Positions 1-43,505 of a DNA stretch of 43,505 bases are shown one piece after another. The stretch comes from Planctomycetota bacterium (GTDB lineage: Bacteria > Planctomycetota > Planctomycetia > Pirellulales > S012-138). The translations under genes were made by a program, and so were the position numbers. Position 1 is the first letter of the stretch. Each line of letters begins with the position of its first letter. Location of the stretch: NCBI GenBank assembly GCA_024279285.1, contig JAJRRR010000266.1:1-43505 (forward strand), written 5' to 3'. The notes beneath the pieces were generated by a model. The model was not told the DNA's origin. It ran no database searches and worked only from the letters and a program-made list of their open reading frames with translations.

Positions 1-438
1 GGGCTGCGTCAAGTGGGAGTGGCCGTGGATCGGGATGCTCGGGCCGCCGGAGAGCCTAAGTACACCTTCAAACGGCTACTCAAGCTCGCCTTTGACGGAC
101 TGTTGGGTTTTTCGCTCAAGCCCCTGCGGGGGGTTGCTCTGCTGGGGATGGTCGTCTTGGGAACAAGCGTTTTGGCCCTCGGAGGGATGTTGCTTATGTG
201 GCTTTTCCGGGGCGATGCTCCAGCGGGGGCGTGGGGATGGCTGGCTTTGCTGGTGTTGGGGCAAAGTGGGTTGCAACTTCTGGCCCTGGGGGTGGTGGGT
301 GAATATGTAGGCCGGATTTATCGGGCCATAAAAAATCGGCCGGTCTTCCTGGTGGACCGGCTCGTGGGTGTGCATCAGCCGCAACCCTGGCCCCAGCACT
401 TGGCCTTTCCACCCACGGAGTTGCGCCAGGCGGCTTAA
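1..438 (+). CDS. C-terminal part of polyprenol-phosphate glycosyltransferase family 2 protein (GtrB/ArnC/DPM1-like), 5' truncated by window edge
   Basis: Frame is open to the window start; two hydrophobic TM segments followed by GEYVGRIYRAIKNRPVFLVDRL, typical of the C-terminus of membrane GT2 proteins. Confidence 0.75.
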   Translation, partial: GLRQVGVAVDRDARAAGEPKYTFKRLLKLAFDGLLGFSLKPLRGVALLGMVVLGTSVLALGGMLLMWLFRGDAPAGAWGWLALLVLGQSGLQLLALGVVGEYVGRIYRAIKNRPVFLVDRLVGVHQPQPWPQHLAFPPTELRQAA

Positions 439-704
439 GCCGGAGCCGACGCTGCTTCCTCACTCTCCACTTGGCTTACCCGACGATAGCCCAGCGACTT
501 GATGATCTGAAGCAACTCCTCGTAAGTGACGAACCGTCGGTGGTGCATCAGCTTGTAGCTATCTATGGCCAAGGCCAGCTCTTTAGCTTCTGGAGACAAT
601 TCCCCGTAGCTATTGCCAAACTGACGACGCTCGTAAGGGAGCTTCTCCGACGGTGTGTGCTGACGCCGACGATCCACAAAACCGGGCGAAAAACCTGTAG
701 CCAT
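435..704 (-). CDS. small hypothetical protein (about 89 aa)
   Basis: ORF 435..857; start MATGFSPGFVDRRRQ at 704 preferred because of upstream GGAG (ccagcaggagagcggttATG); stop interlocks with the preceding convergent gene. Confidence 0.65.
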   Translation of the reverse strand: MATGFSPGFVDRRRQHTPSEKLPYERRQFGNSYGELSPEAKELALAIDSYKLMHHRRFVTYEELLQIIKSLGYRRVSQVESEEAASAPA

Positions 705-905
705 AACCGCTCTCCTGCTGGAACCACCTCCTCGTGCTCCGACTCTCCCATCCCACCTGACACCTGCCCCGTAGAACCCTAGCTCACACACCCCCCGGAG
801 GCAAACTACTTGACCGAAGAACTTTCCGAGAGACCTCCCCGGCAGGCCAGAGAGCAAGTTTTGGGAAAACTTTGCTGCTCGTAAGAGGAGCCAGCAGGGA
901 AAGGC

Positions 906-1529
906 TCATTCGGGTTCTTCTTCGGTCCCAGCAGTTGGGGAGGGGCTGCGGCGCGAGTAATAGGCCAGATAGCTCAAGGCCACCAAGTCATAAAGCCCGT
1001 GGACTACCACCGGCACCAACAGGTTCTCAAAGTAAAAGAACAACCAGCCCAAGTAGATTCCCACTCCCGTGGCCAGCAGAAAATAGAATCGGTTCAAAGC
1101 ATGTGCGGCTCCAAAAGCTGCCGCCGCCACGAGGATAGCTGGCCAGAGCCCCAGGTGCTCCTGAAGCCAGCTTTGCAACACGCCCCGAAATAGGGCCTCC
1201 TCGCCCAATCCAGCAAGTGCCGAAAGCATCAGCAGATCCAGCCAGTTGCCTTGACGCAAAATGGGACCAAGGTGGCGAAGCATAAACTGCACCAGTTCCT
1301 GCACCGGGGGAGGGTTCCACCACCATAGCAGGGCAGCCCCCAGCACCAGCGGCACCGTGGCCCCCACCGACCAGGCCCAAGCCGAGCCGGTGCTCTGGAT
1401 CATGCCCGGGACATCCATGCCCAACACCCAACCAATCCCCCAAGCGGTCAAGGCCATGCCCCCTTCTACCACAGCTCCGGCCACCCGAATCTGCTGACAC
1501 GCCAGACGATCTTCTTCAGCCAAGCTCAC
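906..1529 (-). CDS. CPBP family intramembrane metalloprotease (CAAX protease/Abi-like)
   Basis: GLGEEALFRGVLQ (EExxxR), FGAAHALN and VVVHGLYD motifs within a multi-TM protein. Confidence 0.88.
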   Translation of the reverse strand: MSLAEEDRLACQQIRVAGAVVEGGMALTAWGIGWVLGMDVPGMIQSTGSAWAWSVGATVPLVLGAALLWWWNPPPVQELVQFMLRHLGPILRQGNWLDLLMLSALAGLGEEALFRGVLQSWLQEHLGLWPAILVAAAAFGAAHALNRFYFLLATGVGIYLGWLFFYFENLLVPVVVHGLYDLVALSYLAYYSRRSPSPTAGTEEEPE

Positions 1530-1681
1530 GACTGTTCCCCAAGAGCTGCGTCACAAACCCTCCCGCTAGGCGCGATCAGCCCAAAACCACTGCACTTGGA
1601 CAAGCTGGATTGCCATCAACTTAGCACATCTGGAAAGGGCTCGGGTAGCCTAAGCGCTGGGAGAGTGGACAAAAGGAGCAA

Positions 1682-2671
1682 CTATTGGGCCAGAGCCCAT
1701 CCCAGTGCTCCCAAAGCCACAAGCACCAAGGCGACGAAGGCCCCTGCCAGAGTGACTTTCCACCAAGAGATGGGAGCCGTGCCTGTACATCGGCCTGTTT
1801 GACCATTGACCAAAAACCGATACACCCGATCCCGATAGCGATAGGCCATAATCCACACGGGCAACAGCACTGGTCGGCTGCTCATGCCGGTGACCAGGAC
1901 ATTGACATGGACATTTCGGGCCCTGCCGGGAACTAAAGCGGTGCAGGCTTGGTACTCTAGCTGTTCAAGGCTTTGTCGGGCTTGGGGTCGGGCGTGTCTT
2001 CGGGGCAAAGCGAACGGCTCCACCGAGACGGCGGAAAAGTCCACCTTGTTGGGGGGAACGGCTTTCGCAAGGTCAAAAGGACACAAGGCTTGCGTCTCTT
2101 CTTGCGAAAGCGCTCCGCTGGCCCCCACCAGCAGGTTCCGATACTCTCCCTGGTTCTCTCCGGAGATCGGATACCAATCGGCCCGAGCCCCAGCAGGAGT
2201 GCAAGAAGTGTCGGCTGTCCAATAGGTGTGCACCCGAGCTTCAAAGACCCAATAAGGCAGGTAAACTGGCATGATTTTGATAAGCTGGGCCTGTTGGGTA
2301 AGATCCCCCGGTCTCCAGAACCCTTGGGAAAGCCATTTCAACAGGGCCTGTTGGGCCTGGGAGGGGTTGATCTGAAAGGGCACGACCAGCTCTGGGGCCA
2401 GAGTTCGTTGACGGGGTTGTTCCAGCAGCTTCACCGAGCCGCAGAAGGGGCATCTGAGGGCTTGCTCTCGGGCACTGTAGCTCATTGCGGCCCCACAGCT
2501 TTGGCATTCAAATGCCACCAAAGAGGGGGCGGCTGACCGTGTCCGAGGCTCTTGTTTCCCCGGAGCTTCGGTCCCACAGTTGGCGCAGAACAAATCCTCC
2601 TCGTCCAGCAGTGAGCCACAGACCGAGCACCGACTTTGCGTGGCCGATTCAAATTCCACCGGTTCGCTCAT
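1682..2671 (-). CDS. zinc-ribbon domain membrane protein
   Basis: CSVCG..FCANCG and CQSCG..CPFCG zinc-ribbon pairs at the N-terminus; C-terminal TM; MSEPVE start at 2671 (longer ORF to 2716). Confidence 0.75.
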   Translation of the reverse strand: MSEPVEFESATQSRCSVCGSLLDEEDLFCANCGTEAPGKQEPRTRSAAPSLVAFECQSCGAAMSYSAREQALRCPFCGSVKLLEQPRQRTLAPELVVPFQINPSQAQQALLKWLSQGFWRPGDLTQQAQLIKIMPVYLPYWVFEARVHTYWTADTSCTPAGARADWYPISGENQGEYRNLLVGASGALSQEETQALCPFDLAKAVPPNKVDFSAVSVEPFALPRRHARPQARQSLEQLEYQACTALVPGRARNVHVNVLVTGMSSRPVLLPVWIMAYRYRDRVYRFLVNGQTGRCTGTAPISWWKVTLAGAFVALVLVALGALGWALAQ

Positions 2672-2829
2672 GCTGATTGCCTTGCTGGCCAGGGGTTGGC
2701 GGAAGTCGGAATACATTCATTATCACCAAAAATCCACCCTGTGCGAAACCTTGGCGTGGCCATGGGGTTTAATGAAACAGAAGGGCTTCAAGGCACAGTG
2801 CCCCTTTGATACCGGAAGGAAAGGCGTTT

Positions 2830-4443
2830 ATGCACCGGTGGCAAGCGTTTTGGACGGCAGCAATTTTGGCACTTGGCTCTCTGACACTGCAAGCAGCTCA
2901 GCCTCCCAATCCGGCTGTGGTTGCCCGCCAAGTGGATCAGCTCCTCCAGGAAGAACTGCCCGAGCTAAGCTCCGTTGCTCAAGGCCGGTGTGATGATGCC
3001 ACTTTTTTGCGCCGGGTGTATTTGGATCTGGTGGGCCGGGCTCCCACGGCGGATGAGATTAGCTGGTTTTTGTTGGACACTTCTCCCGACAAACGGCGGC
3101 AAGTGGTTGCCGAACTGTTGAACAGCCCCGAGTATGGACAACACTGGGCCGGATACTGGCGGGATGTGGTGTTTTATCGGGCCAGTGATCCTCGGGCCAG
3201 AGTGGGCGTGGAGTCGTTTGAACGCTTCATGGCCGAAGCGCTGAACCGCAATGTTTCCTGGGACAAGATCGCCACAGAGATCATTACAGCCACGGGAGAT
3301 GTGCGTCAGCGTGGGGCCACAGGCTTGATCCTGGCCCAAATGGGCGATGCTGAGCTGATCGCAGCCGAAGTGTCGCGGATTTTCTTGGGCATTCAGGTCC
3401 AATGCGCCCAGTGCCACGATCATCCCACCGACCGCTGGCGACGGCAGCAATTCCACGAATTGGCTGCGTTCTTCCCCAGAACCAAAATCCGTCCCATGCG
3501 AACTGCTCAAGGGCGCACCTTTGTGGTCTTTTCGCTGGAGCGACCGGTGCGAGGGCGCCGCCGGCTGCGATGGCGCCTGGAACACTACATGCCTGATCTG
3601 AACAATCCTCAGGCTGAAGGCACTCTGATGCGTCCTAAGTTCTTCCTCACCGGAAGGTCGCTTCCCCCGGGAACTCCAGACTTGGTGCGACGGCGCACGC
3701 TGGCCCAATGGATCACTTCCCCTCGCAATCGGTGGTTTGCCAAAGCGTTTGTCAATCGGATGTGGTATGAGCTGGTAGGCCGAGGATTTTACGAGCCGGT
3801 TGACGACCTGGGTCCGGACCGCAAGCCCGTCGCTCCTCGCACTTTGAATCGTCTTTGCCGAGGGTTCATTGACTCCGGCTATAACATCAAATGGCTGATG
3901 GCAGTCATCTGCACCACGGAGGCTTATCAGCGGGCATTGGGCCCTCAGGATTCAGCCCAACAGGTCGCTTTCGCCTCTGGCACAGCCACCCGGTTGCATG
4001 CGGATCAGGTGTGGCAAGTGCTTCGGGATTTGTTGCAGCCTGTGGCGGGCATTTCTCCGCGCCGGAACACGCCGGCGGGGCGAGCCCGACTGGTGGCCGC
4101 CGCCCGTAGACAATTCCGACAAATCTTTGGATTTGATCCCAGCACCCCTGCCGACGAAGTTCAAGGTTCCATCCCCCAAGCACTGTTTCTGATGAACAAC
4201 CCCTTCTTGCAACGAGTGATGAGTGCTCGCCCGGGGACCATGCTGGGTCAGTTGCTCCGCGAATTTCCCGACAATGAACCCGCTGTCAGAGAGCTTTATC
4301 TGCGAGTGTTGTCCCGAGAACCCAAGCCTTCCGAAATGGAAAAAGCGTTGGCCTACATTCACCAAGTGGGAGATCGGGCCGAGGCGTTTGAGGATCTGCT
4401 TTGGGCCCTGGTCAACTCCACCGAGTTCCTCCATCGCCGGTAG
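2830..4443 (+). CDS. DUF1549/DUF1553 domain-containing protein without an N-terminal PSCyt1 domain
   Basis: Signal-like N-terminus MHRWQAFWTAAIL; CAQCHDHPTDRW and RNRWFAKAFVNRMWYELVGRGF motifs; ORF opens at 2806. Confidence 0.85.
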   Translation: MHRWQAFWTAAILALGSLTLQAAQPPNPAVVARQVDQLLQEELPELSSVAQGRCDDATFLRRVYLDLVGRAPTADEISWFLLDTSPDKRRQVVAELLNSPEYGQHWAGYWRDVVFYRASDPRARVGVESFERFMAEALNRNVSWDKIATEIITATGDVRQRGATGLILAQMGDAELIAAEVSRIFLGIQVQCAQCHDHPTDRWRRQQFHELAAFFPRTKIRPMRTAQGRTFVVFSLERPVRGRRRLRWRLEHYMPDLNNPQAEGTLMRPKFFLTGRSLPPGTPDLVRRRTLAQWITSPRNRWFAKAFVNRMWYELVGRGFYEPVDDLGPDRKPVAPRTLNRLCRGFIDSGYNIKWLMAVICTTEAYQRALGPQDSAQQVAFASGTATRLHADQVWQVLRDLLQPVAGISPRRNTPAGRARLVAAARRQFRQIFGFDPSTPADEVQGSIPQALFLMNNPFLQRVMSARPGTMLGQLLREFPDNEPAVRELYLRVLSREPKPSEMEKALAYIHQVGDRAEAFEDLLWALVNSTEFLHRR

Positions 4444-4485
4444 TTTGCAGGACCTTCCAGCCCGATTGGGGAAGGAGAATCCACA

Positions 4486-5778
4486 ATGGCTTGGCAACTG
4501 ATCGTTCAGGCCCGAGCTCGCAAAGACGGCACTTTCCACCGTCGTCAGTGGCTACGGATGGTGGGCACGGGAGCAGCGTTGAGCCCGATGCTGGGCTGGG
4601 CCGACTTTGTAGCCACTCGGGCCGACGAACTGAAAAAACGCAACAAACAGTGCATCCTGCTTTGGATGCAAGGCGGGCCCAGTCAGTTTGAAACCTGGGA
4701 TCCCAAGCCCCGGCACGCCAACGGTGGCTCCACCAAAGCAATTTCAACCCAAGTGCCCGGGGTGCACATAGCCGAGCATCTGCCCCAGTTGGCCAAACAA
4801 ATGCACCGCTTGGCGGTGATTCGCACGGTCAGCTCGCGCGAGGGGAGTCATCCTCGGGCCACGGCCCTGATGCACACCAGCTACCTGCCCACCCCGACGG
4901 TGAAGTATCCCTCCTTCGGGGCCGTGGTGGCTCAACAGTTGCCCAATCCTGAGTGTGAACTCCCGCCGGTGGTTCAAATCGGACGTCAGGGCACAGTGGC
5001 CGTAGGAGCCGGTTTTTTGGGTATGGAGTATGCCCCGTTCGTGGTTCCTCAGGCCGGCCAGCCCCCTCAAAATTCGCAGATATTGACTTCCGCCAGCCGG
5101 TTTCGTCGCCGATTGGGACTGCTGGAGGAGTTAGAAGAAGAATTTGCAAAAGAAGCTCCCCAACTGGTTCAAACCCATCGCCAGCTTTACCGTAAAACGG
5201 CCCGAATGATCCTCAGCCCGCAAATGGAAGCCTTCGACCTGTCCCAAGAACCTGACTCGGTCCGACGCCAGTACGGTCAAGGCAACTTTGCCAACGGGTG
5301 TCTGCTGGCCCGACGGCTCGTGGAGCGAGGAGTGCCGTTTGTGGAGGTTTCCTTGCCGGGTTGGGACACGCACAGCGACAACTTCCAACGCACCCCGCAG
5401 TTGTGCCGCCAGTTGGACCAGCCTTTTGCGGCTTTGCTGGAAGATCTGGACCGTCGGGGATTGCTGGAGCGGACGCTGGTCATCTGGATGGGCGAGTTTG
5501 GTCGCACGCCGCGGATCAATCCGCGCAGCGGTCGGGACCACTTTCCGCGAGCGTTTTCCGTGGCTCTGGCCGGAGCTGGCATCCGCGGGGGGGTGGTCAT
5601 CGGTCGTACCAGTGCGGATGGAGTCACGATTGAAGATCGCCCGGTGAGCGTGGCCGACCTGTTCCGCACCTTCTGCCGGGCATTGGAAATTGACGCGGAT
5701 CACGAGTACATGACCCCGATTGGGCGCCCCATCAAAATCGTTGATGGCGGCCAAGCCGTGGAGGAATTGTTCGGCTAA
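4486..5778 (+). CDS. DUF1501 domain-containing protein
   Basis: KQCILLWMQGGPSQFETWDPKP, GWDTHSDNF, VIWMGEFGRTPRINPRSGRDHFP; ggaaggag RBS; follows the DUF1549/1553 gene. Confidence 0.9.
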   Translation: MAWQLIVQARARKDGTFHRRQWLRMVGTGAALSPMLGWADFVATRADELKKRNKQCILLWMQGGPSQFETWDPKPRHANGGSTKAISTQVPGVHIAEHLPQLAKQMHRLAVIRTVSSREGSHPRATALMHTSYLPTPTVKYPSFGAVVAQQLPNPECELPPVVQIGRQGTVAVGAGFLGMEYAPFVVPQAGQPPQNSQILTSASRFRRRLGLLEELEEEFAKEAPQLVQTHRQLYRKTARMILSPQMEAFDLSQEPDSVRRQYGQGNFANGCLLARRLVERGVPFVEVSLPGWDTHSDNFQRTPQLCRQLDQPFAALLEDLDRRGLLERTLVIWMGEFGRTPRINPRSGRDHFPRAFSVALAGAGIRGGVVIGRTSADGVTIEDRPVSVADLFRTFCRALEIDADHEYMTPIGRPIKIVDGGQAVEELFG

Positions 5779-5802
5779 TCTCCCTGAACGAGAGCGGCCC
5801 TG

Positions 5803-5861
5803 TCCCACCGGGAGCACGCTTCTCCAGGTGTGCCCTCCCGGTGGGATCTGTTTTGGGTTTT
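5803..5861 (+). terminator. putative intrinsic terminator downstream of the DUF1501 gene
   Basis: Perfect 12-bp inverted repeat TCCCACCGGGAG (5803-5814) / CTCCCGGTGGGA (5835-5846) followed by T-rich tctgttttgggtttt. Confidence 0.65.
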
Positions 5862-6039
5862 GAGGCTTGGGTCTTGGGCAGGCCTGCGGCTTGAGCTGGG
5901 GATAGTCGTAGGGGGAAAGCTCGGAGGAGGCAGTGGAGGGATGAGGAAATGAGGCGGTGGGAGAGTACGCAGGAGCGAGGGGGTGGAGGGAATGAGGGAA
6001 GGAGCACAACGAGCCAACACGCCTTTCCTTCTACCAAGC

Positions 6040-6130
6040 GGCGAAACAAGAATCCGCGCCAATTTCCGCAAGATGCAACTCGTACACCGCACCCCGCAGG
6101 GCGCAAGTCGCACGCCGCAAGCCGACTCCC
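6040..6130 (+). repeat. dispersed intergenic repeat family 1, copy A
   Basis: ggcgaaacaagaatccgcgcc ... cgcagggcgcaagtcgcacgccgcaag; shares cgaaacaagaat core with copies at 11.6 and 28.5 kb. Confidence 0.7.
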
Positions 6131-6226
6131 GAAAAAAGGCACTTGGGCAACGGCTAAGACGGTTCCGCAAAGGGGGCAAAGCCGCCAGAATAAGCTGCAC
6201 ACACTCTTGGGCACAAAGGAACCCCC

Positions 6227-7834
6227 ATGGCAAGCTCCGATCAAGAACATCACACAGAATCCCCTGCTACTCGGCTTGTCCGGCTGTTGCGGGAAGCCGA
6301 CACGCCCGAGGCTCCCTTGGGCGACCCGGGAGCCCTGGCTTGGGAGTTAGGCTCGGCAGCGGCTTCCGATCCCTTGCCTGCCCTGGAAGCCTTAGTCCAC
6401 TTTCTTCGCTTGGGCCACCAGCCCCTGTCGCCAAAACAAAAGCACATCATTGAAGCCTTCTTGCAAGCCTTGGCCCAAGTGCGCATGCGTGCAGTACACG
6501 AGCAACGCATTGAGCCTTGGTCCGATCAGGCCGTGGAGTTGTTGGGGTTGTTGTATGGGCTGCTTCGGGATCAGGAAGCTGCGGCTCATTGGGTCCTTAC
6601 CCTTTTGGCCACCGACTCGGGCCAGCGAGCCCTGGGAACCTTTGCCGATCTTGTGGTCACCCAAGGCCCTCAGCATGCCCGAGCTTGCGACTTGGCATTC
6701 ATGCCGCTTTTCCTGCACCACAAATTGGACCACCAGGCACTCTTTCCTCGGCTGTGGGAAGCTCTGGACCGGCCTCACATGGTCGGGTGCATTCTGGATC
6801 TTGCCAATTATCTGTTCCGCAAGCAAATTACGCCGGAGCATGTGGGCCAGATGCGCAAAAAGGGGCTGTTGGAGCTTTATCGGGGATTGATCAACCACCT
6901 GGAAGACTTGCAAACCAACCCTCAAAAGTACGCCTCCGATACCCAAAAACTCCGCCAACTGCTCAACGAGTCGGTGCCTTTGGTTGTGTCGCTGACCGAT
7001 GCGATGGGCTTGTTGGGACTGGAGGACGCCCTGCCGTTGGTGCGTCGGGCAGCGGAGCTGAGCCACCGTCGCGTGCAGGCCGAAGCCGCCGCCGCTCTGG
7101 TCCGACTCGGAGACGAACAAGGCCAACAAATCCTCCAACAACTGCTCCACGAACCTGGGACCCGAAGACGAGCCATCGCCTATCTGAAAGAGTTGGGCCT
7201 GGAACACCTCATTCCCCAGGAGTGTTCCTCCCCGGAAGCTCTGGCCGAAGCAGAACTGGCCGAACATCTGGCTGACCCTCGCCAGGTGGGCATGGCTCCC
7301 ATGCACATGCGCCTGCTTGATCGTCGGCGGCTGGCGTGGCCCGGCTACCACCAACCCGTGGATTGCTACCTGTTTGAATTCCGCTACGAACTCCCTTCGC
7401 GGTCGTTTACTGGGGTGGGGATTGCCGGACCGGTGGTACATAGTTTTCTGGTAGATATGCAAGACTTGTCTCCTCGGGACATCTACGCAGCTTATGCAGG
7501 CTGGAGTGTAGAAGACCCTCACCTGGGCGAAGTGGCCGCTGAGGACTTCACCGATCAACAGGCCCAGCTTGCCCAGCAAGCTCAGCAGGAAATTGCCCAA
7601 CGCGGTTATGAGGAGGTTCGGGTGGTGAAGTTGGGCCAGTTTTACGGCCAGCAGGTACCGGTGGCCGTGGCGCGGCGTGGGGGGCAGTTGGGCGTGGTGG
7701 TTTGGGACGGCAAAGAACTCCTGTGGTTCCCGGCCACGGGAGGAGCCCGGCCCTTGGGCCCGAACGAAGCATGGCACATCTACAAAGGACGCCGCCTGCT
7801 GGACAGCTTCAACGGCCCTCAATGGTGGAGATAG
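6227..7834 (+). CDS. HEAT-repeat-like domain hypothetical protein
   Basis: ALPLVRRAAELSHRRVQAEAAAALVRLGDEQGQQILQQLL is HEAT-like; RBS upstream of ATG; 535 aa. Confidence 0.75.
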   Translation: MASSDQEHHTESPATRLVRLLREADTPEAPLGDPGALAWELGSAAASDPLPALEALVHFLRLGHQPLSPKQKHIIEAFLQALAQVRMRAVHEQRIEPWSDQAVELLGLLYGLLRDQEAAAHWVLTLLATDSGQRALGTFADLVVTQGPQHARACDLAFMPLFLHHKLDHQALFPRLWEALDRPHMVGCILDLANYLFRKQITPEHVGQMRKKGLLELYRGLINHLEDLQTNPQKYASDTQKLRQLLNESVPLVVSLTDAMGLLGLEDALPLVRRAAELSHRRVQAEAAAALVRLGDEQGQQILQQLLHEPGTRRRAIAYLKELGLEHLIPQECSSPEALAEAELAEHLADPRQVGMAPMHMRLLDRRRLAWPGYHQPVDCYLFEFRYELPSRSFTGVGIAGPVVHSFLVDMQDLSPRDIYAAYAGWSVEDPHLGEVAAEDFTDQQAQLAQQAQQEIAQRGYEEVRVVKLGQFYGQQVPVAVARRGGQLGVVVWDGKELLWFPATGGARPLGPNEAWHIYKGRRLLDSFNGPQWWR

Positions 7835-7837
7835 AAA

Positions 7838-7905
7838 CGCCGCACGACTCGCGCCCTGCGGCTTGCGGCGCGTGGGAACAAGCGCTGATTCTAGGTTCGG
7901 CGCTG
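7838..7905 (-). repeat. dispersed intergenic repeat family 1, copy B (inverted, degenerate)
   Basis: Reverse complement reads agcgccgaacctagaatcagcgct...cacgcgccgcaagccgcagggcgcgagtcg, aligning with copies A, C and D. Confidence 0.6.
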
Positions 7906-7939
7906 GAGGGCAAGTGGAGGCGTGTTTGCTCAACTCGCT

Positions 7940-7965
7940 CCCGCAACTGAAGCTGCGGGCTCGCC
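7940..7965 (+). repeat. 20-nt hairpin repeat (family 2) with CTCGCC tail
   Basis: CCCGCAACT-GA-AGCTGCGGG + CTCGCC; same layout as the 28.2-28.5 kb units; one stem mismatch. Confidence 0.7.
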
Positions 7966-8115
7966 AACGCTCGGCGCGCAGCTGGCGACCTGCGGCGGGA
8001 GCTTCCGCCCCGGTGCTGAAATCACATCTGGTGCGGAAGCACGGTGCATGCACGCGGTCTCATCTTTCTGCTTTGGTGGTGAAGGCCGAGCAGGTCGTCT
8101 TGATCTCTGTGAGTT

Positions 8116-8709
8116 TCACTCCAGCGGCTTGACCATGATGTTGCGATAACGGACCACCGAGCCTGGGTCGTGCTGCTGAAGGGCAATGTAGCCTTCGGTG
8201 TAGGTGTTGTTCTTGTCCACAAAGTCCACCACCACCTGACCGTTGACTTTGATGATGATGTGGTTTCCGCGCACGATCACATGCTGAGTGAACCACTTGT
8301 TGTCTTCCACCAATTGGCGGCGGACATCCACAAATCCGTAGAGGCTTCCGGTTTTGCGAGGATCGCGGTGGGTGTTGTTGACTTGGGCTTCGTATCCTTT
8401 GGGCCAACCGGGACCGAGTTGAGCCCGAAAATACATCCCCGAGTTCCCGCCAGGGTTGATCATCACCTCGGCTTTGAACTCAAAGTCTTTAAACTTGCGT
8501 TTGATGTAGAACAGGTGGCTTCGGGCCCCGCGACCCACGATCGCTCCGTTTTCCACAGTCCAGTTTTCCGGGCGTTCGTAAGCTTTCCATCCGTTGAGTG
8601 TGCGACCGTCAAAGAGACGAATCCAGCCGGGCTCGTCTGCCAGGGCAGTCCACGGAACGCATGCCGCCCAAGCTACCACTACCATCCAACCCAAGCGTGC
8701 AATTTTCAT
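8116..8709 (-). CDS. DUF1080 (3-keto-disaccharide hydrolase-like) secreted protein
   Basis: Signal peptide MKIARLGWMVVVAWAACVPWTALA; WIRLFDGRTLNGWKAY..W.VENGAIVG; NSGMYFRAQ; RBS ggagagccacaATG. Confidence 0.88.
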   Translation of the reverse strand: MKIARLGWMVVVAWAACVPWTALADEPGWIRLFDGRTLNGWKAYERPENWTVENGAIVGRGARSHLFYIKRKFKDFEFKAEVMINPGGNSGMYFRAQLGPGWPKGYEAQVNNTHRDPRKTGSLYGFVDVRRQLVEDNKWFTQHVIVRGNHIIIKVNGQVVVDFVDKNNTYTEGYIALQQHDPGSVVRYRNIMVKPLE

Positions 8710-8937
8710 TGTGGCTCTCCTTTTTGGGGAAACGGTGTTCGGGGGTCGTTTGTGGCCATTGTAGTCGGGCTGGCTCGTCGGCACAGCGCCCCCGGGGAGA
8801 TTCTTCTCCAAGGGCCGCATGTGTGCTGTGCTGTCCCTTTGCCCCAGTTTGACCTATGTCAAGGCATGTTCTACAGTTGCAATGACCGAAGCGCTCCCAG
8901 GCAAGCGTTTCTCCTCCTGAGGCCAAGGAGCACGAGC

Positions 8938-9114
8938 GTGAGCAGACTGTGGCTAGCACTACTGCGCGAGGAAGACGGCCCTACGGCGGTGGAATACGCG
9001 GCTTTGTTGGCTGTGATTTTCCTGGCTGTGGTGGGTGCCGTGGCTGCCGTGGGCCAACAAGCAGGCAATATGTTCCAAAATGCCACTGAGGAGCTTTCCA
9101 ACCACGGGCTGTAG
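8938..9114 (+). CDS. Flp/Fap-type (type IVb) pilin component, 58 aa, GTG start
   Basis: RLWLALLREEDGPTAVEYAALLAVIFLAVVGAVAAVG: G-X4-EY prepilin motif plus hydrophobic helix; aaggag RBS before GTG at 8938. Confidence 0.8.
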   Translation: MSRLWLALLREEDGPTAVEYAALLAVIFLAVVGAVAAVGQQAGNMFQNATEELSNHGL

Positions 9115-9131
9115 GGACAACGGCTCCTCTC

Positions 9132-9656
9132 CTACCGACGAGCAACAAACCGCTCGTAGAAAAGCAGCGCGCAGAGGGTCTTTGCGTCCCGAATCTCTCC
9201 CCGCGCCACCAGCTCCCAAACCTCCGACCAGGTGAGAATCCGCGTATGGAGCATTTCTCCGGCCTCGGGTCGGGCGGTTCCGGGAACCAATTGCGTGGCC
9301 ACGAACACCTCCATCCACTCGGTCATGATTCCCGGAGAGGTGTAGAACCCACACAAACGCTGGAGTCGTCCGGCTTGATAGCCGGTTTCTTCGGCCAGTT
9401 CGCGTTGAGCGGTTTGTAGGGGCGATTCGCCCGGCTCGCAGGTTCCGGCCGGCAGTTCCCAGAGATACTCCCCTGCTGCTGCCCGATAGTTCCGCAGCAG
9501 GCACACCCGATCATCGTCCACCAGGGGCACGATGGTCACCGCTCCCGGATGACGCACCAATTGGCGCTTGTGCTGCTTGCCATCGGGCGTTTGCACCTGA
9601 AGCTCCACCACATCAAACCGCATTCCCCGGAACACCACTTGCTGATCCATAACCAC
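9132..9656 (-). CDS. NUDIX hydrolase (ADP-ribose pyrophosphatase-like)
   Basis: Nudix box GTCEPGESPLQTAQRELAEETGY. Confidence 0.92.
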   Translation of the reverse strand: MVMDQQVVFRGMRFDVVELQVQTPDGKQHKRQLVRHPGAVTIVPLVDDDRVCLLRNYRAAAGEYLWELPAGTCEPGESPLQTAQRELAEETGYQAGRLQRLCGFYTSPGIMTEWMEVFVATQLVPGTARPEAGEMLHTRILTWSEVWELVARGEIRDAKTLCALLFYERFVARR

Positions 9657-9848
9657 TCCTTGCCTTTAGCACTTGTCAGCACCCGCCGAGACGGATCGGC
9701 CGCTCAACCAGGCAAAGTGCGGATTTTGCTTGATTTTGGTCAACGGGGCAAACATAAATGGTAATTGCGATCTATGAAAGACGCGCCCGGTGGGCTTTGG
9801 GCTTTAGGATTCACCTCCTTGGACTGGTGCAAGCTTGGAGAACCGATC

Positions 9849-11579
9849 ATGCGGCATCGCGTGTGTGTGGTGGGAATTTGGGCGTGGGCAGTGGTGAGTT
9901 GGTTGGTTTGGGAGGCGGGAACCCTAGCCCAGCAGGATGAGGTTCTGCACCGGGTCAAGCAGCACTTGGCAGCCGGGGAGTTTCCTTTGGCTCGTCGGTT
10001 GGTGGAGCAGTTGCCAGCGGGTCGTCGGGACGCCGTGCTGGCTCAAGTGGCCCGAGCCCAAGCCCAAGCCGGAATGTTCCGACCGGCCTTGCAATCTGCT
10101 TCCCAAATCCGCGACGACCGTTCCCGAAGCTCCCTGGTGCAAGAGATTTCTCAAGAACGATTCTTGGGCCAAGCTCCAGGAGGAGCAGCTCAAGCCGACT
10201 TTGACCAGTTGATTGACCTGATCCAAAGCACCATTGAACCGGACTCCTGGGATCCCACCGGCGAGGGCACTATTGAGCCGTTTGCCATAGCCGGCGGGGT
10301 TCGGGTGGATGCGTTGGGCACGGTGCACTCGGTTCTGGCCGAGGAAAAACAAGGGCGGCTGCTTGTGCTGCGACGGCGCCATCGGATCAGCGTCGAGCAT
10401 CGGGATGTGCTTCGCCCCAGCCCCTTGCGAAAAGTCTCTCTCACCCGATTGGAAAAAATGGTCCAGCTCCGTCTGGCCGCCGGACAGGACCTGGACGACG
10501 CCATGCGCTATCTGGCCGGACTGACCAAAGTGCAATATGTGTTCATTTATCCGGAAACGGGCGATGTGGTGCTGGCCGGACCAGCTGGCCCTTGGACCTA
10601 TGATCGCTTGGGCCGAGCAGTCAACGCCCAAACCGGACGCCCCGTGCTGCATCTGGACGATCTGGTGGTGCTGCTCCGGCTGATGCGTCAAAACCCCCAG
10701 GAAATTATCACCTGCTCCATTGAACCCAAGCGGGAAAACCTGATTCGGGTGCAACAGTACCTGGCCCAATCCAGCAAGCAGCGCCGCACTCCTGCCAACC
10801 GTCGTCGCTGGATTGAACAACTGCGTCAACGCCTGGGCATGCAACAAGTGCGATTCCGCGGCATTGACCCTCGCACCCGAGTTGCCCATGTCATGTTTGA
10901 AGCCGACTATCGGATGAAACTGCTTGGGATTGGGCTGGAGCCGGGTCCGGCCCAGGTGCCAAGCTACCTGGACCTGCTCCAAGTGCAACGCGGCCAGAAG
11001 CTGCCATCCGTGGGCATGCTGCGATGGTGGTTCAACATGAACTACGAAGCAGTGGTGGCCAGCCAGGATCGCAACGCTTATGAGCTTCGGGGACAAGGCG
11101 TGGAAGTGCTGAGCGAAAGCGAACTGCTGACCCGACAAGGCCAAATCGTTCCGGCCCAACGACGCGATCCTTGGGCAGCCGCTTTTGCCGCCAACTTCAC
11201 CCGACACTTCGACCATCTGGCCGCAGAACACCATGTCTATGCCGATCTGCAAAATGTGTTTGACCTGGCCTTGGTGTGTGCGTTGCTTTATGCGGAAGGG
11301 ATTCCCCAACGAGTGGGCTGGCACCTGACCTGCTTCGGCGATCCGGAGCAGTATCCGGTGGCCTTGGGTCCGGCTCCCAAGGAAGTGCCTTCGGTGGCCA
11401 ACTATCGGGTGCTACGCGGACGGCAAGTGGTGGTGGCCGTAAGCGGAGGGGTGTACATCACTCCGGCCCGATTCGTCGCCCCGGAAAAAATCCACACCGA
11501 CGGACAAGGCCGACTGGCCAGCCGCCACCAGGATCAAAAGCCCGAGCAAGTGCCAGCAGATGTGTGGTGGTGGGACTAG
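9849..11579 (+). CDS. DUF1598-like planctomycete protein (secreted)
   Basis: Signal-like MRHRVCVVGIWAWAVVSWLVWEAGTLA; overall resemblance (DFDQLIDLIQSTIEPDSW, FRGIDPRTRVAHVMFEADYRMKLLGIGLEP); ORF opens at 9765. Confidence 0.7.
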   Translation: MRHRVCVVGIWAWAVVSWLVWEAGTLAQQDEVLHRVKQHLAAGEFPLARRLVEQLPAGRRDAVLAQVARAQAQAGMFRPALQSASQIRDDRSRSSLVQEISQERFLGQAPGGAAQADFDQLIDLIQSTIEPDSWDPTGEGTIEPFAIAGGVRVDALGTVHSVLAEEKQGRLLVLRRRHRISVEHRDVLRPSPLRKVSLTRLEKMVQLRLAAGQDLDDAMRYLAGLTKVQYVFIYPETGDVVLAGPAGPWTYDRLGRAVNAQTGRPVLHLDDLVVLLRLMRQNPQEIITCSIEPKRENLIRVQQYLAQSSKQRRTPANRRRWIEQLRQRLGMQQVRFRGIDPRTRVAHVMFEADYRMKLLGIGLEPGPAQVPSYLDLLQVQRGQKLPSVGMLRWWFNMNYEAVVASQDRNAYELRGQGVEVLSESELLTRQGQIVPAQRRDPWAAAFAANFTRHFDHLAAEHHVYADLQNVFDLALVCALLYAEGIPQRVGWHLTCFGDPEQYPVALGPAPKEVPSVANYRVLRGRQVVVAVSGGVYITPARFVAPEKIHTDGQGRLASRHQDQKPEQVPADVWWWD

Positions 11580-11640
11580 TGCGGCTTGCGTCCTGCGCCA
11601 TGCGGCGCTCGGGATAGGCGTGAATTCTTGTTTCGGCGCC
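11579..11640 (-). repeat. dispersed intergenic repeat family 1, copy C (inverted), abutting the upstream stop codon
   Basis: gcggcttgcgtcctgcgccatgcggcgctcgggataggcgtgaattcttgtttcggcgcc. Confidence 0.7.
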
Positions 11641-11700
11641 AAGGCCCAGGGGGCTGCCTGATTTTGATATTTCCTCACCCCCAGCCCCGAAATACAACTT

Positions 11701-11741
11701 GCGGCTTGCGTCCTGCGGTTTGCGGTGCGTGAATGGGCGCG
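11701..11741 (-). repeat. dispersed intergenic repeat family 1, partial copy
   Basis: Exact 17-bp direct repeat GCGGCTTGCGTCCTGCG at 11581-11597 and 11701-11717. Confidence 0.6.
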
Positions 11742-11770
11742 CTTGGGGCATCGCTGTTGGCTATTGGCCC

Positions 11771-11820
11771 TTCGCAATTCCCCACTCGCCATTGCCATTC
11801 GCTATTCGCCATTCGCCACC
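11771..11820 (+). repeat. short imperfect tandem repeat (CGCCATT/CGCTATT)
   Basis: ttcgcaattccccactcgccattgccattcgctattcgccattcgccacc. Confidence 0.6.
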
Positions 11821-11879
11821 TACCCTTCCCCCTTGCCGATGGCTGCTTGCTGCTGGCTAGTTGTTGATCTCTGGACTTT

Positions 11880-13112
11880 TTACTTGTCTGAGCTCCTTAG
11901 GGGTTGGTTCCAGTAGATTTTGAGGTTGTGGGTTTGTCGGGCCACGGCCACGATGTCGTTCCGGCCATCGCCGTCCAGATCGGCCACGACCAGGTCCTCC
12001 ACGGCCATTTGCCCAGGCTCCAGCAAGGTGCGTTTCCATCGGCGTCCCAGGCGGTCCAGAGGATCGTAGATGCGCACTCCTCGGGGAGCCGCGGCTCCTT
12101 GGTGGTTGCGCACACCGATGACAAGCTCCTGGGCGGGATCGTCGTCCAGATTGGCACACCAGACGGCATGCCCCCACTCCAACTGGTCGTCAATCACCAG
12201 TCGTTGCCACCGCAGGGGGTATTGATCGGGCAAGTGCCAATAGACCACCACCTGGTTTCCGTGCCAGGGTTCGATGGTGGCCAGGTAGAATTGTCCAGGG
12301 GCTAGCTGGCCCACTTTGATCTCACTGGCTCCTTTTTTGCCACCGGGATTAACAAACCCGGCACTGAGCCGGATGCGGCGAAATTGGCCCTGGCCCAAGT
12401 TCCGCAACCACGAAACTCCCTCGTAGCTGGCCACCAGCAGGTCCAGACGCCCGTCGCGGTCCAAGTCGTGAGGCCAGAAGTTGTGGGCCACATGCAGTTG
12501 GTGATTGATCACGCGCCGAGGCCAGGGATCGCGTTGGGGGTTTGGGGGAATCGAGAAGGCCAGCACGCGCAAGGGGGCATCTTCAAAATTGGCTCGTGCT
12601 GTGGCCCCAGGGCCAAAAAGCGGCACCACTACAAGCTCCGCCCGACCGTCCCCGTCCAAATCCGCCCAATTGATCCGATGCAAAGTCGCCTCGCGTCCGA
12701 TGGGAAAAACTTGCCACAGATGATCCAGGCCGCGCGGGTCACGCCGCAGCCACTGAAGAGTCCCGCCAGCCTGAGTGTTGCGAAACTGCCACCCGGCTCC
12801 CAAGGCAAAATCCACCAAACCGTCGCCATCAATGTCATAAGCGGCAATGCAGACATTGTCCGGCATGGTCTGGTCCTGGACGATTAACCGCGGTTTCCAG
12901 GAGGGGTTTTCGTACCACAGCACCCGACGGCGATCCACGACCACGATGTCCACTCGGCCATCGTGGTTCACATCCACGCAGCGCACGGCGTATCCGACGC
13001 CCAAGTCGTCGGCCAGTTGTTGGGAAACCCAGCGTGGCTCTTGGGCCCAAGTGGGCCCCAAAGGCCCAAGGCATCCCATGCTCAAAGCTGCAAGCAGCCA
13101 GAAGGTTCTCAT
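11880..13112 (-). CDS. FG-GAP/VCBS repeat (beta-propeller) secreted protein
   Basis: Repeated DxDxDGxxD-type motifs (VDVNHDGRVDIVV, YDIDGDGLVDFALG, ADLDGDGRAELVV, HDLDRDGRLDLLVA, ADLDGDGRNDIVAV); signal peptide MRTFWLLAALSMGCLGPLGPTWA; RBS cggag. Confidence 0.85.
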   Translation of the reverse strand: MRTFWLLAALSMGCLGPLGPTWAQEPRWVSQQLADDLGVGYAVRCVDVNHDGRVDIVVVDRRRVLWYENPSWKPRLIVQDQTMPDNVCIAAYDIDGDGLVDFALGAGWQFRNTQAGGTLQWLRRDPRGLDHLWQVFPIGREATLHRINWADLDGDGRAELVVVPLFGPGATARANFEDAPLRVLAFSIPPNPQRDPWPRRVINHQLHVAHNFWPHDLDRDGRLDLLVASYEGVSWLRNLGQGQFRRIRLSAGFVNPGGKKGASEIKVGQLAPGQFYLATIEPWHGNQVVVYWHLPDQYPLRWQRLVIDDQLEWGHAVWCANLDDDPAQELVIGVRNHQGAAAPRGVRIYDPLDRLGRRWKRTLLEPGQMAVEDLVVADLDGDGRNDIVAVARQTHNLKIYWNQPLRSSDK

Positions 13113-13396
13113 GGTCGGCACTTCTCCGAGTGAGGGTAATAGGTGCGAACTTGGCCCGGGCCGGAGCTTGCATGCGTTTTTAGTGTTTCCGGTGCGGTTG
13201 GAAGATGCAAAAGTGTTTTGGCGAGAAAATTGGAAAATTTCCTCAAGCTCCCCTGCCGTGAGGCGAATCACCCTTTGGAAAGCTCCCCCGGGAGCCAATT
13301 TCTGAACACCGATTTGCAGGAAAAACCCTTGGCGATGGGTCCCGGATGGCGGCAAGGGGCGTTTCCCAAATCCTCGGAGGGTAAGGAGTTAAAGCC

Positions 13397-14197
13397 ATGA
13401 TCCGAAAAGTGTTGACTACAGCAGCCGTGGTCGTGGCCTTGGGCACCTTGTTTTTTGGTCGGGATGCCTGGAGCTACTTGAGCACCATTGTCTCGGATGT
13501 GCGCCAACAGGTGCGCCAGCAGGTGCCCACGGAGTTTGAGTTGCGTCGGGCCCGAAAAATGCTGGCCGATCTGGAACCTGTTATCCGCGAAAACCGACGC
13601 CGCATCGCTCAAGAGCAAGTCCGCCTGGAACAACTGGTCCAGCGAATCGCACGATTGGAGCAGAAGCTGCGCCAGGGTCAGGCGGAGATTTTGATGCTTC
13701 GGGACGATCTGGCTCAGGGCAAGCCCCACTACACCTACGCCGGTCGCACTTACTCGGCCCAAGAAGTCCGCGAAGACCTCCAGCGACGCTTCCAACGCTA
13801 CAAGACCAACCGCTCCACCTTGGAACATCTGCGTCAGGTGTATCGTGCCCGGCAAAAATCCCTCCAAGGCTTGCAAAAGCAGCTCCAAGGCATGATCGCC
13901 GCCCGAAGCCAATTGCGGCTGGAAATCGAAAACCTGGCCGCCCAGTTGGAAATGGTGCGAGCAGCCGAGACGATGAACCAGTTCCAGATTGACGATTCGC
14001 ACTTGAGCCGGCTCAAGACTCTGGTGCGTGAGCTTCAGCAGCGGATTGAGGTAGCTGCCCGACTGGCCGACCAGGAAAACGACGCCTACGAGGAAATCCC
14101 GGTCCACCAGCGTGGCGACGCTCCCGACATCGTGGAAGAAGTGACCCGATACTTCCAGCAAGATTCCACCCCCGCGGGCCAGGAGGGGGAAGGTTAA
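13397..14197 (+). CDS. membrane-anchored coiled-coil protein
   Basis: N-terminal hydrophobic segment then long E/Q/R-rich coiled-coil heptads. Confidence 0.75.
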   Translation: MIRKVLTTAAVVVALGTLFFGRDAWSYLSTIVSDVRQQVRQQVPTEFELRRARKMLADLEPVIRENRRRIAQEQVRLEQLVQRIARLEQKLRQGQAEILMLRDDLAQGKPHYTYAGRTYSAQEVREDLQRRFQRYKTNRSTLEHLRQVYRARQKSLQGLQKQLQGMIAARSQLRLEIENLAAQLEMVRAAETMNQFQIDDSHLSRLKTLVRELQQRIEVAARLADQENDAYEEIPVHQRGDAPDIVEEVTRYFQQDSTPAGQEGEG

Positions 14198-14386
14198 ACC
14201 ACGGTCTTCGCCTTGCGGCGGTGCCGCATGACTTGCAGGCACCGCCGCCCTGCCCCTTTGCGAAGCTTCGCCTTGGGCACAACTGCAACCCCACCCGTCG
14301 TGTGGTAAGTTGGAACAATGGCAGTGGGAGTCGCTCCACCAGTGCACCTTTCACCGCGGCATCGCCGCCACTGTGGGAAGCCAACG

Positions 14387-16309
14387 ATGGAGTTCACCTT
14401 TCCGCCCGGTTCTTCACCGCTTGAGGGCTATCGGATCCAACGAGGCATTGGCCACGGGGGATTCGGCGAAGTGTACTACGCCCTCAGCCAAGGCGGAAAA
14501 CAGGTTGCCTTGAAGCTCATCCGACGCAACCTGGATGTGGAGCTTCGTGGAGTGCGACAGTGCTTGAATCTCAAGCACCCCCACCTGCTCATGCTCCTGG
14601 ACATCCGGCAAGATCGGCAGGGGAACTATTGGGTGGTGATGGAGTATGTTCGGGGAGAGACGCTGGAGCGGGTGCTGGCTCGCCATCCCCAAGGAATGCC
14701 TCAAGACCAGGTGCTGGCGTGGTTCCATAGCATCGGCCAAGCGGTAGCTTACCTGCACCGGCAGGGCATCGTGCATCGGGACCTCAAGCCCGGCAATATC
14801 TTCAACGATCAAGGCACGGTGAAGGTGGGGGATTATGGCCTAAGCAAGTTCATCTCTCCCTCGCGTCGCAGCGGCCAGACCACCAGCATCGGCACCGTGC
14901 ACTACATGGCTCCCGAGGTGGCCAACGGCCGCTATGGCAAACAGATAGACATCTATGCCTTGGGAGTAATTTTGTACGAGATGCTCACCGGGGAAGTGCC
15001 GTTTGACGGGGAGTCGGTAGGCGAGATTTTGATGAAGCACCTGACGGCCCAACCGCCGGTGGAAAAACTCCCTGAACCTTTCCGCCAGGTCGTGGCTAAG
15101 GCGTTGGCCAAAGATCCCCAACAGCGGTTTGATTCGGTGGAAGAAATGCTGGCCCAATTGCCTCCACCGCCTCAGGGGGCTGCCACGGTTCAGGTGACCT
15201 CGTCGGAACCGACATCCCAGGTGGAATTGGTGCAAGGGAGCGGACCGGTGGACCCCCAGGCCACCACGGTAGTTGAGCCACCTGTAAGAGAAGCTGCCCA
15301 GGCTCCCGACTCAAGTCCTGCTTCTTCTCCACCCCGAGAGCCGATCATGAAGGCTCTGTGGCAACTCCAGCGGAAAGTGCGTCTCCGGTGGGAGCAGGCG
15401 GCCTTGCCCCTTTGGGGAAAGGTGTTGGTGCTGCTGGGACTGGTCATATTGGCGGCCATGACGGCCGGAGTGTGGATTCCGCTGGTGGTCGCGGCGTTTG
15501 TCATTTATCTGATGTACTTCGTCATCTGGCTGTGCGTGGCCGAGCCGAATTCTCCTGCACCAGCGGAAAGCTCTCCGGCTCCTGAAGCATCCGAGCCGGT
15601 AGAACCGCCACCGGTTCGGGCTCCTGCGGTGGCTTATGCCGTGCCCAGGTCCACCCAGGCCGAAAACACCGCCCCTCCCGGCTGGAAACTGCCTTGGTCC
15701 ACCTCTCAACAACAGTGGATTCATGTGTTGGGAGGGATGTGGACTGCCGGATTGGTCGTGCCCCTGCTGGCTGCGGTGGTGATGATGGTGTTTGCTCCCG
15801 CGTGGCAATGGAACCAATTCTTGTGGTTGGCATCGGTGGCCACCGTGGGCGTGTGGTTGGTGCAGTTGACCACAACAAGTTGGGACCCTCAGGTTTCAGA
15901 CAGCCTGAGTCGGCGACTGTTTTTGCTGGCGCTGGGTCTGCTTTGGGGATCTGTGGCTTGGGCGTTGCAGATGCAACTGCAAGTTTCCTTGACGCCCACG
16001 GCCGAATTGGAACCAAAGGACCTTGCCCGCTGGTACGATCTGCTGGGACGCCCCCGGTTTCAAACCCATGCGTTGTACTTGGGATTTTTGCTCGCTGCAC
16101 TTCGTTGGTGGCGGGAAAGCTCGCCCATGCGTTGGGCACGACTGAGCCTGTGGAGCGTGGGTTTGAACATCATGGCTGCCTGGGTGTTGAGCACTTTGGT
16201 GGTTCCGTTCCCTCAACCTTGGGGAATGTTCCTGGTGGGTGTGTTTTCGGCCGGACTGCAACTTACCAGCCCTTGGCACTCTCCCCAACAGAGAATCCAA
16301 GCTGCTTGA
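14387..16309 (+). CDS. Ser/Thr protein kinase with C-terminal TM region
   Basis: [43 protein letters not shown]; several TM helices in C-terminal half. Confidence 0.92.
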
Positions 16310-16333
16310 CCCTTGCTCTGGGAAAAAACAACG

Positions 16334-17263
16334 ATGCAACCCAACATGGAAATTGCCGCTTGGATCCTTGTTTTGGCCACTTTTGTTTTTTTGGCCATCC
16401 TTGGGGCGGTGGCGCTGTGGGCGCTTTCGCGTAGTGCCCGAAGTGGAACGGACGGTTTTGGCATGGTCGGGCGCACCTTGGGTTGGTTGTTGGTGGCTGC
16501 GGTGGTGTGGAAACTAGCCCAGTTCCCGGAGGACTTCTGGACCAGGGTACAAGAGCGCCTCGTCCAGCAACTCCCCACGGCACCAGAACGCCCATCCCAG
16601 GCACCTCCCTCGGACTCCCCCTCGGATCAACCCCCTCCGAAAGCGGAACCTTCTGGAGAACAGCCTCCGTGGGGGGACAGCCAGGGAAAGCCTTCTGCTC
16701 CCCTGCCCTCGTGGACCCGTCAGGAAAAGTGGCGATTTGAACAAGGGCAACAAGGTTGGGTGTTGCGGCGAGCGGTGCACACGCAGTTTTTTTCAGCCGA
16801 GGAGCTTCCCCGGGCTCAGCAGGAGTTGCGGCTTCGGGTGTGTACTCAACTGGCCCTGCTGGCCCAACAGCAATTCCGCCTGGATGACGAAAAGACCCAA
16901 CATCTGACCCAACACTTGAACCAATGGCCCCGAACCGAAGAACTGTTCCTCAAAGAGACTTTTCAAGAAGTGCGTCACTTTGAGCCGCCCACGGGCACGA
17001 TGTACCGCCTGCACGCTTTGCTTGAAGTGCATCAACAAGACCTGCATCGGCTGGACCAACTGGTTCAGGAGCTTCGTGCCCGAGAGGCAGCCTCTCGGGT
17101 AGTTTGGGCTTTGGGGGGGATCTGGGTGGCATTGGGTCTGGTGTTGGTTGGACTGAAGATAGATCAAGGCACCCGAGGGCGATTTCGCCGATGGTTGCAA
17201 GTTGGCGTGGGGGCCAGCATATTGGGATGGGGAGCATTGGTCCTATGGGCCCTGGGGCTATAG
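16334..17263 (+). CDS. hypothetical membrane protein
   Basis: Collinear with the kinase and sigma genes; N- and C-terminal hydrophobic segments. Confidence 0.65.
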   Translation: MQPNMEIAAWILVLATFVFLAILGAVALWALSRSARSGTDGFGMVGRTLGWLLVAAVVWKLAQFPEDFWTRVQERLVQQLPTAPERPSQAPPSDSPSDQPPPKAEPSGEQPPWGDSQGKPSAPLPSWTRQEKWRFEQGQQGWVLRRAVHTQFFSAEELPRAQQELRLRVCTQLALLAQQQFRLDDEKTQHLTQHLNQWPRTEELFLKETFQEVRHFEPPTGTMYRLHALLEVHQQDLHRLDQLVQELRAREAASRVVWALGGIWVALGLVLVGLKIDQGTRGRFRRWLQVGVGASILGWGALVLWALGL

Positions 17264-17304
17264 GAGCCCTGGTGGCCCTCCCTTTGTCCCGGTCCTGATG
17301 TCCT

Positions 17305-17952
17305 ATGGCCCCATCCGCCTCCGAAGACGATCAGCGGCTTGTTGCCCAAGTCCGCCAAGGCGACGCCCAGGCTTGGGAAGAACTGATTGCCCGATACGAA
17401 GGTCGCCTGCTGGCGTTTGTCCGCTCGCGGCTCCAGCGACCCGAAGAAGCCGAAGACATCGTGCAGGAAACTTTCGTGGGCTTTTTGACCAGTTTGCCCC
17501 ACTATGATGAATCCCGATCCTTGGAAACTTATCTTTTTACCATCGCCGCCTACAAGCTGACGGACTATTTGCGTCGTCAGGGGCGTCGGCCCACGCTTTC
17601 CCTCTCCGACGCCGCCGGAGATTCCACCACCTCTTGGCAACTCCTCTCCCCGGTCCAAGGGGCTTCCACCATCTTCGGCAACCAAGAACGACAACACCAG
17701 GAAGAACAAGTCTTGGTGAAAGCCCTGCGCAGCATCGTTTCTGCCTGGCAGGAGCGTGGAGATTGGGACAAACTGCGGTGCGTGGAGTTGCTTTTTGTGC
17801 GCGGTTTGGCCAACAAACAAGTGGCCGCCGTGCTCCAAATGTCCGAGCAAACCGTGGCCAATGTGAAGTTTGAGTTTCTCCGCAAGCTCAAACAAGCCAT
17901 CCGCCGCCAAGGCGGGACCAGCCTGATTGTGGAGCAAGGAGATCGGGCATGA
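17305..17952 (+). CDS. ECF-type sigma-70 family RNA polymerase sigma factor
   Basis: LVAQVRQGDAQAWEELIARYEGRL, EAEDIVQETFVGFL (region 2), C-terminal HTH VRGLANKQVAAVLQMSEQTVANVKFEFLRKLK (region 4). Confidence 0.9.
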   Translation: MAPSASEDDQRLVAQVRQGDAQAWEELIARYEGRLLAFVRSRLQRPEEAEDIVQETFVGFLTSLPHYDESRSLETYLFTIAAYKLTDYLRRQGRRPTLSLSDAAGDSTTSWQLLSPVQGASTIFGNQERQHQEEQVLVKALRSIVSAWQERGDWDKLRCVELLFVRGLANKQVAAVLQMSEQTVANVKFEFLRKLKQAIRRQGGTSLIVEQGDRA

Positions 17953-18371
17953 GCCAACTCCCCTTTTCGCGCGAACACCTGGAAGCCTATCTGGATGAAG
18001 CCTTGGCCCCAGAAGAAATGGCCTGCGTGGAGCAGACCCTGCGCACTCATCCTCAACTTCGGCAGGAGTTGGCCGCTATTGTGGCCTCGCGCGATCGGGG
18101 TGTGCACACCTTGGGAGCCATCTGGCGACGCAATCGCATCACTTGTCCCTCACGCCAGCAGCTCCAGTTGTATCTGGAGCAGAAGCTGGAAGAGCCCTGG
18201 GCCCAATATGTAAAGTTCCACCTCCAAATGATTGGCTGCCGATACTGTCAGGCCAACTTGGAAGACTTGAAGACTAAGGACTCGTCTGCTTTGGAAGCTC
18301 AGGAGCGTCGGCGGCGTTTTTTCCACACCAGTGTGGGTCACTTGTCGGCTTCCGGCCCGGATTCATCTTGA
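17949..18371 (+). CDS. putative anti-sigma factor/zinc-finger-like protein coupled to the ECF sigma factor
   Basis: ATGA overlap with the sigma gene; two ZAS-like halves, LEAYLDEALAPEE... and LQLYLEQKLEEPWAQYVKFHLQMIGCRYCQANLEDL. Confidence 0.65.
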   Translation: MSQLPFSREHLEAYLDEALAPEEMACVEQTLRTHPQLRQELAAIVASRDRGVHTLGAIWRRNRITCPSRQQLQLYLEQKLEEPWAQYVKFHLQMIGCRYCQANLEDLKTKDSSALEAQERRRRFFHTSVGHLSASGPDSS

Positions 18372-19363
18372 AGGCGAACCAACACGCGACCTTGCACTCC
18401 TCCGCTTAAGATTTCTTCAACAGCCTGGGAGAGTTGATCCAGGGTAAGCTCTCGCTGGGCGATTTGTTCCAGCCCTCGGGGTTTCCACGATCCGGCCAGG
18501 CGGCTCCACAGTTGCAACCTCACGGTGTAGGGACATCCGGCCGAATCCACCCCCAACAAGCCCACTCCTCGTAAGATAAACGGGTACACTCCCAAGGGCA
18601 CCTCCACCCCGGCCACCAGTCCACAGGCGGCCACGGCCCCTTGGGGCTTTAGGGATCGGACGATCACTCCCAGGGGCTCTCCGCCCAAGGTGTCCACGGC
18701 AGCCGCCCAACGGCCTGACAAAAGCGGCTTGTCCCCGGGGGCTTGAAGCACTTGGCGCGGGAGCACTTCTTGGGCCCCCAGTTGGTGGAGGAACTCTTGG
18801 GCCTGAGGCTTGCCCGTCACGGCGCTTACGGCAAACCCTTGTTGGGCCAGCAGAGCCACGGCCAGCGAACCGACCCCACCGGAGGCTCCCGTGACCAACA
18901 CCGGTCCTTGTTCCGGCTGCACACCCCAGTCCAGGAGTTTTTGCAAGGCCAGTGCGGCGGTGAATCCGGCTGTGCCCAGGATCATGCTTTCCCGAAGCGA
19001 AAGCCCCTGCGGAAGCGGCACCACCCACTGGTGAGGCACACGGACCCGTTGAGCCCAACCGCCCCAGTGCCCCCCTCCCAATTCGTATCCGGTGATGAGC
19101 ACCTGCTGACCTGGACGCAAGCGCTCATACTGGCTCTCCACCACGGTTCCCGCCGCATCTATACCCGGCACATGAGGAAAGCGGCGAACAATGCCCGGAT
19201 GCCCTTTGGCGGCCAAGGCATCCTTGTAGTTAAGCGAACTCCAGTGGACCCGAATCAACACATCCCCCTGGCCCAAATCTTGCTCGCTCACCAGCTCCAC
19301 TTGGTGGCTGACTTCTCCGTCCTGCTTACGAACTACAAAGGCCCGAATCTCCTGGCTCATCAC
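18338..19363 (-). CDS. MDR-family quinone/acrylyl-CoA reductase (YhdH/AcuI-like)
   Basis: GDVLIRVHWSSLNYKDALAAKG, PGIDAAGTV, GTAGFTAALALQKLLDWGV, VTGASGGVGSLAVALLAQQGF. Confidence 0.9.
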   Translation of the reverse strand: MMSQEIRAFVVRKQDGEVSHQVELVSEQDLGQGDVLIRVHWSSLNYKDALAAKGHPGIVRRFPHVPGIDAAGTVVESQYERLRPGQQVLITGYELGGGHWGGWAQRVRVPHQWVVPLPQGLSLRESMILGTAGFTAALALQKLLDWGVQPEQGPVLVTGASGGVGSLAVALLAQQGFAVSAVTGKPQAQEFLHQLGAQEVLPRQVLQAPGDKPLLSGRWAAAVDTLGGEPLGVIVRSLKPQGAVAACGLVAGVEVPLGVYPFILRGVGLLGVDSAGCPYTVRLQLWSRLAGSWKPRGLEQIAQRELTLDQLSQAVEEILSGGVQGRVLVRLQDESGPEADK

Positions 19364-19776
19364 TCCGTCTCCTGGCCTGGGATTTGCAAATAAGCCGCTG
19401 GGCCAAGACGAGCTGCCGATTCTTCAGGCACCCAGGTAGCCATTGTCACGCCGCCGGAAGGTGCTGGTCATTGTACCACACCGGCCAGGGGGCGTGCTTG
19501 CATATTCCGGGCGTTTCTGACAGAGGCGGTTTTTCGAACTCTGTCGGGGGCAAAGGTGGTGCTAGCAACTCCAGCGGGGGTTTTTGCAAGCCGCTCCAGT
19601 AGGAGAACCGACACTCAACAAAGGGCCCTCGGGCCCCAAGGCGCCTTTGGCCAACGGAGAGTTGACTCCGACCACTAGGAGAAAGTCCTTGCCCAAGCCA
19701 ATCTGAGTTTGCTCCCTTTGAGGCCCCTTCGGTACGGTTTCCTTCGGGCCCGCACACACTCATTGGGGAAAAAGCC

Positions 19777-21075
19777 ATGTTGTATGGCAACCTTGTTCTT
19801 TCCAGGCGAGAGGTTTTGGGATTGATGATGGGAGCTATTGCCCTGGCAGGGTGTCAGCGGCGTCAGTTGCCACCCAAGCAGGAACCCCTTTACCGTCTGC
19901 CACACCTCAAACAAGCCCGACACCAGCCACTGGTCCAACAATATCGCCGACTGCTCAAGCAACGGATGTTGCTGTGGCACCTGGGCGATCCCCCAGCCAG
20001 CCCGGACGAAAATGCTGCTTTGATCCTTCGGAATCTTTTCGGCCCGGATGATGCTCAATCGCTGGCACAAGCTCTGGCTTCATTCTTCCCACCCGAGCGA
20101 CTCTGGAATGATCCGCTCCGCCAGGAACAAGTGCGTTCCATCGTGGACAAGCACCAGGAAGCCCTGGCTCAAGTGCACCGGGCTTTGGAGCTTCCCCTGG
20201 CGGTGTTTCCCATTGACTATGCCAAAGGCTTGGAAGCTGATTTGCGGTTTCTTTACCAGGTGCAAGCCGCTTTGCGGTTGGAGGTGCTGGCAGGTTTGAA
20301 AGCTGCGTGGCAAGACAACCTGGACGAAGCCACCCAACATATGGTCCACGCTCTCCATCTGGCCCGAGCCTTGCAAGGCCATCGCCATCCGGTGGTGCGG
20401 ATTCAGGCGGCGTTGTTGCGCAACGAAGCCTTGCAAGGGCTGCAATCCCTCTTGGTCCGGCATCGGCTCAGCACGGCTCAGTTGGGCCAGGTGTTGGGAG
20501 AGCTTCATCGGGCCCAAGCCGCTTTGCCAGAGGATCACCATGCCTGGATCGTAGATCGGGCATTAGGATTGCACTTCTACGAGTATCTCTACGCCCAACG
20601 GTGGGAGGATGTCATCACTGGTGAAGATCGCCAACGACTGGGCAACGAACTGGCACACAAACTCCGTTTTGCCCCTAGGCACATGCTGGAAAAAGACGAA
20701 GCCTACTATCTGGAAGAGATGGAAGACTTGATTGCTCTGGCTCAGCGTCCCTATTGGAAGCGTCGGGATTTTTTGAGTCATTTGGAGAGACGGCTTCGGG
20801 TCAAGACCCCGGAGCACCCGGCCGCCTGCGTGCTGCTGTTGCCGGATGTACTCTTGGGAATGAAGCAACAAGCTTTGGATCGGGCCCGACTGGCCGCCTG
20901 GACCCTGGCCCTGGAGCGTGCGTTGGGCCAACAAGGACCGGTGCCTTTGTCAGAGCTGACGGGTAAGTCATATCGGGTATCTCAGGGGAAAGATCGGGTG
21001 GTGGTCTGGGGCACAGGAGCCTTGCCCGGGGAGCCGGAAGTGCCTGTGCTCGTCCCTCGGCCCGAAACCCCATAA
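19777..21075 (+). CDS. hypothetical lipoprotein
   Basis: LGLMMGAIALAGCQRR lipobox-like N-terminus; helical, no recognised family. Confidence 0.7.
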   Translation: MLYGNLVLSRREVLGLMMGAIALAGCQRRQLPPKQEPLYRLPHLKQARHQPLVQQYRRLLKQRMLLWHLGDPPASPDENAALILRNLFGPDDAQSLAQALASFFPPERLWNDPLRQEQVRSIVDKHQEALAQVHRALELPLAVFPIDYAKGLEADLRFLYQVQAALRLEVLAGLKAAWQDNLDEATQHMVHALHLARALQGHRHPVVRIQAALLRNEALQGLQSLLVRHRLSTAQLGQVLGELHRAQAALPEDHHAWIVDRALGLHFYEYLYAQRWEDVITGEDRQRLGNELAHKLRFAPRHMLEKDEAYYLEEMEDLIALAQRPYWKRRDFLSHLERRLRVKTPEHPAACVLLLPDVLLGMKQQALDRARLAAWTLALERALGQQGPVPLSELTGKSYRVSQGKDRVVVWGTGALPGEPEVPVLVPRPETP

Positions 21076-21088
21076 ATAACCTTCCGGC

Positions 21089-22189
21089 TCAAGCAGCGAC
21101 TTTTTCCCGAGGCGCTCCTTGAGCTGGGAGCACAATGCAGCCGGCCACCTCTCCGCCGCAGCGGCGCAGGAGTCGTTGGGCCATTTGGGCATCGGCTCGG
21201 GCACTCTCTTCCAAGCTCAACACCAATAGCACCTGGCCCATCTCGGCCAAAGTTTCCCAACATTCGGACTCCTCCACCGGAGGTCCTACAACCAACACCC
21301 AGTCAAACTCTTTACGCCACTGGCCTAGAAGCTGAACCAGGCGGGAACGAACTCCGGCTTGCAAAGAGGACCAAGGGAGTTTGCCAGGAGGGAGCCATTG
21401 CACGCCCGGGTAAACCCCTGGACGCAAAAGCCGGCGCCAGTGATGTTGATCTTGGGCCAGAAGCTCGGTCAGCCCTGGTCCGGGTGACAGGGTGCTGGTT
21501 TGAGCAAAAACGAGCAGAACTTGCTTGCCTTGGGCTGCGGCAGCCCCTGCCAGCCCTTGGGCCAACTGGCCAAGCCCTTGCTCAGCCGGGGGCACAGGAC
21601 ACAAAGCTACCACTTGGGCAAGCCTGGATCCAAGCCGACACTGCAAGTCCTGGTAAAGCTCCTTGTAAAACTCCGGCACGCATTTAGCCCGATCCCTTGC
21701 TCCAACTGGTGTTTTCGAAGGCGGATCGGAGGCGAAATCCTCATTGGCTCCCTGCCCCTGCGCGTGCTCCAACGGTGAAGCCCCCTGCTGCGAAACCAAA
21801 GAAGCCGAAGGCTTTCGCTCGCTCTGCTCAGATTCAAAAGAGTGCTCGGAAGCGTCGTCAAAACGAAGCTGCGTCCAGTGGGGTCCGGAGGCCCCGTGTG
21901 AGTTGTCCCGGCGGAGCTTACGCTGGGATGGGGACTCCGGAACCTGAATGCCAGGGCCAATGGTCCATTGCGCCGCCCATTGCCGCTTCCAGTCCATCAG
22001 CCCTACGGGCAGCCGCCATACTTCCTGCCAAGGAGTGTGTGCTTCCGCAGTTTGCCTGCTCAGATGCAGTGGCAGCCGGGGGACCGGCAGAAAACAACTC
22101 ACCTGCAAGGACACACATCCCCTGTGTACCAGTTCCCAGGTCTTTTGCTTTGATCCCATGTGGTTGCCGGATTCACGAGAAGCTGGCAT
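21089..22189 (-). CDS. BY-kinase/ParA-fold protein of EPS module with degenerate nucleotide-binding motifs
   Basis: EFYKELYQDLQCRLGSRLAQVVALCPVPPAEQGLGQLAQGLAGAAAAQGKQVLLVFAQ...FDWVLVVGPPVEES aligns in order with BY-kinase motifs; start MPASRES at 22189 after gaggg; ORF extends to 22333. Confidence 0.6.
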   Translation of the reverse strand: MPASRESGNHMGSKQKTWELVHRGCVSLQVSCFLPVPRLPLHLSRQTAEAHTPWQEVWRLPVGLMDWKRQWAAQWTIGPGIQVPESPSQRKLRRDNSHGASGPHWTQLRFDDASEHSFESEQSERKPSASLVSQQGASPLEHAQGQGANEDFASDPPSKTPVGARDRAKCVPEFYKELYQDLQCRLGSRLAQVVALCPVPPAEQGLGQLAQGLAGAAAAQGKQVLLVFAQTSTLSPGPGLTELLAQDQHHWRRLLRPGVYPGVQWLPPGKLPWSSLQAGVRSRLVQLLGQWRKEFDWVLVVGPPVEESECWETLAEMGQVLLVLSLEESARADAQMAQRLLRRCGGEVAGCIVLPAQGAPREKVAA

Positions 22190-22205
22190 AGTGCCCTCGT
22201 CCCCT

Positions 22206-24356
22206 TTAGCTTTGTTGCGGACCGTGCAACTGACGAAATGCCTCGGGCCACTGCTGTCGCGGCACCACTTCCACATCCTGCTCTGCCGACGCGGTTGCCG
22301 GTTCCTCGGATTCGGTTTGTCCTTCCTCCTCAATGAGCAACACGCCTTCTCCAGCAGATACTTCTACGGCAGAAGCTGGCAAGTTCTGCTCCTCGGGAGC
22401 TTGGACTGCCAAGTCAGGTCCTTCTGCCGAATCGGGTTGGTGCGTCCCCGAAAGGCCCTGTGGCTGCGAAGACTCTGCTTGGGAAGCAGAGATCAGCGGA
22501 GCATAAGGATCCACCACCACTTCCACCCGATCCGGATGCACTTGTACCTGGATTTCCTCTCCTGGTGAAGCCGCCTCAGGTGGCTCCAACTTGAGCCGGA
22601 CCGGCTCCGTCGGTTCTTTGGCGATGGTTCGCCCCGAAGCGGTTCGTTGCGACAAGCCCTCAGAAGAAGCGTCTTCCGGCGATTCATCGCAGTGCAGCAG
22701 TTCGGACGCTGCGGAGACTGTTTGAGTGCGCGGGTGATCTTGAGCAGACGGAGTTGACAGCGATTGGGCATCCAGGGCTGCGTAGAGATCCTCTATGGTT
22801 TCCTCTTCGAACTGGGCACTTGCCGAACCAACTTGTGCATCTGCCGAAGGAGCATCCGTTTGAGTTTCTTGCTGAGCTTGTTCCAGGATTGTTTGCCAAT
22901 TGCGATCCAATTGGTGCAAGGTTTGCCGGATGTCCAGCTCATGCCGTACAAACGGCTCTGCCGGTTCTTCGGTTTCAGGGTGCTCTTGCTGGGCGGAGGT
23001 TGCCACGGCAGCCTCCCCCTGCTCTGACGCTTCTTCCGAAGTCAACGCTTCTTCTGAAGCCAAAGGTCCTGGCTCCGAGGTGCCAAAGACCACGGAAGCT
23101 GTGGCTTCTTGTCCCTGGGGTGAGATGTGTTCTGGCTGCTGAGCCTCCGGCGCACGGATAGCTCCCGTTTCGGAAGATTCGGCTTCCTTTTCGGTTTCTT
23201 GTTCTGCGGATTCCCCAGTGAGATGCTGTTCAGGCTGCTGCTGGGAATCGGGAAGGGCTTGCTTTCCCTGGGGGTCTTCAGCTTTCCGGGCCGGAGAATC
23301 CGAAAGCCTCAAGGAAGTATCCTGTTGGGAAGCTGCTTGCTCCGGTGCCGAAGAATCTTCTGCCTGTTGGGCAGGTTGGGACGAGTTGGGCGTTTGGTCC
23401 TCCTGGCTGGAAGACTCAGACTCTCCTGCCGTCGAGGGGGAAGTGGTTGTGGTTTCTGGCAGAGGGTCGTCCAAGGTGCCAAATTCCACCACCGCTCCGG
23501 CGCTTTCTGGCGAGGGGTTTTCCGGGCTCGGCTCCGTCCAAGCCGAAGGGAGTTGTTGAAGTTGGGCCCAAGCTTCGTGGATCAGAGCACCCGTCACTGG
23601 CCGCACCCGACGCGAATAAGCCAACACCAAAGCGTGGTCGCACACCTGGTTGATCAGCCGCGGCACCCCGTCAGTGAGCCGAAACACTGCCTCGTAGGCA
23701 TCGGGAGCAAACACCTGGGTGGCCTGGCCGCCAGAGACGGCCAGCTCAAACCGTATGTAGTCAGCCGTCTCGGCTTTGTCAAAGCTTTCCAAGTAGCAGC
23801 GAACAGCTAGACGCTGATTCAAAGACTCCAACTCCGGGCCACTGAGACTCTCTTCCAGCCGGAGCGTTCCGGCCAACACCAATCGCACCACAGGCTCGTT
23901 GTGCCGAACCACATTGGTCAGCATCCGCAACTGATCCAGCAGGAAGGGATCCAAGCCATGGGCTTCGTCCACCAGCAGGGCCAAGCCGCGATGGAAGCGT
24001 TCTTCCCGGGTGAGCTTTCTTCTCAAAAGGAGTTGCAGCCGGGCTTCGTCTTCGGGAAGCTGTTCTTCGCCCAGGGCTTCCAGGAGAGTTTGGAACAGTT
24101 CCTTGCGGGAGCGGATCAGGCCGTGGCTCAAGAGCACCGAAGGCACTTGTTGAGGCAACTGCTCTGCCAGCACTAGCAGCAGCAGGGTTTTGCCCAACCC
24201 GGGGCCACCGATCACCACTGCTGGTCCCTCACCTCGCTGAATACAGCGCAGCAAATCGGCTCGGGCGGCGTCAATGGCCGTGCCCGGGAAATACCGCTTC
24301 GGCACTGGCACGGAGGGAAACGGACGCTGGGAAAGTCCAAAGAAGCTCTCGTACAT
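22206..24356 (-). CDS. ExeA/GspA-like AAA ATPase (EPS-locus type) with long acidic low-complexity C-terminal region
   Basis: MYESFFGLSQRPFPSVPVPKRYFPG; GGPGLGKTLLLLVLAEQL Walker A; LALLVDEAHGLD Walker B; NVVRHNEPVVRLVLAGTLRLEE; then E/Q/S-rich tail. Confidence 0.85.
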   Translation of the reverse strand: MYESFFGLSQRPFPSVPVPKRYFPGTAIDAARADLLRCIQRGEGPAVVIGGPGLGKTLLLLVLAEQLPQQVPSVLLSHGLIRSRKELFQTLLEALGEEQLPEDEARLQLLLRRKLTREERFHRGLALLVDEAHGLDPFLLDQLRMLTNVVRHNEPVVRLVLAGTLRLEESLSGPELESLNQRLAVRCYLESFDKAETADYIRFELAVSGGQATQVFAPDAYEAVFRLTDGVPRLINQVCDHALVLAYSRRVRPVTGALIHEAWAQLQQLPSAWTEPSPENPSPESAGAVVEFGTLDDPLPETTTTSPSTAGESESSSQEDQTPNSSQPAQQAEDSSAPEQAASQQDTSLRLSDSPARKAEDPQGKQALPDSQQQPEQHLTGESAEQETEKEAESSETGAIRAPEAQQPEHISPQGQEATASVVFGTSEPGPLASEEALTSEEASEQGEAAVATSAQQEHPETEEPAEPFVRHELDIRQTLHQLDRNWQTILEQAQQETQTDAPSADAQVGSASAQFEEETIEDLYAALDAQSLSTPSAQDHPRTQTVSAASELLHCDESPEDASSEGLSQRTASGRTIAKEPTEPVRLKLEPPEAASPGEEIQVQVHPDRVEVVVDPYAPLISASQAESSQPQGLSGTHQPDSAEGPDLAVQAPEEQNLPASAVEVSAGEGVLLIEEEGQTESEEPATASAEQDVEVVPRQQWPEAFRQLHGPQQS

Positions 24357-24537
24357 GGCCGCTACGACCTGCCTGGGATGTCAAGGGAAAGTTGTTGCCC
24401 AATCTGCTCGGGGCCTCTCAGCCGGCGGCAAGCCCCAGCCGGGGGATGGGGCCCTTCTGATCGCTACAATCGGCACACGGCATGCAATCGCTTCAATTGA
24501 AAAACTTTTCCTGGCTTGTCAGACCCAATGGCCTCGG

Positions 24538-26019
24538 CTACCACACTCCCGCTGCCGTCATCCGGACCAGACAAGCCAGAGCCAGCAACGGGTCGTGACG
24601 GAGCAATTGGGCAAATTGCTGCTGACCTACTGTGGCTACAACCACCCAAAGGACCAAAACCACCAGTAGGGCTTCGGCTCCTCGTTGGATCCAGAACAGC
24701 CGTTGTCGCAGTCGTTGCACCGGCCCTGGCAAGTAAGGGAAGCACTGGGCCCGAATGGCCGGAACGCCCAAAGATTGAGCCACTTCGTCCGCCGTGGCAA
24801 ACGCCCTCTGAGCACGGCGTCCCAGCCCAAGGGCTCCCAAGGCCACCGTGGCGCCCAATATCGCCAAAGCTCCCAAGAGCCCATTGCGACGATTGGCAAT
24901 CCACTGTGGAGTGCCCAGGCTCTGGATCACTTGAAAGTTCTCAGGCCGATCCAGCAGGAGCAAATACTGCCACAGTTGGGCTTCCTGCTGAGCTGCTTGG
25001 ATGTACTGTTGGGTCAGGTTGCTCAATCGGTCCTGAAACTGACGAAGCTGAGCCAGATGCTCCCGCAGCAGAGTAGATGTAGTGGCGGAGGTGGTCTGTT
25101 GGGAAGCTTTGTGGACCATGGTGCGTCCTGCCTGACGAAGCGATTGAGCAAGTTGGGCTCGGAGCCGGGCCAACTGTTGCAACAGGAGTTTACGCTCCGG
25201 GTGCAATGGGGTAAGCCGCACAGCCAATTGGGCATCTTGGGCCTCCAACTGGGCAATCCGACGACGGAGTTGCTCAATGGTATCTGTGGGCGGAGTCTTG
25301 ACCGGGCCTTGGAAACCGGAAGACGAATCAGGGTGGCCCTGAGGACCTTGGGCCTGCTTGGCACTCTGGACGGGCCAGCGCCAATAAGCCACCGCAGCCA
25401 CGGAATCGGATTCTCCCAAAACCCCCTTCAACCACCGCCGAAACTCCTCCTCGGCACGCAGCAGGCTTTGCCATCGCTGCTGGCTGTGATGGTGTGCCGC
25501 CATCCAGCGTTGAAACACGCCTTGACGCACTTGGGCCAAAGTGCGTTGGGAGGTTCGCCGAAGCCAGGATTCAATTTGAGCTGCAGCAGTGCGGGGTCGG
25601 CGCACCACGAGCTGGACACTCACCTGAGCCGCAGTGGCTTGATAGGTGAACACGGCTTGGGCAGGAACTTCCTCCAAGCCCAGCAAACTGGCCGCCTGAC
25701 GACGCTGCTGCACCGATTGGGCTTCCCAACGCCAGTGATTCTGGGAAAGTGCCCGTGACTGGCTGGCCTCCATGCCCAAATGCACCAGGAAAGCTTTTCC
25801 CAGCTCTTGCCGAGTTTGTTGATCCAGCCAAGGAGGCAAAGGAGCGCGAAGACTGACTGCCCCCTGCACCCTCACGCCCGTGGCCCAAGTACCACCCAAC
25901 ACCATCCCCCAGAGCACCACTCCGGCACCCAGCACCACGGCCAAATAAAAACTTGGCACAAGGGCTGGACTGCTCTGAGGAGGTGTAAGGGAACTGGAGG
26001 ATGCCGTGCGCTTGTTCAT
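24538..26019 (-). CDS. Wzz-like polysaccharide chain-length determinant family protein
   Basis: N-terminal TM, coiled coil with LTPLHPERKLLLQQLARLRAQL, C-terminal TM and AFATADEVAQSLGVPAI; MNKRT start at 26019; ORF opens at 26115. Confidence 0.75.
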   Translation of the reverse strand: MNKRTASSSSLTPPQSSPALVPSFYLAVVLGAGVVLWGMVLGGTWATGVRVQGAVSLRAPLPPWLDQQTRQELGKAFLVHLGMEASQSRALSQNHWRWEAQSVQQRRQAASLLGLEEVPAQAVFTYQATAAQVSVQLVVRRPRTAAAQIESWLRRTSQRTLAQVRQGVFQRWMAAHHHSQQRWQSLLRAEEEFRRWLKGVLGESDSVAAVAYWRWPVQSAKQAQGPQGHPDSSSGFQGPVKTPPTDTIEQLRRRIAQLEAQDAQLAVRLTPLHPERKLLLQQLARLRAQLAQSLRQAGRTMVHKASQQTTSATTSTLLREHLAQLRQFQDRLSNLTQQYIQAAQQEAQLWQYLLLLDRPENFQVIQSLGTPQWIANRRNGLLGALAILGATVALGALGLGRRAQRAFATADEVAQSLGVPAIRAQCFPYLPGPVQRLRQRLFWIQRGAEALLVVLVLWVVVATVGQQQFAQLLRHDPLLALACLVRMTAAGVW

Positions 26020-26173
26020 CGGAGCAAACTCAGCTCTGTACTTTTTAACAACAAGGACTAAGGGCTTCGACCAAGCCGGTTTACTGACAAATTGCCCTCG
26101 GAGTTGCAAGAGCACTTTGCAGGACGCATGCTGGAAAACTGCTAGCGAACCCGAATCGTGAAGGAGCGCCGTT

Positions 26174-27025
26174 ATGCCCCTTGCCGTGTTTACTAAAAGC
26201 TTTCAGGATTGGTCGCTGGAGGAGGTGTGTCGTCGGTTTCGGTCCTTGGGGGTGGATGGGCTGGATTTGACGGTTCGCCCAGGTGGCCACATCCATCCCA
26301 AAGACGCACCGGAGCTGGTACCGCAAGCAGTGCTGGTGGCCCATCACCACCACTTGCGCGTGCTCATGTTGACCACTTCCATTACCCAAGCCGACCGCCA
26401 AGCCCAAAAACTTCTGGAAGTAGCCGCCCAAGAGGGCATCACGCACATCAAACTGGGCTACTATCGCTACATTGGGCTGGGACATCTCAAACGCCACATG
26501 GACCAGGTGCGACGCCACCTGGAACGCATCGTCAAAATGGCTCGTCCCTTGGGAGTGCTCCCTTGCGTGCACATTCACTCAGGGCCTTACATTCCATCGC
26601 ACGGAACCATGCTCTATGAGCTTATCAAGGACTTTTCTCCCCAGGAGCTGGGAGCCTATGTGGACATGCTGCACATGGTGTTGGAAGGCGGAGGAGCCGG
26701 ATGGCGTCAGGGACTGGAGCTGTTGGGCCCTTGGATTGCTCTGGTGGGAGTGAAGAACTTTCGTTGGGAACCGGGCCGGCGGGACCGTTGGGGACAGTTG
26801 CGATGGCACACTCGCAATTGTCCCTTGGCCGACGGAGTCAGTCCCATCCCGGATTTCGTCGCCACCTTAAAGCGCTTGGGCTTCCAGGGTATCTATTCCC
26901 TCCACAGCGAATACAAAGGAGCTCATAGCTTTCGCAACCTCTCCACCCAAGAGTGTCTGGAACAGACTGCCCGGGATTTGAAGTTCTTCCGTCCCTTGCT
27001 GGAACAAGAGGAAAAAAGCCACTAA
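26174..27025 (+). CDS. sugar phosphate isomerase/epimerase (AP-endonuclease-2-like TIM barrel)
   Basis: LGVDGLDLTVRPGGHI, LGAYVDMLHMVLEGGG, LVGVKNFRW, GIYSLHSEY; RBS aaggag. Confidence 0.85.
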   Translation: MPLAVFTKSFQDWSLEEVCRRFRSLGVDGLDLTVRPGGHIHPKDAPELVPQAVLVAHHHHLRVLMLTTSITQADRQAQKLLEVAAQEGITHIKLGYYRYIGLGHLKRHMDQVRRHLERIVKMARPLGVLPCVHIHSGPYIPSHGTMLYELIKDFSPQELGAYVDMLHMVLEGGGAGWRQGLELLGPWIALVGVKNFRWEPGRRDRWGQLRWHTRNCPLADGVSPIPDFVATLKRLGFQGIYSLHSEYKGAHSFRNLSTQECLEQTARDLKFFRPLLEQEEKSH

Positions 27026-28089
27026 GGCTCTGGTGTCCGCGTGTCCCGAGGATGACACAAGTAAAACCACACACCAGGGTCAATTTCAAAATCAATCGTG
27101 CGGGCCGAGCCATCACACATGGCCGCCACGAGCCCCTGGGAATGGGAGCCTCCAAACCGAGCATGCGGATATGAAACAGTGGCTGTGTCCTTGGCAGGCC
27201 CCAGTAGCGCTCCCTTGCCACCGGTGCGCTCCAGTCGGGCCAGAAACCCCGTCGGATCCCGGCTCAGTTGCTCCCAAGCCTCAGCACTCAGAGGGCGCCG
27301 CATCACGCTCTCATGCCAAGGGCTGGCAAAGCCGAACCAATCTCCCGGGTGCCGAGTTCCAAGCAGCGTGCCGGGAATGTGTTTCTCGGCCACCAGCACG
27401 GTTTGAGAACGCCCGTCGGCAACAAACTCCCAGGTGCGAAGCTTGGCAGGACGACGGTACTGCCGACACACATTCACCGGCAGCAGAAGCGACTCTGTTC
27501 CCAAGTCCACCGCGGCAAAGTCGCTGGGCTGGTATTCCACTTGTCTTTGATCCCACTGGGCTACGAGGAGCCCTTGCCTGAAACGGCGCGAAGTGCAAAT
27601 CAACTGTGGCACCGGGCCGGCGATCAAGCAGCGCATTTGGGTCCGGTGCCACACATCACTCAGGTCCAGTTGCGGCAGGAGCTGAAAGCCCCAACCCAAG
27701 GGCTGCTCCAAGCCCAACAAAACCTGAACCTCCTCGTTCTGTTGGCGAAACCACCGCAGCCCTTGGCCCTGGAAATAGGCAGCTTGTTGAGCTTTCGGGT
27801 CCAGTTGGGGCCAGAATCCCGCTGTGGGCACAAACCCCCTTTGAAGCTCGTGCTGTTGGACCGCCTCGGCCAAAATGCCCAAATTGTGCAGACACCGCTT
27901 GTGCCTCGCCTCTTCTCGCTTGGTCCAAAGCGCAGAGAACAACAGTCCCAGCAGAACAACCACCAACAGCACTCCTCCCATCAGCACCCCAAAGACCGTC
28001 AAAAATACCAGAAGTTTTTCTCCCCTGACTCCAACTTCTGAAGGTGCCGAAGTGGGAGGGATCGGGGATTCGTCGGAGTGCTGATTCAT
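27022..28089 (-). CDS. DUF1559-like pseudopilin-type protein with divergent N-terminus
   Basis: N-terminal TM; RCLHNLGILAEAVQQHELQRGFVP; C-terminal ARFGGSHSQGLVAAMCDGSARTIDFEID resembling the H-x9-DG motif. Confidence 0.7.
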   Translation of the reverse strand: MNQHSDESPIPPTSAPSEVGVRGEKLLVFLTVFGVLMGGVLLVVVLLGLLFSALWTKREEARHKRCLHNLGILAEAVQQHELQRGFVPTAGFWPQLDPKAQQAAYFQGQGLRWFRQQNEEVQVLLGLEQPLGWGFQLLPQLDLSDVWHRTQMRCLIAGPVPQLICTSRRFRQGLLVAQWDQRQVEYQPSDFAAVDLGTESLLLPVNVCRQYRRPAKLRTWEFVADGRSQTVLVAEKHIPGTLLGTRHPGDWFGFASPWHESVMRRPLSAEAWEQLSRDPTGFLARLERTGGKGALLGPAKDTATVSYPHARFGGSHSQGLVAAMCDGSARTIDFEIDPGVWFYLCHPRDTRTPEP

Positions 28090-28216
28090 CGTCCCTTACC
28101 TTGGCCGGGAAAATCCTCCAAAAACTACTCTCCCTCTGCCGAATTATAGCGAAGCCTTTGGTTACCAGCCGCGAGGACTTTTTCCAACGCCTTCTGGTTC
28201 CTACTTTCCAATCTCC

Positions 28217-28240
28217 CTCGGCGAGCCCGAAGCTTTCCAG
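28217..28240 (-). repeat. decayed half-unit of hairpin repeat family 2
   Basis: GGCGAG-CCCGAAGCT (right arm plus tail in reverse orientation) with a non-matching left arm. Confidence 0.4.
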
Positions 28241-28256
28241 CCGCGTGCCGAAACTT

Positions 28257-28282
28257 GGCGAGCCCCGGACTTCAGTCCGGGG
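28257..28282 (-). repeat. hairpin repeat family 2 unit (reverse orientation)
   Basis: GGCGAG + CCCCGGACT-TC-AGTCCGGGG; reverse complement reads CCCCGGACT-GA-AGTCCGGGG-CTCGCC. Confidence 0.8.
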
Positions 28283-28316
28283 AAAGCCAAAAGACACGCT
28301 GGTTCGCCGTGTTTCT

Positions 28317-28342
28317 CCGCCGGCTCAAGCCGGCGGCTCGCC
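28317..28342 (+). repeat. hairpin repeat family 2 unit
   Basis: CCGCCGGCT-CA-AGCCGGCGG-CTCGCC. Confidence 0.8.
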
Positions 28343-28416
28343 GGTTGCAAGAATAGACGTTTGTGCTTGCTCCGGAGCAGAATCTCCGCCGCTAGTCGCA
28401 AGCCGCGTGCCGAGCC

Positions 28417-28454
28417 GGAGCGGAAGCTCCTCGTGGCTGACACGGCACTGCCGT
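28417..28454. repeat. two further short hairpins in the same cluster
   Basis: GGAGC-GGAA-GCTCC (28417-28430) and ACGGCA-C-TGCCGT (28442-28454). Confidence 0.5.
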
Positions 28455-28457
28455 CCT

Positions 28458-28483
28458 CCCATGGCTGAAGCTATGGGCTCGCC
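28458..28483 (+). repeat. hairpin repeat family 2 unit
   Basis: CCCATGGCT-GA-AGCTATGGG-CTCGCC (one G.U-compatible position). Confidence 0.8.
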
Positions 28484-28520
28484 CGGTGGATTTGCCCGCA
28501 CGCCTCAACTCGCCAACTGC

Positions 28521-28605
28521 GCGTCGAAACAAGAATCCACGCCGATCTTCACGCGCCGCAGGTCGCAGGACGCGGGTCGCAAGTCGCGAGTCGCGTCCTG
28601 CGTTT
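28521..28605 (+). repeat. dispersed intergenic repeat family 1, copy D
   Basis: gcgtcgaaacaagaatccacgccgatcttcacgcgccgcaggtcgcaggacgcgggtcgcaagtcgcgagtcgcgtcctgcg. Confidence 0.7.
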
Positions 28606-28645
28606 GGCGGGGGCTGATTTTTCTAGCTCCCGGCAAAACCCTACA

Positions 28646-30748
28646 ATGAGCACAGGCACGCCTTGGACCAAGACCATGAACCCTCGCACTAAGTCGCCGC
28701 TCCAGTTGCCGTTGACCAGTCTTCGGGGCATTGGGCCTCAAAAAGCAAGGCTCTTTGCCCAACTGGGTCTGCGCACACTTCAGCATGTGTTGTTTTACTT
28801 TCCTCGGGACTACGAAGATTGGACTCGCCGCATCCCATTGGGCAAGCTCCAGCCAGGACAAGAGGCTTTGGCCTTGGGACGCGTGGTGGATGTGGATCAA
28901 CGGGGCACGGGGCTGGGCAAACGCGTGGTAGAGCTGTTGGTGGAAGACGACACGGGTGTGCTTCGGGCCGTGTGGTTCAACACCGACTATGTGCTGCGCG
29001 TGGTTCGGCTGGGCGATTGGATCGCCTTGCAAGGCAAAGTGCGGCGCGGTCCACACGGCATGCTGGAAATGGCTCATCCCCGCGTGGAACGCATCGCCGA
29101 TCCCCAGCACCATCAGGGCCGCATCGTGCCGGTCTATCGGCTCTGCCAGGGACTGCGCCAAAGCGATGTGCAGCTTGCCGTGCGAAGCGCCTTAAGGGCC
29201 GCCGCAGGGCAGTTGGAAGACGCCTTGCCTGAGCCGTTCCGGCAACAGAAAGGACTGGTGGGCATTCAAGAAGCTTTGGAACAGATTCACTTTCCCGACG
29301 ACTATGTGCGGCTCCAACAGGCCAGACGACGATTGGTTTATCAGGAGTTGTTGGTGCTTCAGCTTGCCGTGCAGTTGCACCGGCAGCGACTTCAGCAGGA
29401 GCAGAGTGTGCCGCTGGAGGTGACCGATAAGATTGATGGCCGAATTCGGCGGCTGTTCCCTTTTCGGCTCACAGCGGGCCAGGAAGAGGCTGTGGCTCAG
29501 ATCCGGCGTGATCTGGCCCGATCGTTTCCCATGCACCGGCTTCTTCAAGGCGATGTGGGCAGTGGGAAGACGGTGGTGGCGGTGTATGCCATGCTGGTGG
29601 CCGTGGCTCACGGCTATCAGGCCGCGCTGATGGTTCCCACCGAAATTCTGGCCCAACAGCACTATCAGACCCTTCGGCGACTACTGGCCCGAAGCCGTGT
29701 GCGGCTGGAGTTGGTCTCCGGCCAACAAAGCCGCAAAGAGCGCAAGGAACTGCTGGGACGCATCAAAGCCGGCATGGTGGACCTGGTGGTGGGCACGCAA
29801 GCGCTGATCCAAGAAGATGTGCGGTTTGCCAAATTGGCCGTGGTGGTGATAGACGAACAACACAAGTTTGGAGTGCGTCAGCGAGCCCGATTGCAACAAG
29901 CCGGTCCTTGGCACCCTCACTACCTGGTGATGACCGCTACTCCCATTCCTCGGACTTTGCTCCTGACCCAATTCGGCGATTTGGATGTCTCGCTTCTGCG
30001 CGACATGCCCCCGGGAAGACAGAAAGTCCACACCTATTGGGTGGCCGAAGATCAACGCCAGCAGTGGTGGGAATTCGTCCGCAAAAAACTGGACCAAGGC
30101 CGCCAGGGATATGTGGTTGTGCCTCGGGTTCAGGGAGGATCGGTGCCCAGTGTGCAACAAGTGCTCCAACAGTTGCAGCACGGTCCCTTGAAAGGCTACC
30201 AGGTGGAAGCCATTCACGGCCGACTGCCTTCGGTCCAAAAGCAACAAATCATGCAACGCTTCGTCCAGGGGCAGACTCAAGTGCTGGTTTGCACCACAGC
30301 CATTGAAGTGGGCGTGGATGTGCCCAACGCCACCGTGTTGACCATTGAGCATGGGCATTTGTTTGGTTTGGCCCAACTTCACCAGCTTCGGGGACGGATA
30401 GGTCGGGGGCGTCATGTGGGCTACTGTGGAGTGTTTGCCCGAGCCGACACTCCCGAAGCCCAACAACGCCTGGAAGCCTTCGTGCAAATTCAGGATGGAT
30501 TCCAACTAGCCGAAGTGGATTTTCGCCTCCGAGGGCCAGGCAACATGCTGGGCACTGAGCAGCACGGGCAAGCTCCTCTATACATTGCCCGATTGCCCGA
30601 GGATCAGCCTTGGCTGGAACAAGCCCGAGAGGATGCCCAAGCCTTGTTGGCGCAAGACCCTCGGCTTCAAGACCCTCGTTGGGACCGACTGCGCCACTTG
30701 GTGCTTCGCCGCTATGGGGAAGTGATGGACTTAAGCCATGTGGGCTAG
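28646..30748 (+). CDS. recG: ATP-dependent DNA helicase RecG
   Basis: RLLQGDVGSGKTVVA, DEQHKFGVRQRARL, MTATPIPRTLLLTQFGDLDVSLLRDMPPGRQ, ATVLTIEHGHLFGLAQLHQLRGRIGRG; ORF opens at 28604, start 28646 or 28676. Confidence 0.96.
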   Translation: MSTGTPWTKTMNPRTKSPLQLPLTSLRGIGPQKARLFAQLGLRTLQHVLFYFPRDYEDWTRRIPLGKLQPGQEALALGRVVDVDQRGTGLGKRVVELLVEDDTGVLRAVWFNTDYVLRVVRLGDWIALQGKVRRGPHGMLEMAHPRVERIADPQHHQGRIVPVYRLCQGLRQSDVQLAVRSALRAAAGQLEDALPEPFRQQKGLVGIQEALEQIHFPDDYVRLQQARRRLVYQELLVLQLAVQLHRQRLQQEQSVPLEVTDKIDGRIRRLFPFRLTAGQEEAVAQIRRDLARSFPMHRLLQGDVGSGKTVVAVYAMLVAVAHGYQAALMVPTEILAQQHYQTLRRLLARSRVRLELVSGQQSRKERKELLGRIKAGMVDLVVGTQALIQEDVRFAKLAVVVIDEQHKFGVRQRARLQQAGPWHPHYLVMTATPIPRTLLLTQFGDLDVSLLRDMPPGRQKVHTYWVAEDQRQQWWEFVRKKLDQGRQGYVVVPRVQGGSVPSVQQVLQQLQHGPLKGYQVEAIHGRLPSVQKQQIMQRFVQGQTQVLVCTTAIEVGVDVPNATVLTIEHGHLFGLAQLHQLRGRIGRGRHVGYCGVFARADTPEAQQRLEAFVQIQDGFQLAEVDFRLRGPGNMLGTEQHGQAPLYIARLPEDQPWLEQAREDAQALLAQDPRLQDPRWDRLRHLVLRRYGEVMDLSHVG

Positions 30749-31626
30749 TGAAGCTCTTGCTCCAGCTTCTGCCATGCCCAAGCCAGGGCTTCTACCAGAT
30801 CGGAGGCGGTCATGGCCACTTGGCCCCAGTGGACAGCCGCCAAATCGCCGGCTTTGCCATGGACGAAGGTGGCCAATCGGGCGGCTGGGTAGGGGGGCCA
30901 ACCTTGGGCCAGCAACGCTCCCAACACTCCCGTGAGCACATCTCCACTGCCTCCGGTGGCCATGCCTGGGTTGCCGGTCAAGTTCTGGCTTATTTGCTGA
31001 CCGTCGCAGATCAAGGTGCGGTGGCCTTTGAGCACCACGACGGCCTTCCATGCCCGAGCTAGTTGAGCCACCAGGGTGCAGCGTTGGGCAAGCACTTCGC
31101 GGGTGCTGTGGCCACAGAGTCGGGCAAACTCGCCAGGGTGCGGGGTCAGCACCCGAGGAGCCGGAGCCCGAAGCGGACCAGACAGTTGAGCCAATGCGTT
31201 CAAACCGTCGGCATCCACGACCATAGGGAGAGCGATTTTGGTATAGAGCATGGAGACCAATTGGGTCAGGCCAGGGCTTTGTCCCAAGCCCGGTCCCAGG
31301 GCCACTGCGGTGGCTCGGGCAAGCAACGGCTCCAATTGTTCCAAGGCGTTTGGGGTCAGGCGTCCCTGGGAATCGCAAGCCAAGGGCCAGACCATCATGG
31401 CCGGTTCTTGAGCAGCCACGGGGGGATAGATGGCCTGGGGGACAGCTACTGAAACCAACCCGGTTCCACTTCGCAAAGCTGCCCGAGCTGCCAGTACCAC
31501 CGCTCCGGCCAGACCTTGGCTCCCCCCCACCACAAGCAAATGGCCAAAGTGCCCCTTGTGGCTTTCCGGCTCCCGAGGCTTGAGCCTTGGCACGGGCGTA
31601 TGGTCCCAAGGCACCGGATCGCTCAC
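30745..31626 (-). CDS. nnrD: ADP-dependent NAD(P)H-hydrate dehydratase (YjeF C-terminal domain only)
   Basis: GHFGHLLVVGGSQGLAGAVVLAARAALRSGTGLVSVA, LTPHPGEFARL, NPGMATGGSGDVLTGVLGALLAQG; GTG start at 31626 overlapping the larB stop; larger ORF to 32070 overlaps larB and is not used. Confidence 0.88.
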   Translation of the reverse strand: MSDPVPWDHTPVPRLKPREPESHKGHFGHLLVVGGSQGLAGAVVLAARAALRSGTGLVSVAVPQAIYPPVAAQEPAMMVWPLACDSQGRLTPNALEQLEPLLARATAVALGPGLGQSPGLTQLVSMLYTKIALPMVVDADGLNALAQLSGPLRAPAPRVLTPHPGEFARLCGHSTREVLAQRCTLVAQLARAWKAVVVLKGHRTLICDGQQISQNLTGNPGMATGGSGDVLTGVLGALLAQGWPPYPAARLATFVHGKAGDLAAVHWGQVAMTASDLVEALAWAWQKLEQELH

Positions 31627-32420
31627 TGCGTGTTCTCCTTGGAAGCAGCCGAGGAAGGGGAATTGCAGGAAGGAGTTTGTCGGGCAATCATGGCTGCCAA
31701 ATATCCGGCTTTGAACCCGGCATCTATGTTTACCACGCACACATTGGGCGCGCAACTGTTGAGCATGGTCAGCAACGGGGCCCAACCTGCAAGATGGACT
31801 CCGTAGCCCACGCTGGTGGGAACCGCTACCACCGGCACGCGTACCAGTCCCCCGACTACGCTTGGCAAGGCTCCCTCCATACCGGCGGCGACCACCACAG
31901 CTTGGGCCTGAAGGAGCTGAGGCAAGTGAGCCACGATGCGTTGAGGGCCAGCCACACCGACATCGGCGATCAGTTGGGCCGAAGCTCCCATCCACAGGGC
32001 GGTTTGCAGGGCTTCGTAGGCCACCGGTAAATCGGCCGTTCCGGCCGCAACGACCACAATCGGCCCGCATCGCACCTCACACCGACCCAAGCGAAAAGTT
32101 CGCCCCGGGGCGTGGTACTCCCCCTGGGGAAAGCGCTTATGCAACTCTTGGGCCTGTTGGGGCGAGACTCGGGTGGCCAAGGCGGTGCCGTGCTGATTGA
32201 CCAGTCGGGAAAAAATCTCGCACACCTGCTGGACCGTCTTGCCTTGGGCAAACACCACCTCCGGCCACCCACAACGCACAGGGCGATCCAGGTCCAGTTG
32301 GGCGTCCTCCCCAAGCGAAGCCACTCCGGCGGTCGCCACCTGGGCCAAAAACTGGCTCCACGACCATCCCTGCTGTTGAGCCTGTTCAATCAATCTCGCT
32401 ACCTGCTGCCAGTCCATCAC
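31623..32420 (-). CDS. larB: nickel pincer cofactor biosynthesis protein LarB
   Basis: RCGWPEVVFAQGKTVQQV, VVVAAGTADLPVAYEA, VVVAAGMEGALPSVVGGLVRVPVVAVPTSVGYG, NSCAPNVCVVNIDAGFKAGYLAAMI. Confidence 0.93.
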   Translation of the reverse strand: MMDWQQVARLIEQAQQQGWSWSQFLAQVATAGVASLGEDAQLDLDRPVRCGWPEVVFAQGKTVQQVCEIFSRLVNQHGTALATRVSPQQAQELHKRFPQGEYHAPGRTFRLGRCEVRCGPIVVVAAGTADLPVAYEALQTALWMGASAQLIADVGVAGPQRIVAHLPQLLQAQAVVVAAGMEGALPSVVGGLVRVPVVAVPTSVGYGVHLAGWAPLLTMLNSCAPNVCVVNIDAGFKAGYLAAMIARQTPSCNSPSSAASKENTQ

Positions 32421-32491
32421 AAGCTCTCAACCAAAGTGGCGAGGGTTTGGTTTTTTCTTCCAAACAGGGAAACACACCGTTTGCCAAACCG

Positions 32492-34084
32492 CTAGGAGAG
32501 TTCCTCCGGCACCAAAGGATCGTGCTGCAAAGGGTCCAGGGGAAACACCGGCCGACGCAGTCTTTGGAAAGGGAATCGCTCCAAACGGCTGGAGCACGGC
32601 CCCGGTGTGTCCACCGTAAAGCTGGCCGCAGCGATGGGATCGTAAGCCCGACGATGTGCCACGGCCGCCTTGACCACCACAAAGCGACGCTCCCGAGGCT
32701 CAATCCCCTGACTGCGCAACTGGCCCAAGTCAAACGGAGGTGTTTTCCGCGAAGTGATCAACAGCCACACATTCCCTCGTCGCACCACCAGGCAGCGGCC
32801 CATGTCCACCTCCAGACCATTCAACGCCGCCAAGTGGCTGTGGGAATCTTCCAGGCGAAATCGCCCATTGGTCTTCCGCACAAGTTCCACTTCCATCACA
32901 AGCGGTGGAGAGCAAAGCTCAGGGGCCGACAAAGCGTGCCCGCGGCTGGTTGCTTGCGACGCAGGAGAACTCTTGTGATGGTCTTCTCCGTTGGGGTTTT
33001 GTTCCTTCCCGGGACCCAAATGGATGGTGAATCGTTCCCCTGGCTGGTAGTTCCAGCCGTGTTGCACAGCCAGAGGGTCGTTGATCACGGCGGCCAGGTC
33101 GTCCACTCCCTGCTCCAGCAAGGCACGCACCACGGCGGTGCTGTTGCCCGGTGCTCCCCCACCGATGTTGTCCGAAGGCTCCACGATAACCACCGGTCGG
33201 CCCGGCTGGGCCAGAATCTGGGGAAGCATTTCTTCCAAAGAAGGTGGAACCCGATTCCCTTGGTGCCGCATTTTCCAAGCCATTTGGGCCAGGTGGCGAA
33301 GCTCCCGATGCAGCTTTTCTGCATCGGCAAATGCCACCGCTGAAAAGCTCACGCCGGTCCAATAAGTGTCGGCAAACGAGTATCCCCCCAGCACATTCAC
33401 CTCCGTGCCGGGAGCGTGGCTTTGGGCAATGCGTTGGGCTTGCTGGACCAGGCTGCGCATCGGTTCTTCGGCAGTGGCCGTGCCGGTGGGAGGCCAGAGG
33501 ATAGAGGTGGGCTGCCAGAGATACTGGGGCTGTTGCCCAGTGGAAAAAATCCGCTGCAACAGCTCCACCGCCCGATGGCCGGTTTGAGCCGCATCAGTAT
33601 GAGGATTGCAACGATAAGCCACCAGAGCCGTGGTCCATCGGGCCATCTCTTGGCTATGGTTGGCATGCAAGTCCAGCACTCCCACCACGGGACGCTGCTT
33701 CCAACCGGGCAGTTGCCGCAGCCGACGCAGCACTTCGCCTTCCACATCTTCGTAGCTTTCAGAAACCATGGCTCCGTGTAGCACCAACAAAGCTCCGTCC
33801 AGCCTGGGGTGCTGTTCGGTGGTGCGTTGCAGATGCTGCCAGAACAATTCCACCACTTCGTCGGCGACGGTGGCGCTGGGGGTGGCCCGAGCGTCCAGGG
33901 CCGGGACCCATTGCCAGCCCAACTCCCGACCCCGCTCCAACGCCGTTCCCAACGGCGACCCGTCCCCCAGGGCATCCAATACCTCCGCTCCCCGGCGAAT
34001 CTGAAACTGCTCCAACAGAGTCGTTTCGCCCAAGAAGGTATGGGTCTCGTGACACAATCCGGCAACGAGCACTCGGGGAGCCAT
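32492..34084 (-). CDS. M81 family metallopeptidase (microcystinase MlrC-like)
   Basis: LVAGLCHETHTF, GALLVLHGAMVSESYEDVEGEVLRRLR, VGVLDLHANHS, YRCNPHTDAAQTG, EPSDNIGGGAPGNSTAVV. Confidence 0.9.
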   Translation of the reverse strand: MAPRVLVAGLCHETHTFLGETTLLEQFQIRRGAEVLDALGDGSPLGTALERGRELGWQWVPALDARATPSATVADEVVELFWQHLQRTTEQHPRLDGALLVLHGAMVSESYEDVEGEVLRRLRQLPGWKQRPVVGVLDLHANHSQEMARWTTALVAYRCNPHTDAAQTGHRAVELLQRIFSTGQQPQYLWQPTSILWPPTGTATAEEPMRSLVQQAQRIAQSHAPGTEVNVLGGYSFADTYWTGVSFSAVAFADAEKLHRELRHLAQMAWKMRHQGNRVPPSLEEMLPQILAQPGRPVVIVEPSDNIGGGAPGNSTAVVRALLEQGVDDLAAVINDPLAVQHGWNYQPGERFTIHLGPGKEQNPNGEDHHKSSPASQATSRGHALSAPELCSPPLVMEVELVRKTNGRFRLEDSHSHLAALNGLEVDMGRCLVVRRGNVWLLITSRKTPPFDLGQLRSQGIEPRERRFVVVKAAVAHRRAYDPIAAASFTVDTPGPCSSRLERFPFQRLRRPVFPLDPLQHDPLVPEELS

Positions 34085-34125
34085 GACCGTTTCCAAGCTA
34101 GGTCTTCCGGGGGAGAACGATTGCA

Positions 34126-35427
34126 CTAAAGCTGCTTGAGCACATCATAAGCGATTTGGGCAGCTTGTTGGATGTGTTGAGGCTCATGGGCGGCTGAGAG
34201 ATACCAGATGCCTCGCCCAATCAGCCGCACGCCCCGGTCGTGCATACCGGCAACAAATCGGGCATATTTCTTCACATCGTAGCGAAGACATTCGCGCAAA
34301 TCGCGTACCTTCTCCAGTGGAGTGAACCCGGCATGAAACACTGCTCCTGGTCCTTGAACCAGCATCGGATGTCCTGCCCGATGGGAAACTTCCCGCAACA
34401 GCTCCATCAGCTCCTGGCCCAAGCGGTGCAGGCGATCCGGCACTTGCTGTTCCCGAAGCACCTTCAAGGTGGCCAAAGCCGCCGCCACCGAGGGCACTCC
34501 GGAGTTCATCGTTCCGGCGTGGATCACGGTTCCCTGGGCCAGAAGCTCCATCAGTTCCGTTTTTCCGGCCAGCACGCTGATGGGAAACCCATTGGCCAAC
34601 GCTTTGCCAAACACGGCAAGGTCCGGCGTCACACCCAACAGGGCTTGCGCCCCTCCCAAATGGACCCGAAAACCGGTTATCACTTCGTCAAAGATCAACA
34701 CAACCTGGTGCTTGGTGCACCAGCGGCGCAGTTGTTCCAGAAAGCCCGGTTCGGGAGGAATGCATCCGTTGTTGCACATCACTGGCTCGCAAATCACGGC
34801 GGCCAGTTGCGAAGCGTGCCGATCAAGCAGAGGGAAAACTACCTCCGGGCGATTCCAAGGCAAGATGAGCAGGTCTTGGGCCAGATGATCCGGCACACCC
34901 TGACTCCAGGGCACTGCCTGGGGGGCCTCCACCGGCCCTAGCTCCCCCTGCTGGCCGCTGATGCTCCAAGCCACATTGTCCAGCCAGCCGTGGTAGTGGC
35001 CTTCGAACTTGGCCACTCGGGTGCGTCCACTCCAGGCTCGGGCCAGACGCAGCGCGGCATGGACCGCTTCGCTGCCCGAGAGGGAAAACCGCACGCGTTG
35101 GGCACATGGGACAAGCTGGACCACCTGGCGGGCAAGCTCCACCTCTTCCAGGTGCCCGCCAGCATAAAGCTGCCCTTGGCGTGTGAAGTGCTCCACCTGG
35201 CGGAGCACTTCCGGATGGCTGTGGCCCAGGATCAGCGGCCCCTGGCTGAGCGTGAAGTCCAGATAGCGGTTCCCGTCCAAGTCCCAAATCCACGGACCTT
35301 CGGCCCGAGTGTAAAACAACGGATGCGGATACCCGTAACGCCGAAACTGACTAGAAACCCCTCCGGCGAGCACCTGTTGGGCTTGCTGGAACAGTTGGGC
35401 CGAGCGCTCGTAGGTGTACGGTGGCAT
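34126..35427 (-). CDS. PLP-dependent class-III aminotransferase, glutamate-1-semialdehyde aminomutase-like
   Basis: WIWDLDGNRYLDFTLSQGPLILGHSHPEV, FSLSGSEAVHAALRLARA, FDEVITGFRV, VFGKALANGFPISVLAG; RBS gaggagaag before MPPYTYE. Confidence 0.85.
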   Translation of the reverse strand: MPPYTYERSAQLFQQAQQVLAGGVSSQFRRYGYPHPLFYTRAEGPWIWDLDGNRYLDFTLSQGPLILGHSHPEVLRQVEHFTRQGQLYAGGHLEEVELARQVVQLVPCAQRVRFSLSGSEAVHAALRLARAWSGRTRVAKFEGHYHGWLDNVAWSISGQQGELGPVEAPQAVPWSQGVPDHLAQDLLILPWNRPEVVFPLLDRHASQLAAVICEPVMCNNGCIPPEPGFLEQLRRWCTKHQVVLIFDEVITGFRVHLGGAQALLGVTPDLAVFGKALANGFPISVLAGKTELMELLAQGTVIHAGTMNSGVPSVAAALATLKVLREQQVPDRLHRLGQELMELLREVSHRAGHPMLVQGPGAVFHAGFTPLEKVRDLRECLRYDVKKYARFVAGMHDRGVRLIGRGIWYLSAAHEPQHIQQAAQIAYDVLKQL

Positions 35428-35563
35428 GAGCTTCTCCTCTTGAAGCGACAAGGGGCATTATAAGCCTTACCGCTTCGGTGGCGAGCACTTGGGCAGTAGG
35501 GCCTGCCAAGATTTTGTTTTGCCATGTGCACAGCATGTGGGGGGAGTTTTAGCACTCAGCCCC

Positions 35564-35638
35564 CGGTAGGGTGCAACCTTGCCCACCGAGCCTCCGCTCT
35601 GGCAACTAAGACCGCCGGTGGTTGAAGGAAACCAGAGC
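35564..35638 (-). ncRNA. candidate structured leader upstream of the aminotransferase/M81 genes
   Basis: Two adjacent stem-loops: 35564-35588 and GCTCTGG(35596-35602)...CCAGAGC(35632-35638) with nested CAAC/GTTG and ACC/GGT pairings. Confidence 0.3.
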
Positions 35639-35859
35639 CGACGAAGAACGACCAGAAAGGCTGGGCAGGCTTGCCCCCTGGGGTCTAAAAATCCTCGCTG
35701 GCTGGAAGTTCTGTGAGGCGATTAAGTGGGCAATTTGCCCTTGGCGCGGCTATGGCTTTTTTCTTCACTTTGAGCCTCATCCACGGCCCTCTGTGAGTGA
35801 TCGGGGCATCCGGAGCCGGAAGGATCACCGGACTCGTGTGAGTTTGGGGCTAGCCGAGC

Positions 35860-36678
35860 TTACCGCCGGCGATGCTTGAGCCAATGTCGCCAGCCAAAGT
35901 AAAGAAATCCTAGCACTACCACTAAGCTAACTACCAAAGTCCAATTGGTTCGCTCAGCAAGTTCCTTGGTCGGCGTTTCAATTGCAACCTTGGGTAAAGT
36001 AAGGATACCCTCAATGTACGCTTCCGGATTATTAAGGAAGGTAATCAGCACGGCGGCCACGGCCAAGGAACCCTTGTTGCGCCAGATGAAGTCCATAGCC
36101 TCGTCGCCCCAACGCCGCAGCACGGTGATCAGCTCGTCTTGTTTCCCGACCTCTCGGGCGGTTTTCCATAGAGGGTCGCCTTGGATGATCATGGCCAAGC
36201 GCCGTGCGTTTCGGGAGGAGAGTCGGGCCATGGCTTGAGCGCCTTCTGATCCACAGCGGCGAATTACCGAGGCGGCAATGTCTCCATGGCGCACTAAGGC
36301 TTCGGCTGCTTCGTCGCCAAATTCAGCAACCAGACGCAGTCGGGAAGCTTTCCGTGCTACGGAAATACCTTCGTCGCCGTATCGCGCAAGGACTCGTGAA
36401 GCCGTTTTGCCCAAGGCACCAGCATCTTCAATGGCTTTCAGTCCAGCGGGCCCGGTCTTGCGCACGGCCTCAAACACTTCATCGCCATATTTGACAGCCA
36501 AATTGTCAATGCGTTTAGCAAGAGTCTCCACGCCTTCTCGGGCTGCCTTGGACCCGAACCGTTTTACTATCCACTCGGCTGCTTCGCGGGCGGCCTGCGA
36601 AGCTACCCCTGCCCAACTCGGAGGGGTTCCTACCAGTGTTGTCAACATCGCGATAAGGAGGATCGCATTTCGTGACAT
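35860..36678 (-). CDS. hypothetical secreted/membrane protein with GDEA-type helical repeats
   Basis: Signal peptide MSRNAILLIAMLTTLVGTPPSWA; repeated YGDE/FGDEA/RHGD/RWGDEA motifs; C-terminal TM LVVSLVVVLGFLYFGW; aaggag RBS. Confidence 0.75.
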   Translation of the reverse strand: MSRNAILLIAMLTTLVGTPPSWAGVASQAAREAAEWIVKRFGSKAAREGVETLAKRIDNLAVKYGDEVFEAVRKTGPAGLKAIEDAGALGKTASRVLARYGDEGISVARKASRLRLVAEFGDEAAEALVRHGDIAASVIRRCGSEGAQAMARLSSRNARRLAMIIQGDPLWKTAREVGKQDELITVLRRWGDEAMDFIWRNKGSLAVAAVLITFLNNPEAYIEGILTLPKVAIETPTKELAERTNWTLVVSLVVVLGFLYFGWRHWLKHRRR

Positions 36679-36723
36679 CGTGTTCTGACTCCTTACGAGC
36701 GTGAAAGTAAACCACCTGGACTT

Positions 36724-37638
36724 TTAATTACCCAAAGCTTCTCGTATCACGCGACTCCGAGCTTGATGGCGAGCATTTGCCATTTGGGTCAGGATGCGCT
36801 TCACTTCCTTGCGAAGTTCCTGGTGCATTTTGTCAAGCTCTTGGTTTAGCTTTTGAGTTAACTTGCCTTGAGGGTCAGTCCACCATTCCAAAATCCAATC
36901 CACAACAATCCCGACTAGAATGGAAATGCCAAAAGTTTCCCAGCTTACGGCGGTCCCTGCGACAAGAAAACCAATCCGCTGGCTCACTTGAGAAATTATG
37001 ATGGTCACAATTTCCTCTATCACCCAGCCGACGGCGAAACTGGCTATATCACCTTTGATGGACTTCCAGACTTCTTCGTCAAGCTCCCGGAGAGTATCAA
37101 GAGTTTGGTGGTTGATTTGTTTGACGAAGCGGTCGGCGCGCGGTAGGCGATAGTGCAATGAGGGAACATCCGCCTTGATCTTCACAAAAAGCTGATTGTC
37201 AATATTGTCGCACTCCTTGGCAAAGGAAATCAGTGCGCTTTCAACAGTTTTTTTCAGATCATCAGGGCTGAAGACCTTTTGTGCAAAAAGCTTCTGAATG
37301 TACTTCTGGAACTCTTCCTTAGTAGAGAAAATAGTAGAGAAAATATACTCCAATTTGGTACGGAAACTTAGGAGCTCATCGGCGAACTCAGGGGTGTTTT
37401 GCTTGGCTTGTTCGAAGAAGCGGTCAATGGATTCCAAGGAGCGGCCGATGGCCTTTCGGGTCTGTTTGTCGGCCCAATTGATGTCATCTTCAATCCGACT
37501 GATCGGACCCCGGTTGGAAGGTGGCTCATGAATGTTAGGAGGAGTAATACCTCCCTGGAGAGCCTGGTACTGGTAAGCTGCCACGGCAGCCACACAGACG
37601 GCCACTGCGCCGAGCAAGGGTTTTAGGACGTACTTCAT
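36724..37638 (-). CDS. hypothetical multi-TM coiled-coil protein, partner of downstream gene
   Basis: N-terminal TM LLGAVAVCVAAVAAY, internal hydrophobic VSWETFGISILVGIVVDWILEWW, amphipathic C-terminus; 45 bp upstream of the 272-aa gene, same strand. Confidence 0.7.
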   Translation of the reverse strand: MKYVLKPLLGAVAVCVAAVAAYQYQALQGGITPPNIHEPPSNRGPISRIEDDINWADKQTRKAIGRSLESIDRFFEQAKQNTPEFADELLSFRTKLEYIFSTIFSTKEEFQKYIQKLFAQKVFSPDDLKKTVESALISFAKECDNIDNQLFVKIKADVPSLHYRLPRADRFVKQINHQTLDTLRELDEEVWKSIKGDIASFAVGWVIEEIVTIIISQVSQRIGFLVAGTAVSWETFGISILVGIVVDWILEWWTDPQGKLTQKLNQELDKMHQELRKEVKRILTQMANARHQARSRVIREALGN

Positions 37639-37966
37639 GGTTTTTCAATCCCCCGTTTTGGAGAATTTGAATTGTCTCTACTGTTTGTTCGGACAAGCAA
37701 GAAATTTCCTGACGCTACGGGCGGAACCCGTGCAGAAAAGGAAGAACTCTATCGGCTGTGAGCACAAACCCACTTGGATGGAAACGGTCCTGAGCTTCGT
37801 TTTTCACCCGTCCTCTATCCCCGTCTCTGCCTCCCAAGAAGAGGACCCTTTTGTGCGTTTCCTTACATACTTTGCCTTTTGTAACCAGTGTACGGCTCTG
37901 CGTAGTCAAAAGCAAGCTTCTCAGAAAAATCTTCCCCAGGGACGGAAAAAAAGACACTTGGCCTCC

Positions 37967-39457
37967 CTAAGCCAGCAGTTCGTGGATTATGTGTCCGTGT
38001 ACATCTGTTAAGCGGCGGTCCAGGCCGTTGTAGTAGTAGGTGACTCGGGTATGATCTAGACCCAGCAGGTAAAGCAAAGTGGCGTAGAAGTCCCAGACTG
38101 TGGTGGGTTTTTCCACCGCGCGGCGTCCGAACTCGTCGGTGGCCCCGTAGCTTACGCCGCCTTTGACCCCTGCGCCCATCATCCAGCATGTGAATCCGTC
38201 CGGGTTGTGATCGCGTCCTTTGGTGCCTTGCTGGTGGGTGGGCATGCGGCCAAACTCGGTGGTCCAGATCACGACGGTTTCGTCCAGCAAGCCGCGTTGT
38301 TTCAAGTCGGTCAGCAGTGCGGCGGTGGGCTGATCGAGGATGGGGCAATGGCGTTCGTAGTCGGGTTTGAGGGTTTTGTGGGCATCCCAGTTCAGCAGCC
38401 CATCCACGCCTGAGGCCCGAGAGGCACAATACAGCGTCACATAGCGCACCCCTCGCTCCAGCAAGCGGCGAGCCAGGAGGCAGTTTCGGGCATAGGCGGC
38501 TTTGAGCTTGTTGGGATCCTCGGTTCCGTAGAGCCGATGGATGGAGGCTGGCTCAGCAGCCAGATTGCTCACTTCGGGAGCCGAAAGCTGCATGCGTGCG
38601 GCCAATTCGTAAGCAGCGATTCGGGCTTGTAGCTCCGTGTTGCCCTCGCGCTGCTGCAAGTGGCGTCGGTTCAGGAAGTTCAAAAATCGCCGGGTGGCCT
38701 GTTCTTCTTCAATGGAGATGCTCTCTGGGGTGGCGAGGTTTCGGATGGGCCGATGAGCGGCCATGACGATCCCTTGGTGCTTAGCGGGCAAGAACCCGGC
38801 CGACCAGTTGGCTTTCCCATTGGGCGGCTCGCCCCGAATGTCCGGAATGGCCACATAGGTGGGCAAGTTGCGGTTTTCGCTTCCCAGGGCATAGCTGACC
38901 CAGGCCCCCGCACTGGGAAAGCCTTCGCTGGTTTGGCCAGTGTTCATGAACACACAAGCCGGACCATGGGTGTTGCTCTTGCTGGTCATGGAGTGGATGA
39001 AGGCGATGTCGTCCACATGCTTAGCCAGATGAGGGAGCATGGAGCTGATGGGCTTTCCGCACTGGCCGGCTTTCACAAAGGGCCAGGGTGGGGCCATCAG
39101 CGCGCCGTTTTTTCCTTGGAAGGAAACGAAGTTTTCCTCTCCCGGCAAGGGCTCGCCGGCCCGACGCTCCAGCTCCGGCTTATAGTCCCAAAGGTCCACA
39201 TGCGACACTCCCCCGGGACAAAAGATCTGAAGCACCCGTTTGGCCCGAGCCGGAAAATGAGGCATGCCTTGTCCCGGGACCCATTCCACGGCCGGGACTT
39301 CGCGGGCCAGCAAGTCCAACAGGCCCACGCCCACCAGGCCCGTGAACATGCAATCCAACCACTGTCGTCGCGAAAGCACCTGCTGGAAACACGCTTGGGC
39401 CGGATGCAAGGGCCGCTTCATGGCAGCTTTCCTTATCTGGGCTTGGGGATGGTTCAT
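37967..39457 (-). CDS. DUF1501 domain-containing protein
   Basis: RVLQIFCPGGVSHVDLWDYKPELERRAGEPLPG; NWDAHKTLKPDY; VIWTTEFGRMPTHQQGTKGRDHNPDGFTCWMMGAGVKGG. Confidence 0.93.
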   Translation of the reverse strand: MNHPQAQIRKAAMKRPLHPAQACFQQVLSRRQWLDCMFTGLVGVGLLDLLAREVPAVEWVPGQGMPHFPARAKRVLQIFCPGGVSHVDLWDYKPELERRAGEPLPGEENFVSFQGKNGALMAPPWPFVKAGQCGKPISSMLPHLAKHVDDIAFIHSMTSKSNTHGPACVFMNTGQTSEGFPSAGAWVSYALGSENRNLPTYVAIPDIRGEPPNGKANWSAGFLPAKHQGIVMAAHRPIRNLATPESISIEEEQATRRFLNFLNRRHLQQREGNTELQARIAAYELAARMQLSAPEVSNLAAEPASIHRLYGTEDPNKLKAAYARNCLLARRLLERGVRYVTLYCASRASGVDGLLNWDAHKTLKPDYERHCPILDQPTAALLTDLKQRGLLDETVVIWTTEFGRMPTHQQGTKGRDHNPDGFTCWMMGAGVKGGVSYGATDEFGRRAVEKPTTVWDFYATLLYLLGLDHTRVTYYYNGLDRRLTDVHGHIIHELLA

Positions 39458-39486
39458 GACCAGGGTTTCGGCTCACTAAAAGGGGC

Positions 39487-42375
39487 TTAGTCCAAGTAAA
39501 TCATCTCGTTAGCGTTGAACATTGCTCGGCACAAAGCCGTCAGTCCAAACTGACGGACAAGTTGGGTGGCTTGTTCCAATTCTTCAGGCTCAGGTTCCCG
39601 AGCAAACAGGAGCCAAAACGCGCGGCGGACCTGAGCTTTGGGCTCGGGACCGGCCTCGCGTCGCAAGCGCGAGGCCATAGCCTGGGCCATGTCCAGCACA
39701 AACTGGTGATTCATCATCGTGAGGGCTTGCAGGGGGCTGGTGGTTTGGGCCCGACGCGGCGCGGCAAACGCCGGATCAGGACAGTCAAAGTCGCTCAGGA
39801 CATCCACGCGGGCAGCCCGAGCGTTCTGATGATAAACACTGCGACGGTAAGTCTCCGGTCCCGGGCGATCCAGCGGTTCATAAGTGGCCACATTGTCTTG
39901 CAGGTAGCGATAGAGACGAAACCCGGGTCCTCCCATCCGACGATCCAGCACTCCGGCCACGGCTAGCATGGTGTCGCGCACTTGCTCGGCAGTTAGCCGC
40001 CGTGGCGGGTAGCGCCACAGCAGCGTCGTGTTGGCGTCTTTTTTGGCCGCTTCGGGCCGGAAAGCCGAACTTTGGCGATAAGTTTGCGAAAGCACAATCA
40101 ACCGATGCAACGGCTTGAGACGCCAACCGTGATCCCGAAGATAGCGAGCCAGAAAGTCCAGCAACTTTGGATGGGTGGGCCGAGTGCCCATCATGCCAAA
40201 ATCACTGGGCGTGGACACAATTCCTCGGCCAAAGTGGTAGTGCCACACCCGATTGGCCAGCACCCGAAGCGTAAGCGCATTGCGGTCCGAAGCGATCCAT
40301 CGGGCCAGAGCCAATCGGCGCTCCGCTTCGGGAGCCTTGGGGTCCAGACGGTAGGCACCCACGGTACGCTCCAGCACCGAGATGCTCTTAGGCACCACGG
40401 CGGGGCCTTTCTTTTGGGGATCGCCTCGTTGGAAGATGTGGAAGGGGCCGGGAGCCGGACGCATCCGACCCACCCACCACCGCGGAAACGGTGGAACCGC
40501 GCGGATCTCCGACTCCACCTGGGCCAACTGCGCACTGAGTTGGTCAAGCTGGGAGCGTTCTTCCGGGGTGATTTCGGCTTCCAGAAGTCGCTTACGTCGG
40601 AGGCGATCGTTGAGTGGTTTGCGCAAGCGGCTATCGGCCACCACGCTCCAGCTCTTGCCATCCAGGGAGACTTCTATCACATACTCGCCCACGAAGGCCG
40701 TGTATCCGTGCGTGGGCGGCAACTGGCGCTGGCGATCGCTGGAGAAGACAATGCGTTCAATGCGGACCTTTTGGGGCAAGGTAATTACCAGCTCCGGTCC
40801 GGCGGCGATCCAGCGTGTGCCAAAGTCCCCGTCTATAGCCCGATCGGCTGAATAAGCGTCTGCAAAGTCTTCCGCAGTGCGACTGGCTCCTTGGGCTTTG
40901 GCTCCCAGGGCCAGTTGAGCCACATTGCGGCTTTGAGGGCCAGAGGTCCACACTTCAAACTCGTCAATGCGGAAACCGGTTCGGGCATCGGGATTGGTGT
41001 CCAGGGCAAACACGCGAAGCCTGACGAATCGGGCTTCCACCGGGGGAAAGCGTTCTTCGGTTCCGTAGCGGCTGACTGGTTCTCGAGTCCAGGTGGCCTG
41101 GAAGCTAGACAGTTTTTGCTCAGCTCGCTTCAGCACCCGGGCAATGAGCTGATTTCGTTGCTGTTGGAGTTTTTGCTTTTTGGCCAGCAGGGGGCGGAGT
41201 TTTTCCTGGCGCAGGCGGCGCTGCTGGGGGCTGGCAATTTCCCGATCCCCGTGAAACACTCCTGCAAAGGTGGCATACCAGGCGTAGTAGTCGTCTTGTT
41301 CAATGGGATCAAACTTGTGTTCGTGGCATCGGGCACAGCCCATCGTGATGCCCAAGAACGCCTCGGCCGTGGCTCGGATGATCTCGTCCAGGGTGTTGGC
41401 CCGAATGATGGCCGCCTGCACCGGGTCCTGATTGCCCACATTGTCATACGGCCCACAGACCAAAAACGCCGTGCCTACGGCCACTTCGGGATTGTAAGGC
41501 TCCAGCACATCCCCGGCCAACTGTTCCAGAATGAACCGGTTAAACGGCTTGTCCTGGTTGAAAGAGCGAATGACATAGTCCCGATAGGGCCACAGGTTGT
41601 TGATGATCACATTGCGTTCAAAGCCGTTGCTTTCGCCGAACCGGACCACATCCAGCCAGTGTCTTCCCCATTGCTCTCCGTAGGCGGGAGAAGCCAGTAG
41701 GCGGTCCACAACTTTTTCGTAAGCATCGGGCGAGTCATCGTTGAGAAACGCCTGAACTTCTTCCGGAGTGGGGGGAAGTCCGGTTAGGTCGTAGGTGACA
41801 CGGCGAATCCAGGTGCGGCGATCTGCCGGGGGGTTGGGCTTCAGTCCGGCTTGAGCCAGTCGGGCATAGATGAACCGATCAATGGGATTTTTTCGCCACT
41901 GGGGCGGTGCTTGAGGCACCTGGGGCGGCTCCCCTTCCCACAGCGGCTGATACGCCCACCAGTTCTCATCCCCTCGCAAGGGCTTGAGCACCAGCCCCTT
42001 GGGCCAGTGGGCCCCTTGGGCAATCCAACGGCGAATCAGCTGGATTTGCTTTTCGCTTAGAGGTTTGCCGCTTTTGGGCATCTCGGGTCGTGGTTTTCCG
42101 GGCGGGACTACGATTAGCTCCAACAGCGCGCTGGACTCCACATCCCCTGGCACCACATAACCGCCTTCTAGCAGGTCCTCGGGCGTGGCCAAGGAGAGAT
42201 CACCCTTTTTCTTCTCGGCGCTGTGGCAGGAGAGGCAATGTTTTTGGAAGATGGGAGCCACATCTTTTTGGAAGTCCACAGGCTGATCGGCCCAAAGGGA
42301 AGTGTTCAGCCCCCATCCCATCCCCAACACGCATACCATCCACCCCAGCCCCAAGGTCGGTTTAGGTCGGGTCAT
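39487..42375 (-). CDS. PSCyt1-DUF1549-(discoidin/F5_8C-like)-DUF1553 protein
   Basis: FQKDVAPIFQKHCLSCHSAEKKKGDLSL (PSCyt1); GCARCHEHKFDPIEQDDYY; central FVRLRVFALDTN...ELVITLPQKVRIERIVFSSD; WYHFGRG-type DUF1553 region; start MTRPKPT at 42375; ORF opens at 42486. Confidence 0.92.
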   Translation of the reverse strand: MTRPKPTLGLGWMVCVLGMGWGLNTSLWADQPVDFQKDVAPIFQKHCLSCHSAEKKKGDLSLATPEDLLEGGYVVPGDVESSALLELIVVPPGKPRPEMPKSGKPLSEKQIQLIRRWIAQGAHWPKGLVLKPLRGDENWWAYQPLWEGEPPQVPQAPPQWRKNPIDRFIYARLAQAGLKPNPPADRRTWIRRVTYDLTGLPPTPEEVQAFLNDDSPDAYEKVVDRLLASPAYGEQWGRHWLDVVRFGESNGFERNVIINNLWPYRDYVIRSFNQDKPFNRFILEQLAGDVLEPYNPEVAVGTAFLVCGPYDNVGNQDPVQAAIIRANTLDEIIRATAEAFLGITMGCARCHEHKFDPIEQDDYYAWYATFAGVFHGDREIASPQQRRLRQEKLRPLLAKKQKLQQQRNQLIARVLKRAEQKLSSFQATWTREPVSRYGTEERFPPVEARFVRLRVFALDTNPDARTGFRIDEFEVWTSGPQSRNVAQLALGAKAQGASRTAEDFADAYSADRAIDGDFGTRWIAAGPELVITLPQKVRIERIVFSSDRQRQLPPTHGYTAFVGEYVIEVSLDGKSWSVVADSRLRKPLNDRLRRKRLLEAEITPEERSQLDQLSAQLAQVESEIRAVPPFPRWWVGRMRPAPGPFHIFQRGDPQKKGPAVVPKSISVLERTVGAYRLDPKAPEAERRLALARWIASDRNALTLRVLANRVWHYHFGRGIVSTPSDFGMMGTRPTHPKLLDFLARYLRDHGWRLKPLHRLIVLSQTYRQSSAFRPEAAKKDANTTLLWRYPPRRLTAEQVRDTMLAVAGVLDRRMGGPGFRLYRYLQDNVATYEPLDRPGPETYRRSVYHQNARAARVDVLSDFDCPDPAFAAPRRAQTTSPLQALTMMNHQFVLDMAQAMASRLRREAGPEPKAQVRRAFWLLFAREPEPEELEQATQLVRQFGLTALCRAMFNANEMIYLD

Positions 42376-42548
42376 CGCCGTCGTCCTTTTTGAGTAGAAG
42401 CACCAGGCGGGAAAAGAGACGGTGGGATCAACATGTAGTACAACCTTTTGTATGTTGTATGATACAAATCCTCTCCTGTTCGTCAAGACTCCGGGCAGAC
42501 GGTACCAACCTGATCAGCTTCAATCCGGCAGACCAAGGCGGCGGGAGT

Positions 42549-43505
42549 TTACGGCTTCCGGCTCGTGGAGGCGGGATTGTTGCTGAGAGCAGGCTTGGCC
42601 ATTTGGGGTTGGAGCAGTTCTCGGGTGCAGAGGGCCAGTTCGTAGCTATCCGGGGCAATTTCCGTTACGGAACATCCCAGTTGTGGAGCAGCAAAAAGCA
42701 AAGGGCGGCTCCAGCTCAGCAGCGGCACTTTGGCCCGAGCTACTTCCGCAGGACCTAACAACAACACATCTTCTGTCTCTCCCCACCAGACCACATCGGC
42801 CTGAAGCAACAGTCGGCTTAGCACCCAGGGCCACGCTGCCCAACGAATCTGCCGCCAGCAGCGCAGCGACCGGACGAACTGGCGCACCGGACCTTGCAAC
42901 GCATGGGTGCCCACAAACCACACTTGCAGCTTGGGCCAAATCTGAGCCAGTACATCTCCCGCCCAGGCCATTAGCCTCACCGCTTCCCAATCTTGCTCAC
43001 CAGGGACGGCCAAAACCAGCGGTTGGGCACACTGAGCTTGTTGAAGTCCGGCAGCCAGCGGACCCAATGGAGAAACCAACTGGCGACGAAGTGCCGACCA
43101 TCCGGCTTGGGGACAAAACTCCCGAGTTGGAAAACATTGGGTCAGCTCCTCCCGGATGGCTGCGTCCACTCCCGGGGGCAAACGCAACTCCACCGATGGC
43201 AGTTTTTCTTTGAAGCGGGCCAATCGGACCACTTGCCGACACTGTTCCCTGCGGTGAGGACAAAGGAAGAGCTTGCGGCATGGGAGTCCTCGGGCCCACC
43301 AGTGCATGTGTTCAAACCCGTCCCAAACCCAAACCTCCTCCACCTGCCGGCCGGCAATCCAACGGCGAAGTCTCCACCAAGCCACCGGATCCCAAGGCCA
43401 GCGCCGCCCTAGGTTCTGACCAGGAGGGCTCCAGGGAGAGTCAGGACCGGCTGGCTCCGGACGCCAAAAAAGGACTTCGCCCCCGCTGTGCGCAAGCTCC
43501 CCCCA
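42549..43505 (-). CDS. hypothetical protein, possibly GT-B glycosyltransferase-like, 5' truncated by window edge
   Basis: Frame stays open through 43505 (upstream translation ...GGEVLFWRPEPAGPDSPWSPPGQNLGRRWPWDP-VAWWRLRRW); alternating hydrophobic strands LVLAVPGEQDW, VWFVGTH, DVVWWGE. Confidence 0.55.
   Translation of the reverse strand, partial: WGELAHSGGEVLFWRPEPAGPDSPWSPPGQNLGRRWPWDPVAWWRLRRWIAGRQVEEVWVWDGFEHMHWWARGLPCRKLFLCPHRREQCRQVVRLARFKEKLPSVELRLPPGVDAAIREELTQCFPTREFCPQAGWSALRRQLVSPLGPLAAGLQQAQCAQPLVLAVPGEQDWEAVRLMAWAGDVLAQIWPKLQVWFVGTHALQGPVRQFVRSLRCWRQIRWAAWPWVLSRLLLQADVVWWGETEDVLLLGPAEVARAKVPLLSWSRPLLFAAPQLGCSVTEIAPDSYELALCTRELLQPQMAKPALSNNPASTSRKP

Follow-up and report, generated by a model that had tools for sequence, protein, structure and literature searches.

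The window analysed here, the whole stretch of 43,505 nucleotides, belongs to a 3.88-Mb planctomycete MAG (G000), which was compared with two MAGs of the same genus (G001 and G002) and with an outgroup (G003). Between a DUF1559 gene (27022-28089, minus strand) and the divergently oriented recG (plus strand), the window has a cluster of short hairpins, and a further copy lies between the convergent ORFs 6227-7834 (plus) and 8116-8820 (minus). The four hairpin units reported by the first-pass annotation were all recovered, at 28257-28283 (minus), 28316-28342, 28457-28483 and 7939-7965 (the last three plus). Scored with a covariance model, they are an A-type candidate REP unit, CCCCGGACT-GA-AGTCCGGGG-CTCGCC (28257-28282, minus; 42.3 bits, E 1.2e-8), which on the plus strand, its tag strand, runs GGCGAG, stem and loop TTCA; a B-type unit, CCGCCGGCT-CA-AGCCGGCGG-CTCGCC (28317-28342, plus; 41.5 bits, E 2e-8); a unit with a diverged stem, CCCATGGCT-GA-AGCTATGGG-CTCGCC (28458-28483, plus; 39.1 bits, E 1e-7); and the isolated unit between the convergent ORFs, CCCGCAACT-GA-AGCTGCGGG-CTCGCC (7940-7965, plus; 41.3 bits). 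A "decayed half-unit" described at 28217-28240 corresponds to a marginal covariance-model match only (28220-28248, minus; 18.6 bits, E 0.15), possibly a decayed unit. The A- and B-type units form a head-to-head, BIME/REPIN-like pair of 86 bp (28257-28342), in which hairpin A, preceded by GGCGAG, and hairpin B, followed by CTCGCC, are separated by a 34-nt linker (28283-28316) with a small inner inverted repeat (ACACG...CGTGT). An Rfam search of the window matched no family.

The 9-bp stems and the constant CT-NA-AG apex described at first pass need some revision. The 9-bp stem is perfectly Watson-Crick in two of the four units, but the other two have one non-Watson-Crick position each, namely a G.T pair in CCCATGGCT/AGCTATGGG (CCCATGG/CTATGGG) and an A.C mismatch in CCCGCAACT/AGCTGCGGG (CCCGCAA/CTGCGGG). 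The apex is indeed constant, but it is better read as a TNAA tetraloop (TTNA on the opposite strand) on an 8-bp stem, with one of the four loop bases free; the foot of the hairpin is unpaired, and CTCGCC is its reverse complement. Read 5' to 3' on the tag strand, a unit consists of GGCGAG, an 8-bp stem arm, the loop TTNA or GTNA, the second 8-bp arm and AG; a CT before the stem on the CTCGCC strand (TCT or CCT in most units) is a fifth near-invariant element, missed at first reading. When every CTCGCC was scanned for a directly preceding stem, the loops found were TGAA, TAAA, TCAA, TTAC, TCAC, TGAC and TAAC, with TTAA absent from the common loops, and TNAC loops carry the same CTCGCC tag as TNAA loops. 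CTCGCC directly follows a 6-bp stem in 255 of its 728 occurrences in loci L110-L189 (4 stems for the control hexamer CCGCTC), and a stem precedes it in 50 of 268 cases in unselected G001 contigs (control 1).

The observation that stem sequences differ with pairing kept was borne out. In an alignment of units with at least 5 of 7 pairs, we counted 33 double-change cells where shuffles gave 12.5, and a covariation score of 0.430 compares with 0.186 in the shuffles (neither the score nor the double-change count was reached in any of 500 shuffles), so that compensatory change exceeds what chance produces; slid structures scored 0.13 or less. Stem pairing had played a part in the choice of this alignment, and a second test therefore used units picked by their loop and tag alone: in twelve G001 contigs, with no stem selection, 38 of 45 stems are perfect, compared with 8.2 for re-dealt arms. 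Larger sets, part of them fetched with a stem-containing pattern, gave 84/100 and 198/236 perfect stems, compared with 21 and 42 for re-dealt arms. Perfect stems make up 84% of the units in G001 and G002, versus 16% in G000, where up to a quarter of the matches may be background. The genic context of the G001 units was left out, since greedy ORFs are unreliable there, spurious ones covering the arrays.

The motif is amplified throughout the genus and stands at background elsewhere in the order. Exact matches of CTNAAG-N7-CTCGCC number 44 in G000 (12 for the reversed-pattern control), 420 in G001 (control 1) and 964 in G002 (control 6), and the other genomes of the family and order that were searched hold 0-6. 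Genome-wide, the motif is thus above its control, and not at the level of shuffled sequence; the window itself has 4 exact matches, where shuffles, although allowed one mismatch, average 1.1. With a covariance model based on 23 units, 72 matches were obtained in G000 at E<=1. As palindromes of 20-40 bp with a high genome copy number and an unpaired tag (GGCGAG/CTCGCC) at one foot of the hairpin, the units have the features by which REPs are recognised.

Neighbouring units are most commonly arranged, in the relatives, head to head (minus-plus), tags outward and 30-50 bp apart (10 such pairs in G001 and 42 in loci L110-L189; such pairs are rare in the G000 contigs examined). This is the BIME/REPIN arrangement of two inverted REPs with a short fixed spacing, and the window pair at 28257-28342, A-34 nt-B, has the layout of 63 other unique pairs from the three same-genus genomes. 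The linker is mostly 30-36 nt among these 64 pairs, and 62 of them join stem type A (CCCCGG-type) to stem type B (CCGCC/CCGGG-type), a count in which A-A pairs are possibly under-sampled, as the sample was partly fetched with a B-type pattern, though the G001 contigs, chosen otherwise, agree. Pairs with identical partners number 0 of 64, where about 11.5 would be expected. Pairs of two stem types are also what the Y/Z BIMEs of E. coli consist of, and having two different stems presumably avoids one long palindrome.

A mobilising transposase of the REP-associated kind, suggested as a search target at first pass, was found in the sister genome G002, bordered by units, but none was found in the window's own genome. 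There (97% complete) no Y1_Tnp match reaches E<=0.001, the one match seen being non-significant (E 0.43); G001 (96% complete) has no Y1_Tnp match, and searches with the G002 protein returned no RAYT homologue in G000 or G001. G002 has five Y1_Tnp matches above the Pfam cut-off. One of them is a RAYT of 203 aa on contig C494 (L091:12616-13227, minus; Y1_Tnp PF01797, 32.1 bits, cut-off 23), with the motifs HIH, WWT and Y---Q and a match to NF047646 (REP-associated tyrosine transposase) below the cut-off of that model; a PDB sequence search with it gave nothing significant. The gene is bordered by an A hairpin, GGCGAG-CCCCCGGC-TTTA-GCCGGGGG, and a B hairpin, CCGCCGAC-TAAA-GTCGGCGG-CTCGCC, so the cassette has exactly the layout of an A...B pair, with the RAYT gene in the place of the linker. 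A RAYT flanked by the same REPs, here of the CTCGCC/TNAA type, is what is called a REPtron; one cassette of the exact A-RAYT-B type was seen. The loop of the flanking A hairpin supplies the stop codon of this RAYT (TAA; L091:12616-12626), so the repeat encodes the C-terminus of the protein.

Other RAYTs of G002 have borders of their own. A second one, 52% identical and encoded on the same contig, has hairpins with the GGCGAG tag and GTCA loops at its borders, and the hairpins bordering a third (L090) are tagged CCAAGAG; the sister RAYTs appear, on these small numbers, to keep distinct loop and tag types. Around the third gene, arrays of CCAAGAG-tagged hairpins with GTCA or GTTA loops form tandem direct repeats (L090:3910-4140 and 4750-4975). 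Another Y1 protein of G002 (L238:1111-1890), just over the NF047646 cut-off, lies between long direct repeats with other hairpin types.

The sdhA-sdhB gap presents one site in three allelic states. In G000 and in the outgroup G003 it is short and hairpin-free; in G001 it contains GGCGAG-B-linker-A-CTCGCC, with the RAYT gene absent; and in G002 it contains, oriented as in G001, GGCGAG-B-RAYT-A-CTCGCC, flanked on either side by an additional 119-bp repeat. This repeat is a block of two B hairpins, directly repeated at L091:12458-12576 and 13250-13369. The G001 pair is either the cassette minus its gene or a pair of the kind that the gene entered, and either origin ties the pair to the RAYT. When flanks were compared more widely, most matches joined one repeat to another, and one more site proved usable; there, a pair is present in G001 (L187) and the G000 counterpart (L107) is empty. 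The region upstream of recG in G001 and G002, considered as a possible empty site for comparison with the window cluster, has a different neighbouring gene and is not comparable.

Of 297 genomes from the order, 118 have relatives of the G002 RAYT, and these conserve HUH, WWT and Y---Q. The density of GAG-tagged hairpins was measured at 24 loci with full flanks, all outside the genus: it is 2.42 per kb up to 250 bp from the RAYT and 0.02 per kb more than 500 bp away. Such hairpins lie on both sides of the gene at 8 of the 24 loci, and their loops are GTNA, GCAA, TCA or TTTAT. This concentration at RAYT borders speaks for a branch of RAYTs whose guide ends in GAG. Several RAYTs from other genera (L242, L243, L245, L254, L258 and L260) have repeated hairpins or hairpin pairs on both borders.

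REPs, BIMEs and RAYTs are already known, also from Planctomycetes (PMC3733652). The present units resemble the GTAG-REP/BIME/REPIN elements and their RAYTs (TnpA_REP group 2/3 REPtrons of E. coli, Stenotrophomonas and Marinomonas; PMC3733652, PMC8266576) in the unpaired 5' tag ending in AG, the short perfect stem with a tiny loop (TTNA, as in the Marinomonas REP_Mb), the hundreds of copies, the head-to-head dimers 20-100 bp apart and the RAYT flanked by the same hairpins. They differ in having GGCGAG (CGAG) as tag, not GT[AG]G or CGTC, with an 8-bp stem and a 4-nt loop, and in the enzyme, which has WT and Q at Y+4 where known GTAG RAYTs have WQ and the N of YIxxNP. With the tag of the GTAG-REP superfamily (GTAG or GT[AG]G), GGCGAG shares the final AG only, and the CGTC-REP superfamily (CGTC tag, 8-9 bp stem starting A-T, loop of 4-5) is set apart by the CGAG tag and G+C-rich stems found here. 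Class 3 of TnpA_Y1 (Quentin et al. 2018, PMC6006769), rare, planctomycete-rich and associated with atypical CnGA-footed hairpins, is similar in occurring mostly in Planctomycetes, in its W[TA] motif and in its hundreds of hairpins not tagged GT[AG]G; compared by description only, it differs in the CnGA foot and in YV[VI][AENY]EQ (Q at Y+5), against CGAG and Q at Y+4 here. IS200/IS605 elements share the Y1 HUH enzyme, subterminal hairpins with a 5' guide and hairpins at both ends of the cassette, but here no TnpB was seen in the cassette, the hairpins hugely outnumber the enzyme gene, and the flanking hairpins are inverted with tags outward. Given the absence of GT[AG]G and CGTC tags and the mismatch with class 3 as reported, we place the system as a variant of REP-RAYT: the kind is known, but both its tag (CGAG in place of GT[AG]G) and its RAYT branch are atypical. 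With it, REP/RAYT systems reach into a planctomycete branch whose guide tag is not of the GTAG type.

It is therefore very probable that the hairpins are REP elements, short non-autonomous repeats which a RAYT (TnpA_REP, HUH/Y1) copies, or once copied, in single-stranded form. Of the roles proposed at first pass, the REP/BIME-like one with a mobilising nuclease is supported by the amplification in the genus, the head-to-head pairs and the RAYT-bordering hairpins of the sister genome, while a protein-binding palindrome, a recombination target or an RNA processing site found no direct support. For the Marinomonas RAYT (PMC8266576), T12, T13 and A15 of the loop are required and position 14 is free, stem mismatches are disliked and swaps of stem sequence have a moderate effect only, and the last two tag bases, AG, select CT cleavage sites. 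These determinants (TTNA loop, unmismatched stem, tag-final AG) are the invariant positions of the present units, whose free but paired stem, fixed TTNA and fixed AG are what the Marinomonas rules predict. By this analogy, recognition of these hairpins by the RAYT would involve the foot with its tag, the paired stem and the bases of the loop, and cleavage would fall at a CT dinucleotide; as stem pairing would matter more than stem sequence, stems would drift by compensatory change with tag and loop fixed, and the mobile form would be the head-to-head pair of two different stems, A...B, which is also the arrangement around the RAYT gene.

With no RAYT found and stems mostly broken in G000, the window units look like relics, and decay after loss of the enzyme in this lineage is the simplest reading of the G000 stems. 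Several findings count against the RAYT explanation: neither G000 nor G001 yielded a RAYT, the tag is CGAG and not GT[AG]G, and a single cassette of the exact type was seen. In G001, moreover, 84% of the stems are perfect although no RAYT was detected; this could reflect recent RAYT loss or an assembly gap at the repeats.

An improbable alternative is that the hairpins act as RNA (as terminator, mRNA stabiliser or processing site), with selection on transcripts keeping the pairing. REPs in other systems are known to affect transcripts, and the conserved pairing and uniform tetraloops (TNAA/TNAC) would suit such a role, which is possible as a secondary function. However, the units occur in both orientations and mostly as head-to-head pairs, the unpaired CTCGCC tag, which is not a U-run, matches the loop in conservation, Rfam gave no match, the G000 units persist with pairing largely lost, and the window cluster lies between divergent genes and not at a 3' end. 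We give similarly little credence to quasipalindrome correction, by which perfect stems would arise from replication template switching, and copies from ordinary duplication. Without any selection, template switching can produce paired compensatory changes, and it may contribute to new stem types; however, it leaves the tag and loop conservation, the A+B pairing and the RAYT link unexplained, and the decaying G000 stems imply that correction is not restoring stems there. Least probable of all are selected, non-mobile binding sites for a nucleoid or regulatory protein (e.g. gyrase or IHF-like), which would fit the invariant apex and tag and the binding of such proteins by REPs of other bacteria (PMC6006769), but not a copy number of 44 to 964 within one genus and background in the order's other genera, units that border RAYT genes, or empty orthologous sites.

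The three allelic states at one site and the contrast between crisp and decaying REP populations within a genus make the relation of BIMEs to RAYTs, and the fate of REPs after RAYT loss, testable. RAYTs are usually regarded as stationary domesticated enzymes. A more tentative idea, which we hold to be possible though rather unlikely, is that in this planctomycete branch the B-RAYT-A cassette is itself mobile, the abundant A-B pairs being its internal-deletion derivatives. The REPtron would then be a true insertion-sequence-like element with its own CGAG guide, and the TTNA and GTNA loop specificities would be split between sister RAYTs of one genome.

The arrays around the units are mosaics of several hairpin types. 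The conserved B-unit flank (GGTTGCAAGAATAGACGTTTGTGCTTG..., plus strand) is the next mosaic module, of the kind TGCAAGAAT-(linker)-ATTCTTGCA, itself a hairpin, which usually follows CTCGCC (at 28343-28383 in the window and in many other copies). Short direct repeats of the GGTCGCAAGTCGC kind adjoin the units at 28559-28605, and strings like GACTGGCGACTGG and CCAAGACCCA recur next to units elsewhere in the window's genome. At 28417-28430 there is another hairpin, GGAGC-GGAA-GCTCC (or GGTGC-GGAA-GCACC), which recurs beside units in all three genomes; as a RAYT relative at L270 is flanked by GGRA-loop hairpins, the GGAA-loop hairpin may be a second REP class.
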